Shown: positions 1 through 43,347 of the stretch, in pieces
How the letters are laid out: every line of letters starts with the position of its first letter
Position numbering within the stretch: the first letter of the stretch is position 1
NCBI GenBank assembly: GCA_029556545.1
Contig: JAKQEQ010000153.1
Span: 1 to 43,347, forward strand
Origin: Candidatus Hydrogenedentota bacterium
GTDB taxonomy: Bacteria; Hydrogenedentota; Hydrogenedentia; Hydrogenedentales; JAGMZX01
Length of the DNA stretch: 43,347 bases
Reading direction: 5' to 3'
Notes under the pieces: generated by a model
Database searches by the model: none
What the model saw: the letters and a program-made list of their open reading frames with translations, nothing else
Told to the model about the DNA's origin: nothing
Made by a program: the position numbers and the translations under genes

Positions 1-726
1 CCGGACCTTGTCGGGCTGACGGTGGAGGCGGCGGAGGCGGTGCTTGACGCGGCGCTGCTGGTGCTGGGCACAGTGACGGAGGAATCGAGCGAGACGGTTC
101 CGGCGGGCGAGATCATCAGCCAGTTGCCGTTGCCGGAACAGTTGATTTCCTGCTGGGCGTCGGTGGACGTGGTGGTTTCGACGGGTCCGGGGGCTGAAGG
201 CGAGGGCGAAGGGGAAGGCGAGGGTGAAGGTGAAGGTGAAGGTGAAGGTGAAGGCGAGGGCGAAGGCGAAGGCGAGGGCGAGGGCGAGGGCGAAGGCGAA
301 GGCGAGGGTGAAGGCGAGGGTGAGGGTGAAGGTGAAGGGGAAGGCGAGGGCGAAGGTGAGGGTGAGGGTGAGGGCGAAGGTGAGGGTGAAGGTGAAGGCG
401 AAGGCGACCCGTGCTTCAGCGAGTACCACACGGCGGACCAGTCACAGAACAACCTGATCGAGTTGACCGAGTTGCTGCGGGTAATCCAGTTCTACAACTC
501 GGGCGGTTTCCACTGTGCGGACGACCCGTCGAGCACGGAAGACGGGTACGTGCCAGGGCCGGACGCGGACCAGGATTGCTGCCCGCACGCGAGCGACTAC
601 GCGCCGCACAACTGGCAGATAGCCTTGACCGAGTTGTTGCGGGTAATCCAGTTCTACAACTTCCCCGGCTACCACTACTGCCCGGACGAGGGCACGGAGG
701 ATGGTTTCTGCCCGGGACTGGCATAG
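1..726 (+). CDS. PASTA-domain surface protein with Glu-Gly linker and EF-hand-like C-terminal repeats (5' partial)
   Basis: The frame is open to the first base of the window, so the N-terminus lies outside. The visible part starts with most of a PASTA domain (PDLVGLTVEAAEAVL, then VPAGEIISQ and VDVVVSTGP). A linker of about 70 residues of almost pure Gly-Glu follows. Two copies of a module then end the protein, each built as a loop plus LTELLRVIQFYN and a Cys/His/Asp-rich tail ending EDGY-VPG or EDGF-CPG. In the first copy the loop DQSQNNLIELTE fits a 12-residue EF-hand calcium loop (D1, S3, N5, I8, E12). PASTA domains usually bind or space surface polymers. The linker and module look like a surface-display or dockerin-like tail. 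The binding partner is unknown; the export route cannot be seen. Confidence 0.75.
   Translation, partial: PDLVGLTVEAAEAVLDAALLVLGTVTEESSETVPAGEIISQLPLPEQLISCWASVDVVVSTGPGAEGEGEGEGEGEGEGEGEGEGEGEGEGEGEGEGEGEGEGEGEGEGEGEGEGEGEGEGEGEGEGEGEGEGEGDPCFSEYHTADQSQNNLIELTELLRVIQFYNSGGFHCADDPSSTEDGYVPGPDADQDCCPHASDYAPHNWQIALTELLRVIQFYNFPGYHYCPDEGTEDGFCPGLA
196..405 (+). repeat. GGCGAR/GGTGAR hexanucleotide tandem repeat encoding (Gly-Glu)n
   Basis: About 35 in-frame units of a six-base repeat, varying only at synonymous third positions (GGC, GGT, GGG with GAA or GAG). The variation shows that selection keeps the Gly-Glu repeat at the protein level rather than the DNA repeat alone. It forms an acidic, probably unstructured spacer in the surface protein. 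Confidence 0.95.
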
Positions 727-765
727 GTCATCGCCCTTTAGGGTGACGCGACAACAGCGATAACA

Positions 766-810
766 ACGGGCGGTCCGGCCCCATCGGGAACGATGGATCG
801 GGCCGCCCGT
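766..810. terminator. Hairpin between convergent genes, possible bidirectional terminator
   Basis: The arms ACGGGCGG and CCGCCCGT pair at the base, and CATCG/CGATG pair near the loop, with a short mismatched middle. It lies in the 117 bp between the stop of the PASTA protein and the stop of the convergent ROK kinase. There is no clean T-run on either side, so intrinsic termination is likely but not certain. Confidence 0.5.
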
Positions 811-843
811 CATGTCTGAGCCGGGGCGCGAAGTGGCCGTGAT

Positions 844-1740
844 CTATCCCAGAGTGGCTTCCTGCGCGAGCGCGATGGCGCCGAGCACCCCCGCGCGGTT
901 GCCCAGCCCGGGGGACACGAGGAATCCGTCAATGTCTTCCATAAGTGTCGGTTGCCGGATGTAGTTGTTGAGGAGGCGCAGGACGCGTTCGCGGATACGC
1001 GGCAGCAGGTGGGCCTGATCCATGACCCCGCCGCCGAGGATGATGCGTTGCGGGGAGAGTATGTATATCTGCGGCACAAGACCGTGGGCGAGATAGTCCG
1101 CCTCGAGTTCCCAGGCGGGATGCTCGGGAGGAAGGGTGTCCGCGGGACGCCCGCAGCGCGCCTCGAGGGCCGGCCCCGAGGCAAGTCCCTCGAGACAGTC
1201 CGCGTGATACGGGCATATGCCGGGGAACGGGTCGCGCGCGCGGTCGTGGGGCACAAAGACGTGGCCCATCTCGGGATGCATCAGGCCGTGCAGCAGTTTG
1301 CCGTTTACCATGGCCCCGCCGCCAATACCCGTCCCCACCGTCAGATAGACGAACGTATCGAGTCCCCGCGCGGCGCCCCAACGCGCCTCGGCCAAGGCGG
1401 CGCCGTTGACGTCGGTGTCGAATGCCACGGGCACGCCCAGGGCTTCGCGCACGGGCCCCGCGAGATCGACATGCGCCCAGCCGGGCTTGGGCGTGGTGGT
1501 GATGTATCCGAAGGTCGGCGACGCCGGGTTTGGGTCCACCGGCCCGAAGGAGGCGATGCCGACGGCCGCGATCTCGCCGTGCGCCGCCCGCTGCTCCCGG
1601 AGAAACGCTATGGCCCGCGAAATCGTCTCGTCGGGCGTCGTCGTCGGGAAGCGTGTCTCGGCCAGCATCGTGTCCGGACCCGAGGCCACGGCGCACACGA
1701 ATTTCGTTCCGCCCGCTTCCATGCCGGCCCAGAGGGTCAT
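844..1740 (-). CDS. ROK-family fructokinase-like sugar kinase
   Basis: This 298-residue protein is a cytoplasmic sugar kinase that phosphorylates a hexose with ATP. The N-terminal phosphate loop reads [11 protein letters not shown] (residues 8-18). The catalytic Asp is in [12 protein letters not shown] (D110). The ROK zinc site is complete: H160 in EMGHVF, then C176, H179 and C182 in [10 protein letters not shown], the form seen in Bacillus fructokinases such as YdhR/GmuE. Fructose or mannose is therefore the best guess for the substrate. The ATG is preceded by GGGGAG at good spacing. A much longer open frame continues upstream on this strand, but that part is antisense to the GH4 gene and is not real. 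It diverges from the GH4 glycosidase, which could supply its sugar. Confidence 0.88.
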
Positions 1741-1767
1741 ATTGCGTTCTCCCCGTTTGACGGGGGC

Positions 1768-1798
1768 ATCGTAGCAATTCGAGGGAAGGCGAATGCAA
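1768..1798 (-). promoter_or_regulatory. Candidate extended -10 promoter for the ROK kinase
   Basis: On the minus strand TTGCAT is followed after 19 bases by TGC-TACGAT, an extended -10 element (TGn before the hexamer). Transcription would start about 20 bases before the kinase ATG. The spacer is slightly long, but the extended -10 compensates in primary-sigma promoters. Confidence 0.45.
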
Positions 1799-1841
1799 GC
1801 TTTCACAGCGCCTCGGGCAAGAGAAGCACTTGAGAATGAAA

Positions 1842-1892
1842 GGGACCAGAGGGACCAGAAGGACCGAAGGGACCAAAGTGGCCAAAGGGACG
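1842..1892 (+). repeat. GGGACCARA 9-bp tandem array
   Basis: Five to six imperfect 9-base units (GGGACCAGA twice, AGGACCGAA, GGGACCAAA, GTGGCCAAA, then GGGACGCGG) lie in the 297-bp gap between the divergent ROK kinase and GH4 genes. The units share the GGACC core and 9-bp period of the arrays at 32.8 and 33.1 kb, which suggests one repeat family. Apart from this array and the kinase promoter, I see no gene in this gap. Confidence 0.75.
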
Positions 1893-2037
1893 CGGCGCGG
1901 CACGCGCAATGCGACATCGTGTGTGCCGACCCGACCTCGGCATGCCTCTCGAAACATCGACAGAGCACGTGGTAGTCTACGCTGGAATGCAGGTTGTATC
2001 GGCAACGACGCCAACCGCCCAGCAGGAGGAACATGCG

Positions 2038-3465
2038 ATGCCGAAGATAGCGATGATTGGCGCGGGCAGCATTGTGTTCGCGAAGACGTTGTTCATGGAC
2101 ATTGTGGCGACGCCTGCGCTGCGAAACAGCGAGTTCCGGTTCATGAGCCGGACGCGGCCCAAGCTTGAGCGGTTGAAGACGTTCGCCGACAAGGTGATTG
2201 CGGAGAACGGGATCGGCGCGACGGCGCACATCACGCTCGATCGGCGCGAGGCGCTGCGAGACGCGGATTACGTGATCGTGATGCTCCAGATCGGCGGGGT
2301 GGACGCCTTCGAGATGGATTACCAGATTCCGTTGCGGCACGGGGTGGACCAGTGCATCGCGGACACGCTGGGGCCGGGCGGGGTCTTCCGCACGCTGCGC
2401 ACCGCGCCGGTGATGATGGACATCGCGCGCGAGATGCGGGAACTCTGCCCGGACGCCTACCTGCTGAATTACGTGAACCCGATGGCGACGGTGTGCTGGG
2501 CGCTGGGGAAAGTGCCGGAGACGAAATTCGTGGGGTTGTGCCACGGGGTGCAGACGACGCTCGATTTGATCTCGGGCTACGTCGGCGTACCGAAGGACGA
2601 GATCGATTATCTCGCGGCGGGAATCAACCACATGGGCTGGTTTCTTCGCCTGGAGCACCGCGGCAAGGACCTCTACCCCCTGTTCAAGGAGCGGTGCGAA
2701 CAACCCGAGTACTACATCAACGAAAAGGTGCGCATCGAAACGATGCGGCACATGGGCTATTTCATGACGGAGAGCACGGGGCATCTGTCGGAGTATCTGC
2801 CGTGGTTCCGCAGCAGCAAGTATGCGCTCGATCTCTACTGCGACGAGCCCTCCTTCGGGGGCGAAAGCGGCGCGTATTACAAGTGGTGCCGCCTTATCGC
2901 GGACAAGCTCGAGAACGTCGACATGCTCGCGTCGGAACCGACGAAGATCGACAAACGAAGCGTCGAGTATTGCTCGTACATTCTCGAGGCGCTCGAGTCG
3001 GGGAAGACCTTCAAGTTCCAGGGCAACGTGCGGAACGACCACTACATCACGAACCTGCCCGTAGGCTGCTGCGCGGAAACCCCCGTGTTCGCGGACAAGA
3101 TGGGCCTGCACCCGACGGTCGTGGGAGATCTCCCGCCACAATGTGCCGCCTTGAACATGCTGAACGTGAATACGCAAGGGTTGGCCGTCGAGGCGGCGAT
3201 TACGGGCGACCCCGAACTCGCGATGGCCGCTTGCGCCGTGGACCCGCTCACGAGCGCGTGCCTGACGCTCAAGCAGGTGCGCGACATGGTCGGCGAGATG
3301 CTCGAGGCGGAGGCGCGGTGGCTGCCGCAATTCGAAGGGCGGAAACTGCACCCGGCACCGATTATCTCGACGCCGCCGGGCACGAAACACGCGCAAGTGC
3401 CGCTTGATCCCGCGCTGGCCGTGGTGCACCGCTTCGGCGAACTGGCGGAGAAGGCCGGAGGGTAG
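2038..3465 (+). CDS. Glycoside hydrolase family 4 (alpha-galactosidase/alpha-glucosidase type)
   Basis: This 475-residue cytoplasmic enzyme is of the NAD- and Mn-dependent GH4 family, which cleaves glycosides by an oxidation-elimination mechanism. A Rossmann motif opens the protein (MIGAGSIVF, residues 6-14). NPM (147-149) follows, then the metal ligands C168-H169 in GLCHGVQ and N197-H198 in AGINHMGWF. Both ligand motifs are the hallmarks of the family. The length matches MelA/AglA-type members. The chosen ATG has AGGAGGA eight bases upstream; the frame stays open further upstream but without a comparable site. The CHG form resembles MelA-like alpha-galactosidases, but substrate choice in GH4 cannot be read safely from sequence. 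The gene ends 12 bases before the convergent IolE-like gene. Confidence 0.9.
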
Positions 3466-3477
3466 GCGGGGCCGCGC

Positions 3478-4410
3478 TTACAGGCCGAGGCCACGCAGAA
3501 ATTCGCGGTTGCGGCGGGCGCTGTCGCGGGGCGCGCCCATGCCGGGGAGCACGTCCTGCTCGACGCAAATCCAGCCATCGTAGGCGCGGTCGCGCAGCCA
3601 CGCGCTGCCGCGGGCGAAATCGCAGCAGCCTTGCCCGAGTTCACAGAACACGCCTTGGGCTACCGCCTCGAAGTAGTCCAATCTCTGTTCGCGCACACGC
3701 GCGGCGACTTCCGGCGCGCAGTCCTTGTAGTGCATGTACCAGATACGATCCGCGAAGCGGTCCAGACCTTCGAGCACGGCGTCCGTCGCGGGTGATCCGG
3801 TCCCGAGCGCGTAATGACCCGTGTCAAAGACCAGACCGAGAAGTTCCGGGTCGGTGCGGCGCATCAGTGCGGCGATTTCGTCCGGCGTCTCGACGTAACC
3901 CGCGCAATGATGATGGAACACGGTGCGGAGCCCGGTATCGTCGCGCACGGCGCGCGCGACCTCTTCCGCGCCCGCCGCGAAGACCGCCCATTCGTCCGCG
4001 CTTAATGCGAGGTCCGCCGTGACGCGGCCCGCGTTCTGTGTGCGCGCCGGCACGGTCCCGTTCTCGTCCGCAAGAACCAGGCACGGGGCATAGTCGGGCG
4101 CGGCGACGGCGGCGAGGAGGCGGGCCGTGCGGACGGCGACGGCGGTCCCCGGCGCGTGGCGCTCCTTATGTTTCAATGCGACGGGCACGAACGCGCCGAG
4201 CATGGTGAGGGAACGGCGTTCGAGTTCCGCGCGCAGGGCGCCCGGCACCGTAGGCATATAGCCCCAGTCGCCGAGTTCCGTGCCGGCGTATCCGGTTTCG
4301 GCGAGTTCATCGAGCATTTGGGCATAACCGATTCCCTTGCCTTCCATGCCTTCAAATTCGAGACTGCCCCATGAACAGGGCGCGTTTCCGATGCGTATGG
4401 ATGCGGACAT
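3478..4410 (-). CDS. Sugar phosphate isomerase/epimerase, IolE (inosose dehydratase)-like
   Basis: This 310-residue TIM-barrel protein of the xylose-isomerase-like superfamily begins GNAPCSWGSLEFEG, very close to the opening of inosose dehydratase IolE. Metal-site motifs follow: FHHHCAGYVETPDE, FDTGHYALG, WYMHYKDCAPE and, near the end, GWICVEQD, giving the usual Glu-Asp-His-Glu metal set. IolE acts in myo-inositol breakdown, but no other iol gene is present apart from two Gfo/Idh/MocA proteins elsewhere in the window. A related sugar epimerase function is equally possible. The ATG has GAGGTGA seven bases upstream and a candidate extended -10 promoter. Confidence 0.8.
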   Translation of the reverse strand: MSASIRIGNAPCSWGSLEFEGMEGKGIGYAQMLDELAETGYAGTELGDWGYMPTVPGALRAELERRSLTMLGAFVPVALKHKERHAPGTAVAVRTARLLAAVAAPDYAPCLVLADENGTVPARTQNAGRVTADLALSADEWAVFAAGAEEVARAVRDDTGLRTVFHHHCAGYVETPDEIAALMRRTDPELLGLVFDTGHYALGTGSPATDAVLEGLDRFADRIWYMHYKDCAPEVAARVREQRLDYFEAVAQGVFCELGQGCCDFARGSAWLRDRAYDGWICVEQDVLPGMGAPRDSARRNREFLRGLGL

Positions 4411-4437
4411 AGCGAATCACCTCATGAGTTGACGGGC

Positions 4438-4446
4438 AGCATAGCA
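4438..4446 (-). promoter_or_regulatory. Candidate extended -10 (TGCTATGCT) for the IolE-like gene
   Basis: The minus strand reads TGC-TATGCT, a good extended -10 element, placed so that the transcript would start about 20 bases before the ATG. No convincing -35 is visible. Confidence 0.4.
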
Positions 4447-4485
4447 TGGCCGGGGAATGGGGGACACTCCCGCGCGCCATGCGGG

Positions 4486-4514
4486 TTGAACGCTCGCGTC
4501 CGCACACCTATGAT
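4486..4514 (+). promoter_or_regulatory. Sigma-70-type promoter for the DegT aminotransferase gene
   Basis: TTGAAC and TATGAT are separated by exactly 17 bases, each one base off consensus. Transcription would start near 4521, giving a leader of about 100 bases before the ATG at 4624. Confidence 0.6.
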
Positions 4515-4623
4515 ACGAACGAGATGCCCGAACAAGACCATGGGGAAGTCTCCAGCAGCGCTGTCCGGGTTGCGTTTCCCGTTTTTCCCGCGGTTACGAC
4601 ACATTGACGGAGGGTCATGTTCT

Positions 4624-5808
4624 ATGGAGCGCGGCTTGCCCAAGGCGTACGAGGAGATCGCCCGCGCGCATGCGCGTCCCGAGCGGGTATACGTGACGCG
4701 GCCCGCGATGCCTTCACTCGAATCGTTTCAAGCGCACGTCGCGGGCATTTGGGAACGACGCTGGCTCACAAACGCGGGGCGACTGCACGGGGAGTTGGAG
4801 GGCCGCCTCGCCGAGTACTTGGGCGCGCCGCACCTCAGTCTGTTCTGCAACGGGACCATTGCGCTGCTCGCGGCGCTGCGGCTTCTCAAGATCGAGGGGG
4901 GCGAGGTCGTGACGACGCCGTTTACGTTTCCGGCAACGGCGCACGCGCTGACGTGGATGGGGTTGCGCCCGGTGTTCTGCGACATCGATCCCGTCACGCT
5001 CAACCTGGACCCTGGGCGTATCGAGGCGGCGATCACGCCGGAAACGAGGGCCATCCTGCCGGTCCACGTCTACGGCATCCCCTGCGACGTGGACGCGATT
5101 CAAGGCATCGCCGACCGGCGAGGGATCCGCGTGCTCTACGATGCGGCGCATACGTTTGGCGCACGGTTTCGCGGCCGCGCGCTTGCGGCCTATGGCGACG
5201 CGGCCATGCTCAGTTTCCACGCAACGAAGCTGTTCTCGACCATCGAGGGCGGGGCCCTCGTCGTGCCCGACGCGGCGCGCAAGCGGGAGGTGGACCTGCT
5301 CAAGAACTTCGGGATCGTGGATGCCGAGACGGTTGCAGTGCCGGGCATCAATGGGAAGATGAACGAGTTTCAGGCGGCCTTCGGTCTGCTGCACCTCGAA
5401 CAGGTGGATCGCGAGATCGCCGCGCGACGCGCCATTGCCCAGGTCTATCGCGACGGGCTTGGCGAGGTGCCGGGCATTACGCTGCCGTCCGAGCCCGCAG
5501 ACCTCGAACAAAACTACGCCTACTTCCCTATTTTTGTGGACCCGGCAGCGTTCGGGATGTCCCGGGACGACTTGCACCGGTGCATGCTGTGGGCCAACAT
5601 CGAGCCGCGCAAGTATTTCCACCCGCTGTGCAGCCGCTACCCCTGCTATCGGGAACTTCCCTCGGCGCGGCCGGAACTGCTCCCGGTGGCGGAGCGCGCC
5701 GCCGAACGGGTGCTGTGCCTGCCGGTCTACAGCGAACTGCCGCTAGATGCGGTCCGCGACGTCTGCGCCCTGACACGGGAATTGCAGGAAGCGGCAGGCG
5801 CCGGATAA
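4624..5808 (+). CDS. DegT/DnrJ/EryC1/StrS-family sugar aminotransferase
   Basis: This 394-residue PLP enzyme moves an amino group to a nucleotide-linked keto-sugar during surface polysaccharide or antigen synthesis. The PLP-site pattern is clear: FCNGTIALLAAL near residues 74-85, TTPFTFPATAHAL, DIDPVTLNLDP, the PLP-contacting YDAAHTFG (D173), and the Schiff-base lysine K202 in SFHATKLF. The NGKMNEFQAAFGLLHLEQ segment is also typical. The start has GACGGAGGG upstream. Overall form resembles VioA/FdtB-type enzymes, but the exact sugar is not readable. It converges on the GT2 gene with only 19 bases between stops. Confidence 0.88.
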   Translation: MERGLPKAYEEIARAHARPERVYVTRPAMPSLESFQAHVAGIWERRWLTNAGRLHGELEGRLAEYLGAPHLSLFCNGTIALLAALRLLKIEGGEVVTTPFTFPATAHALTWMGLRPVFCDIDPVTLNLDPGRIEAAITPETRAILPVHVYGIPCDVDAIQGIADRRGIRVLYDAAHTFGARFRGRALAAYGDAAMLSFHATKLFSTIEGGALVVPDAARKREVDLLKNFGIVDAETVAVPGINGKMNEFQAAFGLLHLEQVDREIAARRAIAQVYRDGLGEVPGITLPSEPADLEQNYAYFPIFVDPAAFGMSRDDLHRCMLWANIEPRKYFHPLCSRYPCYRELPSARPELLPVAERAAERVLCLPVYSELPLDAVRDVCALTRELQEAAGAG

Positions 5809-5827
5809 GGGCCGCGAACGCGGCGAT

Positions 5828-6787
5828 TCAGCTTGTGGGCGGATCGCGGCGGATGCGCTCGCGCACGATGTATTTGGGCACGTTGCGGCTTGCGCGGAAG
5901 CTGCGGATCGTGAATTCGCCGATCATGCACAGGCAGCCGAGCAACACGAGGAAGGCAATCATAAGGGCGTTCAGGAGCAGACCGGGCGTGACCTCGCGCA
6001 GCACCTGGAAGGGCGTGAACCACCCGCCGATGACGCGAAGCATGAACAGGGCCGCGAGCGCCAGGGCGCCGATACCGAGGTACTGGAACGGCTTCTCCGT
6101 CATGATCACCATTTGATCCATCTGGTAGTTCCAGAGCTTCTTGAAGGTCCAGCCGGACTTGCCGTGCTTGCGCGGGGCGTGCGCGACGGGCACCTCCTTG
6201 CAGCGCGCGCTTGCGGCAATGGCCGTGACGGGGTTGAACACGTTCAAGGGGCCGAAGGAGAACGCGCGAATCAGCTTGCCGTTGTAGAGTTTGAACGTGC
6301 AGCCGAAATCGCGGAACTTGGTGCCGGAGGCCTTGCGCATGATGATGTTGGCCAGCACCGACGGCCATTGGCGCAAGAGGGAATCCTTGCGGTCTTTCCG
6401 GTAGCCGCTGACCACGTCATAGCCCTTGTCGTATTCGGCGAGGAGGATCGGGAGGTCAGCGGGGTCAAGCTGCAGATCACTGTCCATCGACAGCATCACG
6501 GCGCCGTGGGCCTCGCATATCGCGGCGGTGACGGCGGCGGGCTGCCCCGCGTTCTTGAACATGTCGATGATACACGTCACATGCGGATCGCGATCGAAGA
6601 TGGCCCTTAACTTATCGAACGTGCGGTCCGTGCTGCCGTCGTTCACGAGAATGATCTCGTAGGAACGGCCCGAAGCTTCGAGGGCCGCCGAGAGTTTCGC
6701 GTGAAACTCGTCGATGGTCTTCTCCTCGAAGTAGCACGTGATTAACGCCGAGATTTCCGGCCCCGTTTCCCGCTCTTGTCCGTTCAT
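5828..6787 (-). CDS. Family 2 glycosyltransferase, polyprenyl-phosphate sugar transferase type
   Basis: This 319-residue enzyme has a GT-A domain with EIILVNDGSTD and a DxD-type metal site in SMDSDLQLDP, followed by two hydrophobic segments near the C-terminus (around GIGALALAALFMLRVIGG and LLLNALMIAFLVLLGC). This is the build of DPM1/ArnC/GtrB-like enzymes, which load a sugar onto polyprenyl phosphate at the inner membrane for use by GT-C enzymes. A possible GT-C partner is encoded at 11.3-12.9 kb. The ATG at 6787 was chosen; a TTG nine codons upstream is possible but neither has a strong ribosome binding site. It lies 64 bases after the Gfo/Idh/MocA gene and is probably co-transcribed with it. 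Confidence 0.83.
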   Translation of the reverse strand: MNGQERETGPEISALITCYFEEKTIDEFHAKLSAALEASGRSYEIILVNDGSTDRTFDKLRAIFDRDPHVTCIIDMFKNAGQPAAVTAAICEAHGAVMLSMDSDLQLDPADLPILLAEYDKGYDVVSGYRKDRKDSLLRQWPSVLANIIMRKASGTKFRDFGCTFKLYNGKLIRAFSFGPLNVFNPVTAIAASARCKEVPVAHAPRKHGKSGWTFKKLWNYQMDQMVIMTEKPFQYLGIGALALAALFMLRVIGGWFTPFQVLREVTPGLLLNALMIAFLVLLGCLCMIGEFTIRSFRASRNVPKYIVRERIRRDPPTS

Positions 6788-6851
6788 GACCGTTGTCCGC
6801 AATGTCGTGGCCAAGCGCGCGTCCGCGCAATGAACCGGTTGTCGCCGCCCG

Positions 6852-7904
6852 TCAGGCGAGACGCACTTCCTTGCCGCTCGCGGCGCTTCGATACAGGCCG
6901 TCGAGAATCGTGATCACATCCAGGGAGTGTTCGGCGGGAACGGGCGAGGGCTTGCCCTCGACGACCGCCTCCGCGAACGCCATGCATTCAAGGGCGTGGG
7001 GCTCGATGCCAGACGTGCTGAGGACTTGGGTGTTGCTGTGCTGCTTCGCCTTGTAGTCCGTGGTCAGAATCTCGTTGTCGGGCCAGTGCGCTCCGCCCTT
7101 TTCGCCGTACAGCCACATCTGCATGTCTTCGCTTGTCGTCTTGTGATGCAGCAGCCAGGCGACTTCGAGCACGAGCGTGGCGCCGTTCGCGAAGCGCACC
7201 ATCGCCGCGGCGAACTCTTCAACGTCCCAGCTTTTCGGAATCGGGCCGCCCCAGTCGCTGTAGCATCCGGGCTGCTTCGAGAGCCGCCGCTGCGTTACAC
7301 CGGAGACGGCCACCGGTCGCGGATGGCCGAGCATCCAGAGCGTCAAGTCGAGAATGTGCACGCCGATGTCGATGCAGGGGCCGCCGCCGCTGTGCTTCTT
7401 CTGGATAAAGCCGGGTCGGGTCGGCGCGCCGCTGCGGCGCAGCATCCAGCTGCGGGCGTGGTAGACCTCGCCGAGCGTTCCCTTGTCGATGACTTTCTTC
7501 AGCGCCTGCGCGCTGCTCTGGAACCGGAAATGCTGCGCAGTCATGAGGAGTTTGCCGCTCTTGTCGCGGGCGGCGATCATCCGTCGGATGTCCTTCGGCG
7601 TGGGGGCGAGTGGTTTCTCGCACAGGACATGCTTGCCGGTCTGGAGCGCCGCGACGGTCAACGGCGCGTGGCAGGCGTTCGGCGTGCAGATATCGACGAT
7701 ATCGATGTCCTTGCAGCGGATCAGGTCAAGCGGGTCCTGGTACAGGCGGTCTATTCCGAGTTCGTCGCCCTTCTGTCGGAGGACCTGCTTGTCCACGTCG
7801 GCAAGGGCGACGATTTCGGTATGCGGGCTCTGGCGCCACCCCGGGAAATGGGTCTTGGCGATCCCTGCGAGTCCGATTACACCTACCTTCAACTTCTTCG
7901 ACAT
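6852..7904 (-). CDS. Gfo/Idh/MocA-family oxidoreductase
   Basis: This 350-residue NAD(P)-dependent sugar or inositol dehydrogenase is probably cytoplasmic. The N-terminal Rossmann motif reads GVIGLAGIAKTHFPGW. The family signature with its catalytic lysine is CEKPLAPT, preceded by DICTPNACHAP. GGGPCIDIGVHILDL supplies the conserved Asp and His of the second domain. No export signal is present, unlike the second family member at 18.1 kb. GGAAGGGGAA precedes the ATG. The gene heads a likely two-gene unit with the GT2 gene downstream. Substrate is not readable. Confidence 0.87.
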   Translation of the reverse strand: MSKKLKVGVIGLAGIAKTHFPGWRQSPHTEIVALADVDKQVLRQKGDELGIDRLYQDPLDLIRCKDIDIVDICTPNACHAPLTVAALQTGKHVLCEKPLAPTPKDIRRMIAARDKSGKLLMTAQHFRFQSSAQALKKVIDKGTLGEVYHARSWMLRRSGAPTRPGFIQKKHSGGGPCIDIGVHILDLTLWMLGHPRPVAVSGVTQRRLSKQPGCYSDWGGPIPKSWDVEEFAAAMVRFANGATLVLEVAWLLHHKTTSEDMQMWLYGEKGGAHWPDNEILTTDYKAKQHSNTQVLSTSGIEPHALECMAFAEAVVEGKPSPVPAEHSLDVITILDGLYRSAASGKEVRLA

Positions 7905-7943
7905 AACGATTCCCCTTCCGCGTTGGCGTGAATGCGTAGGGGC

Positions 7944-7972
7944 ATTCTACCTGAACCGGGAGGCGCTATGCA
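7944..7972 (-). promoter_or_regulatory. Candidate promoter for the Gfo/Idh/MocA-GT2 pair
   Basis: On the minus strand TGCATA and TAGAAT are 17 bases apart. The -10 is good (five of six), the -35 weak. Transcription would begin about 33 bases before the ATG at 7904. Confidence 0.35.
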
Positions 7973-8075
7973 CCATGCGCTACGCCGTATGGACAGCCAG
8001 AAGGGGACGCGCGCGGAGGCGGCGGTCCCTGAATGAGCGCGCCGGGGCGCGATCATGTGATCGTATCACTTATGC

Positions 8076-8699
8076 CTAACAGCTATATTTCTGGCGGAAT
8101 CGCACATGAGCCTCGGAGGCCTGCACCAACCCGGGAGCGTAGCCCCCGTCCTCAAGGTTGTCCCGCAAGCGATGCACCAGACGCCGAATCCAAGTCGGGC
8201 CGCCGGAAGTACCGGTCAGGTCTTCCAGCCGCCGCTTGATCTCGTGATGCGACTTCCAGGGAAGGCAATCGTCGCTACTCACGCCTTTCCCATCGAGCAA
8301 GATGTCCAGAAATAGTCCCACTGTCTTCGTGAGGCGAACGATCGGTCCGCCGTCGATGACCAGGTGGAAGCCGTCTCGCGGTCCGGCTCCGGTCGGCTGA
8401 AGAATCACCAGCCGCGCAGGGTTCGCGGGCGTTGTGCGCTTCTGGCGTGGGGGGCGCTTCTTCCGAGGCGAGGTTGCCGTGTTCTCCGGCGGCCTCGATT
8501 TTATGCTGTTGGACTTGTCGATACGGCGCATGTGGTTTACAATGGTGTCCGCCTCCTTGAGGAGCGCGTTGATCTTCCTGACGGTGTAATTCAGGTCATT
8601 GAGCAAGTCGGGAAGTTGCATATGAATCTCGAGCAGGTGCTCGTAGAGTTTCCAGAAGTGCTCGACGATCTTCTGATGTGTCTCAGGGTCCCATACCAT
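8076..8699 (-). CDS. Unrecognised protein: N-terminal coiled coil, basic linker, possible winged-helix C-terminus
   Basis: I do not recognise this 207-residue protein. Residues 5-60 form a helical, leucine-rich stretch likely to be a coiled coil. A basic Pro/Arg/Lys linker with RKKRPPRQKR follows. The last 110 residues (from VIDGGPIVRLTKTVGLFLDILL through WIRRLVHRLRDNLEDGGY) have the helix-helix-hairpin rhythm of an OmpR-type winged helix; RLVHRLRDNLE would be the recognition helix. DNA binding is inference. Translation looks strong: AAAGGAGG lies eight bases before the ATG and overlaps the stop of a 34-codon upstream frame. It diverges from a second candidate regulator at 9179. Confidence 0.6.
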   Translation of the reverse strand: MVWDPETHQKIVEHFWKLYEHLLEIHMQLPDLLNDLNYTVRKINALLKEADTIVNHMRRIDKSNSIKSRPPENTATSPRKKRPPRQKRTTPANPARLVILQPTGAGPRDGFHLVIDGGPIVRLTKTVGLFLDILLDGKGVSSDDCLPWKSHHEIKRRLEDLTGTSGGPTWIRRLVHRLRDNLEDGGYAPGLVQASEAHVRFRQKYSC

Positions 8700-8713
8700 G
8701 ATGCCTGCCTCCT

Positions 8714-8818
8714 TTATGTCGGCGCTTCCCGGACGCCGCGGTTGCCGCCGCCTGTCAACCGTATCGTCGCTGAGTCGCGCCCGATACTTTCCCTTGCCGT
8801 GATTCGCGAGGACTTCAT
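8714..8818 (-). CDS. Possible 34-residue leader peptide upstream of the coiled-coil/winged-helix gene
   Basis: An ATG frame starts MKSSRITARESIGRD and stops at a TAA whose last bases are part of the AAAGGAGG site of the next gene, so translation of the two would be coupled. The frame has its own AAAGGAGGT site, 11 bases before the ATG, which is long spacing. The peptide is basic and has no domain or membrane segment that I can see. It may be a real small protein, a translational leader, or chance. Confidence 0.35.
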   Translation of the reverse strand: MKSSRITARESIGRDSATIRLTGGGNRGVREAPT

Positions 8819-9178
8819 CTCGCGGGATGACCTCCTTTCTTTTGGCGGCTTCACAATGGGTGATAGCACAGGATTTTGCACCTAACGGGCGCCTAACGAT
8901 TGATTAACATCGTCATAATCTGATGTGAAACATGCCAGCAGTGGATGAAAATAGATGGCAGATTTTTGTCAAGTTGTGTGGATTGATTTGACCAATATGA
9001 TTGCATAAAAAGGCGCTCTTGCCTGCCGTAGCCCACCGCTCCTGGTTGAAACTACCTGTCGTGACGCGCATGAGTATTTCTCTCCGCAGAAGATTACCTA
9101 TTGACAAGACCCCGGAAATCGAGTATGCTGATGCCAAGGCAGGCGAACGGGCGGTGGTGGAGGGATGGAGGACCGGCC
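8819..9178. other. AT-rich divergent intergenic regulatory region
   Basis: This 360-bp spacer separates two divergent candidate regulators and is clearly more AT-rich than its surroundings between about 8870 and 9010. It holds the plus-strand promoter at 9101. On the minus strand it has a perfect TTGACA (complement of 8968-8973) with AT-rich sequence following (TATTTTCAT), but the -10 spacing is poor. I see no gene in it beyond the 34-codon leader just to its left. Confidence 0.6.
9101..9129 (+). promoter_or_regulatory. Strong sigma-70-type promoter (TTGACA-17-TATGCT)
   Basis: A perfect -35 and a four-of-six -10 with ideal 17-base spacing make this the best promoter in the window. The transcript would start near 9136, about 43 bases before the ATG at 9179. 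This also rules out the TTG at 9101 as the start of the downstream protein. Confidence 0.75.
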
Positions 9179-9853
9179 ATGGCAGGCAGACGGACACGAG
9201 ATTGTACGAGGCATTGCGTCGGACCGCTGATGCTGGACCTGGACAACGGAACACTGGGTCTTGCCGAGCCGAGCGAGCGAGTGGACGTGCCGCATTCGGC
9301 GCTCCTGTTCCTGGCGTGGTTGGTGGAGAAGGGCCCGCTGACGGCGTCGGTGCTTTATGGACTAGCTTGTCGGCATCCCCGGGAATCGAAGCGGTCACGA
9401 AGCGCGATTGAATTGGCTGATGGTTATAGCCGATACCAGTTGTCGCTGTTACGAAAGGCGTTCGGAACATTGCGGATGCCGTGCCCGGTTCACAAGAAGG
9501 GCAGGGGCCCTGCCGCGCCGTATTATCTCGCGGAGGACGAGGCGCCGATTCGGGTATGCTCGAGCGTGCTGCCTTTTGAGGACAGGTTGCTGAACCAGGC
9601 CATCCGTGAATACGACAGGAAGGCGCACCGGGGTTGCCTGGAGACCTTGTGCGAGAACGACGCGCTGGAGACGGGGTCGTACTGTTATCGCAGTCGCGGG
9701 GCGCTGTACGCCATGCGTGCAACGTTGGCGATGAGGGATATGTCCGCGGCATTTGGGTACGAACGGGATGTGATGCCGTCGCTGCTGCTTGAAGAGGAAC
9801 GACGGCTGCATCGGGAAGCAGTCGCCCTGCTCAGTGAGCGGCGGTCCGCCTGA
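9179..9853 (+). CDS. Unrecognised protein, possible winged-helix regulator
   Basis: This 224-residue protein is not recognised. Residues 20-120 read like a winged helix: a short strand (MLDLDNGTLGL), a hydrophobic helix (VPHSALLFLAWLVEKGP), a helix, then YQLSLLRKAFGTL as possible recognition helix and a hairpin ending PYYLAEDE. The overall rhythm resembles the C-terminus of the divergent gene at 8076, although identity is low. The second half is helical, rich in Arg and Glu, and ends in ALLSERRSA. GGAGG sits seven bases before the chosen ATG, and the promoter at 9101 supports that start. The next gene, a SorC-like regulator, starts 20 bases after the stop, so the two are probably co-transcribed. 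Confidence 0.6.
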   Translation: MAGRRTRDCTRHCVGPLMLDLDNGTLGLAEPSERVDVPHSALLFLAWLVEKGPLTASVLYGLACRHPRESKRSRSAIELADGYSRYQLSLLRKAFGTLRMPCPVHKKGRGPAAPYYLAEDEAPIRVCSSVLPFEDRLLNQAIREYDRKAHRGCLETLCENDALETGSYCYRSRGALYAMRATLAMRDMSAAFGYERDVMPSLLLEEERRLHREAVALLSERRSA

Positions 9854-9873
9854 TTACGGGAGTGTTCGCGATT

Positions 9874-11259
9874 ATGGATTCCAAGCTGGAAGCGCTGGTC
9901 ATGGCGCAGCAGGCATTCGTCGAGCGGATGAATTATAACGACATCGCGCAATTGCACGGCGTGTCGGTGGCTACGGTTTCGCGGCGCCTCGCCGAGGCGA
10001 AGGAGAGCGGCTTTGTGCGGGAGATTCGCCGTGTTTTGCCGCCCAACGATCTCCGGGAGGCGCTTTACCGCTATGTGACCTTCGACAAGATCGGCAGGCG
10101 ATTGCGCGAGGCGCTGAACCAGCGCGGCGCGGGGCTCAAGCGGGTCATTGTCACGGCGGGGGACACCAATCCGGCCGAGGAATCGTCCGAGGATGAGGAA
10201 CGAAAGAAGGGGTTCCCGCGCATTACGCGCGTGGGCATTCACGGCGCGCGACTGCTCCAACAGGAACTCAAGGTGTTGCTCACGACGCAGAACTGTGTGC
10301 GCATCGGCGTCAACTGGGGATACGCCGTCCAGATGGTTTGCACCCAGTTTGGCGAATGCGACGATGAGGCATTGTTGGACTGCCCGCCGGAGCGCATCGA
10401 ATTCAACGCGTTGTCGGGGTTGTTCTGGATAGACTGTGACCCTGATATTGAACGGGCGCGAAGATCGTGGGTGTCCTCGTCCGCGGTCAACGCACAGCGG
10501 CTTGTGCAGGCGTTCCGACACCAGGAAGACATGCGGGTGCATCTTATCCGCGTGCCGGCGATTATCGGCAAGGAGATGTTCGAGAGCGAGCGGAGGCGCC
10601 TGGACATGACGCGGGAGGTGCTGCAGAACTTCTGCAAGTCGGACCCAGGGTACCGATACCTGTACGGCGACAAACCGATCTTCCCGACCACCGCCCAGGC
10701 CGAGGCGTATCTCAGCGAGCGTTGGTTGCGCCGCGGTACGGATCCCGGGCAATTCGGCACGATTCTCGAACAGGATTTCCTGCTTACGGGCCTGAGCAGC
10801 CTCGATAAGACCGCCGGGTTCGTGCACTTGAGCGACCTCGCCCTCGATAAACAGGTCGAATACTTCCGCGAGCGTTTCCATGCTTCCGGCGACGTCGCCA
10901 GTCACATCTTCACGGAGGACAGCAAGATACCGAGACTCGACCACCCGGCGCATCCGGAAATCGGCGCGGAAAACGCGCGGGTGCTCTCGTTGTGGCCGGA
11001 GGACCTGACGCAGTGCGCCGACCTGCACCGGGCCACACCAGGCGGGGTTATCGTGCTTTCGTGCGGCCAGAAAAAAGCGCATGCGCTTCTCATCGCGCTG
11101 ACCGGCCTGCAAATTGCGAACTACGTCGTGATCGACACCAACCTCGCCTGGAAGCTTTACGAGCACATGGGCATGATCAACGAACAGGAGCGGGATTTCT
11201 CGACTGTGGAGCTCTGGGACTTCTCCGTCAACGGGTCGAACGGGCAAGAGAACGGCTGA
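9874..11259 (+). CDS. Enlarged SorC/DeoR-type transcriptional regulator with sugar-binding-like domain
   Basis: The 461-residue protein has an N-terminal helix-turn-helix (YNDIAQLHGVSVATVSRRLAEAKESG, about residues 20-45) of the SorC type. The SorC effector domain is recognisable in pieces: GARLLQQELK, CVRIGVNWGYAVQMV and, near the C-terminus, GGVIVLSCGQKKAHALLIALTGL followed by YVVIDTNLAWKLYEHM. SorC proteins are usually about 315 residues, so roughly 140 extra residues are spread between these landmarks (around 90-140 and 250-370). The ligand is probably a phosphorylated sugar if the domain is functional. The ATG at 9874 has GGGAG upstream; a GTG at 9862 is an alternative. It likely forms an operon with the gene before it. 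Confidence 0.75.
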   Translation: MDSKLEALVMAQQAFVERMNYNDIAQLHGVSVATVSRRLAEAKESGFVREIRRVLPPNDLREALYRYVTFDKIGRRLREALNQRGAGLKRVIVTAGDTNPAEESSEDEERKKGFPRITRVGIHGARLLQQELKVLLTTQNCVRIGVNWGYAVQMVCTQFGECDDEALLDCPPERIEFNALSGLFWIDCDPDIERARRSWVSSSAVNAQRLVQAFRHQEDMRVHLIRVPAIIGKEMFESERRRLDMTREVLQNFCKSDPGYRYLYGDKPIFPTTAQAEAYLSERWLRRGTDPGQFGTILEQDFLLTGLSSLDKTAGFVHLSDLALDKQVEYFRERFHASGDVASHIFTEDSKIPRLDHPAHPEIGAENARVLSLWPEDLTQCADLHRATPGGVIVLSCGQKKAHALLIALTGLQIANYVVIDTNLAWKLYEHMGMINEQERDFSTVELWDFSVNGSNGQENG

Positions 11260-11280
11260 CTTGCGGCGGCCGCACGCGCG

Positions 11281-12900
11281 TCACCAGTACGTATAGAAGT
11301 ACGATTCGATCAGCCAGCACTGAAACGCGAGAAAGGCGAGTGTGGCGACGAGAGGGGTTACGCTCTTCGCGTTGCGGCCCCATGCTTCGATCAGGTGCGC
11401 CGCGGGCAGCGCGAGAAACGGAAACACGTACAACGCCGACCGCTCCCCCTCACCGCGCGCCAGATACAGGAGATTCAGCGCCGCCAGCGTGAGCAGGCAC
11501 ACGAGGAACAGCCCCTTGCGCGCGGGGTCCGGCCGCAGCAACCGCTTCACGAACAGCACCGACACCGGAATCCCCGCGAAGAATAGCCAGGACAAAGGAT
11601 TGACTATGCGCCAGGTCCACGCGGGCCATCGCGGTGTCATCAGATCGAGGTGGCGCTGGTCCGCGTCGAATTGCGCCTTGCACGCCTGGAAGCACGCGAT
11701 CATGTCGAAGCCGGACCAGAGGCGCACCGCGGCGTGAATCGCGATGAACGCCAGCAGCGTGGCCGCCGCCGTCGTCACGACCGCCGTGGGCGCGCGCCGC
11801 AGCTTCCACAGGCCGACCAGGGCGAAATAGGCCCCGATCCCGACGAGGGAAAAGGATAGGAGGGACATGACGCCGTAGCCCAGCCCGGCGGCAAGCGCAT
11901 AGGCGACCGCGCCGCGTTGAATCGCCCGCGTGAACAGGAACAGGGTCAGGAGCGTGAACGGCGCGAACAGGATGTCCGCGCTGGTGGCGGTGAACAGGAC
12001 GATGGCGGGGATGACGCTGTACAGGAGGCAGCAGGTAAGGGCCGTTCGCTTGTCGGTGAGTTCGCGCGTCCACCAATACAGCGGGGCTATCGCGAGCGCC
12101 CCGAAGGCGACGGTCGCCAGCGACAGCGCCATAGGTTCTCGCCCGACCACGTAAGAGAATATCCAGAGGAGCGCGATAGGGCCGGGCGGATGGACGCGCG
12201 CGTGCATGGATAGGTGGGGACGCAGCCGAAGATAGCGCCCGAAGAGTTCCTGGATCGACCCTCCCGCGCCGATGTCGCCGACGTACTCGTAGGTATGGCG
12301 GGCGTACGCTTGGGCGATGCCCGCGGGACCGCCGCGAATCATGGCGACCGCGCATGCGAACAACGCCGCGAACGCGATGAGTCCCGCCAGGAACCAGGCG
12401 ACGCTCCGGGGCGAGGGATCTTGATCAAACCAACGTATCCACGCGAGAACACGCAGACAGACGGCCAGCCCGCCGCAGAACACGAGAAACGCGAGCAGAT
12501 GCCACCGCATCAAGCGCGCATATTCCGCGGCAACTGCGCGCAAGGGTTGGCTTTGCGCGACCGCGTCTTGGTACAATGCAGATGCGGCCAGCGCGGCAAG
12601 CAGCGCGCACGCGGCGACGGCCGCCGCCGTGCGCCGGTTGCTCCGGCGCACATAGGGACGCCCCAACAAGAGATACGCCGCCCCGATCAAGGCGGCCATG
12701 GCCAAGGGAACCGCGGCGGTCCGAAAGGCGGGGGCCGGTATCGCGTAAAAGGGAGTCACGTTGCCGTGGATTCCCTCGAGGCCGACAAGCCATAGCACCA
12801 ACACCCCGACCAGGCTCCAGATCAGGGTGCGCGTGTAGAGGCCGGTAAGCCGGGCGCCCAACGGCGCGGGGGCGCATCCGCCGGATGTGTCCAGCGACAT
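11281..12900 (-). CDS. Multi-spanning GT-C type glycosyltransferase (GT39/PMT-like)
   Basis: This 539-residue protein has about 12-13 hydrophobic segments. The HARVHPPGPIALLWIF stretch near residue 230 is the HPPG motif seen in bacterial GT-C enzymes related to PMT/ArnT, and an acidic loop precedes it (EYVGDIGAGGSIQELFG). Such enzymes take a sugar from polyprenyl phosphate and place it on a lipid, glycan or protein outside the inner membrane. The GT2 gene at 5.8 kb could supply the donor. Members of this group are very divergent and acceptors cannot be predicted. The start is the ATG before GTP-rich sequence MSLDTSGG; no strong ribosome binding site is visible. Confidence 0.75.
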   Translation of the reverse strand: MSLDTSGGCAPAPLGARLTGLYTRTLIWSLVGVLVLWLVGLEGIHGNVTPFYAIPAPAFRTAAVPLAMAALIGAAYLLLGRPYVRRSNRRTAAAVAACALLAALAASALYQDAVAQSQPLRAVAAEYARLMRWHLLAFLVFCGGLAVCLRVLAWIRWFDQDPSPRSVAWFLAGLIAFAALFACAVAMIRGGPAGIAQAYARHTYEYVGDIGAGGSIQELFGRYLRLRPHLSMHARVHPPGPIALLWIFSYVVGREPMALSLATVAFGALAIAPLYWWTRELTDKRTALTCCLLYSVIPAIVLFTATSADILFAPFTLLTLFLFTRAIQRGAVAYALAAGLGYGVMSLLSFSLVGIGAYFALVGLWKLRRAPTAVVTTAAATLLAFIAIHAAVRLWSGFDMIACFQACKAQFDADQRHLDLMTPRWPAWTWRIVNPLSWLFFAGIPVSVLFVKRLLRPDPARKGLFLVCLLTLAALNLLYLARGEGERSALYVFPFLALPAAHLIEAWGRNAKSVTPLVATLAFLAFQCWLIESYFYTYW

Positions 12901-13012
12901 GGCGGCATTTTAGCCGTGTTTCTCCTTGTTTTCCAAGGCCGAAAGGAACTTCAGCTTGACCCGAGGGATACACGAAGACGGCGGAAAGCCCGCTGTTTCA
13001 ACGGGTCAGAGC

Positions 13013-13807
13013 ATGTCGGCAAGAGCATCGCGCGAATATTTGCGGGGTAGCTATGCGGCCCTGTATGGAGATGCGTTGGCGCGGCGGCGCCTGCGCCGCT
13101 TTCTCGTGCTATCCGCCTTTCTGCATGCGTCGTTTTTGACGGCGCTGGTGTTCGTGCCGCGCCAGCGTCCGCCCGAGCCTGTGCGCATGGTCTATCAGAT
13201 GGAGATGGTCCACGAAACGGTCGAGGCCGCTCCGGTCGAGGAACCGGCCCCGCCGGAACCAGAGCCACCGAAACCGGAGCCGCCGAAGCCGGAGCCCAAG
13301 CCGGAGCCCAAGCCGGAACCCAAACCAGAACCCAAGCCGGAACCCAAACCGGAGCCCAAGCCGGAACCTAAGCCAGAACCCAAGCCAGAACCCAAGCCGG
13401 AGCCCAAACCGGAGCCCCCTAAGCCGAAGCCAAAACCGGAGCCGCCCAAGCCGCAGCAGGTGGCGCAGGCCAAGCCGCCCAGTCGGGCGTCCATCTCGGC
13501 GCAACAGGACTTGGATCCCAAACTCGGGTGGTGGATCAACCAAGTCCAGCGAAAGATATCCTCGATGTGGCAGATTCCGCCGGGCATCCGGCTCGACGCG
13601 ACGGAAACATCGGCGCGTGTCAGTTTCTGGGTTGACCGCGAGGGACGCCTGCTCGAGATGCCCGTCGTGACGCAGCATGCCAGCGACCCGGCGCTCGGGA
13701 ACTCGGGCGTGCAGGTCATCCGCCTGGCGGCGCCGTTGCCGCGCCTGCCGGACGACTACCAGGGAACGGAACTCCGAGTTGAAATGACGTTCACGCTTGA
13801 GCGATAG
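13013..13807 (+). CDS. TolA/TonB-like energy-transducing protein with Pro-Glu-Lys spacer
   Basis: A 264-residue inner-membrane anchored periplasmic protein. One membrane segment (FLVLSAFLHASFLTALVFV, residues 30-48) follows a basic N-terminus. Next is a long EPKP repeat (about residues 80-155) expected to span the periplasm. The C-terminal domain (DPKLGWWINQVQRKISSMWQIPP to the end at TFTLER) has the strand-helix layout of TonB/TolA. The next gene is tolB, so TolA is the likely role: linking inner-membrane force to the Tol-Pal complex at the outer membrane. tolQ, tolR and pal are not in the window. The ATG at 13013 was chosen because it leaves a normal membrane anchor; an earlier TTG at 12926 lacks support. 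Confidence 0.78.
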   Translation: MSARASREYLRGSYAALYGDALARRRLRRFLVLSAFLHASFLTALVFVPRQRPPEPVRMVYQMEMVHETVEAAPVEEPAPPEPEPPKPEPPKPEPKPEPKPEPKPEPKPEPKPEPKPEPKPEPKPEPKPEPKPEPPKPKPKPEPPKPQQVAQAKPPSRASISAQQDLDPKLGWWINQVQRKISSMWQIPPGIRLDATETSARVSFWVDREGRLLEMPVVTQHASDPALGNSGVQVIRLAAPLPRLPDDYQGTELRVEMTFTLER

Positions 13808-13861
13808 AGAAGGGAACGGGTTACGGCCGCATTGCGCCGCCCGAACGAAAGGGAGAATCTC

Positions 13862-15178
13862 GTGAAACCGCTTTGCAGCTTGTTGGTGTTACTGGCGGCG
13901 TTGGCCGTCCACGTTCCGGTTTGGGCGCAAGGGGCCGTCGCGATTGACATCCGGCGCGGCGCGGACAAGCGCGCGGTAGTCGCCGTCCCGCCGTTCCTGG
14001 CGCAGCCCGGCCTTGAGACCGCCGCACGGGAGATATCGCAGGTCATCAGTTACGACCTGGAGTTCTCGGGGCTGTTCCTGGCGCTTCCGCCGAACGAATA
14101 TCCGCCGGGATTCGTCGGCTTCGACCCGGACGTGAACAAGATCAACCTCGATCCGTGGCGTCAGACTCGGGCGGAGCATATCGTGTTCGGGCTGATCACG
14201 CTCGAGGGCGACACGCTCGTGGCGGAATTGCGGCTTTTCGACCTCTTCTCGAAGCAGCAGATTGTGGGCCGATCGCTGCGCGCGCAACGCGATCTGCCCC
14301 GGCTGCTCGCCCACCGCTTTACCGAGGAAGTGATTCGGTACGTGGACGGGACGCCGGGGATCGGCACGTCGGAGATTTGCTTCAGCGCGGTCGCCGGGCA
14401 CAACGTGAAGGAGATTTTTGTCGCGGACTACGACGGCGCGAACGCGCGTCAGGTGACACAGCACGGCACGGTGTCGATCATGCCGCAGATGTCGCCGGAC
14501 GGGAGCCGCATCGCCTATCTCTCGTACAAGGACCGGTACTGTTTCCTCTACATTTACGATCGCGGCACGGGCAAGTCCACGCCGCTCTCGAAGGAAGTGG
14601 GACTCAACGCCGCGCCCGCGTGGTCGCCGGACGGCAGCCACCTCGCCATCGTGTTGAGCAAGGACGCCAATACGGAGATTTACCTGCGCAACGCGGACGG
14701 AACCGGGCTCAAGCGCCTCACGAATAACAAGGCGGGCGACACGTCGCCCACTTTCGATCCGTCGGACCAGCGCATTGCGTTTGTGAGCGATCGCGGCGGC
14801 AGCCCGCAGATTTGGGTGATGAACGCGGACGGGTCGGGGGCGCGGCGTCTTTCCGTGCAGGGCGGCAACGCCTACGACCCCGAGTGGTCGCCGGACGGCA
14901 AGTGGATCGCGTATGTTGGCGAGCGGCGCGGCGAAGGTCTCGAAATCTACATCATGGACGCCGAAACCGGACAGAACTATCAGCGCCTGACGAACTCGCC
15001 GGGCAGCAACGAATCGCCCGCGTGGTCCGCGGACGGACGGCACATCATGTTTTCGACGACGCGGAACGGGCGCGCCGAGTTGTACAGCTACACGATCAAG
15101 ACGGGCGAAGAGCGCCCCGTGCCCAATATCGCCACGCGCGCCCAGGGACCGTCCTGGGGGCCGCGTCGCGGCAACTGA
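13862..15178 (+). CDS. tolB: Tol-Pal system beta-propeller protein TolB
   Basis: A 438-residue periplasmic protein. It has a Sec signal peptide ending about VPVWAQG, an N-terminal alpha/beta domain (VVAVPPFLAQPG to about residue 160), and five PD40 propeller repeats of the form PQMSPDGSRIAYLS, PAWSPDGSHLAIVL, PTFDPSDQRIAFVS, PEWSPDGKWIAYVG and PAWSADGRHIMFST. TolB links Pal to other Tol proteins and supports outer-membrane constriction. The GTG start has GGGAG six bases upstream and is 54 bases after tolA-like; a TTG further upstream is less likely. The usual length is about 430 residues. Confidence 0.93.
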   Translation: MKPLCSLLVLLAALAVHVPVWAQGAVAIDIRRGADKRAVVAVPPFLAQPGLETAAREISQVISYDLEFSGLFLALPPNEYPPGFVGFDPDVNKINLDPWRQTRAEHIVFGLITLEGDTLVAELRLFDLFSKQQIVGRSLRAQRDLPRLLAHRFTEEVIRYVDGTPGIGTSEICFSAVAGHNVKEIFVADYDGANARQVTQHGTVSIMPQMSPDGSRIAYLSYKDRYCFLYIYDRGTGKSTPLSKEVGLNAAPAWSPDGSHLAIVLSKDANTEIYLRNADGTGLKRLTNNKAGDTSPTFDPSDQRIAFVSDRGGSPQIWVMNADGSGARRLSVQGGNAYDPEWSPDGKWIAYVGERRGEGLEIYIMDAETGQNYQRLTNSPGSNESPAWSADGRHIMFSTTRNGRAELYSYTIKTGEERPVPNIATRAQGPSWGPRRGN

Positions 15179-15191
15179 GCGAAGGGGCCGT

Positions 15192-15653
15192 ATGGGCGAA
15201 AAACTGATCGCCACGAACCGGCGCGCCGGCCGGGATTACCATATCCTGGACAAGATCGAGGCGGGCGTCTCGCTCACCGGCACGGAAGTGAAGTCGCTGC
15301 GGGTCACGGGCGGCATTACGCTGAAGGACAGTTACGCGGACATCGAGGGGGGCGAACTTTATCTGCTCAACGCGCACATCAATCCCTACGAACAGGGCAA
15401 CCTCTTCAACCATGATCCCGAGCGGCCGCGGAAGCTGCTGCTGCACAAGCGCGAGATCATCCGGCTCGCGCAACGTGTCGAGGAGAAAGGCTTCACGCTT
15501 GTGCCACTGCGCGTTTACTTCAAGCGCGGCCGCGTGAAGATCGAGATTGGCGTGTGCCGCGGCAAGCACGTCTTCGACAAGCGGGAGGACATCAAGAAGC
15601 GCGAGAGCGATCGCGAGATTGACCGCGCGTTGAAACAGGCGCGGCGAGGCTGA
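15192..15653 (+). CDS. smpB: SsrA-binding protein SmpB
   Basis: The 153-residue protein matches SmpB along its length: IATNRRAGRDYHILDKIEAGVSLTGTEVKSLR at the start, LLNAHINPYEQGN, RPRKLLLHKREI in the middle, and the basic tail KREDIKKRESDREIDRALK. SmpB binds tmRNA and places it in the ribosomal A site to rescue stalled ribosomes. The tmRNA gene is not in this window. It follows tolB by 13 bases and precedes the thioesterase by 10 bases, so all are probably one transcript. Confidence 0.96.
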   Translation: MGEKLIATNRRAGRDYHILDKIEAGVSLTGTEVKSLRVTGGITLKDSYADIEGGELYLLNAHINPYEQGNLFNHDPERPRKLLLHKREIIRLAQRVEEKGFTLVPLRVYFKRGRVKIEIGVCRGKHVFDKREDIKKRESDREIDRALKQARRG

Positions 15654-15663
15654 GGCGGCCATC

Positions 15664-16092
15664 ATGCACAAGGCATTGCCGCACGCACGCCCGCTGCTGG
15701 TAACGCTGCCCATCCGCGTGCAGACCTACGACATCGACCTCGCGCGGCACGTGAACAACGGGGTCTATATTCGTTGGCTGGAAGACCTGCGGATGGAGAT
15801 GCTGCGCGTCTACTACCCGCTCGAGCGGCTGATCGCGCAGGACGCCGTGCCTATCATCCACTCGACGCGCATCACGTATCATCGCTCGATACGGTTGTTC
15901 GACCACCCCGAGGGCCGCATGTGGTGTTCCCAGATGGGCCGCGCGACGCTCACCCTCGAGGCGGAGATCGTTGTGGGCGATCTCGTGTGCGCGAGCGCGA
16001 CCCAGCGGGGCGTCCTCCTCAAGATCGGCACTAGGCGCCCCGTGCGTATCCCTCAGGAGCTTGCGGACGCGTTCTTGCGGCAGAACGTTTGA
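15664..16092 (+). CDS. YbgC/FadM-like hotdog-fold acyl-CoA thioesterase
   Basis: A 142-residue 4HBT protein. The active-site region reads QTYDIDLARHVNNGVYIRWLEDLR, with the catalytic Asp and the HVNN turn of FadM/YbgC-type enzymes. It would hydrolyse acyl-CoA or acyl-ACP in the cytoplasm. In Escherichia coli ybgC belongs to the tol-pal operon, so its place two genes after tolB is consistent with a conserved link, although smpB separates them here. An exact substrate cannot be given. Confidence 0.82.
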   Translation: MHKALPHARPLLVTLPIRVQTYDIDLARHVNNGVYIRWLEDLRMEMLRVYYPLERLIAQDAVPIIHSTRITYHRSIRLFDHPEGRMWCSQMGRATLTLEAEIVVGDLVCASATQRGVLLKIGTRRPVRIPQELADAFLRQNV

Positions 16093-16158
16093 GCACGCGC
16101 CGTATCGCGTGCATCCTGATGAATCCTGTAATATCACGCGAAAACCGAGGGATGCCTT

Positions 16159-17052
16159 ATGCAATTATCCGTCGGAAAGCATAGCGGCTTGTGGAGCAGG
16201 AGGCGCTTTCTCGTTGCGGCGGGCGCGGTCTTGCCGTGCGCGGTTCTGGCGGGACCACGCGCGGAGGAAACGGGTGCGGCGCCGCCCGAACCGCGTTTTC
16301 GCACGATCACGTACAACGCGCGCGAAGGCGAGGGATGGGGACTGCGCCCGGAACAACAGGCGCGTCTCGCTTGCCTGCGTCCCCAGCTTCCGCAACGAAT
16401 GGCCCTCGAGTTGGCGCTTTACGCGCCGGACGCTGTCACGCTGGTCGAAGCGCCAAGCGAAGCCGCGGTGGCGGAGATGGCGGAAGTCCTGGACATGGAA
16501 TATCGCTACTCCCACGACGCCTCGCCAGGCGCGCTGCTGACGCGCTGCAAGATCGTCGAGTGGGACCCGTCGCCCGAGGGCAAGAACGCGCCGTACACAA
16601 AACAGCAGCGGCCCAAACACTGCGCGCGCGCCGTCATCGAGACCGCGATCGGCCGCGTCACGCTGTATGGCGTCCATTACACGGCCCGGCGCGCGGAACG
16701 GCGCATCGAGGAACTGCGGACGACGCTGGACATCATCGCGGGCGACGTCGCCTCGGGCGGATCATTCCTCCTGCAGGGGGATCTGAACCATTCCCAACGG
16801 ACGCCGGAATATGCGTATTGGACGGATGCCGGGCTCGAAGACGCCTTTCGCTTGAAGGGCGCGGGCATCGAGCACACGCTCGGAACGGCGCAGCCGACGA
16901 TGCGCATCGACTACGTATGGCTGCATGGGCCCATAACGGAACGCTTGGTCGAATGCCGCGTCTTGTTCGAGGGCGCGTTCCGCACCAACCCGGAGGACCC
17001 GAGTTCCGTCGCCCTGAGCGACCACCTGCCCCTGATGGCGACCTTCGGGTGA
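16159..17052 (+). CDS. Tat-exported endonuclease/exonuclease/phosphatase (EEP) family protein
   Basis: A 297-residue protein with a twin-arginine signal (SRRRFLVAAGAVLPCAVLAG, residues 13-32) and an EEP hydrolase domain. Motifs include TITYNAREGEG, the acidic DAVTLVEAPSE, GVHYTARRAERRIEELR, LLQGDLNH (GDxN), TMRIDYVWL and the terminal SDHLPLMATF. These are metal-dependent phosphodiesterases that cut nucleic acids, sphingomyelin or inositol phosphates. Export suggests an extracytoplasmic substrate. The ATG follows ACCGAGGGATG at good distance. Confidence 0.85.
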   Translation: MQLSVGKHSGLWSRRRFLVAAGAVLPCAVLAGPRAEETGAAPPEPRFRTITYNAREGEGWGLRPEQQARLACLRPQLPQRMALELALYAPDAVTLVEAPSEAAVAEMAEVLDMEYRYSHDASPGALLTRCKIVEWDPSPEGKNAPYTKQQRPKHCARAVIETAIGRVTLYGVHYTARRAERRIEELRTTLDIIAGDVASGGSFLLQGDLNHSQRTPEYAYWTDAGLEDAFRLKGAGIEHTLGTAQPTMRIDYVWLHGPITERLVECRVLFEGAFRTNPEDPSSVALSDHLPLMATFG

Positions 17053-17073
17053 CGCGGCCGCCCCGCGACACGC

Positions 17074-17334
17074 TTACCAGAACGGCGTGCTCTTCGGTGT
17101 TTCCGGCAGGGGTTCTCGCTGCACGTTCTCCCAGAACGCCGCCTCCATCTCCTCCTTGCCGGACTCGTATTGCTCGACGGAAACGCTGCCGATGAGCTGT
17201 ACGGTGAGTTTCGTATCGACGCTGGTGAACCGCACGCCCGTGCCGCTGGGCAGCACCTCGGGCTCCTGTTCCGTCTTCCACTTCTTCGAGGGTCTGCCGC
17301 CGGACCACATGGTGACGATGTAAACGGTCTTCAT
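17074..17334 (-). CDS. Small conserved-looking protein of unknown function
   Basis: An 86-residue protein, MKTVYIVTMWSGGRPSKK to ETPKSTPFW. It looks real because of a good GGAAAGGG site before the ATG and an alternating hydrophobic pattern (GVRFTSVDTKLTVQLIGSV) typical of a beta sheet, with an acidic helical tail. There is no signal peptide or metal site. It lies just after the PilZ gene on the same strand, with a short repeat between them, and may be co-transcribed. I do not recognise the family. Confidence 0.55.
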   Translation of the reverse strand: MKTVYIVTMWSGGRPSKKWKTEQEPEVLPSGTGVRFTSVDTKLTVQLIGSVSVEQYESGKEEMEAAFWENVQREPLPETPKSTPFW

Positions 17335-17358
17335 GCCGCGCCCTTTCCGTCTCTTCTT

Positions 17359-17390
17359 CCTCTCCCCGAGGGAGAGGGCTCGGGTGAGGG
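17359..17390 (+). repeat. REP-like palindrome (CCTCTCCCC-GAGGGAGAGG ... GTGAGGG), copy 1
   Basis: A short inverted repeat (CTCTCCC/GGGAGAG) followed by GCTCGGGTGAGGG. A second copy with the same order and orientation is at 36834-36866. It sits between the PilZ gene and the small unknown gene. Such short palindromes are dispersed intergenic elements in many bacteria. Confidence 0.75.
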
Positions 17391-17399
17391 TTCGCCGTC

Positions 17400-17930
17400 T
17401 TATAAACCGACGTTTTCGTCGAGTTCCTTCAGATACTCGAGGATCGCCTGCTGGTCGGGCGCGCTAATACGGCTGAACTGCACGCCTGACCCGTAACCGT
17501 TGTGCTGGGGGATGCCCTTCGTCCAGCGGACTTGGCCGCGGGTACGCAGTTCGCGCTTGTTGCGCAGGCCGATGACCAAATCGAGCACCTGCCCTATTTC
17601 GAGGGGCTGCGCCGTGAATAACGACGCGCCGTCCGCGCTCAGATCGAGTAGACGTCCCTTGATCGCATGATGGGCTACGCTCCAGGTGTCGTCGCTGCCG
17701 GCGCGATGCGAGATTTCCAGGCTGATCTGGACCGAGCAGTTATGGCGAATCGCCCGGCGGCGCTTATGGCGGAACTCCTTCGACCAGAGCTCGCCGCGCG
17801 GGTCCGCGCCTTGCTCGATCGCATCGAGGCGCGTCCGCGCTTCGCGGTCGGCCTGACGCCGAAGGGTCCTGCGTCGATCCTGATCCACGGCTGTTCTCCC
17901 GCGTTGTGTCCCGGCATCCACCGCGCTCAT
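17400..17930 (-). CDS. PilZ-domain protein (candidate c-di-GMP effector)
   Basis: A 176-residue protein with an N-terminal basic helical region (about 55 residues rich in Arg) and one PilZ domain. Both c-di-GMP contact motifs are present: RRAIR (RxxxR) just before the first strand, and DLSADGASL (DxSxxG). The strand pattern through VLDLVIGLRNKRELRTRGQVRW and GSGVQFSRIS completes the barrel. Cytoplasmic, with a likely role in c-di-GMP-dependent control of motility or surface polymers. No c-di-GMP enzyme is nearby. The ribosome binding site is weak and a somewhat shorter start cannot be excluded. Confidence 0.83.
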   Translation of the reverse strand: MSAVDAGTQRGRTAVDQDRRRTLRRQADREARTRLDAIEQGADPRGELWSKEFRHKRRRAIRHNCSVQISLEISHRAGSDDTWSVAHHAIKGRLLDLSADGASLFTAQPLEIGQVLDLVIGLRNKRELRTRGQVRWTKGIPQHNGYGSGVQFSRISAPDQQAILEYLKELDENVGL

Positions 17931-17963
17931 TCTGCCGCACCGCCGCGGTCAATACAAGCCGCG

Positions 17964-18017
17964 TTTGTAGTACACGCTTCATCGTGTCTTCAAGACAGCC
18001 TGAAGGCTGCACTACGA
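17964..18017. repeat. Double-hairpin dispersed repeat element
   Basis: Two small palindromes lie side by side: ACACGCTTCATCGTGT and CAGCCTGAAGGCTG. They are flanked by GTAGT and ACTAC, which pair to close the whole element. The layout is that of a REP/MITE-like element, placed between the divergent PilZ and Gfo/Idh/MocA genes. Only this copy is visible in the window. Confidence 0.6.
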
Positions 18018-18120
18018 ATGGCAACCGTCAAGATGCAAGAGAGCGGGCGCGGCTGCTAGGATGGATGGACCGGCCCTTCACATAGGTGAAGCGGTCCTGC
18101 ATCAGGAAGGAAGCAGCAAT

Positions 18121-19524
18121 ATGGATTCAAGCACATTGACACGGCGGGCGTTTCTCGCGGCCACGACAACGACGGCGACGCTGGGGGCGATGGGCGGCAC
18201 GCTCGCGCCGAATGCGGCGCGGGTCGTTCCCGGCAAGACGTCTCCGAACGAGAAGTTGAACGTGGCGGCCATCGGCGCGGGCGGCAAGGGCATGTCGGAC
18301 ATCATGAGTTGCCATCAACTCGGCGAGAACGTGGTGGCGTTGTGCGACGTGGACTGGGACCGCTGCAAGGAGGCGTTTTACCGTCTGCCGGAGGCGAAGA
18401 AGTATCGAGACTACCGCAACATGCTCGAGGAGATGCCCGAGATCGACGCGGTGACCATCTCGACGCCGGACCACATGCACGCGCCCGCGGCCTATATGGC
18501 GATGAAGCTGGGCAAGCACGTCTACGTGCAGAAGCCGCTCACGCACACCGTGGCCGAGGCGCGCCTGATGACGCTGACCGCGCGCGAGATGAAGGTGGCA
18601 TCGCAGATGGGTAACCAGGGCCATTGCGGGGACGGCGTGCGGCGGCTTTGCGAGATGATCTGGAGCGGTTGCATCGGTCCCGTGCGCGAGGCGCATATCT
18701 GGACACACCGGCCCGTGTGGAAGAACCAGGGCCTGGCCGAGCCGCTCCCGCCCATGACCACGCCGGAGAACCTCGATTACGATCGGTGGATCGGCTGCGC
18801 GCCGTGGCGGCCCTACAACAGGGGTTTCGTGCCCCACGACTGGCGCGCCTGGCTCGACTTCGGCGGCGGCTCCCTCGGCGACATGGCCTGCCACATCATG
18901 GACCCGGCGTACATGGCGCTGAGGTTGGTCGAGGCCACGGACTATACGGTCGAGGTCGTCGAGCAGCGGGGCCGCAACGACCAGACCTTCCCGATCATGT
19001 CGACCATCAAATACTCGTTTCCGGCGCGCGGCGACATGCCGCCCGTCGACGTCTACTGGTACGACGGCCACTGGCCGGACCCGGCCACGGGCGAGAAGGT
19101 TTACAACCGGCCCAAACGCCCCGAGAGCGTCCCGGCGGACCAGAAACTCGGCGACGACGACATGAACGGATCGTTTTTCGTCGGCGACACGGGCGTCCTG
19201 ACGGCGGGCGAATACGGCGGCGAACCGCGGCTCATGCCCATCGAGAAGATGGAAAGCTATGAGTACCCGCCCAAAACCCTCGAACGCATCCCGAAGGAGA
19301 GCCCGTATCTCGACTGGCTGCGCGCGTGCAAGGGCGGCCAAGCTTCCTGCTCGAACTTCGACTATGCCGGGCCCTTCACGGAAATGGTTCAGTTCGGCAA
19401 CCTCGTCGTGAAATCAGGGCAGAAACTCCATTGGGACAACAAGAACGGCGTGGTCACGAACGTACCCAACCCCGCGGAGATCGTCAGCAAGGAATATCGA
19501 AAGGGTTGGGAATTGCCCTGCTGA
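18121..19524 (+). CDS. Tat-exported Gfo/Idh/MocA-family oxidoreductase
   Basis: A 467-residue protein with a Tat signal (LTRRAFLAATTTTATLGAMGG, residues 6-26), a Rossmann motif (AAIGAGGKGMSDI), and the family signature VQKPLTHTVAEARL with its lysine, preceded by STPDHMHAPAA. GGGSLGDMACHIMDPAYMAL gives the second-domain Asp and His. Exported members are abundant in Planctomycetes and related phyla. With tightly bound cofactor they act on sugars outside the cytoplasm, some as NAD-dependent glycoside hydrolases. Members of this type often carry long C-terminal regions like the one here. AGGAAGG precedes the ATG, and a TGCTAGGAT extended -10-like sequence lies at 18054-18062. Confidence 0.88.
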   Translation: MDSSTLTRRAFLAATTTTATLGAMGGTLAPNAARVVPGKTSPNEKLNVAAIGAGGKGMSDIMSCHQLGENVVALCDVDWDRCKEAFYRLPEAKKYRDYRNMLEEMPEIDAVTISTPDHMHAPAAYMAMKLGKHVYVQKPLTHTVAEARLMTLTAREMKVASQMGNQGHCGDGVRRLCEMIWSGCIGPVREAHIWTHRPVWKNQGLAEPLPPMTTPENLDYDRWIGCAPWRPYNRGFVPHDWRAWLDFGGGSLGDMACHIMDPAYMALRLVEATDYTVEVVEQRGRNDQTFPIMSTIKYSFPARGDMPPVDVYWYDGHWPDPATGEKVYNRPKRPESVPADQKLGDDDMNGSFFVGDTGVLTAGEYGGEPRLMPIEKMESYEYPPKTLERIPKESPYLDWLRACKGGQASCSNFDYAGPFTEMVQFGNLVVKSGQKLHWDNKNGVVTNVPNPAEIVSKEYRKGWELPC

Positions 19525-19557
19525 ACCATAGCGCGTTCGGGGCGCGGGTGCGACGCC

Positions 19558-19587
19558 TTGCGGCGCGTGCCGGGAATCCGGTACGAT
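19558..19587 (+). promoter_or_regulatory. Candidate promoter for the tiny peptide pair
   Basis: TTGCGG and TACGAT are 18 bases apart. The transcript would start near 19594, with a leader of about 70 bases that contains a small GTTTTC/GAAAAC hairpin before the AGGTGGAG ribosome binding site. Confidence 0.35.
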
Positions 19588-19665
19588 GCGCGTCGCGGGG
19601 GTAAACGAGTTTTCGGGGTGAAAACGCGATCGAGCACAGGATCGTGAAATAGGTGGAGAACCAGT

Positions 19666-19824
19666 ATGTTGGGTTGGAGCGGATTTGTCACGTGGTTGGA
19701 TGCATGGTGGACGAACGTGGTGGACGACCTCGTGACGCGGGGAACGGACCTTATCTCAGGTCTGCCGCTGTTCCAGGTTATTCAGTTCATCCTTGCGCTG
19801 TTCGGCGTAAGGGTTGACCTGTAA
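19666..19824 (+). CDS. Tiny Trp-rich hydrophobic peptide (52 aa), first of a pair
   Basis: The frame starts MLGWSGFVTWLDAWWTNV and ends ILALFGVRVDL. Four Trp lie in the first 15 residues, followed by an acidic stretch and a hydrophobic segment (LPLFQVIQFILALFGV) long enough to sit in a membrane. AGGTGGAG lies seven bases before the ATG, which is strong evidence for translation. There is no cleavable signal. It does not match any family I know. Size and composition fit small membrane proteins, type I toxin peptides, or leaderless bacteriocins; none of these is demonstrated. Confidence 0.55.
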   Translation: MLGWSGFVTWLDAWWTNVVDDLVTRGTDLISGLPLFQVIQFILALFGVRVDL

Positions 19825-19858
19825 GCGTCTGGGACGGCTTCTCAAGGAGTGCGACATC

Positions 19859-20008
19859 ATGGACTGCGGGGATTTCTGGGCCGATGTGACGGACCAGGTC
19901 TGGACGATGGCGATCGGTTACTGGCTGAAGGCTTTCACCCAGTGGATCACGGCGATGTTCAACTGCCTGTTCGGCCTGAACGAGTGCGGCCACAATATCG
20001 TTCCGTAG
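19859..20008 (+). CDS. Tiny Trp/Cys-containing hydrophobic peptide (49 aa), second of a pair
   Basis: The frame starts MDCGDFWADVTDQVWTMA and ends LNECGHNIVP. AAGGAG lies nine bases before the ATG. The peptide begins 34 bases after the stop of the first one. The two share a loose layout: Trp-rich amphipathic start, then a hydrophobic segment ending in LFGV or LFGL (here WITAMFNCLFGL). Three Cys are present here and none in the first peptide. The pair may have arisen by duplication, but the similarity is weak. No known family is recognised. Confidence 0.55.
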   Translation: MDCGDFWADVTDQVWTMAIGYWLKAFTQWITAMFNCLFGLNECGHNIVP

Positions 20009-20057
20009 CCGCCGGGCCGAGCGCTAAGATTACGCTGTCCGAACGCGACACAAGGCA

Positions 20058-20087
20058 TTGAGGGGGGCCGCGAGCGTCTGTTACACT
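20058..20087 (+). promoter_or_regulatory. Candidate extended -10 promoter for hisS
   Basis: TTGAGG, then 18 bases, then TACACT preceded by TGT, giving a TGn extended -10. The transcript would start near 20094, about 44 bases before the hisS ATG. Confidence 0.5.
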
Positions 20088-20137
20088 CGCGCTTTCCGTG
20101 CATATTCCTGAGTCAAGCAGGCCGGGTGTGTTCCGTC

Positions 20138-21604
20138 ATGGGTGAAAAGAAGCAATTGGTCGAGCCGCGCACGCTGAAGGGGTTCCAGGACCTGCTCCCC
20201 GAGCAGGTCATTCCGAGGCAGCGGCTGCTGCGCGTCATCGAGTCCGTCTTCGAGCGCTACGGCTACGCGCCGCTCGAAACGCCGGCCCTCGAGTATCTCG
20301 ATGCGCTCTTGGGCACGGGCGGCGAAGGGACGAACAAGGAACTGTTTCGCCTGGAAAGCCCGGAGAACGAGCCTATCGCCCTGCGCTTCGATCTGACCGT
20401 GCCGTTCGCGCGGCTCCTTGCGCAATACCCCGACCGCCTCAAGCCGCCCTTCCGCCGCTACGCCATCGGGCCGGTCTGGCGGGCCGACAAGCCGGGCGTG
20501 GGCCGCTTCCGCCAGTTCGTGCAGTGCGACATCGACGTGGCGGGCGCGCCGACGGTCGCGGCGGACGGGGAGATCGTGGCGGTCATGGCGGATGTCATGC
20601 GCGCGCTGGGCGTTACGCGGTTTGTCGCACTCATCAACAATCGCAAGGTCATCGACGCGCTGCTCGACGGCTGTGGCGTCACGGAGGAATCCGTGCAGAA
20701 GCACGTGCTGCGCGTCATCGACAAACTCGGCAAAGTCGGCGCGGACAACGTGCGGCTCGAATTGGGGCCGGGGCGCATCGACGAGTCGGGCGACCCCATC
20801 GCCGGCGTCAAGTTGGATGACGCCACGATCGACCGCATCCTCGGCTTTATCGCGATCAAGGGCGACACCCGGGCGGCCATCGTCGCCGCCCTCGAACAGG
20901 CGCTGCCGGAGAGCAAGGCGGCGCGCGAGGCCGTCGCCGAGATGCGCGAACTCGCGGAGGCGCTCGAGGCCCTCGAGGTGGACGAGGCGCACGCGCGGTT
21001 CGACCCGAGCCTGGCCCGCGGCCTGGACTATTACACTGGCCCCATCTTCGAGATGACACTGCCCGACGCGCCGCAGTTCGGCTCGGTCATGGGCGGCGGC
21101 CGCTACGACGGTCTCGTCGCGCGGTTTATGGACCGCCCCATCCCTTGCACGGGCATGTCGGTCGGCGTGGACCGACTCGTAGCGGCGCTGCTGCACCTGG
21201 GTTGCCTTGCCCCGGTCAAGACGCCGGTCCAGGCGCTCGTGGTGACGATGGGCAACGTGCCGAAAACCGAGACGCTGAAACTGGCGGCGGAGTTGCGGGG
21301 GGCGGGGCTGTGCGTCGAGACTTTTTTCGCGTCGCGCAAGAAGATGCAGATGGGCAATCAACTCTCGCACGCGGACCACTACGGCATTCCCGTCGCGGTG
21401 ATTCTGGGTGAAGACGAATTAAGGAACGGCGTCGTCGCGGTAAAGGACCTGCGGGCTGGCAAGGCCGAACGCGAGCACATCGAAGACCGCGAAGCCTATC
21501 GCGAGGCAGGCAAGACGGGACAAGTGACCGTGCCGCGCAGCGAGGCGGCCGCCGCCATCCGGGCCATCGTCGGGGGGAACTCGGGCACCGCGTCTGGCGA
21601 ATAG
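20138..21604 (+). CDS. hisS: Histidyl-tRNA synthetase
   Basis: A 488-residue class II synthetase that charges tRNA-His. Motifs: LKGFQDLLPEQ at the start, the motif 2 region RRYAIGPVWRADKPGVGRFRQFVQCDIDV, the histidine-binding ARGLDYYTGPIFE, and motif 3 GMSVGVDRL. A C-terminal anticodon-binding domain follows (from VQALVVTMGNVP). The length is longer than the roughly 425 residues of Escherichia coli HisS; an expanded mid-region and a C-terminal extension past the anticodon domain account for it. The ATG at 20138 was chosen; a GTG four codons earlier is possible. Neither has a strong ribosome binding site. Confidence 0.94.
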   Translation: MGEKKQLVEPRTLKGFQDLLPEQVIPRQRLLRVIESVFERYGYAPLETPALEYLDALLGTGGEGTNKELFRLESPENEPIALRFDLTVPFARLLAQYPDRLKPPFRRYAIGPVWRADKPGVGRFRQFVQCDIDVAGAPTVAADGEIVAVMADVMRALGVTRFVALINNRKVIDALLDGCGVTEESVQKHVLRVIDKLGKVGADNVRLELGPGRIDESGDPIAGVKLDDATIDRILGFIAIKGDTRAAIVAALEQALPESKAAREAVAEMRELAEALEALEVDEAHARFDPSLARGLDYYTGPIFEMTLPDAPQFGSVMGGGRYDGLVARFMDRPIPCTGMSVGVDRLVAALLHLGCLAPVKTPVQALVVTMGNVPKTETLKLAAELRGAGLCVETFFASRKKMQMGNQLSHADHYGIPVAVILGEDELRNGVVAVKDLRAGKAEREHIEDREAYREAGKTGQVTVPRSEAAAAIRAIVGGNSGTASGE

Positions 21605-21648
21605 GACGACCGACATAAGCAGCGATCGCAACCGGAGGGTTTCGTGTC

Positions 21649-23613
21649 ATGCACACCGTATTCGTCCGACTGTTTCTTCTCTCCGCACTCGTATTGAGCC
21701 TCGCGGGATGCGCCACGTCCGGCGAACACGCCGTAGGCGAGACGCCGCTTGCACATGCCGCGCCCGCGGATAACGGCCCGCCACAAGAAACGTGGACCGG
21801 CGGCCTCGTGCTGCTTCCGCAGCCGCGCGAGGTGGCTGTCACGTCGAAGGTGTTTCGCGTCAGCACGAGCCAAGTGTACGTGACCAACGGGATGGATGTG
21901 GCGTTCGTGGAACGGCTCGTGCCGCATGTGAACGATGTGCTCGACACCATCGGGTTGGGCGAGCCCGGCCCGCGGGAGTGCGCGGTCGAGGTGAATATCG
22001 ACCGGGTCAAGGCGCCGCGCCCGGAAGGGTACCTGATCGAAGTGACGCCGGACGCGGTGCGGATCACCGGTCACGATGCGGCGGGCGTGTTTCACGCGGT
22101 TATGACGCTGCGGCAGATCGCGCGACAGTGCGCGGGGACGGGGTCGCTGCCATGCCTGCGCATCGAGGACTGGCCGGACTTTCCGAATCGGGGCGTAATG
22201 ATCGACGTGGCCCGCTGCAAGGTCCCCGAGATGGAGACGCTGTATGCGCTGGTCGACAAACTGGCGGAACTCAAGTGCAACCAGCTTCAGATGTACACGG
22301 AGCACACCTTCGCCTATCGCGATCACCACACGGTGTGGGAAGACGCCTCGCCCATGACGGCCGCGCAAATCCGCGCGCTGGACGCCTACTGCCGCGACCG
22401 ATTCATCGAACTGGTGCCGAACCAGAATTCCTTCGGCCACATGGACCGGTGGCTGCGCCTGCCCGCGTATGCGCATCTCGCCGAGACGCGCGGCGGCAGC
22501 GACCTCTGCCCGATTGACCCCGGCAGCATCGCGCTGCTCGAGAACATGTATGACGACCTGTTGCCCTGTTTCAGCAGCGGGCAGGTCAACGTCGGCTGCG
22601 ATGAGACCTGGAGCCTCGGCAAGGGCCGGAGCAAGGCGGCGTGCGAGGCGCGCGGCGTCGGGCGCGTTTACTTCGAGTTTCTCATGAAGATTCGCGATCT
22701 CTGCCGCAAGCACGGCAAGACGATGCAGTTCTGGGGCGACATCATCATGAATCATCCGGCCCTTATTCCCGAGATTCCCGAGGGCGTCACCGCGATGGAA
22801 TGGGGCTACGAGGCGAACCATCCTTTCGCCGAGCACGGCGCGAAGTTCGCACAATCCGGCATCCCGTTCTACGTCGTGCCGGGCACTTCCTCGTGGAATT
22901 CGCTCGTGGGCCGCACGGACAACGCCCTCGCCAACCTGCGTAACGCCGCCGAGAACGGCCTCGCAAACGGCGCCATAGGCTATCTCGTTACCGACTGGGG
23001 CGACGGCGGCCACTGGCAGTTCCAGCCCGTGTCGTATCTCCCCTTCGCCTATGCCGCCGCGCTGAGTTGGGCTGTCGCGGAGAACAAGGACATCGACCTC
23101 GAACGCGCCGTGAACGTTCATTGGTTCGAGGACCGCGCGGGCGTCATGGCCGGCCTCGCCCACGACCTCGGCAACGCACACCTCAAGAGCGGCGTCACTT
23201 TCGGGAACAACACCATCTACTACCGGCTGTTGCAGCATCGGATCGACGGCCCCCTCGACGACCGTTGCACGAAGCAGGGATTGCTCGACGTCATCGCCGA
23301 AGTGGACCGCGTCATGGCGCGCCTGCCCGAGGCCGACATGCGGTGCGCCGACGCGGCGCTCATCCGCGCGGAGTTCGAGCTGGCCGCGAGCCTTGTCCGC
23401 ATCGCGTGCCGTCTCGGCATCGCGCGGGTCGACGCGGGCAACGTGGGCACGGCGGGCATACCGGCCGACGCACGGGCGCGGCTCGCGGACGAACTCGCCC
23501 CGTTGATCCCCGAGTTCCGCCAACTCTGGCTGGCGCGCAACCGTTCGGGCGGCCTGAAGGAAAGCGCGGGCCATTTCGAGCGCTTGCTGTCGATGCTGCG
23601 AGATGGGTCGTAA
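21649..23613 (+). CDS. GH20 beta-N-acetylhexosaminidase-like lipoprotein
   Basis: A 654-residue protein with a lipoprotein signal (LVLSLAGC, Cys at about residue 21). A GH20b-like N-terminal domain (LLPQPREVAVTSK to about residue 165) is followed by the catalytic TIM barrel starting FPNRGVMIDVARCKVP. The catalytic Asp-Glu pair is in NVGCDETW. Trp-rich substrate-pocket segments (AMEWGYEANHPF, TDWGDGGHWQ) follow. It would release GlcNAc or GalNAc from glycans outside the inner membrane. The NagB-type deaminase at 41.4 kb could act later in the same route. Unlike many GH20 enzymes, the barrel is followed by a helical C-terminal region of about 150 residues. GGAGGG precedes the ATG. Confidence 0.87.
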   Translation: MHTVFVRLFLLSALVLSLAGCATSGEHAVGETPLAHAAPADNGPPQETWTGGLVLLPQPREVAVTSKVFRVSTSQVYVTNGMDVAFVERLVPHVNDVLDTIGLGEPGPRECAVEVNIDRVKAPRPEGYLIEVTPDAVRITGHDAAGVFHAVMTLRQIARQCAGTGSLPCLRIEDWPDFPNRGVMIDVARCKVPEMETLYALVDKLAELKCNQLQMYTEHTFAYRDHHTVWEDASPMTAAQIRALDAYCRDRFIELVPNQNSFGHMDRWLRLPAYAHLAETRGGSDLCPIDPGSIALLENMYDDLLPCFSSGQVNVGCDETWSLGKGRSKAACEARGVGRVYFEFLMKIRDLCRKHGKTMQFWGDIIMNHPALIPEIPEGVTAMEWGYEANHPFAEHGAKFAQSGIPFYVVPGTSSWNSLVGRTDNALANLRNAAENGLANGAIGYLVTDWGDGGHWQFQPVSYLPFAYAAALSWAVAENKDIDLERAVNVHWFEDRAGVMAGLAHDLGNAHLKSGVTFGNNTIYYRLLQHRIDGPLDDRCTKQGLLDVIAEVDRVMARLPEADMRCADAALIRAEFELAASLVRIACRLGIARVDAGNVGTAGIPADARARLADELAPLIPEFRQLWLARNRSGGLKESAGHFERLLSMLRDGS

Positions 23614-23623
23614 GCGGGGTGGG

Positions 23624-23679
23624 GATCGGGGACAGGCACGTCTCGCTCGAAGACTCGCTCGCTTGTGCCAGTCCCCATC
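23624..23679. repeat. REP-like hairpin with GGGGAC-AGGCAC arms, between convergent genes
   Basis: The arms GATCGGGGACAGGCAC and GTGCCAGTCCCCATC pair over about 15 bases with two mismatches. The loop contains a direct repeat of CTCGCTCG. Hairpins with these GGGGACAGGCAC/GTGCCAGTCCCC arms are dispersed intergenic elements in several environmental phyla. It can also serve as a terminator for the convergent GH20 and cimA genes. Confidence 0.75.
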
Positions 23680-23684
23680 GTTCC

Positions 23685-25271
23685 TTATTCTTCGTGGCCG
23701 CGGGATTTCAGTAGCCGGTACTCGAAGCTGTCGACGAGGGCGAGGTAGGAGGCGGTGATGATGTTCTCGGAGACGCCGACGGTATTCCAGAGGTTGCCCT
23801 GGCTGTCGGCGGACTCGATGAGGACGCGGGTCTTGGCGCCGGTGGCCTCTTTGCCGTCGAGGATGCGCACCTTGTAGTCCGCGAGGTGTATGTCGCGCAG
23901 TTCGGGATAACGCCCCTCGAGGGCCTGGCGCAGCGCGTGGTTCAGGGCGTCGACGGGGCCGTTGCCCTCGGCGACGGTGTGATATGCGCGGCCGTCGATG
24001 TCGAGCTTGACGGTGGCCTCGGCGAAATCGTTCCCGGCGGTGAAGCGGTGCCAGACGCCGGCGTGGAAACGCAGGGTCTTGAAGAAGCGGCGGTACTTGC
24101 CGGTGGCGCGGCGGATTTCGAGTTCGAGCGAGGCGTCCGCGCCCTCGAATTCATAGCCTTGGTTTTCGAGGTCCTTGATCCGGGCGAGGATTTTTCGCGT
24201 TTCGGGCTGATCGCGGTCGAGGGGGATGCCGAATTCCTCGGCCTTTTCGAGGAGGCTCGATCTCCCTGACACTTCGCTGACGGCGATTTTGGTGCGGTTG
24301 CCGACGAGGGCCGGGTCCACGTGCTCGTAGCTCGCCTTGAACTTCCGCACGGCGTCGGCGTGCATGCCGCCCTTGTGCGTGAAGGCGTCGCGGCCCACGT
24401 AGGGCGCGAAATCGCGCGGCGTCTGGTTCGCCATCTCGGCGACGAAATGGGAGACGTGCCACAGCCGGGCCAGATGCTCCGGCGTGACCACGTCCAGCCC
24501 CATCTTGATCTGGAGGTTCGGGATAATCGTGCACAAGTTCGCGTTGCCTGTCCGCTCGCCGTAGCCGTTGATCGTGCCCTGGACCTGTTCGGCCCCTTCC
24601 GCGACAGCGGCGAGCGCGTTCGCCACGCCGCAGCCGGAGTCGTTGTGCGTGTGGATGCCGAGCCGGGCGTCGGGCAGGGCGCGCCGCACGGTCGCTGTGA
24701 TCCGGGCCACGTCCGCGGGCAGGCTGCCCCCGTTCGTGTCGCAGAGAATCAGGACCTCTGCGCCCGCCTCGAGGGCGGTGCGCAGCACGTCGAGCGCATA
24801 CGCCTCGTCCTCGCGAAAGGCGTCGAAGAAATGCTCCGCGTCCAGGAACACGCGCCTGTCGTGCTGTCTCAGAAAATCGACGGACTCGCGCACTATCTCG
24901 ATGTTCTTTTCGAGGGGCACGTGGAGCACCTCGCGCGTGTGGAGCGGCGACGTCTTCGCGAAGATGGTGACAATCTCGGTGCCGGCGCCGACGAGCGCGC
25001 GCAGGTTGCTGTCCTCGTCCGTACGGGCCCGGGGATTGCGCGTGCTGCCGAAGGCGGCCATCTTGGCGTGTTTGAGTTCCATATCACGCGCACGCTCGAA
25101 GAGCGCGACCGCCTTCGGGTTCGCGCCCGGCTGGCCGCCCTCGATGTAGGCGACGCCGAGTTCGTCGAGTTCGCGCACCACGCGCAGTTGGTCCTCGGAC
25201 GAAAACTTCACGCCCGGCCCCTGCGCGCCGTCGCGCAGTGTCGTGTCGTAGATTTCAATGCGTCGTGCCAC
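23685..25271 (-). CDS. cimA: (R)-citramalate synthase
   Basis: A 528-residue enzyme that condenses pyruvate and acetyl-CoA to citramalate, the start of a threonine-independent isoleucine route. The HMGL-like barrel begins IYDTTLRDGAQGPG, with the metal-site HTHNDSGCGVAN and NGYGERTGNANL. The C-terminal LeuA-type regulatory domain starts near residue 400. Length and the DTNGG motif favour the CimA branch over 2-isopropylmalate synthase. The start is GTG, with no visible ribosome binding site; a TTTAGGG array ends 12 bases upstream of the start codon, where a leader would normally be. Confidence 0.93.
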   Translation of the reverse strand: MARRIEIYDTTLRDGAQGPGVKFSSEDQLRVVRELDELGVAYIEGGQPGANPKAVALFERARDMELKHAKMAAFGSTRNPRARTDEDSNLRALVGAGTEIVTIFAKTSPLHTREVLHVPLEKNIEIVRESVDFLRQHDRRVFLDAEHFFDAFREDEAYALDVLRTALEAGAEVLILCDTNGGSLPADVARITATVRRALPDARLGIHTHNDSGCGVANALAAVAEGAEQVQGTINGYGERTGNANLCTIIPNLQIKMGLDVVTPEHLARLWHVSHFVAEMANQTPRDFAPYVGRDAFTHKGGMHADAVRKFKASYEHVDPALVGNRTKIAVSEVSGRSSLLEKAEEFGIPLDRDQPETRKILARIKDLENQGYEFEGADASLELEIRRATGKYRRFFKTLRFHAGVWHRFTAGNDFAEATVKLDIDGRAYHTVAEGNGPVDALNHALRQALEGRYPELRDIHLADYKVRILDGKEATGAKTRVLIESADSQGNLWNTVGVSENIITASYLALVDSFEYRLLKSRGHEE

Positions 25272-25282
25272 GGTGTGTTTGC

Positions 25283-25310
25283 TTTAGGGTTTAGGGTTTA
25301 GGGTTTAGGG
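25283..25310 (+). repeat. (TTTAGGG)4 plant-telomere-type repeat, copy A
   Basis: Four perfect heptamers on the plus strand, lying between the start of cimA (25271) and the stop of the four-helix-bundle gene (25327). On the minus strand it reads (CCCTAAA)4 followed by GCAAAC, immediately before cimA. Confidence 0.97.
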
Positions 25311-25326
25311 TTCGTCGAGGGCTCGT

Positions 25327-25698
25327 CTAATTATCCGGGGCATCCTCCAGGGATTTTATGAGCGCGTTAAGTAAACGCCCGACGTCCTGGGCGAGTTCCC
25401 ACACCGGTAACGTGTCTTCACGTTGAGCAAAGCCCAGTCGGGTCGCGATGGTCAGATGCGTCTCCATTTCGGCCTTCGAGCCACGGGCGATGGAGAGGTG
25501 GCGCAGGTAGTCGCCGCGATGCACGCGCGCATAGCCCTCCGCGATATTCGCGGGAACGGATACGGCGGCGCGTTGTAGTTGACTCGCGAGCCCGTATCGC
25601 TCCTCCGGCGGAAACCGCCGCGACAGATCATATACGGCAACGACCAAATCCATGGCTTTCCGCCAGACCGTAAGGTCTCGATAGGTCTTGAGCGCCAT
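25327..25698 (-). CDS. Four-helix-bundle protein (23S rRNA intervening-sequence family)
   Basis: The 123-residue protein starts MALKTYRDLTVWRKAMDLVV and contains LASQLQRAAVSVPANIAEGYAR, the signature of the four-helix-bundle family first found in intervening sequences of 23S rRNA and related in fold to Avd proteins of diversity-generating retroelements. Members occur as stand-alone chromosomal genes in many environmental genomes and may bind nucleic acid; the function is unknown. TTTAGGG repeats lie on both sides, and two decayed partial copies follow at 25796 and 25903. There is no strong ribosome binding site. Confidence 0.9.
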   Translation of the reverse strand: MALKTYRDLTVWRKAMDLVVAVYDLSRRFPPEERYGLASQLQRAAVSVPANIAEGYARVHRGDYLRHLSIARGSKAEMETHLTIATRLGFAQREDTLPVWELAQDVGRLLNALIKSLEDAPDN

Positions 25699-25709
25699 GA
25701 CGCCTTTGC

Positions 25710-25737
25710 TTTACGGTTTAGGGTTTAGGGTTTAGGA
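25710..25737 (+). repeat. TTTAGGG repeat, copy B (four units, two mutated)
   Basis: Units TTTACGG, TTTAGGG, TTTAGGG, TTTAGGA lie just upstream (in the minus direction) of the four-helix-bundle gene. The junction to the gene side reads TAAAGCAAA on the minus strand, the same as at copy A beside cimA. Confidence 0.93.
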
Positions 25738-25795
25738 GGTAAGAGATCAGGGTTCAGGGCTCGTTGTAGAAGCCCGCTCCGCCAGTTCCCGGTGT

Positions 25796-25862
25796 GTTCC
25801 TCCAGAGATTTCACGAGTCCGTTCAGTAGGCGCCCGACTTTCTGGGCAAGCTCACAAACGAG
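25796..25862 (-). pseudogene. Decayed partial copy 1 of the four-helix-bundle gene (C-terminal part)
   Basis: The stretch TCCTCCAGAGATTTCACGAG and the following CAGTAGGCGCCCGACTTTCT align with TCCTCCAGGGATTTTATGAG and the AGTAAACGCCCGACGTCCT near the 3' end of the intact gene at 25346-25400. The upstream flank GGGTTC..AGGGCTCGT also matches the flank next to repeat copy A. It is too short and mutated to be translated. Confidence 0.8.
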
Positions 25863-25902
25863 CCGCGCCTCTTGTTTTCCAGTTAACATTGTGATGCTCT
25901 CA

Positions 25903-26030
25903 CGACTTCATGACTCCATTCAATAAGGGCGCAATTTCCTGGGGCCAGTCCCCCGACCGGTAACGTGTGTTCGCGTTGGGCGGTACCCAGCCGGGCGACA
26001 ATTGTCAGGCATGCCTCCATTTTCAGCCAA
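25903..26030 (-). pseudogene. Decayed partial copy 2 of the four-helix-bundle gene
   Basis: Contains ACCGGTAACGTGTGTTCGCG, which aligns with ACCGGTAACGTGTCTTCACG in the intact gene (from about 25402), and flanking matches covering roughly the last 45 codons of the gene. Substitutions and small gaps break the frame. Together with copy 1 this fills most of the 373-bp gap between the intact gene and apgM; I see no other gene in that gap. Confidence 0.8.
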
Positions 26031-26069
26031 CTAACCGCAGGCCTGTTTCCGAGTTCGATACATTTTCAA

Positions 26070-26089
26070 CCCTAGACCCTAAACCCTAT
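26070..26089 (-). repeat. TTTAGGG repeat, copy C (opposite orientation, inside the 3' end of apgM)
   Basis: The plus strand reads CCCTAGACCCTAAACCCTA, so the TTTAGGG strand here is the minus strand, opposite to copies A and B. The repeat encodes the last residues and the stop codon of apgM. Confidence 0.85.
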
Positions 26090-27304
26090 TCTGTCCTCCC
26101 GGAATAACCGCTCCGTCAACTGATAGCCCTCGCGCAGTTCGATGCCCGTCCGCGCCGCTTCCTTCTCCGAATACGCCGCGACGCCAATCGGCTCCACGCC
26201 CGCGCCGCACAGGGCGAAGGGCGTCGCATCGCCGTAATGGCCCTTGGTGCTCAGCAGCGTGAAATGGTCCGGCGCCACGAGCAGCCGGGCCTCGCCGGTG
26301 CGCTCGACATAATTGAGGAACGGGGCCACGACCTTCGCATCGAAGTCCTCGATGGCCTGAATCTTCAGGTCGGCCCTGCCCTGGTGCGCGGCCTCGTCCG
26401 GCGCCTCGACATGTACATACACGAAGTCATGCCTACTGAGCGCGTCCATCGCCGCGGCGACCTTGCCGGCGTAATTGGTATCGATCCACCCGGTCGCGCC
26501 GGGCACGTCGATGACCTCGAGTCCAGCCAGCACGCCGAGCCCTTTCACCAGGTCGACCGCCGAAACCACCGCGCCGGAGACGCCAAATTTCTCGCGGTAG
26601 GGGGCCATCGCGGGCGTGGTGCCCTGACCCCACAGCCACGCGGAGGTCGCGGTAAGCTTGCCAGCGGCGGCGCGGCGCGCGTTCACCTCGTGGCCAGCCA
26701 GGACGCCCTGGGACTGTCGCATGATCTCGGCGACGCAACTGGCCGCCGGACCCTGGGGCCAGTAGGCCTGGTGCGGCTGGTCCATGATGTTGTGCGGCGG
26801 CGTACAGTCCGTGGCCACAAGGTCCTCGACGCTCGCGCCGGGCCCGGCGGTCACCACCGCGAGGTGGCGGTACGAGACGCCGGGATGAAAGCGCACGGAG
26901 CCGGCCCCGGACAAGGCGGCATCCAGCGACGCGATAATCGCCGCGCCCTCTTCGCTTGTGATATGGCCCGCGGTAAAGTCGCGCATGACGCCATCTTCGA
27001 GGGTCACCAGATTGCAGCGGAACGCGACCTGGTCCGCGGCCAGCGAAATGCGGCGGCTTGCGGCCTCGATGGGCGCCCGGCCACAAAAGGTCGTGCGCGG
27101 GTCGTAGCCGAACAGGGACAGGTTGCCGATCTCGCTGCCCGCGGGCATGCCTTCGGGAATCGGCCAGTACATTCCGACGACGCCGTGGCGCGCCACGGCG
27201 TCCAGGGCGGGGATGTGCGCCGCTTCGAGGGGCGTGCGGTCGCCCAGCGCCGGAACAGGTAGATCGGCCATGCCGTCGCCGACAAGAATGATATACTTCA
27301 TCAT
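26072..27304 (-). CDS. ApgM-type 2,3-bisphosphoglycerate-independent phosphoglycerate mutase (or proposed homoserine kinase)
   Basis: A 410-residue member of the alkaline phosphatase superfamily. Metal-site residues are visible in ILVGDGMADLP at the start, the nucleophile region GSEIGNLSLFGYDP, HVEAPDEAAHQG, and APDHFTLLSTKGHYGDATPF. The family interconverts 3- and 2-phosphoglycerate, but a bacterial subgroup has been proposed to replace homoserine kinase; the neighbour cimA (isoleucine synthesis) makes that worth considering. The last six residues (RIGFRV) and the stop are encoded by a TTTAGGG-type repeat, so the original C-terminus appears to have been replaced. The start is MMKYIILVGDG. 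Confidence 0.87.
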   Translation of the reverse strand: MMKYIILVGDGMADLPVPALGDRTPLEAAHIPALDAVARHGVVGMYWPIPEGMPAGSEIGNLSLFGYDPRTTFCGRAPIEAASRRISLAADQVAFRCNLVTLEDGVMRDFTAGHITSEEGAAIIASLDAALSGAGSVRFHPGVSYRHLAVVTAGPGASVEDLVATDCTPPHNIMDQPHQAYWPQGPAASCVAEIMRQSQGVLAGHEVNARRAAAGKLTATSAWLWGQGTTPAMAPYREKFGVSGAVVSAVDLVKGLGVLAGLEVIDVPGATGWIDTNYAGKVAAAMDALSRHDFVYVHVEAPDEAAHQGRADLKIQAIEDFDAKVVAPFLNYVERTGEARLLVAPDHFTLLSTKGHYGDATPFALCGAGVEPIGVAAYSEKEAARTGIELREGYQLTERLFREDRIGFRV

Positions 27305-27437
27305 GACTTCGGGAACCCTTGACGTTTCGGGGTGAAGTAAACAAAAATACCACAGAGGTATCGGGAAATCAAACTATCCAATTGCGGTGAAACACTTTGC
27401 AGTGCGTGATCATGCCCGGCGGCGAAATGTGAATACT

Positions 27438-28073
27438 ATGAATAATACTATATTAACCAAACAGGTAACGCGCGTCCTCGCGGAGAGCGGCATCCAGATT
27501 ACGGCACGCATGGAAGCACAACTGGCGACGTACCTGGAACTTGTCCACGAGTGGAACGCCTTTGCGGGGCTCGTAGCGCCGGGCGACTTGGGCGTTCTGG
27601 TTACGGAGCACCTTACCGACGCGATCAGTCTTGCGCCGTGGGTGGTGGCGTTGTGGCGCGGCAAGGGGCCGTTGTTGGATATCGGCAGTGGGGGCGGCTT
27701 CCCGGCGCTACCAGTGAAGGTGGTTGTGCCGGAGTTGCCGTTGGTGCTTGTGGAGCGGTCCGGCAAGAAGGTGGGATTCTTGCGGAAAGTGGTCGGGGCG
27801 CTTGGACTGGAAGGGGTCGATATTCGGCACGGGGCATTTCCCGAGATTACGGTCGACGTACAGCCGGAAATCATCACGGCGCGCGCTGTGGAAAACCCGG
27901 CGAAATTGTCGACGGCGATTCTTGGCTTGGTCGCGGAAGGGGCCGTATACCTTTGTCAATCAAGTACTAACGCGATTCCGGGGCGGGAGATGTTCCACGT
28001 GGAACGTGTGGATGATGTGTGGACAACGCTCGGGCTTCGCCGCGCCTCGTTGCACTTGGTGCGCCATCGCTGA
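27438..28073 (+). CDS. rsmG: 16S rRNA (guanine-527-N7)-methyltransferase RsmG
   Basis: A 211-residue SAM-dependent enzyme that methylates G527 of 16S rRNA. Motif I reads LLDIGSGGGFPALPVKVVVPELPLVLVERSGKKVGFLRKV, very typical for RsmG (GidB). The ITARAVENPAKL segment follows. The N-terminal helical part includes LVHEWNAFAGLVAP. The ATG at 27438 was chosen because MNNTILTK leads directly into the family; a GTG 17 codons earlier is possible. The 3' end carries a parS-like palindrome in its coding sequence (MFHVERV). In many bacteria rsmG lies next to parAB near the origin, but parAB are not in this window. Confidence 0.9.
   Translation: MNNTILTKQVTRVLAESGIQITARMEAQLATYLELVHEWNAFAGLVAPGDLGVLVTEHLTDAISLAPWVVALWRGKGPLLDIGSGGGFPALPVKVVVPELPLVLVERSGKKVGFLRKVVGALGLEGVDIRHGAFPEITVDVQPEIITARAVENPAKLSTAILGLVAEGAVYLCQSSTNAIPGREMFHVERVDDVWTTLGLRRASLHLVRHR
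27991..28006. promoter_or_regulatory. parS-like site 1, inside the 3' end of rsmG
   Basis: TGTTCCACGTGGAACG is a near-perfect palindrome and matches the ParB-binding parS consensus TGTTNCACGTGNAACA at 15 of 16 positions. It equals the form known from pseudomonads. It lies within rsmG, encoding MFHVER. Confidence 0.8.
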
Positions 28074-28079
28074 ACGTCC

Positions 28080-28097
28080 ACGTTCCACGTGGAACGT
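28080..28097. promoter_or_regulatory. parS-like site 2, downstream of rsmG
   Basis: ACGTTCCACGTGGAACGT is a perfect 18-base palindrome with the same GTTCCACGTGGAAC core as site 1, 90 bases away. It lies in the 32 bases between the convergent ends of rsmG and the VOC gene. Confidence 0.8.
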
Positions 28098-28105
28098 TTT
28101 AGCGG

Positions 28106-28486
28106 TCACGCGCTTCTTTGCCCGAACGTGATCGTATATCCCGCTGGGTCCGTCACGTCAAACTCGTCCAGCCCATAGAACGTCGCCCGAATCGGGCTGA
28201 CCTCGTGCCCCGCTTCCGACAGTCTCTCGCGCTGTCTTGCCAGATCGTCCGTCACCATATACAAGATGACTCGGCCACGGTCCAGCAGCTCCGCCGGCGC
28301 GTCGCCCACCGCCAGCGGATTATAGAACATAACCTCGGCCGTGCCCGATTTCAGCCGGCACCATTCCATCTCGCCGGATTCCTCATGACTGCTGTGCAAC
28401 GCAAACCCGAGCGCGTCCCGGTAGAACGCAACCGTCGCATCGAGGTCCTCGACCGGGAGGAGCGCTATGCATTTCCGTATAGACAT
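28106..28486 (-). CDS. VOC (glyoxalase/bleomycin resistance-like) family protein
   Basis: A 126-residue protein with two beta-alpha-beta-beta-beta repeats: LLPVEDLDATVAFYRDALGF in the first half and VILYMVTDDLARQRERLSEAGHEV with YGLDEFDVTDPAGYTITFGQ in the second. These are single-domain vicinal-oxygen-chelate proteins. The final FDVTDPAGYTI offers an acidic metal ligand, but other ligands are not certain, so catalytic activity cannot be claimed. It begins five bases after the stop of the ABC permease gene and is probably the last gene of that operon. Confidence 0.85.
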   Translation of the reverse strand: MSIRKCIALLPVEDLDATVAFYRDALGFALHSSHEESGEMEWCRLKSGTAEVMFYNPLAVGDAPAELLDRGRVILYMVTDDLARQRERLSEAGHEVSPIRATFYGLDEFDVTDPAGYTITFGQRSA

Positions 28487-28491
28487 GGCCG

Positions 28492-30231
28492 TTACCCTTT
28501 CAGTCCCGTCAAGGTGACACCCTGGATAAATTGCCGCTGCGCAGCGAAGAACAGTACAATGACGGGGGCCGTCATGAGCACTGCCGCCGCCATCATAATG
28601 CCGTGCTGGGCCTGCCATACCATGACCGCCTGCAACGCGAACAGCCCGAGGCTCAGCGGATACAACTCCTGGTTCGCAATGTAGATGAGCGGGCCCATGA
28701 AGTCGTTCCAGACTCCCAGGAACGTGAAAATGCCGATGGTCGCAATCGCCGGCTTGATAAGGGGGAGAATGATCCGCGCATAGATGCCCAGGTAGCCGCA
28801 CCCGTCGATTTTCGCGCTATCCTCGAGGTCCCGCGGAATCCCCCGCATGAACTGCCGGAGCAGGAAGATGAAGAACGCGCTCCCGAAGAAGGCCGGAACC
28901 CACAGCGGCCGGAGCGTGTTGTAGAAGCCCAGGGTCTTGAAGATGAGGAAGACCGGGATCATGGTCACCTGCGGCGGGATCATGAGGGTCGCCAGCACAA
29001 ACACGAAGAAGAAATCGCGGCCCGGCCAATGCAGTCGCGAGAAGGCGAAGGCCACCAGGCTCGACCCCAGCACCTGTCCCACGATGTTGAGCACCACCAG
29101 GAGCAGGCTGTTCCGTACATAGTTCCATAACGGGACCCGCCGAAGGACATCCCGATAATTCCCCGCGAACTTGTTCCACAAGCTTCCCAACCGCCCGGCG
29201 TCCCGATACTCGAGGGTCAACAACGCACGGCCCGGCTGATCGAACTCCGTTGCGCCCCCCTCCTCAAGCACCACCCAATTCCGAAACGTTACGCCCCGGT
29301 CCTGGTCGCTCGCAACCTGCCACGTCGTCTCCTGCCACCGGTCCGTGCCCACATACGCTGGATGCACCGCCCGATACCGTCGCCCCGGCTCGCCATCCTT
29401 GCCCGCAATATCGAGCGTGGCCCAGATTTCGTGCCACGAGCGGTCCCCGTGATTTGTCAGGCTGAATTTCTTGAACCCATCCGCCAGAATCTCCATCGAT
29501 AGATTGAGCCGCACGGCGAAGCTACCCTTGTTTCGATAGGAATAGAATATCTCCTGCGCGGACCGCGGCTTGTCCCGCACCTCGCAACGCGCGTCCCCTT
29601 GAATCGCGCAGAGCACCTCGCCCGCCGCCGCCTTACCCCTTGTTTCGTCCCACGCCACCAGCCGCGCGTCGCCCAAGTCAACGTACGCCCTGTCCATCTT
29701 CCAGGAAACGAAGAGCACCTCTGACAACGCGACACGCCGATAAACCGCGTCGAACACTTCCCGGACCAAGTCGGTCGTCAAACGCGCTTCATCCAGAAAC
29801 CAGCGCACGACCGCCGCCGACTCGCCCACGAACAAAGCATCCGGCGCCTCCCGCAACAATCGCGCGAACACGCCGTCCGTCAGGTCGGGGGCGTCAAGAA
29901 AATCCCTGTAGTACGGGGGCAGTTCGCCCGTCCAGTCGCGAATCCGCCTCCTAATGCCTTCGCGCACGGCGGGCGTCACCCGGTCCCAGTCCTCCGGCGC
30001 GACCAAGGGCGGCCGGGCGGGCCGTTCATTGTCGCGTAGGGCGATGTACGGCGAGTCCACGACGCGCGGCGGCGCCGGCGGCAGCCAGCGCGGCGGGAAC
30101 AGTTCGTCGGGCGACTTGGCGCTGGTGCTTGCGAGCCAGAGGAAGGGGGCGGCGAAGACGACGGAGCCGGCGACGAGCGCGGCATGCAACAGTGTGCCAC
30201 GTATTCCCTTAACTATTATTCTTTGCCTCAT
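28492..30231 (-). CDS. Carbohydrate ABC permease (MalG/UgpE type) with a large insertion after TM1
   Basis: The 579-residue protein is twice the usual 280. TM1 (TLLHAALVAGSVVFAAPFLWLAS, residues 13-35) and SAKSPDELFPP are typical of MalG-type permeases. The conserved permease core then resumes only near residue 365 (YVRNSLLLVVLNIVG) and contains the EAA loop EDSAKIDGCGYLGIYARIILPLIKP. Between them, about 290 residues form a soluble, probably periplasmic region rich in beta strands (VRLNLSMEILADGFKKFSL, RRYRAVHPAYV). I recognise no family for the insert. The ATG overlaps the stop of the upstream fusion gene by ATGA, so the two are coupled. Confidence 0.85.
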   Translation of the reverse strand: MRQRIIVKGIRGTLLHAALVAGSVVFAAPFLWLASTSAKSPDELFPPRWLPPAPPRVVDSPYIALRDNERPARPPLVAPEDWDRVTPAVREGIRRRIRDWTGELPPYYRDFLDAPDLTDGVFARLLREAPDALFVGESAAVVRWFLDEARLTTDLVREVFDAVYRRVALSEVLFVSWKMDRAYVDLGDARLVAWDETRGKAAAGEVLCAIQGDARCEVRDKPRSAQEIFYSYRNKGSFAVRLNLSMEILADGFKKFSLTNHGDRSWHEIWATLDIAGKDGEPGRRYRAVHPAYVGTDRWQETTWQVASDQDRGVTFRNWVVLEEGGATEFDQPGRALLTLEYRDAGRLGSLWNKFAGNYRDVLRRVPLWNYVRNSLLLVVLNIVGQVLGSSLVAFAFSRLHWPGRDFFFVFVLATLMIPPQVTMIPVFLIFKTLGFYNTLRPLWVPAFFGSAFFIFLLRQFMRGIPRDLEDSAKIDGCGYLGIYARIILPLIKPAIATIGIFTFLGVWNDFMGPLIYIANQELYPLSLGLFALQAVMVWQAQHGIMMAAAVLMTAPVIVLFFAAQRQFIQGVTLTGLKG

Positions 30232-32699
30232 CGTTCCGTCTCGTAATAGACCCAGCGCCGGGAGACCTGGAGTTGGAGGACGGTCAGGAGCAGCACGATG
30301 CCGAAGAGAATCCAAGCGAGCGCGGAGGCGTAGCCCATGCGCATGTAGCGGAAGGCGTTATTAAATAGATAGTACACATAGAAGAGCGTCGAATCCACCG
30401 GTCCGCCCTGGGTCATCACGAAAGCCTGCGTGAATATCTGGAACGTGCCGATGAAGCCCATAATCAGGTTGAAAAGAATGTACGGGCTCAGCATGGGCAG
30501 GGTCACGCTCACGAAGCGGCGCAGCCGCCCCGCGCCGTCGATCTCCGCCGCCTCGTAGAGGTGCTTCGGGATGCCCTTGAGGCCGGCGAGCCAGATGATC
30601 AACGTGCCGCCGCTGCCCCACACGACCATGATGATGAGCGCGGGCTTTGACCAGAGTTCGTCCTGGAGCCACTTCGGGCCGGCGACGCCCGCGCGGGCGA
30701 GCAGCGCGTTCAGGACGCCCTCCTGCGGGTTGAAAATCCAAATCCACAGGAGCGACGCGGCGACTGCGGGCATGATGGCCGGGAGGTAGAACAGCGTGCG
30801 ATAGAGGGCGATACCGCGGACTTCGAGGTTGAGCAGGAGCGCGATGCCAAGGGTGAGCGTGAGGCCGATCGGGACGGCCAGGGCCATGTATACGGTGTTC
30901 CACAGCGACTTGTAGAACAACGGGTCTTCGAACATATGGAGGTAGTTGGCGAGGCCGACGAATTTCGGCGGCGACAACACGTCATACTGGCAGAAGCTGA
31001 TGAACAGCGAGAAGATTAGCGGACCGCCGCCGAACGTGAGAAACCCTATAAACCAAGGCGAGGCAAAGAGATAGCCTGCATAGAACTCGTGGCGGAAATA
31101 GCCCCGCGCGCGCACGCGCCGGTTGAAATACCACACGATCCCGCCGAGCAACACCAGCAGGAACGCGACGTAACCGCCGACAATCGGCCCCCAGCGCACT
31201 TCGGGATAGGGAATGGGGTACAGGATGCGGTCGAGGTCGCGCTGCACCTTCACCGTCCCCACGTCGAGGGCGCGCTGGGCGTTCCGGTGGATGTCCTTGG
31301 CGTCAAAGCGCTTATAGATGCCGGCCTCCATGCCGCGGACCTGCTCGTTCCAGAGCAACTGGCCGACCGGCGTCACGGGCCGGTATTTCGACACGGGCAG
31401 GATGTCGATGAACGCGCGCATGGCCTCCTTGAACTTCTGCTCGACCGTCGGGTCGCTGTACAGATAGTGCTCCATCGCCCATTCGGTGATGTCCCTGCGG
31501 CCGCTCATGCGGGGGATGAACACGTTTCCGGCTGCGCGGACCATTTGCCGCTCGACGTCGCTGCGGATGCGATATGCGCGCTGCGACACGAGATACTTGA
31601 GGAAAAGCCATGCCTCGTCGGGGTGGCGCGCCCCGCTGGGGATGACATAGGCCCAGCCGCCGCACCACCCGAATTGGGGCTTCGGCGCGAACCAGCCCAC
31701 AGGCGCGGGCGCGGGCGCCACGCCGAAATCGAGGTCGCGCTTCTGCCCGGCAATGGCCGGCAGGAAGGGGTCGCCGTCGATTTTCATCGCCACCTTGCCC
31801 GAGAGAAACGGGTCGAGGTCCCCGGTTTGCAGCGTTGACCGGAACGCCTCGGCGTCCTTTACCCCGCCGATGGCGTCGTACAACTCGGTCATGTACGCCA
31901 GGGCCTCGACGACCTCGGGCGCGTTCAGCAGGCAGCGCCGCCCGTCCGGCGTCATGAATTGCGCGCCGTTGAGCCAGCCGTAGATATAGAGCCACGAATT
32001 TCCGAAATTCGGGATAAAGCCCACCTGGATCAGCTTGCCCGAGGCGTCACGTTCGGTCATGATCCGCGCGGCCGCCCGCAACTGTTCCCACGTGCGCGGC
32101 GGTCCCACGCGGCCCGCGTCGTCGACGCAGCCCGCCGCCACGAGTTCCCGCTCGTACTTCTTGAGCAGGCTGCGGTTGTAATAGAGCGCCCGGTTGTCCG
32201 TGTCGCACGCGACGGCGTACAGCTTTCCGCCGTAAAGCGATTCCTGCCAGCACGGCTCGAAGAATTGTTCCTCCCGCAAGAGAAACGGGTCAGCCTGGGC
32301 CGGGTCCGCCGACACCGCGGCCAGGTCGCGTTCGTAGAACTCCTGCAAACAGCGGAACGCGCCCCGTGCCGCCCATTCGCCCACCGCGAACCGGTCGAAG
32401 AAGACCACGTCCGGCGGGTCGCCCCCGGCCACGGCGCACAAGAGCCGCTGCGGATCGTCCGTCTTGTTGATGGTCGCGGATTGCCCCATGACCACCTTGA
32501 TCCGGGGTTTACCGTCCGCGCCGTCGAAGATCGCCTCGAAGTCCTGAATCACGTCGGTGGTCAGGACATCCATCTCGTTCCCCCAGAAATACAGCGTGAC
32601 CGGCTCGACCCCGGCCGCCGCAGCGCACAGACCCGCCAAGATGCACGCCGCGAGCGCCGCCGGAATGCGTGCTCTTATTCGACCACCACACCCAGACAC
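30228..32699 (-). CDS. Sugar ABC transporter: substrate-binding protein fused to a UgpA/MalF-type permease
   Basis: An 823-residue fusion. A signal-like segment (ALAACILAGLCAAAAG) leads into a family 1 binding protein (VTLYFWGNEMDVLTTDVIQDFE to about residue 430). A membrane segment at about 500-520 (GGYVAFLLVLLGGIVWYFNR) links to a full MalF/UgpA-type permease (from FYAGYLFASPWFIGFLTF), with EAA loop EAAEIDGAGRLRRFVSVTLPMLSP. The usual free binding protein is thus tethered to the channel. With the MalG-type partner downstream this gives a complete importer except for the ATPase, which is not in the operon and may be a shared MsmK/UgpC-type protein. The GTG start has GGAGG six bases upstream. 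Confidence 0.88.
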   Translation of the reverse strand: MSGCGGRIRARIPAALAACILAGLCAAAAGVEPVTLYFWGNEMDVLTTDVIQDFEAIFDGADGKPRIKVVMGQSATINKTDDPQRLLCAVAGGDPPDVVFFDRFAVGEWAARGAFRCLQEFYERDLAAVSADPAQADPFLLREEQFFEPCWQESLYGGKLYAVACDTDNRALYYNRSLLKKYERELVAAGCVDDAGRVGPPRTWEQLRAAARIMTERDASGKLIQVGFIPNFGNSWLYIYGWLNGAQFMTPDGRRCLLNAPEVVEALAYMTELYDAIGGVKDAEAFRSTLQTGDLDPFLSGKVAMKIDGDPFLPAIAGQKRDLDFGVAPAPAPVGWFAPKPQFGWCGGWAYVIPSGARHPDEAWLFLKYLVSQRAYRIRSDVERQMVRAAGNVFIPRMSGRRDITEWAMEHYLYSDPTVEQKFKEAMRAFIDILPVSKYRPVTPVGQLLWNEQVRGMEAGIYKRFDAKDIHRNAQRALDVGTVKVQRDLDRILYPIPYPEVRWGPIVGGYVAFLLVLLGGIVWYFNRRVRARGYFRHEFYAGYLFASPWFIGFLTFGGGPLIFSLFISFCQYDVLSPPKFVGLANYLHMFEDPLFYKSLWNTVYMALAVPIGLTLTLGIALLLNLEVRGIALYRTLFYLPAIMPAVAASLLWIWIFNPQEGVLNALLARAGVAGPKWLQDELWSKPALIIMVVWGSGGTLIIWLAGLKGIPKHLYEAAEIDGAGRLRRFVSVTLPMLSPYILFNLIMGFIGTFQIFTQAFVMTQGGPVDSTLFYVYYLFNNAFRYMRMGYASALAWILFGIVLLLTVLQLQVSRRWVYYETER

Positions 32700-32729
32700 A
32701 GGAGGCCTCCCCGCGTTTTCACAATCTCA

Positions 32730-32761
32730 GCATGAGAACATACCCCCGCGCGCGGTGTCAA
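32730..32761 (-). promoter_or_regulatory. Shared promoter-like motif upstream of the ABC transporter operon
   Basis: On the minus strand: ATTGACACC, 13 bases, TGTTCTCATGC. It ends about 30 bases before the GTG start of the fusion gene. A motif with the same words and identical spacing lies at 33808-33839. TTGACA serves as a -35; a standard -10 at 17-18 bases is not obvious (TTCTCA). Confidence 0.45.
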
Positions 32762-32779
32762 TGGGGGGTGAGCCGCCCG

Positions 32780-32815
32780 GTGGACCAAGTGGACTGGGTG
32801 GACCGGGTGGACCGA
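32780..32815 (+). repeat. GTGGACCRR 9-bp tandem array (intergenic)
   Basis: Four units: GTGGACCAA, GTGGACTGG, GTGGACCGG, GTGGACCGA, with decayed units following. It lies between the ABC operon and the four-helix-bundle suffix gene. It belongs to the same family as the arrays inside that gene. Confidence 0.9.
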
Positions 32816-32864
32816 ACGGCCCCGGTGGGTCAAGGGAACTTCGGGGATGGTTTCTTATGGTGGT

Positions 32865-33629
32865 TCATTCTCGGTTCCTTCGTCTTTTTCGGGTACGGTA
32901 AAGGCGTTCGGTGAAGCCGCCGTTTTTCTCGAAGGCTTTGGCCTGGGCCTCGACCTGCCGCCCGAGCAGTGCCGAGGCCACAGCGATTAGGACAAGAGCG
33001 GCGTTTGCGGCGATCTCGGGGTAGGTGGGCGGGGCACCCTGCTGGGTGGACCGAGTGGACCCGGTGGACTTGGTGGACGCGGGGGTTGTTGGGGCGCCGC
33101 CCGGTGCGCCCGAAGCACTCGACCCGCCGCCCGGCCCATCATTGGTCTTGGCTGACGCAGCCGGTCCACCCGGTCCACCCGGTCCACCGCGTCCCTGCCG
33201 CTCCCTCTCATAGACTTCCCGCACCCACGCGGCCACTTCGTCGGCGTTCTTGAGCCGTCGGTCGATCAGTTCTTGGCGGCGCGGGTCTTCGCGGGGCCAT
33301 ATCGGCAGGTTGCGATGTCTCAGGAAGTCCTCGTAATCCAGGCGCAGTTCGTCCAGACTTGCTCGGGCCACGTTGGTCAGTTTCATCTCCATTTTCTTGG
33401 ATGTGCCCGAGGCGCGGCTTCCCTCGGCGATATTCTGCACGCCCGACCGCGCGGCCTGGACCATATGGTCCGTTGTCCTGCTCGACTCATCGATATAGCG
33501 ATCACAGAAACGGACCGTCACGTCATAGACCAGCCGCGCGACCTGAAAGCTGCGCAAGCGCCGGAACCCGCCGTGCGGCGGGATCAGCGGCTCCCGCTCC
33601 CTGATGTCCAACCCTCCTCTCGACCGCAT
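32865..33629 (-). CDS. Four-helix-bundle 'suffix'-domain protein with repeat-derived linker
   Basis: A 254-residue protein. The first 110 residues are a four-helix-bundle domain (GGFRRLRSFQVARLVYDVTVRFCDRYI, then MVQAARSGVQNIAEGSRASGTSKK), related to the intervening-sequence proteins. The C-terminus (LGRQVEAQAKAFEKNGGFTERLYRTRKRR) is the suffix domain that marks this subgroup. Between them, about 60 residues are low complexity: GGPGGPGGP from one 9-bp array and STKSTGSTRSTQ from another in the opposite orientation. The linker is usually short, so repeat insertion has lengthened it. Function is unknown, possibly nucleic-acid binding. The ATG at 33629 is one of several possible starts. Confidence 0.82.
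   Translation of the reverse strand: MRSRGGLDIREREPLIPPHGGFRRLRSFQVARLVYDVTVRFCDRYIDESSRTTDHMVQAARSGVQNIAEGSRASGTSKKMEMKLTNVARASLDELRLDYEDFLRHRNLPIWPREDPRRQELIDRRLKNADEVAAWVREVYERERQGRGGPGGPGGPAASAKTNDGPGGGSSASGAPGGAPTTPASTKSTGSTRSTQQGAPPTYPEIAANAALVLIAVASALLGRQVEAQAKAFEKNGGFTERLYRTRKRRRNRE
33046..33081 (+). repeat. GTGGAC 9-bp tandem array inside the suffix-protein gene (antisense to it)
   Basis: Units GTGGACCGA, GTGGACCCG, GTGGACTTG, GTGGACGCG on the plus strand. The gene runs on the minus strand and translates the array as Ser-Thr-Xaa repeats (STKSTGSTRST). Confidence 0.9.
33161..33187 (-). repeat. GTGGACCGG 9-bp tandem array inside the suffix-protein gene (sense)
   Basis: Three identical units CCGGTCCAC on the plus strand, i.e. 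GTGGACCGG on the minus strand. They are inverted relative to the array 80 bases away. The gene translates this one as collagen-like Gly-Gly-Pro repeats. Confidence 0.9.
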
Positions 33630-33965
33630 CCGCCCGGTCCACAATCTCCCAAGAACCCGGCGCGAATCGTTGTTTGTGCGTCCCAGGGATCCGCTATTTC
33701 GATAAAGGCCCACCGCCCGAAACCGCCGTGGTTGTTCACGGCGGACGCCTATTGTAAGGCGCGAGCGGCGTCACGCCGGACCCAATCAGCGCGCGTCCCG
33801 GATGCACGCATGAAAACACAGCCCCGGCAAAGGTGTCAATTCCCGGCGCGGGCGGATTCGCAAGAGCGCACCCATCCGCCGGGATGACGGCGTGCACCGA
33901 TTTCCGCTATCGTAGGGGGGCCGATTTCAGATCAGGTTGGGCCAATCCTTATCGAGGGCGGATGT
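33630..33965. other. 336-bp intergenic region between divergent genes
   Basis: No gene is seen here. It holds the TTGACACC motif at 33808-33839, facing the four-helix-bundle suffix gene, and a GC-rich inverted repeat near 33730-33760 (CCGCCGTG...CACGGCGG). The promoter of the Pat-like gene should also be here but is not obvious. Confidence 0.5.
33808..33839 (-). promoter_or_regulatory. Second copy of the TTGACACC-N13-TGTTTTCATGC motif
   Basis: On the minus strand: ATTGACACC, 13 bases, TGTTTTCATGC. Both ends and the spacing match the motif before the ABC operon. It lies about 180 bases before the start of the four-helix-bundle suffix gene, whose real start could be further upstream. Confidence 0.45.
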
Positions 33966-36686
33966 ATGGCGTCCGAAGCGGAGCGGATCGAGGAGTGGCG
34001 GCTGCCGGAGCGGGAGCCGTTGCGGCCGCTGTTTGCGCCGCGGTCGGTAGCGGTGATCGGGGCGTCGGACCGACCGGAGAGCATCGGGCGGATACTGGTG
34101 CAGAACCTGATCAGTTCTCCGTTCGGCGGCACGGTCTATCCCGTTAATCCGAAATACCGCAACGTCCTCGGGATTCACGCGTACCCGACGGTGGCGGCGC
34201 TGCCTGATCCGGTGGATCTGGCGGTGATCGCGACGCGGGCAACGACGGTGCCGGACATCGTGCGGGAATGCGTCGACGCCGGGGTGAAGGCGGCGGTCAT
34301 CATATCGTCGGGGTTCCGGGAGACGGGCGATGCGGGACGGGCGCTGGAGGCGCGGATTCTGGCCGAGGCCCGTCGGGGCCCGATGCGCGTGCTGGGCCCG
34401 AACAGTTTCGGGATTATGAACCCGGTCTCGGGGCTGAACGCGACGTTCGCGCACGCGATGGTGCGCCCGGGGCCTGTGGGGTTCATCAGCCAGAGCGGCG
34501 CGCTGAATATGGCGGTGCTCGACTGGAGCCTGCGCGCAAACGTGGGGTTCAGCGCGTTCTTATGCGCGGGGTCGATGACGGATATCGGCTGGGGCGACCT
34601 GATCGACCATCTCGGGAATGACCTACGCACGCGGAGCATCGTCGTTTACATGGAATCCATCGACGACGCGCGATCATTCCTGTCGGCGGCGCGGCGGGTC
34701 TCGCTCAAGAAACCCATCATCATCCTGAAAGGCGGCGAGACCGAGGCGGCCGCGCGGGCGGCGGCGTCGCACGTGGGCGCGCTCGCGGGCAGCGATCAGG
34801 TTTTCGAGGCGGCGTTCCGGCGTTCGGGCGTGCTGCGGGTGCGCGACATCGAGAGCCTCTTCCGCATGGCGGAGGTGCTCGGCGTGCAGCCGCGCCCGAA
34901 GGGACCGCGCCTCACCATCCTCACGAATGCGGGCGGGCTGGGCATACTGGCGACGGACGCGCTCCTGAACGTGGGCGCGGAACTGGCGCCGCTGTCCGGC
35001 GAGACGATCGAGGCGCTGAACGCGGTGCTGCCGCCCCATTGGAGTCACAGCAACCCGATCAACGTGTACAGCGACGCGGACCTCGACCGCTACGCGCGCA
35101 CCATCGAGATTGCGGCGAACAACCCGGAGAGCGACGGGCTGCTGCTCATGCTGACGCCGCAGGCGATGATCGACCCGACGCAGACGGCGGAGCGGCTCAA
35201 GACGCTCAAGCTGCCCAAAGACAAGCCGATCCTGGCGTGTCTCATGGGCGGGGTGGCCCTCGCGACCTCCGAGGCCATCCTGAAGCAAGCGGGCATCCCG
35301 ACCTTTCCCTACCCGGACATCGCGGCGCGGGTCTTCTATTACATGTGGCGGTACACGTACAACCTCCGCGGACTCTACGAGACGCCCGCCCCCGCGCCGG
35401 AAGATGAAGCGCCGGACCCGGCGGCCGCGGCGACCATCATCGCGACGGCCCACGGCGAGGGCCGTATGCAGTTGACCGAGGCGGAATCGAAGGCGGTGCT
35501 CGCGGCATACGGCATCCCGGTGGTCGAGACGCGCGTGGCGGAGACGGAAGAAGAGGCCGTCGCCGCGGCGGCGGCGATCGGATATCCGGTGGCGCTGAAG
35601 GTTCTGTCGGACACGGTGGTCCACAAGTCCGAGCGCGGCGGCGTGAAACTGCACCTGAGCCGCGAGACCGAGGTTCGGGCGGCGTACCGGTCCTTGTGCC
35701 GCCGATTCCCCGAAGAAGACTTCCTCGGCGTCACGGTGCAGCCCATGGTGACCGCTCCGGGCTACGAATTGATCATAGGCAGCACGGTGGACGCGCAATT
35801 CGGTCCGGTCGTCCTCTTCGGCGCGGGCGGCTCTCTGGTCGACGTGCTGCGCGACCGCGCCGTCGCGCTCGCGCCGCTGAACCCGAGCCTCGCATTGCGG
35901 CTAATGGAGCAAACACGGGTATTCCACGCGCTTCGGCGCGGCCACGCGGGCCGCCCGATCGAGATGCCGCCGCTGCAACAGGCGCTCACGCGGCTCAGCA
36001 GGCTGATCCTCGACCACCCGCGCATTCGGGACATCGATATCAACCCGATGCTCGCCGGGCCGAACGTACTGATGGCGTTGGACGCCGCGATCATCCTGCA
36101 CCACCCCGCGACGCCCGATGCCGACCTCCCGAAACCCGTCATCCGCCCCTATCCGCGGCAGTACGTTACCCACGAGACGGTCAAGGGGATTCCGGTCACG
36201 TTTCGACCGATCCGCCCGGAGGACGAGCCGTTGATGGCGGCGTTTCACGAGGCCCTCTCCGACGATACGGTGTACTACCGCTTCCTCGTGCCCGTGCCGC
36301 TTAGCGTCCGAGTCCAGCACGAAACCCTCGCCGGCGTGTGCTCGATCGACTACAGCCGTGACATGGGGATCGTCGTCGAGCGCGCGCACCCCGAGACCGG
36401 CGCCCCCGAGATCGTGGCCGTGGGCCGCCTGAACCGCGTCCACGGCGCCAACGCGGCGGATTTCGCCCTCGTCGTGTGCGATCATTGCCAGGGACTTGGC
36501 TTGGGCCGCGCGTTGCTCCAGCGGCTTATCGACATTGGCCGCACCGAGGGCCTCGACCAGATCATCGGCACCATCCTTCCCGAGAACCGGCGCATGCTCG
36601 ACCTCTGCCGCAAACTCGGGTTCCGCCTCATCAAGCGCCCCGGCGAGGAAGTCACCGCCGTTTACCAATGCAAGTCACCCGACTGA
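33966..36686 (+). CDS. Acyl-CoA synthetase (NDP-forming)-like protein fused to GNAT acetyltransferase (Pat-like)
   Basis: A 906-residue protein with the layout of bacterial protein acetyltransferase Pat/PatZ. It has a CoA-binding domain ([20 protein letters not shown]), a succinyl-CoA ligase-like domain ([29 protein letters not shown]), an ATP-grasp domain ([42 protein letters not shown]) and a C-terminal GNAT domain ([37 protein letters not shown]). Pat proteins acetylate lysines, for example on acetyl-CoA synthetase. The His in ASHVGALAG, where ADP-forming synthetases have their catalytic His, is kept; it is reported lost in Escherichia coli PatZ, so synthetase activity cannot be excluded. 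It acts in the cytoplasm. Confidence 0.88.
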
Positions 36687-36833
36687 TCGACGGACAGCGC
36701 GCGGCCGCGACGCATTGGCAAGTCACAAGCCCGGGGACAAGACCATTCAAGTCGGTCTTCCGTGTGCGCTTCACAGGAGGTCGGGCGTCCCGCCCCACAA
36801 AGATGGGGGGCAGGATGCCCTCCGCTCCTGATT

Positions 36834-36866
36834 CCCTCGCCCCGAGGGAGAGGGTCAGGGTGAGGG
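36834..36866 (+). repeat. REP-like palindrome, copy 2, in a 343-bp gap
   Basis: CCCTCGCCCCGAGGGAGAGG then GTCAGGGTGAGGG, matching the copy at 17359 in order and orientation. The surrounding gap (36687-37029) also holds GC-rich stretches such as GGGCGTCCCGCCCC and GGGGGGCAGGATGCCC that look like further decayed repeat material. I see no gene in this gap. Confidence 0.75.
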
Positions 36867-37029
36867 TTCATTGGCCGGCGACAGGTGCGCGCGGGGGGTG
36901 TTTCGTGGTAGTCTGTGGGGCGTCGGTAGAAGGGGTCCGGGCGTGTGAGGCGTCCGCGAGAAACGCGTTCCGCGGGGGATGCCGCTTCCTGTGGAGCGCG
37001 CGGGATACGTCGCGAGGAGTTGTGCCCGT

Positions 37030-37965
37030 ATGCTTGCGATCCTGCTCGTGGGGATATGCTGCGTCGAGGTGGCGCTGTACCTCGGCATATCGTTGTTACT
37101 CGGGGCATGGGACCGGTTGTCCGCCGGCCAGTTGGCGCTGGTGGTGGCACTGGTCTACGTCGGCATTCGACTGGCGCTAATCGTGCTCACGTTCTTTCTG
37201 GCGTGGGTCTTTCGGTCGCCGCGGCCGCCGGAGATGAAGCTTCACGTTTTGGGCGCGCTTCGCCTGATGCTCGGCGAGTGTCGCGCCTTTTTCACAACCT
37301 TCTTCATGCTGGTGCCCTTTCAGATTCTGCTGCGTCGTCGCGATCCCAAGGGGCCGTGTCCGGCAGGGCAGCGGCCCGTGGTATTAGTCCATGAAATCTT
37401 CTGCAACGGGGGATACTGGCGTCCTCTCATCCGCTACTTGCGACGGCACGGGATTAGCCACTGCTACACGATCAATCTGGAGCCGCCGCTGGCGAGCATC
37501 AATCGCTACGCACGGGACCTTGCGCAATACGTCGAGGAGGTGTGCGCGACGGCGCAGGCCGAGCAGGTAATCGTGGTGGGCCACGGCATGGGCGGGCTGG
37601 TGGGCCGGGCCTATGTTCAGCGCGGCGGCGGCGACAGGCGGGTGGCGAAGATCATCACGATCGCGACGGCGCATCACGGCAGCTATCTGGCCTATTGCGC
37701 GGCGGGCCAGAACGTGCACCAGATGCGGCCCGGCAGCGTATGGATCGAGGGGCTCAACGCGGAACCGGCGGCGGCCGTGTCGATGACATGCATCGCAAGC
37801 ATCGACGACAACCTGGTTGCGCCGCAGGACAGCGCGCAGTTGCCGCACGCGCGCAATCACGTGATAAGCGGGGTGGCGCACATCGCGATGCTGTACGCGC
37901 GGCGCGTGCATGCCTTGGCGCTGCGGGAAATCCGCGAGGCGTGCCTGGGGGACCACGTGGCATGA
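37030..37965 (+). CDS. Membrane-anchored alpha/beta-hydrolase (lipase-like) lacking the nucleophile serine
   Basis: A 311-residue protein with two N-terminal membrane segments (LAILLVGICCVEVALYLGIS and LALVVALVYVGIRLALIVLTFFLAWV) and a lipase-like domain. VVLVHEIFCNGGYW is the oxyanion strand. The nucleophile elbow reads VVGHGMGGLVGR: Gly (G186) occupies the place of Ser in GHSMGG. A likely Asp (SIDDNLV) and His (GVAHIAM) of the triad remain. The change is AGC to GGC, one base. The domain resembles triacylglycerol lipase/PGAP1-like proteins that act on lipids at the membrane. The start at 37030 has GAGGAG ten bases upstream; an earlier ATG at 36979 lacks a good site. Confidence 0.78.
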   Translation: MLAILLVGICCVEVALYLGISLLLGAWDRLSAGQLALVVALVYVGIRLALIVLTFFLAWVFRSPRPPEMKLHVLGALRLMLGECRAFFTTFFMLVPFQILLRRRDPKGPCPAGQRPVVLVHEIFCNGGYWRPLIRYLRRHGISHCYTINLEPPLASINRYARDLAQYVEEVCATAQAEQVIVVGHGMGGLVGRAYVQRGGGDRRVAKIITIATAHHGSYLAYCAAGQNVHQMRPGSVWIEGLNAEPAAAVSMTCIASIDDNLVAPQDSAQLPHARNHVISGVAHIAMLYARRVHALALREIREACLGDHVA

Positions 37966-38028
37966 GCATCTTGCTCATGGTCTTATCCGCCCGCGGCGAA
38001 CACGGGCGGGCCGCCGCTGCCACAACCG

Positions 38029-38658
38029 CTACGGGGTAGGCGGTTCGTAGCCTTCGACGAGGTCCGGCGCGACCTTCTCCTGCATGTGTTCGGGTGTGAA
38101 GTGCCGCGGGTCGATGCGCTGCTCGGTGAGGGGTCCGCCTTCCTTGCCGGCGGTAAGCATCGCGTCTTCGACGACGTAGAAGAATTTCGCCTTCGATCCT
38201 TCGTTCAGACGGAGCTTGCCGCTGATGAGAACGGGCTCCTTATACCGGTTCGCGGTCCGGCCTTCGGCCATCTGCACGAGCACCACGTCCTCGCGCGGCG
38301 GCATATTGCAGAAGTAGCACTCGATCGGCAGCGGCAGGAGGAGGAAGTCGGTCATGTCGCGGTACCGGTCGATGGGGACCATGAACCCGACGATGTCGAC
38401 CGGCGTTTCGTTTCGGGCCATGAGTTCGTCCTTGAACGTCGGGCCTTCGCGGCGGGTCCATTTCGTGTCGCGCACCAGTTTCCAGCTCAGGAGCTTGTAG
38501 CCGCGGGCGGCGCGTTGCTCCTCGGCCTGCGCGCGCATGCGCGTGTAATACTCGACGTTGCGGCCGAGTCCGAACATGTAATTCGCGAACAACGCCACGA
38601 GCAGAATGGCGACAATGCCCCCGAGCATCGCCAGGTCGCGTTTGGCTCGTCTTCGCAC
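38029..38658 (-). CDS. DUF3299-like membrane-anchored periplasmic protein
   Basis: A 209-residue protein with one N-terminal membrane segment (LGGIVAILLVALFANYMFGLG). The periplasmic part has the DUF3299 pattern VDIVGFMVPIDRYRDMTDFLLLPLPIECYFCNMPPREDVVLVQM, with a Cys-x-x-Cys pair (CYFC). It is the third gene after an ATPase and an FtsX-type permease. The GTG start was chosen as it gives a positively charged N-terminus and has AAGGAG 12 bases upstream; it lies 16 bases after the permease stop. From memory, Pseudomonas aeruginosa PA4064-PA4066 has the same gene order and responds to zinc shortage; this has not been checked here. Confidence 0.72.
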   Translation of the reverse strand: MRRRAKRDLAMLGGIVAILLVALFANYMFGLGRNVEYYTRMRAQAEEQRAARGYKLLSWKLVRDTKWTRREGPTFKDELMARNETPVDIVGFMVPIDRYRDMTDFLLLPLPIECYFCNMPPREDVVLVQMAEGRTANRYKEPVLISGKLRLNEGSKAKFFYVVEDAMLTAGKEGGPLTEQRIDPRHFTPEHMQEKVAPDLVEGYEPPTP

Positions 38659-38674
38659 GGTGTCCGATTGCTCC

Positions 38675-40060
38675 TTATGCGCGCGCGAGGTCGCGGGCGA
38701 CGTCCGCCCGGTACGCCTGCCAGGCCGGCAGCACGCCCGCGAGCATCCCGACAAACAGGATGACGCCATAGGCGTTCAGGGCGTCGCGGCCCAGGGTAAA
38801 CGCGCCGATAGTCATGCCGAACCGGGCGCTCATGAACGCGCTCAGGCCGTAGGTCGTCGCGCCGCCCAGCAGCCACCCGAGACCGATGCCGAGGAGCGTG
38901 ACCCAGAACGCCTCGATGAGGATGGCCCCAAAAATCTCGTAGGCCGATGCCCCAAGCGCGCGCATGATAGCGAGATCGCGGCGCCGCTGTAAAATCGAGA
39001 GGTAGAGACCGATGAGAATCGACAGCGCGGATACGACCACAACGAGGTAGCCCACGGCGAGCAGCACCGTCTTGGCCGTGCTCAGCAGTTGGTCGTAAAG
39101 CCGCTCGATGACTTGAATCGGGATGTCCGCCGCCGCGTTGTACTTCCGGTTCACGAGGTCCTTGAAGTAGAACCGGTCTCCGGGACTGTCCAGTTGCACG
39201 AGCACCGCCGTCACCTGGTCCGCGGCATGCGTCTGCTGCTCCTGCGGCGATGTCCCAGATTGCTCGTGTGCGTGCTCGTGCTCACGCTCGAGTTCGTACT
39301 CGTACTCGTGCTCGCACTCGTCCACGTGATCATGATCCGCGTGGTCATCTTCCTCCGCACCATGCCACTCGGGGAAATGGCCCGCTTCTCCATGTATCTC
39401 CCATACGGAATGGATATCGGTGAACAGAGCACGATCGTTGGGCGAATTCGAGGGCTGCAAGATGCCGACAACCATGTACGGCGTATCCGCGTGGCTGTGC
39501 CCGCCCACCTGTTCGAGCACGCGCTCCGAGAGTTCGATGAAGCCGTGTGTGCCGACGACCTGATCGCCGAGTATCACGCCCGTCGTGCGCGCCACATGCG
39601 CGCCGAGCACAATCTCCATCGGGGCTTCGAAGTTGCGTCCTTCGGCGAAGGCGAGGACGCGGGCGCGTTCCTCGGTGCGCACGTCGAGGCGCGTATGTTC
39701 GAGATACTCGCTCGTCGTACCGACGATCGGGAACCCCTGGAAGCTGTCGCCGATGCCGATGGGGAACGCGGCATGCACGAATTCCTCTTCGCGGATGGCC
39801 TCGTACACGTCGAGCGCGATATTGCCCGGCGGGCGGTCCATGAAATACACGGCGCACAGGACCAGTTGCAGGGCGCTGCCCTTCGCGCCGACGACGATGT
39901 CGAAGGTCTGGCCCTCTTCCTCGAACCGTTTCCGCGTTTCATCGCGTAAGGTGAGGACCGCCGTGATCAGGGCGACGCCGAGGGCGACCGAGAGCATCGT
40001 CAAGACGGTTGTCAGCTTGCGGTGCCAGAGGTAGGTCCACGCGATGCGCCAGAGGCTCAT
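38675..40060 (-). CDS. FtsX/MacB-type ABC permease with His-rich periplasmic insertion
   Basis: A 461-residue permease with TM1 near residues 17-37 (TVLTMLSVALGVALITAVLTL) and three C-terminal membrane segments (LLAVGYLVVVVSALSILIGLYL, AFWVTLLGIGLGWLLGG, YGVILFVGMLAGVLPAW). The large periplasmic domain contains a stretch at residues 223-267 with more than ten His and many Asp and Glu (HADHDHVDECEHEYEY). Such loops bind zinc, nickel or copper. LolCE/MacB-type permeases transmit force to periplasmic partners rather than importing a solute. The gene start overlaps the ATPase gene by ATGA, and the DUF3299 gene follows. Confidence 0.85.
   Translation of the reverse strand: MSLWRIAWTYLWHRKLTTVLTMLSVALGVALITAVLTLRDETRKRFEEEGQTFDIVVGAKGSALQLVLCAVYFMDRPPGNIALDVYEAIREEEFVHAAFPIGIGDSFQGFPIVGTTSEYLEHTRLDVRTEERARVLAFAEGRNFEAPMEIVLGAHVARTTGVILGDQVVGTHGFIELSERVLEQVGGHSHADTPYMVVGILQPSNSPNDRALFTDIHSVWEIHGEAGHFPEWHGAEEDDHADHDHVDECEHEYEYELEREHEHAHEQSGTSPQEQQTHAADQVTAVLVQLDSPGDRFYFKDLVNRKYNAAADIPIQVIERLYDQLLSTAKTVLLAVGYLVVVVSALSILIGLYLSILQRRRDLAIMRALGASAYEIFGAILIEAFWVTLLGIGLGWLLGGATTYGLSAFMSARFGMTIGAFTLGRDALNAYGVILFVGMLAGVLPAWQAYRADVARDLARA
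39262..39320. repeat. GAGTAC/GAGCAC hexanucleotide array encoding the His/Glu/Tyr stretch
   Basis: On the minus strand the coding repeat is GAG-CAC or GAG-TAC (Glu-His, Glu-Tyr), giving EHEYEYE and EHEHAHE. The same GAGTAC hexamer forms an array at 43323-43343 near the end of the window. Confidence 0.8.
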
Positions 40061-40722
40061 GATCGGGCCTCCTCGCGGATGAGCACCGAGCAGTCGAATT
40101 GGTTCGGCAACCGGTGCGCCAGCCCGCGTTCATGCGTCACGAGCAGAAAGGTAACATGGGCCTCGTCGCACACTTCGAGCAGCAACTCCATGACCGCCTG
40201 CGCGTTTTTCGGGTCGAGGCTGCCGGTGGGTTCGTCCGCCACGACGATCTTGGGCCGGTTCGCCAACGCCCGCGCAATCGCGACGCGCTGCTGTTCGCCC
40301 ACGCTCATGGTGGCGGGCCTGCTGTGCCGCCGGTGTTCGAGGCCGACCCGTTCGAGCAGTTCCCGCGCGCGGGACCGCCATTCGGATGACGGGACCGTGT
40401 CGCTGAACCGCATGGCGAGCATGATGTTCTGGAGCGCGGTGAACGGCGCGAGGAGGTTGAACGTCTGGAAGACGAATCCGAAGCGCTCGCCGCGGAAATG
40501 GTCCATCGCCGCGTCGCCCAGCTTGTGCGTCTCGACGCCGTCCACGACGACCCGGCCCGCGTCCGGCGTGAGCAGCCCGCTGATGAGGTTGAGCATGGTG
40601 CTTTTGCCGCATCCGCTCGGCCCCCATAGCGCCACGTGCGCGCCCGCGGGCGCGTGGAAGTGTTCGCAATGAAACACGACGCCCGGACCGAGGCGACGTT
40701 GACACTGCTCGAGGGTAATCAT
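40057..40722 (-). CDS. LolD/MacB-type ABC transporter ATPase
   Basis: A 221-residue ATPase. Walker A is GPSGCGKST, the signature is MSVGEQQR (the third position is Val where LolD has Gly), Walker B is IVVADEPTG, and the H-loop is LLVTHERGL. The length and GEQQRVAIARAL are typical for the LolD/MacB/FtsE group. It would power the FtsX-type permease encoded by the overlapping next gene. It is the first gene of a three-gene unit with the permease and DUF3299 protein. A 251-bp gap upstream should hold the promoter; no clear metal-regulator box was recognised. Confidence 0.9.
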   Translation of the reverse strand: MITLEQCQRRLGPGVVFHCEHFHAPAGAHVALWGPSGCGKSTMLNLISGLLTPDAGRVVVDGVETHKLGDAAMDHFRGERFGFVFQTFNLLAPFTALQNIMLAMRFSDTVPSSEWRSRARELLERVGLEHRRHSRPATMSVGEQQRVAIARALANRPKIVVADEPTGSLDPKNAQAVMELLLEVCDEAHVTFLLVTHERGLAHRLPNQFDCSVLIREEARS

Positions 40723-40973
40723 GCGCGGCGTTTTCCAGGGCCGGGAACGGCGGGATGCTACCTCTATTTATCGCCGCGACACACTACCAACACCGCGGCG
40801 CACCACCACAAAATCAATCGGGTGCATTCTAGCCGCCGAAGCGCGGGCAGTCAACGCGAAATGCGCGGCGCGGGACGTTGCCAAAGGACACGACACTCCA
40901 CTGCGATCCATGAATCCGAAATGCCCGCTCTTCCCGGAATCCGTTCCACGCGGTTTGAAAAGCATGGCGAACC

Positions 40974-41120
40974 TCACGGGTCGGCGGTGAACAAGGCGAT
41001 CAGCAACGCCACCGGCAGCGCCAGCGTCGCCAGAATCGTAAACATCAGGCTGAGCAGCCAACCGAAGAACACGACCGACGCCGTCCCCATCCCTTTTTCG
41101 TCGTCCTCGAAGAAGCCCAT
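40974..41120 (-). CDS. Small membrane protein (48 aa)
   Basis: The frame reads MGFFEDDEKGMGTASVVFF and then a long hydrophobic stretch (GWLLSLMFTILATLALPVALLIALF). An acidic N-terminus precedes one long or two short membrane segments. AGGAG lies 11 bases before this ATG; an ATG seven codons earlier is possible. It precedes the ABC ATPase gene by 250 bases on the same strand in reverse order, i.e. it is downstream of the NagB-type gene. Function is unknown. Confidence 0.55.
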   Translation of the reverse strand: MGFFEDDEKGMGTASVVFFGWLLSLMFTILATLALPVALLIALFTADP

Positions 41121-41241
41121 CGCCGCGTTATCTCCTGCCATTGCGCCGCGCCCGCATACGCGCGGCCCGCACGAAGGTAATACTACAGCGGGGGCCTTGG
41201 GTTCCACATGCGCGCCCAGCCGCTCGCTCCGGAGGAGAGGG

Positions 41242-41262
41242 TTTAGGGTTTAGGGTTTAGGG
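41242..41262 (+). repeat. (TTTAGGG)3 repeat, copy D
   Basis: Three perfect heptamers in the gap between the small membrane protein and the NagB-type gene. No four-helix-bundle gene is visible here. The rest of the gap (41142-41394) holds nothing I recognise. Confidence 0.95.
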
Positions 41263-41394
41263 TGACGGTTGGTAGCTGGAGCCCTTCAATCGGGGTTGTG
41301 GCGCGGTTCCTGCGTTCGTCACGCGCGGCGCAGTCCGGCAAAGGCAGAGAGGGTTGCGCACTATCGAGGCAGGCGCCGCGCGGTTCGCGGTGCG

Positions 41395-42144
41395 TCATTC
41401 CTCCGGCCAGGCGGCGGCGTCGCAGATGACGGTAAGGTTGCGGTGCAGCCACAGGAAGGATGCCGGAAACTCCGTGCGCAGCCGTTGATCGAGCAATGCG
41501 CGCATGGCGGGGCGCTTGTCCGCGCCGCTCACGAGCAACAGCAACTTGCGCGACCGGAGCAGGTCGCCCATGCCGAGGGTAAGCCCGTGCGTGGGCCGGG
41601 TCCGGGCCGTCGCGAGCATCCCGTGTCCCTGCGACGAAGGGGCGAGTTCCGCCACGTGAACGCCGTCGTGCAGCCACGGTCCGGGCTCGTTCAAACCGAG
41701 GTGGCCGTTTGTGCCCACGCCGAGCACGGACACGTCGATTGGCCCAAGGGCCGCCAGCGTTTCGCGGAACCGCCGGCATTCCGCCTGCGGATCGGGCACG
41801 TCCCCCCGCATCGCGAAATACCGGTCCGGCGCGATGCGCAACGGATCGAGCACCTCGCGCCGGATGTACGCCTCGCAAGACCCCGGATCGTCCGGCGGCA
41901 GCGGCCCCCATTCGTCCAGTTTCAGGATACGCAACCGGTCGACGGCGACCGCGCCGTCACTAGCCCGCCGCGCCAACTCCCGATACGCGCCCAACGGCGA
42001 GGCCCCTGTCGCCACGCACAGCAAGAGGTCCGATTGGCGGCGGATCGCCTCGACGAGCCAGTCCGCCGCCCGCGCGCTCATGCGTTCGTAGTCGGATTCG
42101 ATTGTGATGCGCGCATGGCCCCCGCATGGTATCTCGCGTGCCAT
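41395..42144 (-). CDS. Glucosamine/galactosamine-6-phosphate deaminase-isomerase (NagB family)
   Basis: A 249-residue sugar isomerase with LLLCVATGASPLGAYRELAR as the phosphate loop, ILKLDEWGPLP with the catalytic Asp, and SVLGVGTNGHLGLNEPGPWL, the NagB signature. It converts an amino-sugar 6-phosphate to the keto-hexose phosphate and ammonia. The GTNGHLGLNEP form is like AgaI/GamI galactosamine-type members as well as NagB. It fits with the GH20 hexosaminidase. GGGGAG precedes the ATG. Confidence 0.87.
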   Translation of the reverse strand: MAREIPCGGHARITIESDYERMSARAADWLVEAIRRQSDLLLCVATGASPLGAYRELARRASDGAVAVDRLRILKLDEWGPLPPDDPGSCEAYIRREVLDPLRIAPDRYFAMRGDVPDPQAECRRFRETLAALGPIDVSVLGVGTNGHLGLNEPGPWLHDGVHVAELAPSSQGHGMLATARTRPTHGLTLGMGDLLRSRKLLLLVSGADKRPAMRALLDQRLRTEFPASFLWLHRNLTVICDAAAWPEE

Positions 42145-42257
42145 CCTGTCTTCTCCCCGTCTGTGAGTACGCATGATAATGACAAGCGAACCGCGTCCGT
42201 GTCGAACGTCGCGGTAAACAGTGCTTTGAAATGGGTGAAGTCTTCGTTTCTCGTCGT

Positions 42258-42581
42258 CTAGACCAGCGTGAGAAAGATGAGCGTCGCGTGCAGGTAGACC
42301 GCGCCGCCGATCAACGCGGGGACACAACAGAGAGCAATCAACGGAATCGCAGTTCTGAGCCGTGCGCGCGTCAGCAAGAGGTACACGCCGCCGCCGCCGA
42401 GCAGGATGCTGATCGCCGCGCAGGCCGCGATGACGAAAAGCGACGCGGGCCACTCCCACACTTCGGGCAACAGACGCTGTTTCCCGTAGGTCGCGGAGGC
42501 AAGGAGGCGAATGAGTACTATCGGCAAAGCCTGGAAGAGCAGTGCGCACGGGGGGATGAGAAGGTGCAGCCAACATTTCAT
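42258..42581 (-). CDS. Small multi-spanning membrane protein of unknown function
   Basis: A 107-residue protein with about three hydrophobic segments (LHLLIPPCALLFQALPIVLIRLL, WPASLFVIAACAAISILLGGGGVYLLL, IPLIALCCVPALIGGAVYLHATLIFLTLV). The ATG overlaps the stop of the preceding gene (ATGA), so the two are translationally coupled and probably act together. I do not recognise a family. Confidence 0.65.
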   Translation of the reverse strand: MKCWLHLLIPPCALLFQALPIVLIRLLASATYGKQRLLPEVWEWPASLFVIAACAAISILLGGGGVYLLLTRARLRTAIPLIALCCVPALIGGAVYLHATLIFLTLV

Positions 42582-43276
42582 TGCGGACAATCCTCGATTC
42601 TCAGTCGCGTGTCGCCAAAGGACGACGCCGTCGATTCCTGAATGAACCAGTCGGCCTTCGCGCGTCCCATCGTGAGCAGTTCATACTGCCGGAACGTCTT
42701 GTCGGCGACGGCGTTGCCCGCGGTAATAGCGTCGTCGAGCGTGCCGCCGCGTGTCCACCGCCGCAGCAGGAAGCAATAGAAGACGGAAGATGAACTCACG
42801 CCGGGATGACCGATGTAGGCGTCCGCGCCCAATTCGAGCCACCGCGGGCCTTGCGGCAGGTTGTGACAGCCGGTGTTGTAGACGAAGCGAATACGCTGTC
42901 GCCGCTCGACCGGCAGTTGTGCGACCCAGTCGACGTATTCGTTCGTATGCGCAAGCAGATAGAGGTCCACCGCCGGGTAACGATCGAGCGCCTCGTCCAG
43001 GCAAGCGACGAACTCGTCCTCCAGGTCCCCTTTCTTCGCCTGTGTGAAATACCACGCGGCGCCGTAATAGCGCTTGAGATACCCCCACGTGAAAAGCTTC
43101 GTGCCCCATTTCTGAAAGGGGGTTACATTATCCCGGATCGCCAGCGCCGCCCGGTGCTCGCGTCCCGGCGGGACCGACGTGTCCCAGAAGATGCCGTCGC
43201 CCACAACGACGACAACGAGGGCATACGCACACCCCGCGAGGATGACCGCTATTGCGGCGGCATATCGCTTGCTCAT
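42578..43276 (-). CDS. Secreted or membrane-anchored protein with possible caspase-like (CHAT-type) fold
   Basis: A 232-residue protein. The N-terminus is a signal anchor (YAAAIAVILAGCAYALVVVVV) that contains LAGC, so a lipoprotein is possible. The second half has the order of CHAT/caspase-type proteases: DLYLLAHTNEYVDWV (possible catalytic His), IRFVYNTGCHNL (possible catalytic Cys), WLELGADAYIGHPG, then FLLRRWTRGGTLDDAITAGNAVAD. This layout resembles the His strand, Cys strand and post-Cys helix of that fold. Activity is not established. GAGGGA precedes the ATG; a small membrane protein is coupled downstream. Confidence 0.6.
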   Translation of the reverse strand: MSKRYAAAIAVILAGCAYALVVVVVGDGIFWDTSVPPGREHRAALAIRDNVTPFQKWGTKLFTWGYLKRYYGAAWYFTQAKKGDLEDEFVACLDEALDRYPAVDLYLLAHTNEYVDWVAQLPVERRQRIRFVYNTGCHNLPQGPRWLELGADAYIGHPGVSSSSVFYCFLLRRWTRGGTLDDAITAGNAVADKTFRQYELLTMGRAKADWFIQESTASSFGDTRLRIEDCPQ

Positions 43277-43322
43277 GGGCGTCCCTCGTTCACGGGTCCT
43301 TGCCGGAGGCTGAACAGGGCGC

Positions 43323-43343
43323 GAGTACGAGTACGAGTACGAG
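43323..43343. repeat. (GAGTAC)3 hexanucleotide array
   Basis: Three perfect GAGTAC units and a partial fourth, upstream of the possible caspase-like gene and close to the window end. It is the same hexamer as in the His-rich loop of the FtsX permease gene. Confidence 0.9.
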
Positions 43344-43347
43344 AAGT

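Follow-up and report, generated by a model that had tools for sequence, protein, structure and literature searches.

Two small genes under purifying selection upstream of hisS in a Hydrogenedentota genus, encoding putative membrane-active peptides

The P1/P2 gene pair and its surroundings

Two short open reading frames, P1 and P2, are arranged in tandem within the window (i.e., the whole 43,347-nt stretch of Candidatus Hydrogenedentota DNA analyzed here), with an intergenic gap of 34 bp and with the histidyl-tRNA synthetase gene hisS located downstream (Table 1). These coordinates agree with the first-pass annotation, in which two frames of 52 and 49 codons, placed 34 bp apart and equipped with two ribosome-binding sites, had been distinguished. 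When the window was searched for ATG frames of 35-70 codons with a preceding SD, at least three Trp residues, hydrophobic character and little Arg, P1 and P2 were the sole matches on both strands of the 43 kb, and there were none in 100 random first-order Markov windows of the same dinucleotide make-up.

The neighboring genes encode, among others, a Gfo/Idh oxidoreductase, hisS, GH20, PilZ, SmpB, and TolB; neither an exporter gene nor an immunity gene was found in the neighborhood of the pair, and the search for terminator-like sites and Rfam elements was negative. The counterpart of the candidate promoter of the pair in G001, the sister genome used for comparison, is TTGCAG-18-TACCAT, located 105 bp upstream of the P1 start, and its architecture is alike. 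The pattern TTGNRG-18-TACNNT has only three occurrences on both strands of the 43 kb (the pair, hisS, and one site elsewhere), and elements similar to TTGA-N18-TACACT are located 5' of hisS in several further families of the phylum. As a promoter-like sequence belonging to hisS follows P2, and another precedes the pair, P1 and P2 probably constitute a separate transcription unit, associated with hisS by position.

Table 1. Coordinates of P1, P2, and related features (window positions, unless another contig or locus is given).
Feature	Position	Strand	Remarks
P1	19666..19824	+	52 aa/codons; kept in sister genome G001
P2	19859..20008	+	49 aa/codons; kept in sister genome G001
P1 ribosome-binding site, AGGTGGAG	19651..19658	+	ends 7 nt 5' of ATG; GGAGA core also in G001
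P2 ribosome-binding site, AAGGAG	19844..19849	+	9 nt 5' of ATG; G001 copy identical
Candidate promoter of the pair, TTGCGG-18-TACGAT	19558..19587	+	78 bp 5' of P1 start; pattern match only
Candidate hisS promoter, TTGAGG-18-TACACT	20058..20087	+	3' of P2 stop; kept in G001; pattern match
hisS, histidyl-tRNA synthetase	20138..21604	+	Pfam tRNA-synt_His, 6e-50
P3, 34 aa, aromatic acidic, MYSLEGVFDAIYYFIADLLDLVLWFLYNLPYWAF	G000:C12, L067 11802-11906	-	71% identical in G001
P4, 38 aa, acidic amphipathic, MNVDVSNFF...ILPF	G000:C9:97595-97711 (L118 17595-17711)	+	kept in G001 beside pheA
P5, 36 aa, one helix	G000:C9:111524-111634 (L119 11524-11634)	+	72% identical in G001
Two paralogous tandem pairs, 38 + 41 codons, amphipathic	G049 L144 5116-5418; L145 7179-7481	-; +	gap 60 bp

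Conservation and selection

G001 was the sole other genome of the genus compared, and the conservation of P1 and P2 described here rests on two genomes. Its copies of the two genes (C9:67934-67779 and 67741-67595) have the same order, the same lengths, and exactly the same 34-bp gap, and they are again placed upstream of hisS. The DNA common to the window and the G001 contig C9 is confined to positions 19655-21544, i.e., the pair plus hisS, which is the sole neighbor kept beside the pair. The 5' flank is occupied by the Gfo/Idh oxidoreductase gene in the window; in G001, a divergent TetR regulator and a fused methylmalonyl-CoA-mutase-type gene are found there instead. The pair stays in place while both flanks, hisS excepted, differ between the two genomes.

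The encoded proteins of the window and G001 share 62% (P1) and 57% (P2) identity. The dN/dS ratios (NG86) were about 0.32 for P1 (dN 0.27, dS 0.84) and about 0.30 for P2 (dN 0.25, dS 0.84), and the excess of synonymous changes was significant in Fisher tests (P = 0.001 and P = 0.002, respectively; combined P = 8e-6). When the observed substitutions were dealt at random over the genes, a stop codon appeared in about 70% of trials, and equally few amino-acid changes without a stop were obtained in only 0.02% (P1) and 0.5% (P2) of them. The remaining forward frames over P1 and P2 are interrupted by stops in at least one of the two genomes. Because of the dN/dS values of about 0.3 and the synonymous excess, P1 and P2 are, judged by sequence comparison, translated protein genes kept by purifying selection. 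For the adjacent hisS, dN/dS was 0.11 (dS 1.08), which means that the protein evolution of the pair, relative to synonymous change, is approximately three times as fast as that of hisS.

The first-pass annotation had proposed looking for both frames in tandem in related genomes and comparing synonymous with non-synonymous change, and it had named missing homologs, frameshifts, or stops in sister genomes as counter-evidence; the first comparison yielded the equally long and equally spaced G001 frames, both of them open, and the second yielded the selection signal given above. That P1 and P2 are chance open frames and not genes could be argued from the failure to find homologs outside the genus; however, the frame conservation in G001, the purifying selection, and the lack of comparable frames in randomized windows all speak against it. 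We consider its probability negligible and, in light of the selection test and the frame conservation, this reading refuted.

Properties and predicted structure of the peptides

P1 and P2 are rich in aromatic residues, including Trp, and their net charges (-3 and -4) are the same in both species. P1 consists of a Trp-rich amphipathic N-terminal half, a GLP/SLP break, and a hydrophobic C-terminal half (LPLFQVIQFILALFG), in which 14 of the 15 residues of LPLFQVI(Q/E)FILALFG are conserved in G001; in P2 the C-terminal IVP is conserved. The best 19-residue Kyte-Doolittle values are 1.87-1.95 for P1 (1.95 at residues 30-48 of the window protein) and 0.94-1.34 for P2. The amphipathicity of the peptides exceeds that of composition-matched shuffles (P 0.008-0.03), and the same applies to the maximal helical moment of P2 (0.57-0.61; P ~0.01). 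AlphaFold2, with an input of two sequences only, predicted helices at residues 4-31 and 35-45 of P1 (mean pLDDT 75) and one long helix, residues 3-43, in P2 (mean pLDDT 73). A conserved helix face was not found in either peptide (P = 0.35 and 0.41), and no signal peptide was apparent when the sequences were read by eye.

The hydropathy, the shuffles, and the AlphaFold2 models, i.e., predicted helicity together with amphipathicity, support the initial description of both peptides as membrane-like. The accompanying description of a Trp-rich amphipathic start and a hydrophobic end fits P1, whereas the end of P2 is only moderately hydrophobic. Since its hydropathy is moderate in comparison with that of P1, P2 resembles an amphipathic helix of the membrane interface more than a classical transmembrane one.

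Distribution of homologs and local similarity of P2 to CysT

In line with the initial impression that no known family is represented, searches of Pfam, NCBIfam, PHROGs, and PDB sequences assigned P1 and P2 to no family. No relatives were found by tblastn against phages and plasmids or by pattern-seeded scans of GTDB contigs and IMG/VR, a method that finds close relatives only. The phylum set comprised 68 genomes (one class and one order represented), and in the 66 genomes other than the two carrying the pair there were no homologs, only chance-level or CysT matches. Moreover, among 28 other genomes inspected, the pair was absent upstream of hisS in the approximately 20 in which the hisS start was located by motif finding. 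In these searches, P1 and P2 are restricted to the genus, which may really mean that they are family-restricted, because the family of the window is represented by these two genomes only. Nor was homology detected between the two peptides (profile comparison: E = 0.099, 11 columns), and therefore the LFGV/LFGL ending cannot be taken as a sign of their paralogy.

Residues 1-40 of P2 (window 19859-19978) resemble a segment of the CysT genes L015 of G001 and L016 of G000, the genome to which the window belongs (MxWxDFWxxVTD...LIAALINAxFG). In per-genome searches, this similarity had E = 7.6e-5 in G001 and 8.9e-4 in G000, and its score was 21.9 bits, whereas none of 300 column shuffles exceeded 9.9; the match of P2 to TIGR00969 (E = 0.028) was far below the cut-off of the model. 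We do not consider homology to be proven by this similarity.

Other small peptides of the genus and the phylum

A scan of 1.09 Mb of G000 for SD-preceded small hydrophobic frames indicated further candidates, three of which, P3, P4, and P5, are conserved in G001. Relatives of P3 were not found elsewhere in the phylum. Those of P4 occur in genus g35, which belongs to family f10, with E-values as low as 8.6e-6, and several are arranged in tandem; those of P5, which are shorter ('DLTDPGT.WFW..LPIS'), occur in family f4. In G049, a genome of family f10, an ammonium transporter gene (Amt, amtB) immediately precedes each of the two paralogous tandem pairs.

The tandem peptides of family f10 (L130, L131, and L134) and P4 share several features with P1 and P2: they are SD-preceded, amphipathic, Phe/Leu-rich, and 37-41 codons long, and one peptide of this type ends in ALFG at its C-terminus, as P1 does. 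However, their homology to P1 and P2 is not demonstrable. In hhalign comparisons, P2-Q1 gave E 0.013 (3% probability) and P1-Q2 gave E 0.028 (2%), as against 0.019 and 0.18 for control pairings, and the HMM scores of P1 and P2 against the Q1 and Q2 peptides of f10 did not exceed 4.6 bits. Descent from a common stock, attractive by eye, is not supported, as the control pairings score alike. Because P2-Q1 and P1-Q2 do not outscore the control pairing, the two groups are, at the level of sequence comparison, alike in kind and not in descent.

Several other elements were observed in the course of these scans. Close to P3 (L067 about 11675-11785, minus strand), there are two short repeats (~70 and 34-38 bp) that recur at dozens of sites in G000; copies of the shorter one also occur in G008 and G009. 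On the minus strand of the window, a 48-codon SD-preceded frame at 40974-41120, beside an ABC transporter gene pair, encodes a strongly hydrophobic helix (MGFFEDDEKGMGTASVVFFGW...); a DNA-level match to this frame was not found in G001. The minus-strand region 25327-26020 contains an intact short ORF (25327-25698; MALKTYRDLTVWRKAMDLV...), which by eye resembles the four-helix-bundle/S23 family, followed by shorter fragments that look like a decayed second copy.

Comparison with known systems and alternative explanations

In the first-pass annotation, four options were listed for the pair: a two-component small membrane complex, toxin-like peptides, a leaderless two-peptide bacteriocin, and envelope stress peptides. 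The arrangement of two tandem, leaderless, Trp-containing peptides is shared with leaderless bacteriocins. However, the tabulated two- and multi-peptide representatives of that group have net charges of +4 to +7 and come with secretion and immunity genes (PMC6131525), whereas P1 and P2 are acidic (-3/-4), lack an immunity gene or ABC exporter gene in their vicinity, and occupy a fixed site beside hisS in both species rather than a mobile cluster. The charge and the missing exporter and immunity genes disfavor the bacteriocin option, and a role as this or another antibacterial toxin pair seems very unlikely. For toxin-like membrane peptides of type I, silenced by antisense RNA, we would give an equally low probability. 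RNA antisense to the P1 leader would be expected from a minus-strand promoter-like site (19691-19663), but this site sits in coding and start sequence, both of its hexamers are degraded in the G001 alignment, and no Rfam match was found; in addition, a type I toxin normally consists of one peptide. Beta-type phenol-soluble modulins, in turn, are small acidic amphipathic leaderless peptides encoded by tandem genes, and P1 and P2 agree with them in all these features, which would fit surfactant-like peptides that leave the cell without a signal peptide and serve to spread or disperse cells. In contrast to the modulins, P1 and P2 are Trp-rich and lack an exporter in their neighborhood, P1 is more hydrophobic than a plain surfactant helix and contains a break, and family models of this kind gave no Pfam or NCBIfam match at E up to 1; such a secreted function is improbable. 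The light-harvesting alpha/beta polypeptides (pufBA) are also encoded by tandem genes of about 50 codons and are Trp-rich helical membrane peptides, but P1 and P2 lack the conserved His for bacteriochlorophyll and a Pfam match.

The position upstream of hisS in both genomes could point to leader or attenuator peptides controlling this gene. Against this, P1 has no His codon, the lone His of P2 is at a different place in G001, hisS has its own promoter-like element downstream of P2, no T-box or other Rfam element was found, and hisS genes of other families lack the pair. The likelihood of such control is extremely small and, considering the His codons and the promoter-like element, it can be excluded in practice. 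A more credible, though still unlikely, explanation is that P1 and P2 are small partners tuning a large membrane protein encoded elsewhere (e.g., a permease), in the manner of accessory subunits such as AcrZ with AcrB or KdpF with Kdp. It would be consistent with the local resemblance of P2 to part of the CysT sulfate permease, namely the stretch that precedes the second permease helix and extends into it, and with the two tandem pairs of family f10 directly behind ammonium transporter genes. However, no transporter gene is adjacent to the pair, the CysT similarity is short and not seen for P1, and the f10 pairs are not demonstrable homologs of P1 and P2.

Proposed two-component membrane assembly

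With a confidence somewhat short of even, we favor the explanation that P1 and P2 are acidic helical peptides acting together at the membrane of the producer as a two-component complex, which is the best of the four options listed initially. As the peptides are acidic and exporter and immunity genes are absent nearby, the cell's own envelope is the more likely target. Both peptides would be made together, without a cleaved leader. P1, predicted to form a helix, a GLP break, and a hydrophobic helix, may insert into the membrane, whereas P2 would lie at the membrane interface as a single long helix. They would bind side by side, with Trp at the lipid interface, and assemble into a small hetero-oligomer altering the membrane, either as a small channel or as a complex that shapes or stabilizes it; they might also act as a transporter partner. 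Because P1 and P2 have no detectable mutual homology, their common assembly is deduced from co-occurrence only. Counted against the complex are the not clearly transmembrane character of P2 and the presence of the pair in only two species. Other tandem pairs of amphipathic peptides exist in the phylum, so paired small helices do recur there.

The closest parallel is provided by PorA and PorH of Corynebacterium, proteins of about 43 and 57 aa that lack a presequence (only the initiator Met precedes them) and form hetero-oligomeric channels of the envelope (cell wall) (PMC3792995). As P1 and P2, they are encoded by two adjacent small genes of similar size, leaderless in our case as judged by eye. 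In contrast, P1, P2, and their G001 forms match no NCBIfam or Pfam model, including that of PorA; they belong to another phylum, and no mycolic-acid membrane is known for their host. The resemblance would concern the way of working, without a sequence relationship or family membership.

Significance

The pair is a real, selected, genus-specific two-gene unit, and its products are, by inference, small membrane-active peptides. Proteins of fewer than 60 residues are routinely missed by annotation, especially in phyla known mostly from assembled metagenomes, and P1 and P2 exemplify such proteins: they are demonstrably selected, yet have no relative in any library searched. As they are joined by P3-P5 and by the tandem pairs of another family, the phylum appears to hold a hidden repertoire of small membrane peptides. 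It is also conceivable, although we consider it quite unlikely, that the phylum has a broad undescribed class of tandem acidic amphipathic micro-peptides, working pairwise as envelope channels or transporter partners, in which P1 and P2 would form one rapidly evolving branch specific to the genus, and the tandem pairs downstream of ammonium transporter genes another. The amtB-linked pairs offer a concrete functional handle on the small-peptide repertoire of this phylum.

Follow-up and report, generated by a model that had tools for sequence, protein, structure and literature searches.

Why do short arrays of the heptamer TTTAGGG, which resembles the plant telomere repeat, bracket a gene for a small four-helix-bundle (FHB) protein and its decayed copies in a bacterial genome? 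The arrays lie in a 43,347-nucleotide stretch of DNA from Candidatus Hydrogenedentota bacterium (contig JAKQEQ010000153.1, assembly GCA_029556545.1), which was analysed as a whole and is called the window below. A preliminary description, made from the letters of the window, had taken TTTAGGG as the mark of a repeat-bounded unit. The FHB protein belongs to the 23S-rRNA-IVP/S23 family; proteins of this kind (PF05635) are common and their structures have been solved, and we know of no function for them. Among the periodic DNA of prokaryotic intergenic regions, heptamer arrays have been described as the most abundant kind, with no clue to their function (PMC6344855).

Results

The locus contains one intact and two decayed copies of a repeat-bounded unit

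The features of the locus are collected in Table 1. The four TTTAGGG arrays that had been reported are real and correctly placed: with up to two mismatches allowed, (TTTAGGG)2 matches the window 10 times, compared with 0.07 matches expected from shuffled sequences (largest number in a shuffle, 1). The intact FHB gene encodes a full member of PF05635 / TIGR02436 (profile search, E 1.1e-34), and both decayed copies were recovered by tblastn. Between the arms, the PF05635 ORF is the only one present, and a known transposase is not encoded. The TTTGC shared before the arrays and the recurring flank GGGTTC..AGGGCTCGT are readable in the sequence. The core of the preliminary description, a repeat-bounded unit that has been copied, is decaying and comes with no known transposase, was right.

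Table 1. Positions of the arrays, FHB sequences and flanking genes in the window.
Feature	Position	Strand	Remarks
Citramalate synthase (cimA), flanking gene	23685-25271	-	TIGR00977
(TTTAGGG)4 array	25283-25310	+	3'-side arm of the intact FHB gene; reads CCCTAAA on the strand of the gene
Intact FHB gene, 123 aa	25327-25698	-	PF05635 / TIGR02436 / NF008911
Degenerate TTTAGGG array	25710-25737	+	TTTACGG TTTAGGG TTTAGGG TTTAGGA
Decayed FHB copy 2, residues 99-123	25785-25859	-	tblastn, 68% identity
Weak further FHB fragment, residues 104-118, other frame	25897-25941		Goes with copy 3
Decayed FHB copy 3, residues 77-103	25943-26023	-	tblastn, 67% identity
Outer inverted arm of the cluster, mutated TTTAGGG type	26070-26090	-	
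Cofactor-independent phosphoglycerate mutase (apgM), flanking gene	26072-27304	-	NF003242
Orphan TTTAGGG array, three perfect units (41242-41262), no FHB gene	41238-41263	+	

Read in the orientation of the gene, the cluster begins with the G-rich outer arm, which overlaps the last codons (3' end) of the apgM ORF ending at 26072, and continues with copies 3 and 2, the degenerate array, the intact gene and the C-rich (TTTAGGG)4 arm. The polarity of the latter fits the rule of the family, purine/G-rich upstream and C-rich downstream. The two arms that adjoin the intact gene form a direct rather than an inverted repeat, an arrangement for which the sole explanation that we offer is a nested second copy: judging from its polarity and position, the degenerate array, which today lies directly against the intact gene, would be the 3' C-rich arm of decayed copy 2. 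In all, the window contains three copies of the element, one of them intact and two decayed, and the cluster is best read as a site where insertion or duplication took place repeatedly and decay followed. Hexamer arrays of the CGAGTA/CTCGTA type are also present in the window (39261-39328 and 43322-43343) and at two other loci (L019; L275, at about 724); these hexamers recur in intergenic DNA of the same genome and look like another repeat system.

The FHB protein has a conserved set of polar residues

The AlphaFold2 model of the intact FHB protein is a four-helix bundle (pLDDT 97.4). The closest PDB structure to the predicted fold is XCC0516 (2gsc, TM 0.9), followed by 2rld and then by Avd (4dwl) and the Avd chains of the DGR ribonucleoprotein (8ub7). 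According to Lin et al. 2006 (cited in PMC4990558), XCC0516 is a toroidal homopentamer. In an alignment of 138 homologues, the residues Q40, R43, E54 and E77 never vary, and conservation of S47 and N51 exceeds 90%. The constraint on these polar residues suggests a functional site, although the protein contains no known catalytic motif. More distant, bAvd-like genes, which match PF05635 in part (8-73), occur in the same genome (L006, L007 and L008; about 32779-33188 in the window). Arrays of a 9-base unit go with them, for instance GGTGGACCG and, inverted, CCGGTCCAC; this unit length is compatible with coding.

Period-7 arrays adjoin FHB genes across bacterial phyla

Arrays were counted around 81 FHB loci from about 40 genomes of the same order and around 80 loci of a cross-phylum sample (Chloroflexota, Acidobacteria, Cyanobacteria, Proteobacteria, Firmicutes, Planctomycetes, Patescibacteria and others). 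In the order set, the 500-bp bins adjacent to the gene contained 0.64 (upstream) and 0.69 (downstream) period-7 arrays, compared with ca. 0.02-0.06 farther out, while other periods were flat around FHB genes. Corresponding values in the cross-phylum set were 0.58 and 0.50 versus ca. 0.06. When both sets were pooled, an array was found within 300 bp on 163 of 296 FHB sides (55%) and on 52 of 1300 sides (4%) of other long ORFs in the same regions, which served as controls (odds ratio 29, p 2e-92; p-values are nominal because the loci and genomes are phylogenetically related). The proximity of arrays to FHB genes that the preliminary description had expected holds once it is extended from TTTAGGG to heptamers in general.

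The threshold used left about 45% of FHB sides without an array. Location of the gene inside rRNA was considered as a cause of array-less loci and rejected: a comparison of 20 such loci with Rfam revealed no rRNA; the sole hits were a tRNA and a group II intron, one of each. Carriage by phages was also looked for, and tblastn gave no hit among 50,697 phage records.

The heptamer varies from locus to locus, while its architecture is conserved

A search of the genome of the window revealed ten PF05635 matches. Other FHB genes in this genome have other heptamers: TAGGGAC/CAGGGAC with TCCCTAA opposite, GAATGCG with CATTCCG, AAATTCC, and AGCGGTC. An FHB gene adjoins only one of about a dozen places where TTTAGGG occurs in the genome; most arrays of this heptamer elsewhere have no FHB gene beside them, and they are often paired in inverted orientation at a distance of 100-400 bp. 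TTTAGGG is one allele among dozens of heptamers. Its choice as the mark of the unit was mistaken, the resemblance to the plant telomere repeat looks like a coincidence, and the preliminary interpretation as a whole is partly supported.

Conserved across loci are the 7-base period, the inverted arrangement and a common register, which on the upstream strand is A-G-K-N-N-N-Y, with purines always at the A-G positions (TTTAGGG in this register is AGGGTTT). The length of the arms is sharply peaked at 30-33 bp (about 31 bp, or 4.3-4.7 units), and the outer edges of the arrays mostly start with AG and end with CT or CTA. At loci with arrays on both sides, the consensus units of the two arms are reverse complements of each other, matching at a mean of 6.18 of 7 positions, versus 3.88 for shuffled partners (maximum 4.53 in 2000 shuffles). 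Similarity of the units rises with similarity of the proteins (Mantel r 0.44 in Hydrogenedentota and 0.25 overall, with permutation maxima of 0.17 and 0.12, respectively); in the cross-phylum subset this co-variation is weak (r 0.08, p 0.04). Since the unit varies with the protein, the arrays may hold a readable protein-to-DNA or protein-to-RNA code.

A minority of FHB elements (L198, L205, L226, L218, L206 and L302) have an 8-base unit, with examples in Brucella/Ochrobactrum (TAAGGGAG) and Picosynechococcus PCC 7003. At one locus (L238), the flanks just outside both arrays are also inverted (TCGGCGCC...GGCGCCGA), so that the inverted repeat can extend past the array.

Related genomes and plasmids carry the same sites without the element

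Comparison with loci lacking the unit, which the preliminary description had proposed, favours its reading: related genomes and plasmids without the unit keep the same gene order. The flanks of the window element (cimA and apgM; 84% and 80% identical) are adjacent in the sister genome G001, without an FHB gene or arrays, and the same is true for the flanks of a second element of this kind, C140 (84% and 81% identical), where homology picks up again at the outer edge of the right array. Both vacant Hydrogenedentota sites are not clean to the base, as G001 carries its own unrelated intergenic DNA there. Plasmids of cyanobacteria offer better sites: nrdB-FHB-nrdA of Nostoc edaphicum corresponds to nrdB-nrdA of Calothrix, and a site filled in Pseudanabaena galeata is empty in ABRG5-3. 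Anabaena sp. 90 has cas4-FHB-cas6, and Dolichospermum, with flanks that are 99% identical, carries another repeat where the element would be. The repeat at this Dolichospermum site (L298, ca. 1500-1730) is itself an inverted-repeat element of about 250 bp (TAGGTTGGGTTAAGC...CAACCCAACCTA). Three further pairs of filled and empty sites agree.

The cleanest site is in a conjugation operon of Trichormus variabilis and Scytonema, which reads AAAAAGTAAT / 423-bp element / GTAATTAACAAAT; in the 98%-identical plasmids of Nostoc linckia and Tolypothrix the same site is empty and reads AAAAAGTAATTAACAAAT. The T. variabilis insert thus consists of 423 bp plus a 5-bp duplication, GTAAT. This is the only site with a readable duplication, the junctions of the remaining ones being too diverged or scrambled for one to be read. 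Nostoc sp. C052 carries a truncated remnant at this same site in the conjugation operon, and at a second site in ATCC 53789 the inverted pair of arrays is kept and the gene is absent, as an orphan pair would look (the gene-less derivative and the truncated remnant at known insertion sites are L313 and L310). One FHB family is present on five further Nostocales plasmids, with homology confined to the element. We conclude that the arrays are the ends of the element, and that copies which lose the gene leave orphan arrays or inverted pairs behind.

The elements insert between co-transcribed genes within operons, often immediately behind a stop codon, and most FHB genes have the same orientation as their neighbours (94:28 upstream, 74:48 downstream). 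FHB elements are also seen inside CRISPR operons (L296, 44265-44633; L300; L302), twice between cas4 and cas6 of type I-D, with different units, and once between cas10 and cmr3 of type III-B.

Mobility of FHB elements is well supported by these comparisons of sequences. The locus in the window is probably a decayed cluster of minimal mobile elements, each with a gene for an FHB protein of ca. 120 amino acids between inverted 7-base arrays.

The load of gene-less arrays follows the number of FHB genes

In a comparison of 68 genomes within one class, the array load (pattern count) correlated with the number of FHB genes (Spearman 0.76). A control with the backward pattern also catches real heptamer arrays of other register and is not a clean null; genomes were therefore compared by the sum. 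The median number of array windows per genome was 0 in FHB-less and 15 in FHB-bearing genomes, with up to 1131. Sister pairs differed in the same way: 122 in the genome of the window (G000) versus 2 in G001, and 96 in G021 versus 1 in G015. Units of orphan arrays matched those of resident FHB elements at 6.26 of 7 positions versus 5.09 for mismatched genera, values that are indicative only, as the orphan units were compiled by hand from a partial list. The dependence of gene-less repeats on a resident FHB gene is thus correlational. The orphan array at 41242 in the window has flanking genes that sit on different contigs in G001. Four Hydrogenedentota genomes (G027, G014, G037 and G060) contain hundreds of heptamer array windows, which suggests recent amplification.

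Discussion

The way in which such an element might move can be outlined from its structure. A pentamer of the FHB protein would recognise the arms of ca. 31 bp, with their 4-5 heptamers, perhaps one per subunit, and would bring both ends together for cutting and joining. These steps could be carried out by the FHB protein itself, through the invariant Q/R/E/E, or by recruited host enzymes. The protein may also act in trans on gene-less arrays, in the manner proposed for RAYT transposases and REP sequences. In its widest form, the proposal is that the IVP/S23 FHB family is an unrecognised recombinase or the specificity subunit of one, a pentamer reading about five units per end, which drives minimal mobile elements throughout bacteria and is the source of heptamer arrays in cyanobacteria, xanthomonads and others. 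We put this forward tentatively, as a possibility that falls somewhat short of an even chance.

The arrays could also be an RNA device, with arms that pair in the transcript and allow RNase III to remove the insert from the mRNA, so that the element is tolerated in operons; movement would then be rare and due to host recombination, and the protein would bind RNA. This explanation is possible, if rather less than probable. The same protein family sits in rRNA intervening sequences (IVSs), and in the IVS of Coxiella tandem heptamers precede the S23 ORF, while RNase III cuts a terminal stem of 28 bp (PMC4990558); Avd, a relative, belongs to an RNA-containing particle, and both the position of insertions inside operons and the prevailing co-orientation with neighbours are in line with processing of a transcript. 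An RNA device alone leaves unexplained that an insertion came with a duplication, that gene-less arrays scale with the number of FHB genes, and that antisense insertions occur, such as that at the Nostoc nrd site. We therefore regard the RNase III/IVS model as a serious companion to the mobile-element reading rather than a strict alternative to it.

Other explanations fare less well. Movement by reverse transcription, in which the FHB protein would partner a resident reverse transcriptase (RT) as Avd does, is suggested by the fold match to Avd and the DGR ribonucleoprotein and by the RTs encoded in several array-rich genomes, but we consider it unlikely: G000 (96% completeness) has FHB elements, many arrays and no RVT_1 hit, G016, G049, G055 and G056 likewise combine elements and arrays with no RVT_1 hit, and G001 encodes an RT and is almost without arrays. 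RT is not required for the element, because none is detectable in G000, and as a necessary requirement reverse transcription was rejected. It is very unlikely that the arrays came first, built in intergenic DNA by replication slippage, with FHB genes settling in as cargo. Heptamer arrays are indeed abundant in prokaryotes (PMC6344855), and one FHB-less sister site (L301) has a short orphan array; however, the empty sites of the elements are without an array, FHB-less genomes have almost no arrays, and the arms are inverted and match each other, unlike a split array. Eukaryotic telomere contamination or an assembly artefact, to which only the resemblance to the plant repeat points, has a negligible probability and was rejected: the arrays are short and internal, embedded among bacterial genes on a 175-kb contig and recurring across the genome, and the same architecture is found with dozens of other units, also on complete plasmids.

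If the elements are mobile as proposed, heptamer arrays and PF05635 proteins, seemingly parts of a single system, would represent a further class of mobile element with no known transposase; S23 ORFs within rRNA IVSs would be explained, and FHB elements may be the source of unexplained 7-base arrays in many bacteria. An IVP protein has been listed among CRISPR-associated candidates (PMC10910872). Some reported neighbours of CRISPR genes may be hitchhikers, and FHB elements in CRISPR operons may explain the published association scores of 23S rRNA IVP. A literature search, which covered few subscription papers and no preprints, revealed no prior account of a mobile element ended by inverted heptamer arrays, and nothing that joins heptamer arrays, S23 ORFs and IVSs, each of which is known separately.

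Several known systems share part of this design. RAYTs are transposases of the HUH/Y1 type, and a REP is a single palindrome. FHB elements are similar in that a short gene lies between inverted repeats and many gene-less copies of the resident repeat are present, but the protein has the FHB fold and the ends are tandem heptamers. With insertion sequences and MITEs they share terminal inverted repeats and internally deleted derivatives, and a short duplication that may be of the target is readable at one site; unlike these, they encode no known transposase, and their end arrays differ between elements and match within one. The DGR protein Avd, which works with a reverse transcriptase and template/variable repeats, has the same fold; RT and such repeats were not found with FHB elements, and Avd is without flanking heptamers as far as seen.

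Orphan heptamer arrays with the same 7-base period and intergenic location are also known, the cyanobacterial STRRs among them. Further examples are the GGGAATC repeats of Xanthomonas, often in inverted pairs (PMC4692102), and the TAACTGA repeats of Beggiatoaceae (PMC4679880). Such arrays have been reported without a gene or a mechanism, and in the texts searched they are not tied to FHB proteins. The 23S rRNA IVS, for example that of Coxiella burnetii, resembles FHB elements in its protein family, its size of about 420 nt, its terminal inverted stem and the tandem heptamers before its ORF (PMC4990558). FHB elements differ from it in lying outside rRNA, between protein genes (cimA and apgM in the case of the window copy), in having heptamer arrays as arms, and in having gene-less relatives across the genome. 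The rRNA IVSs are probably a specialised form of such elements.
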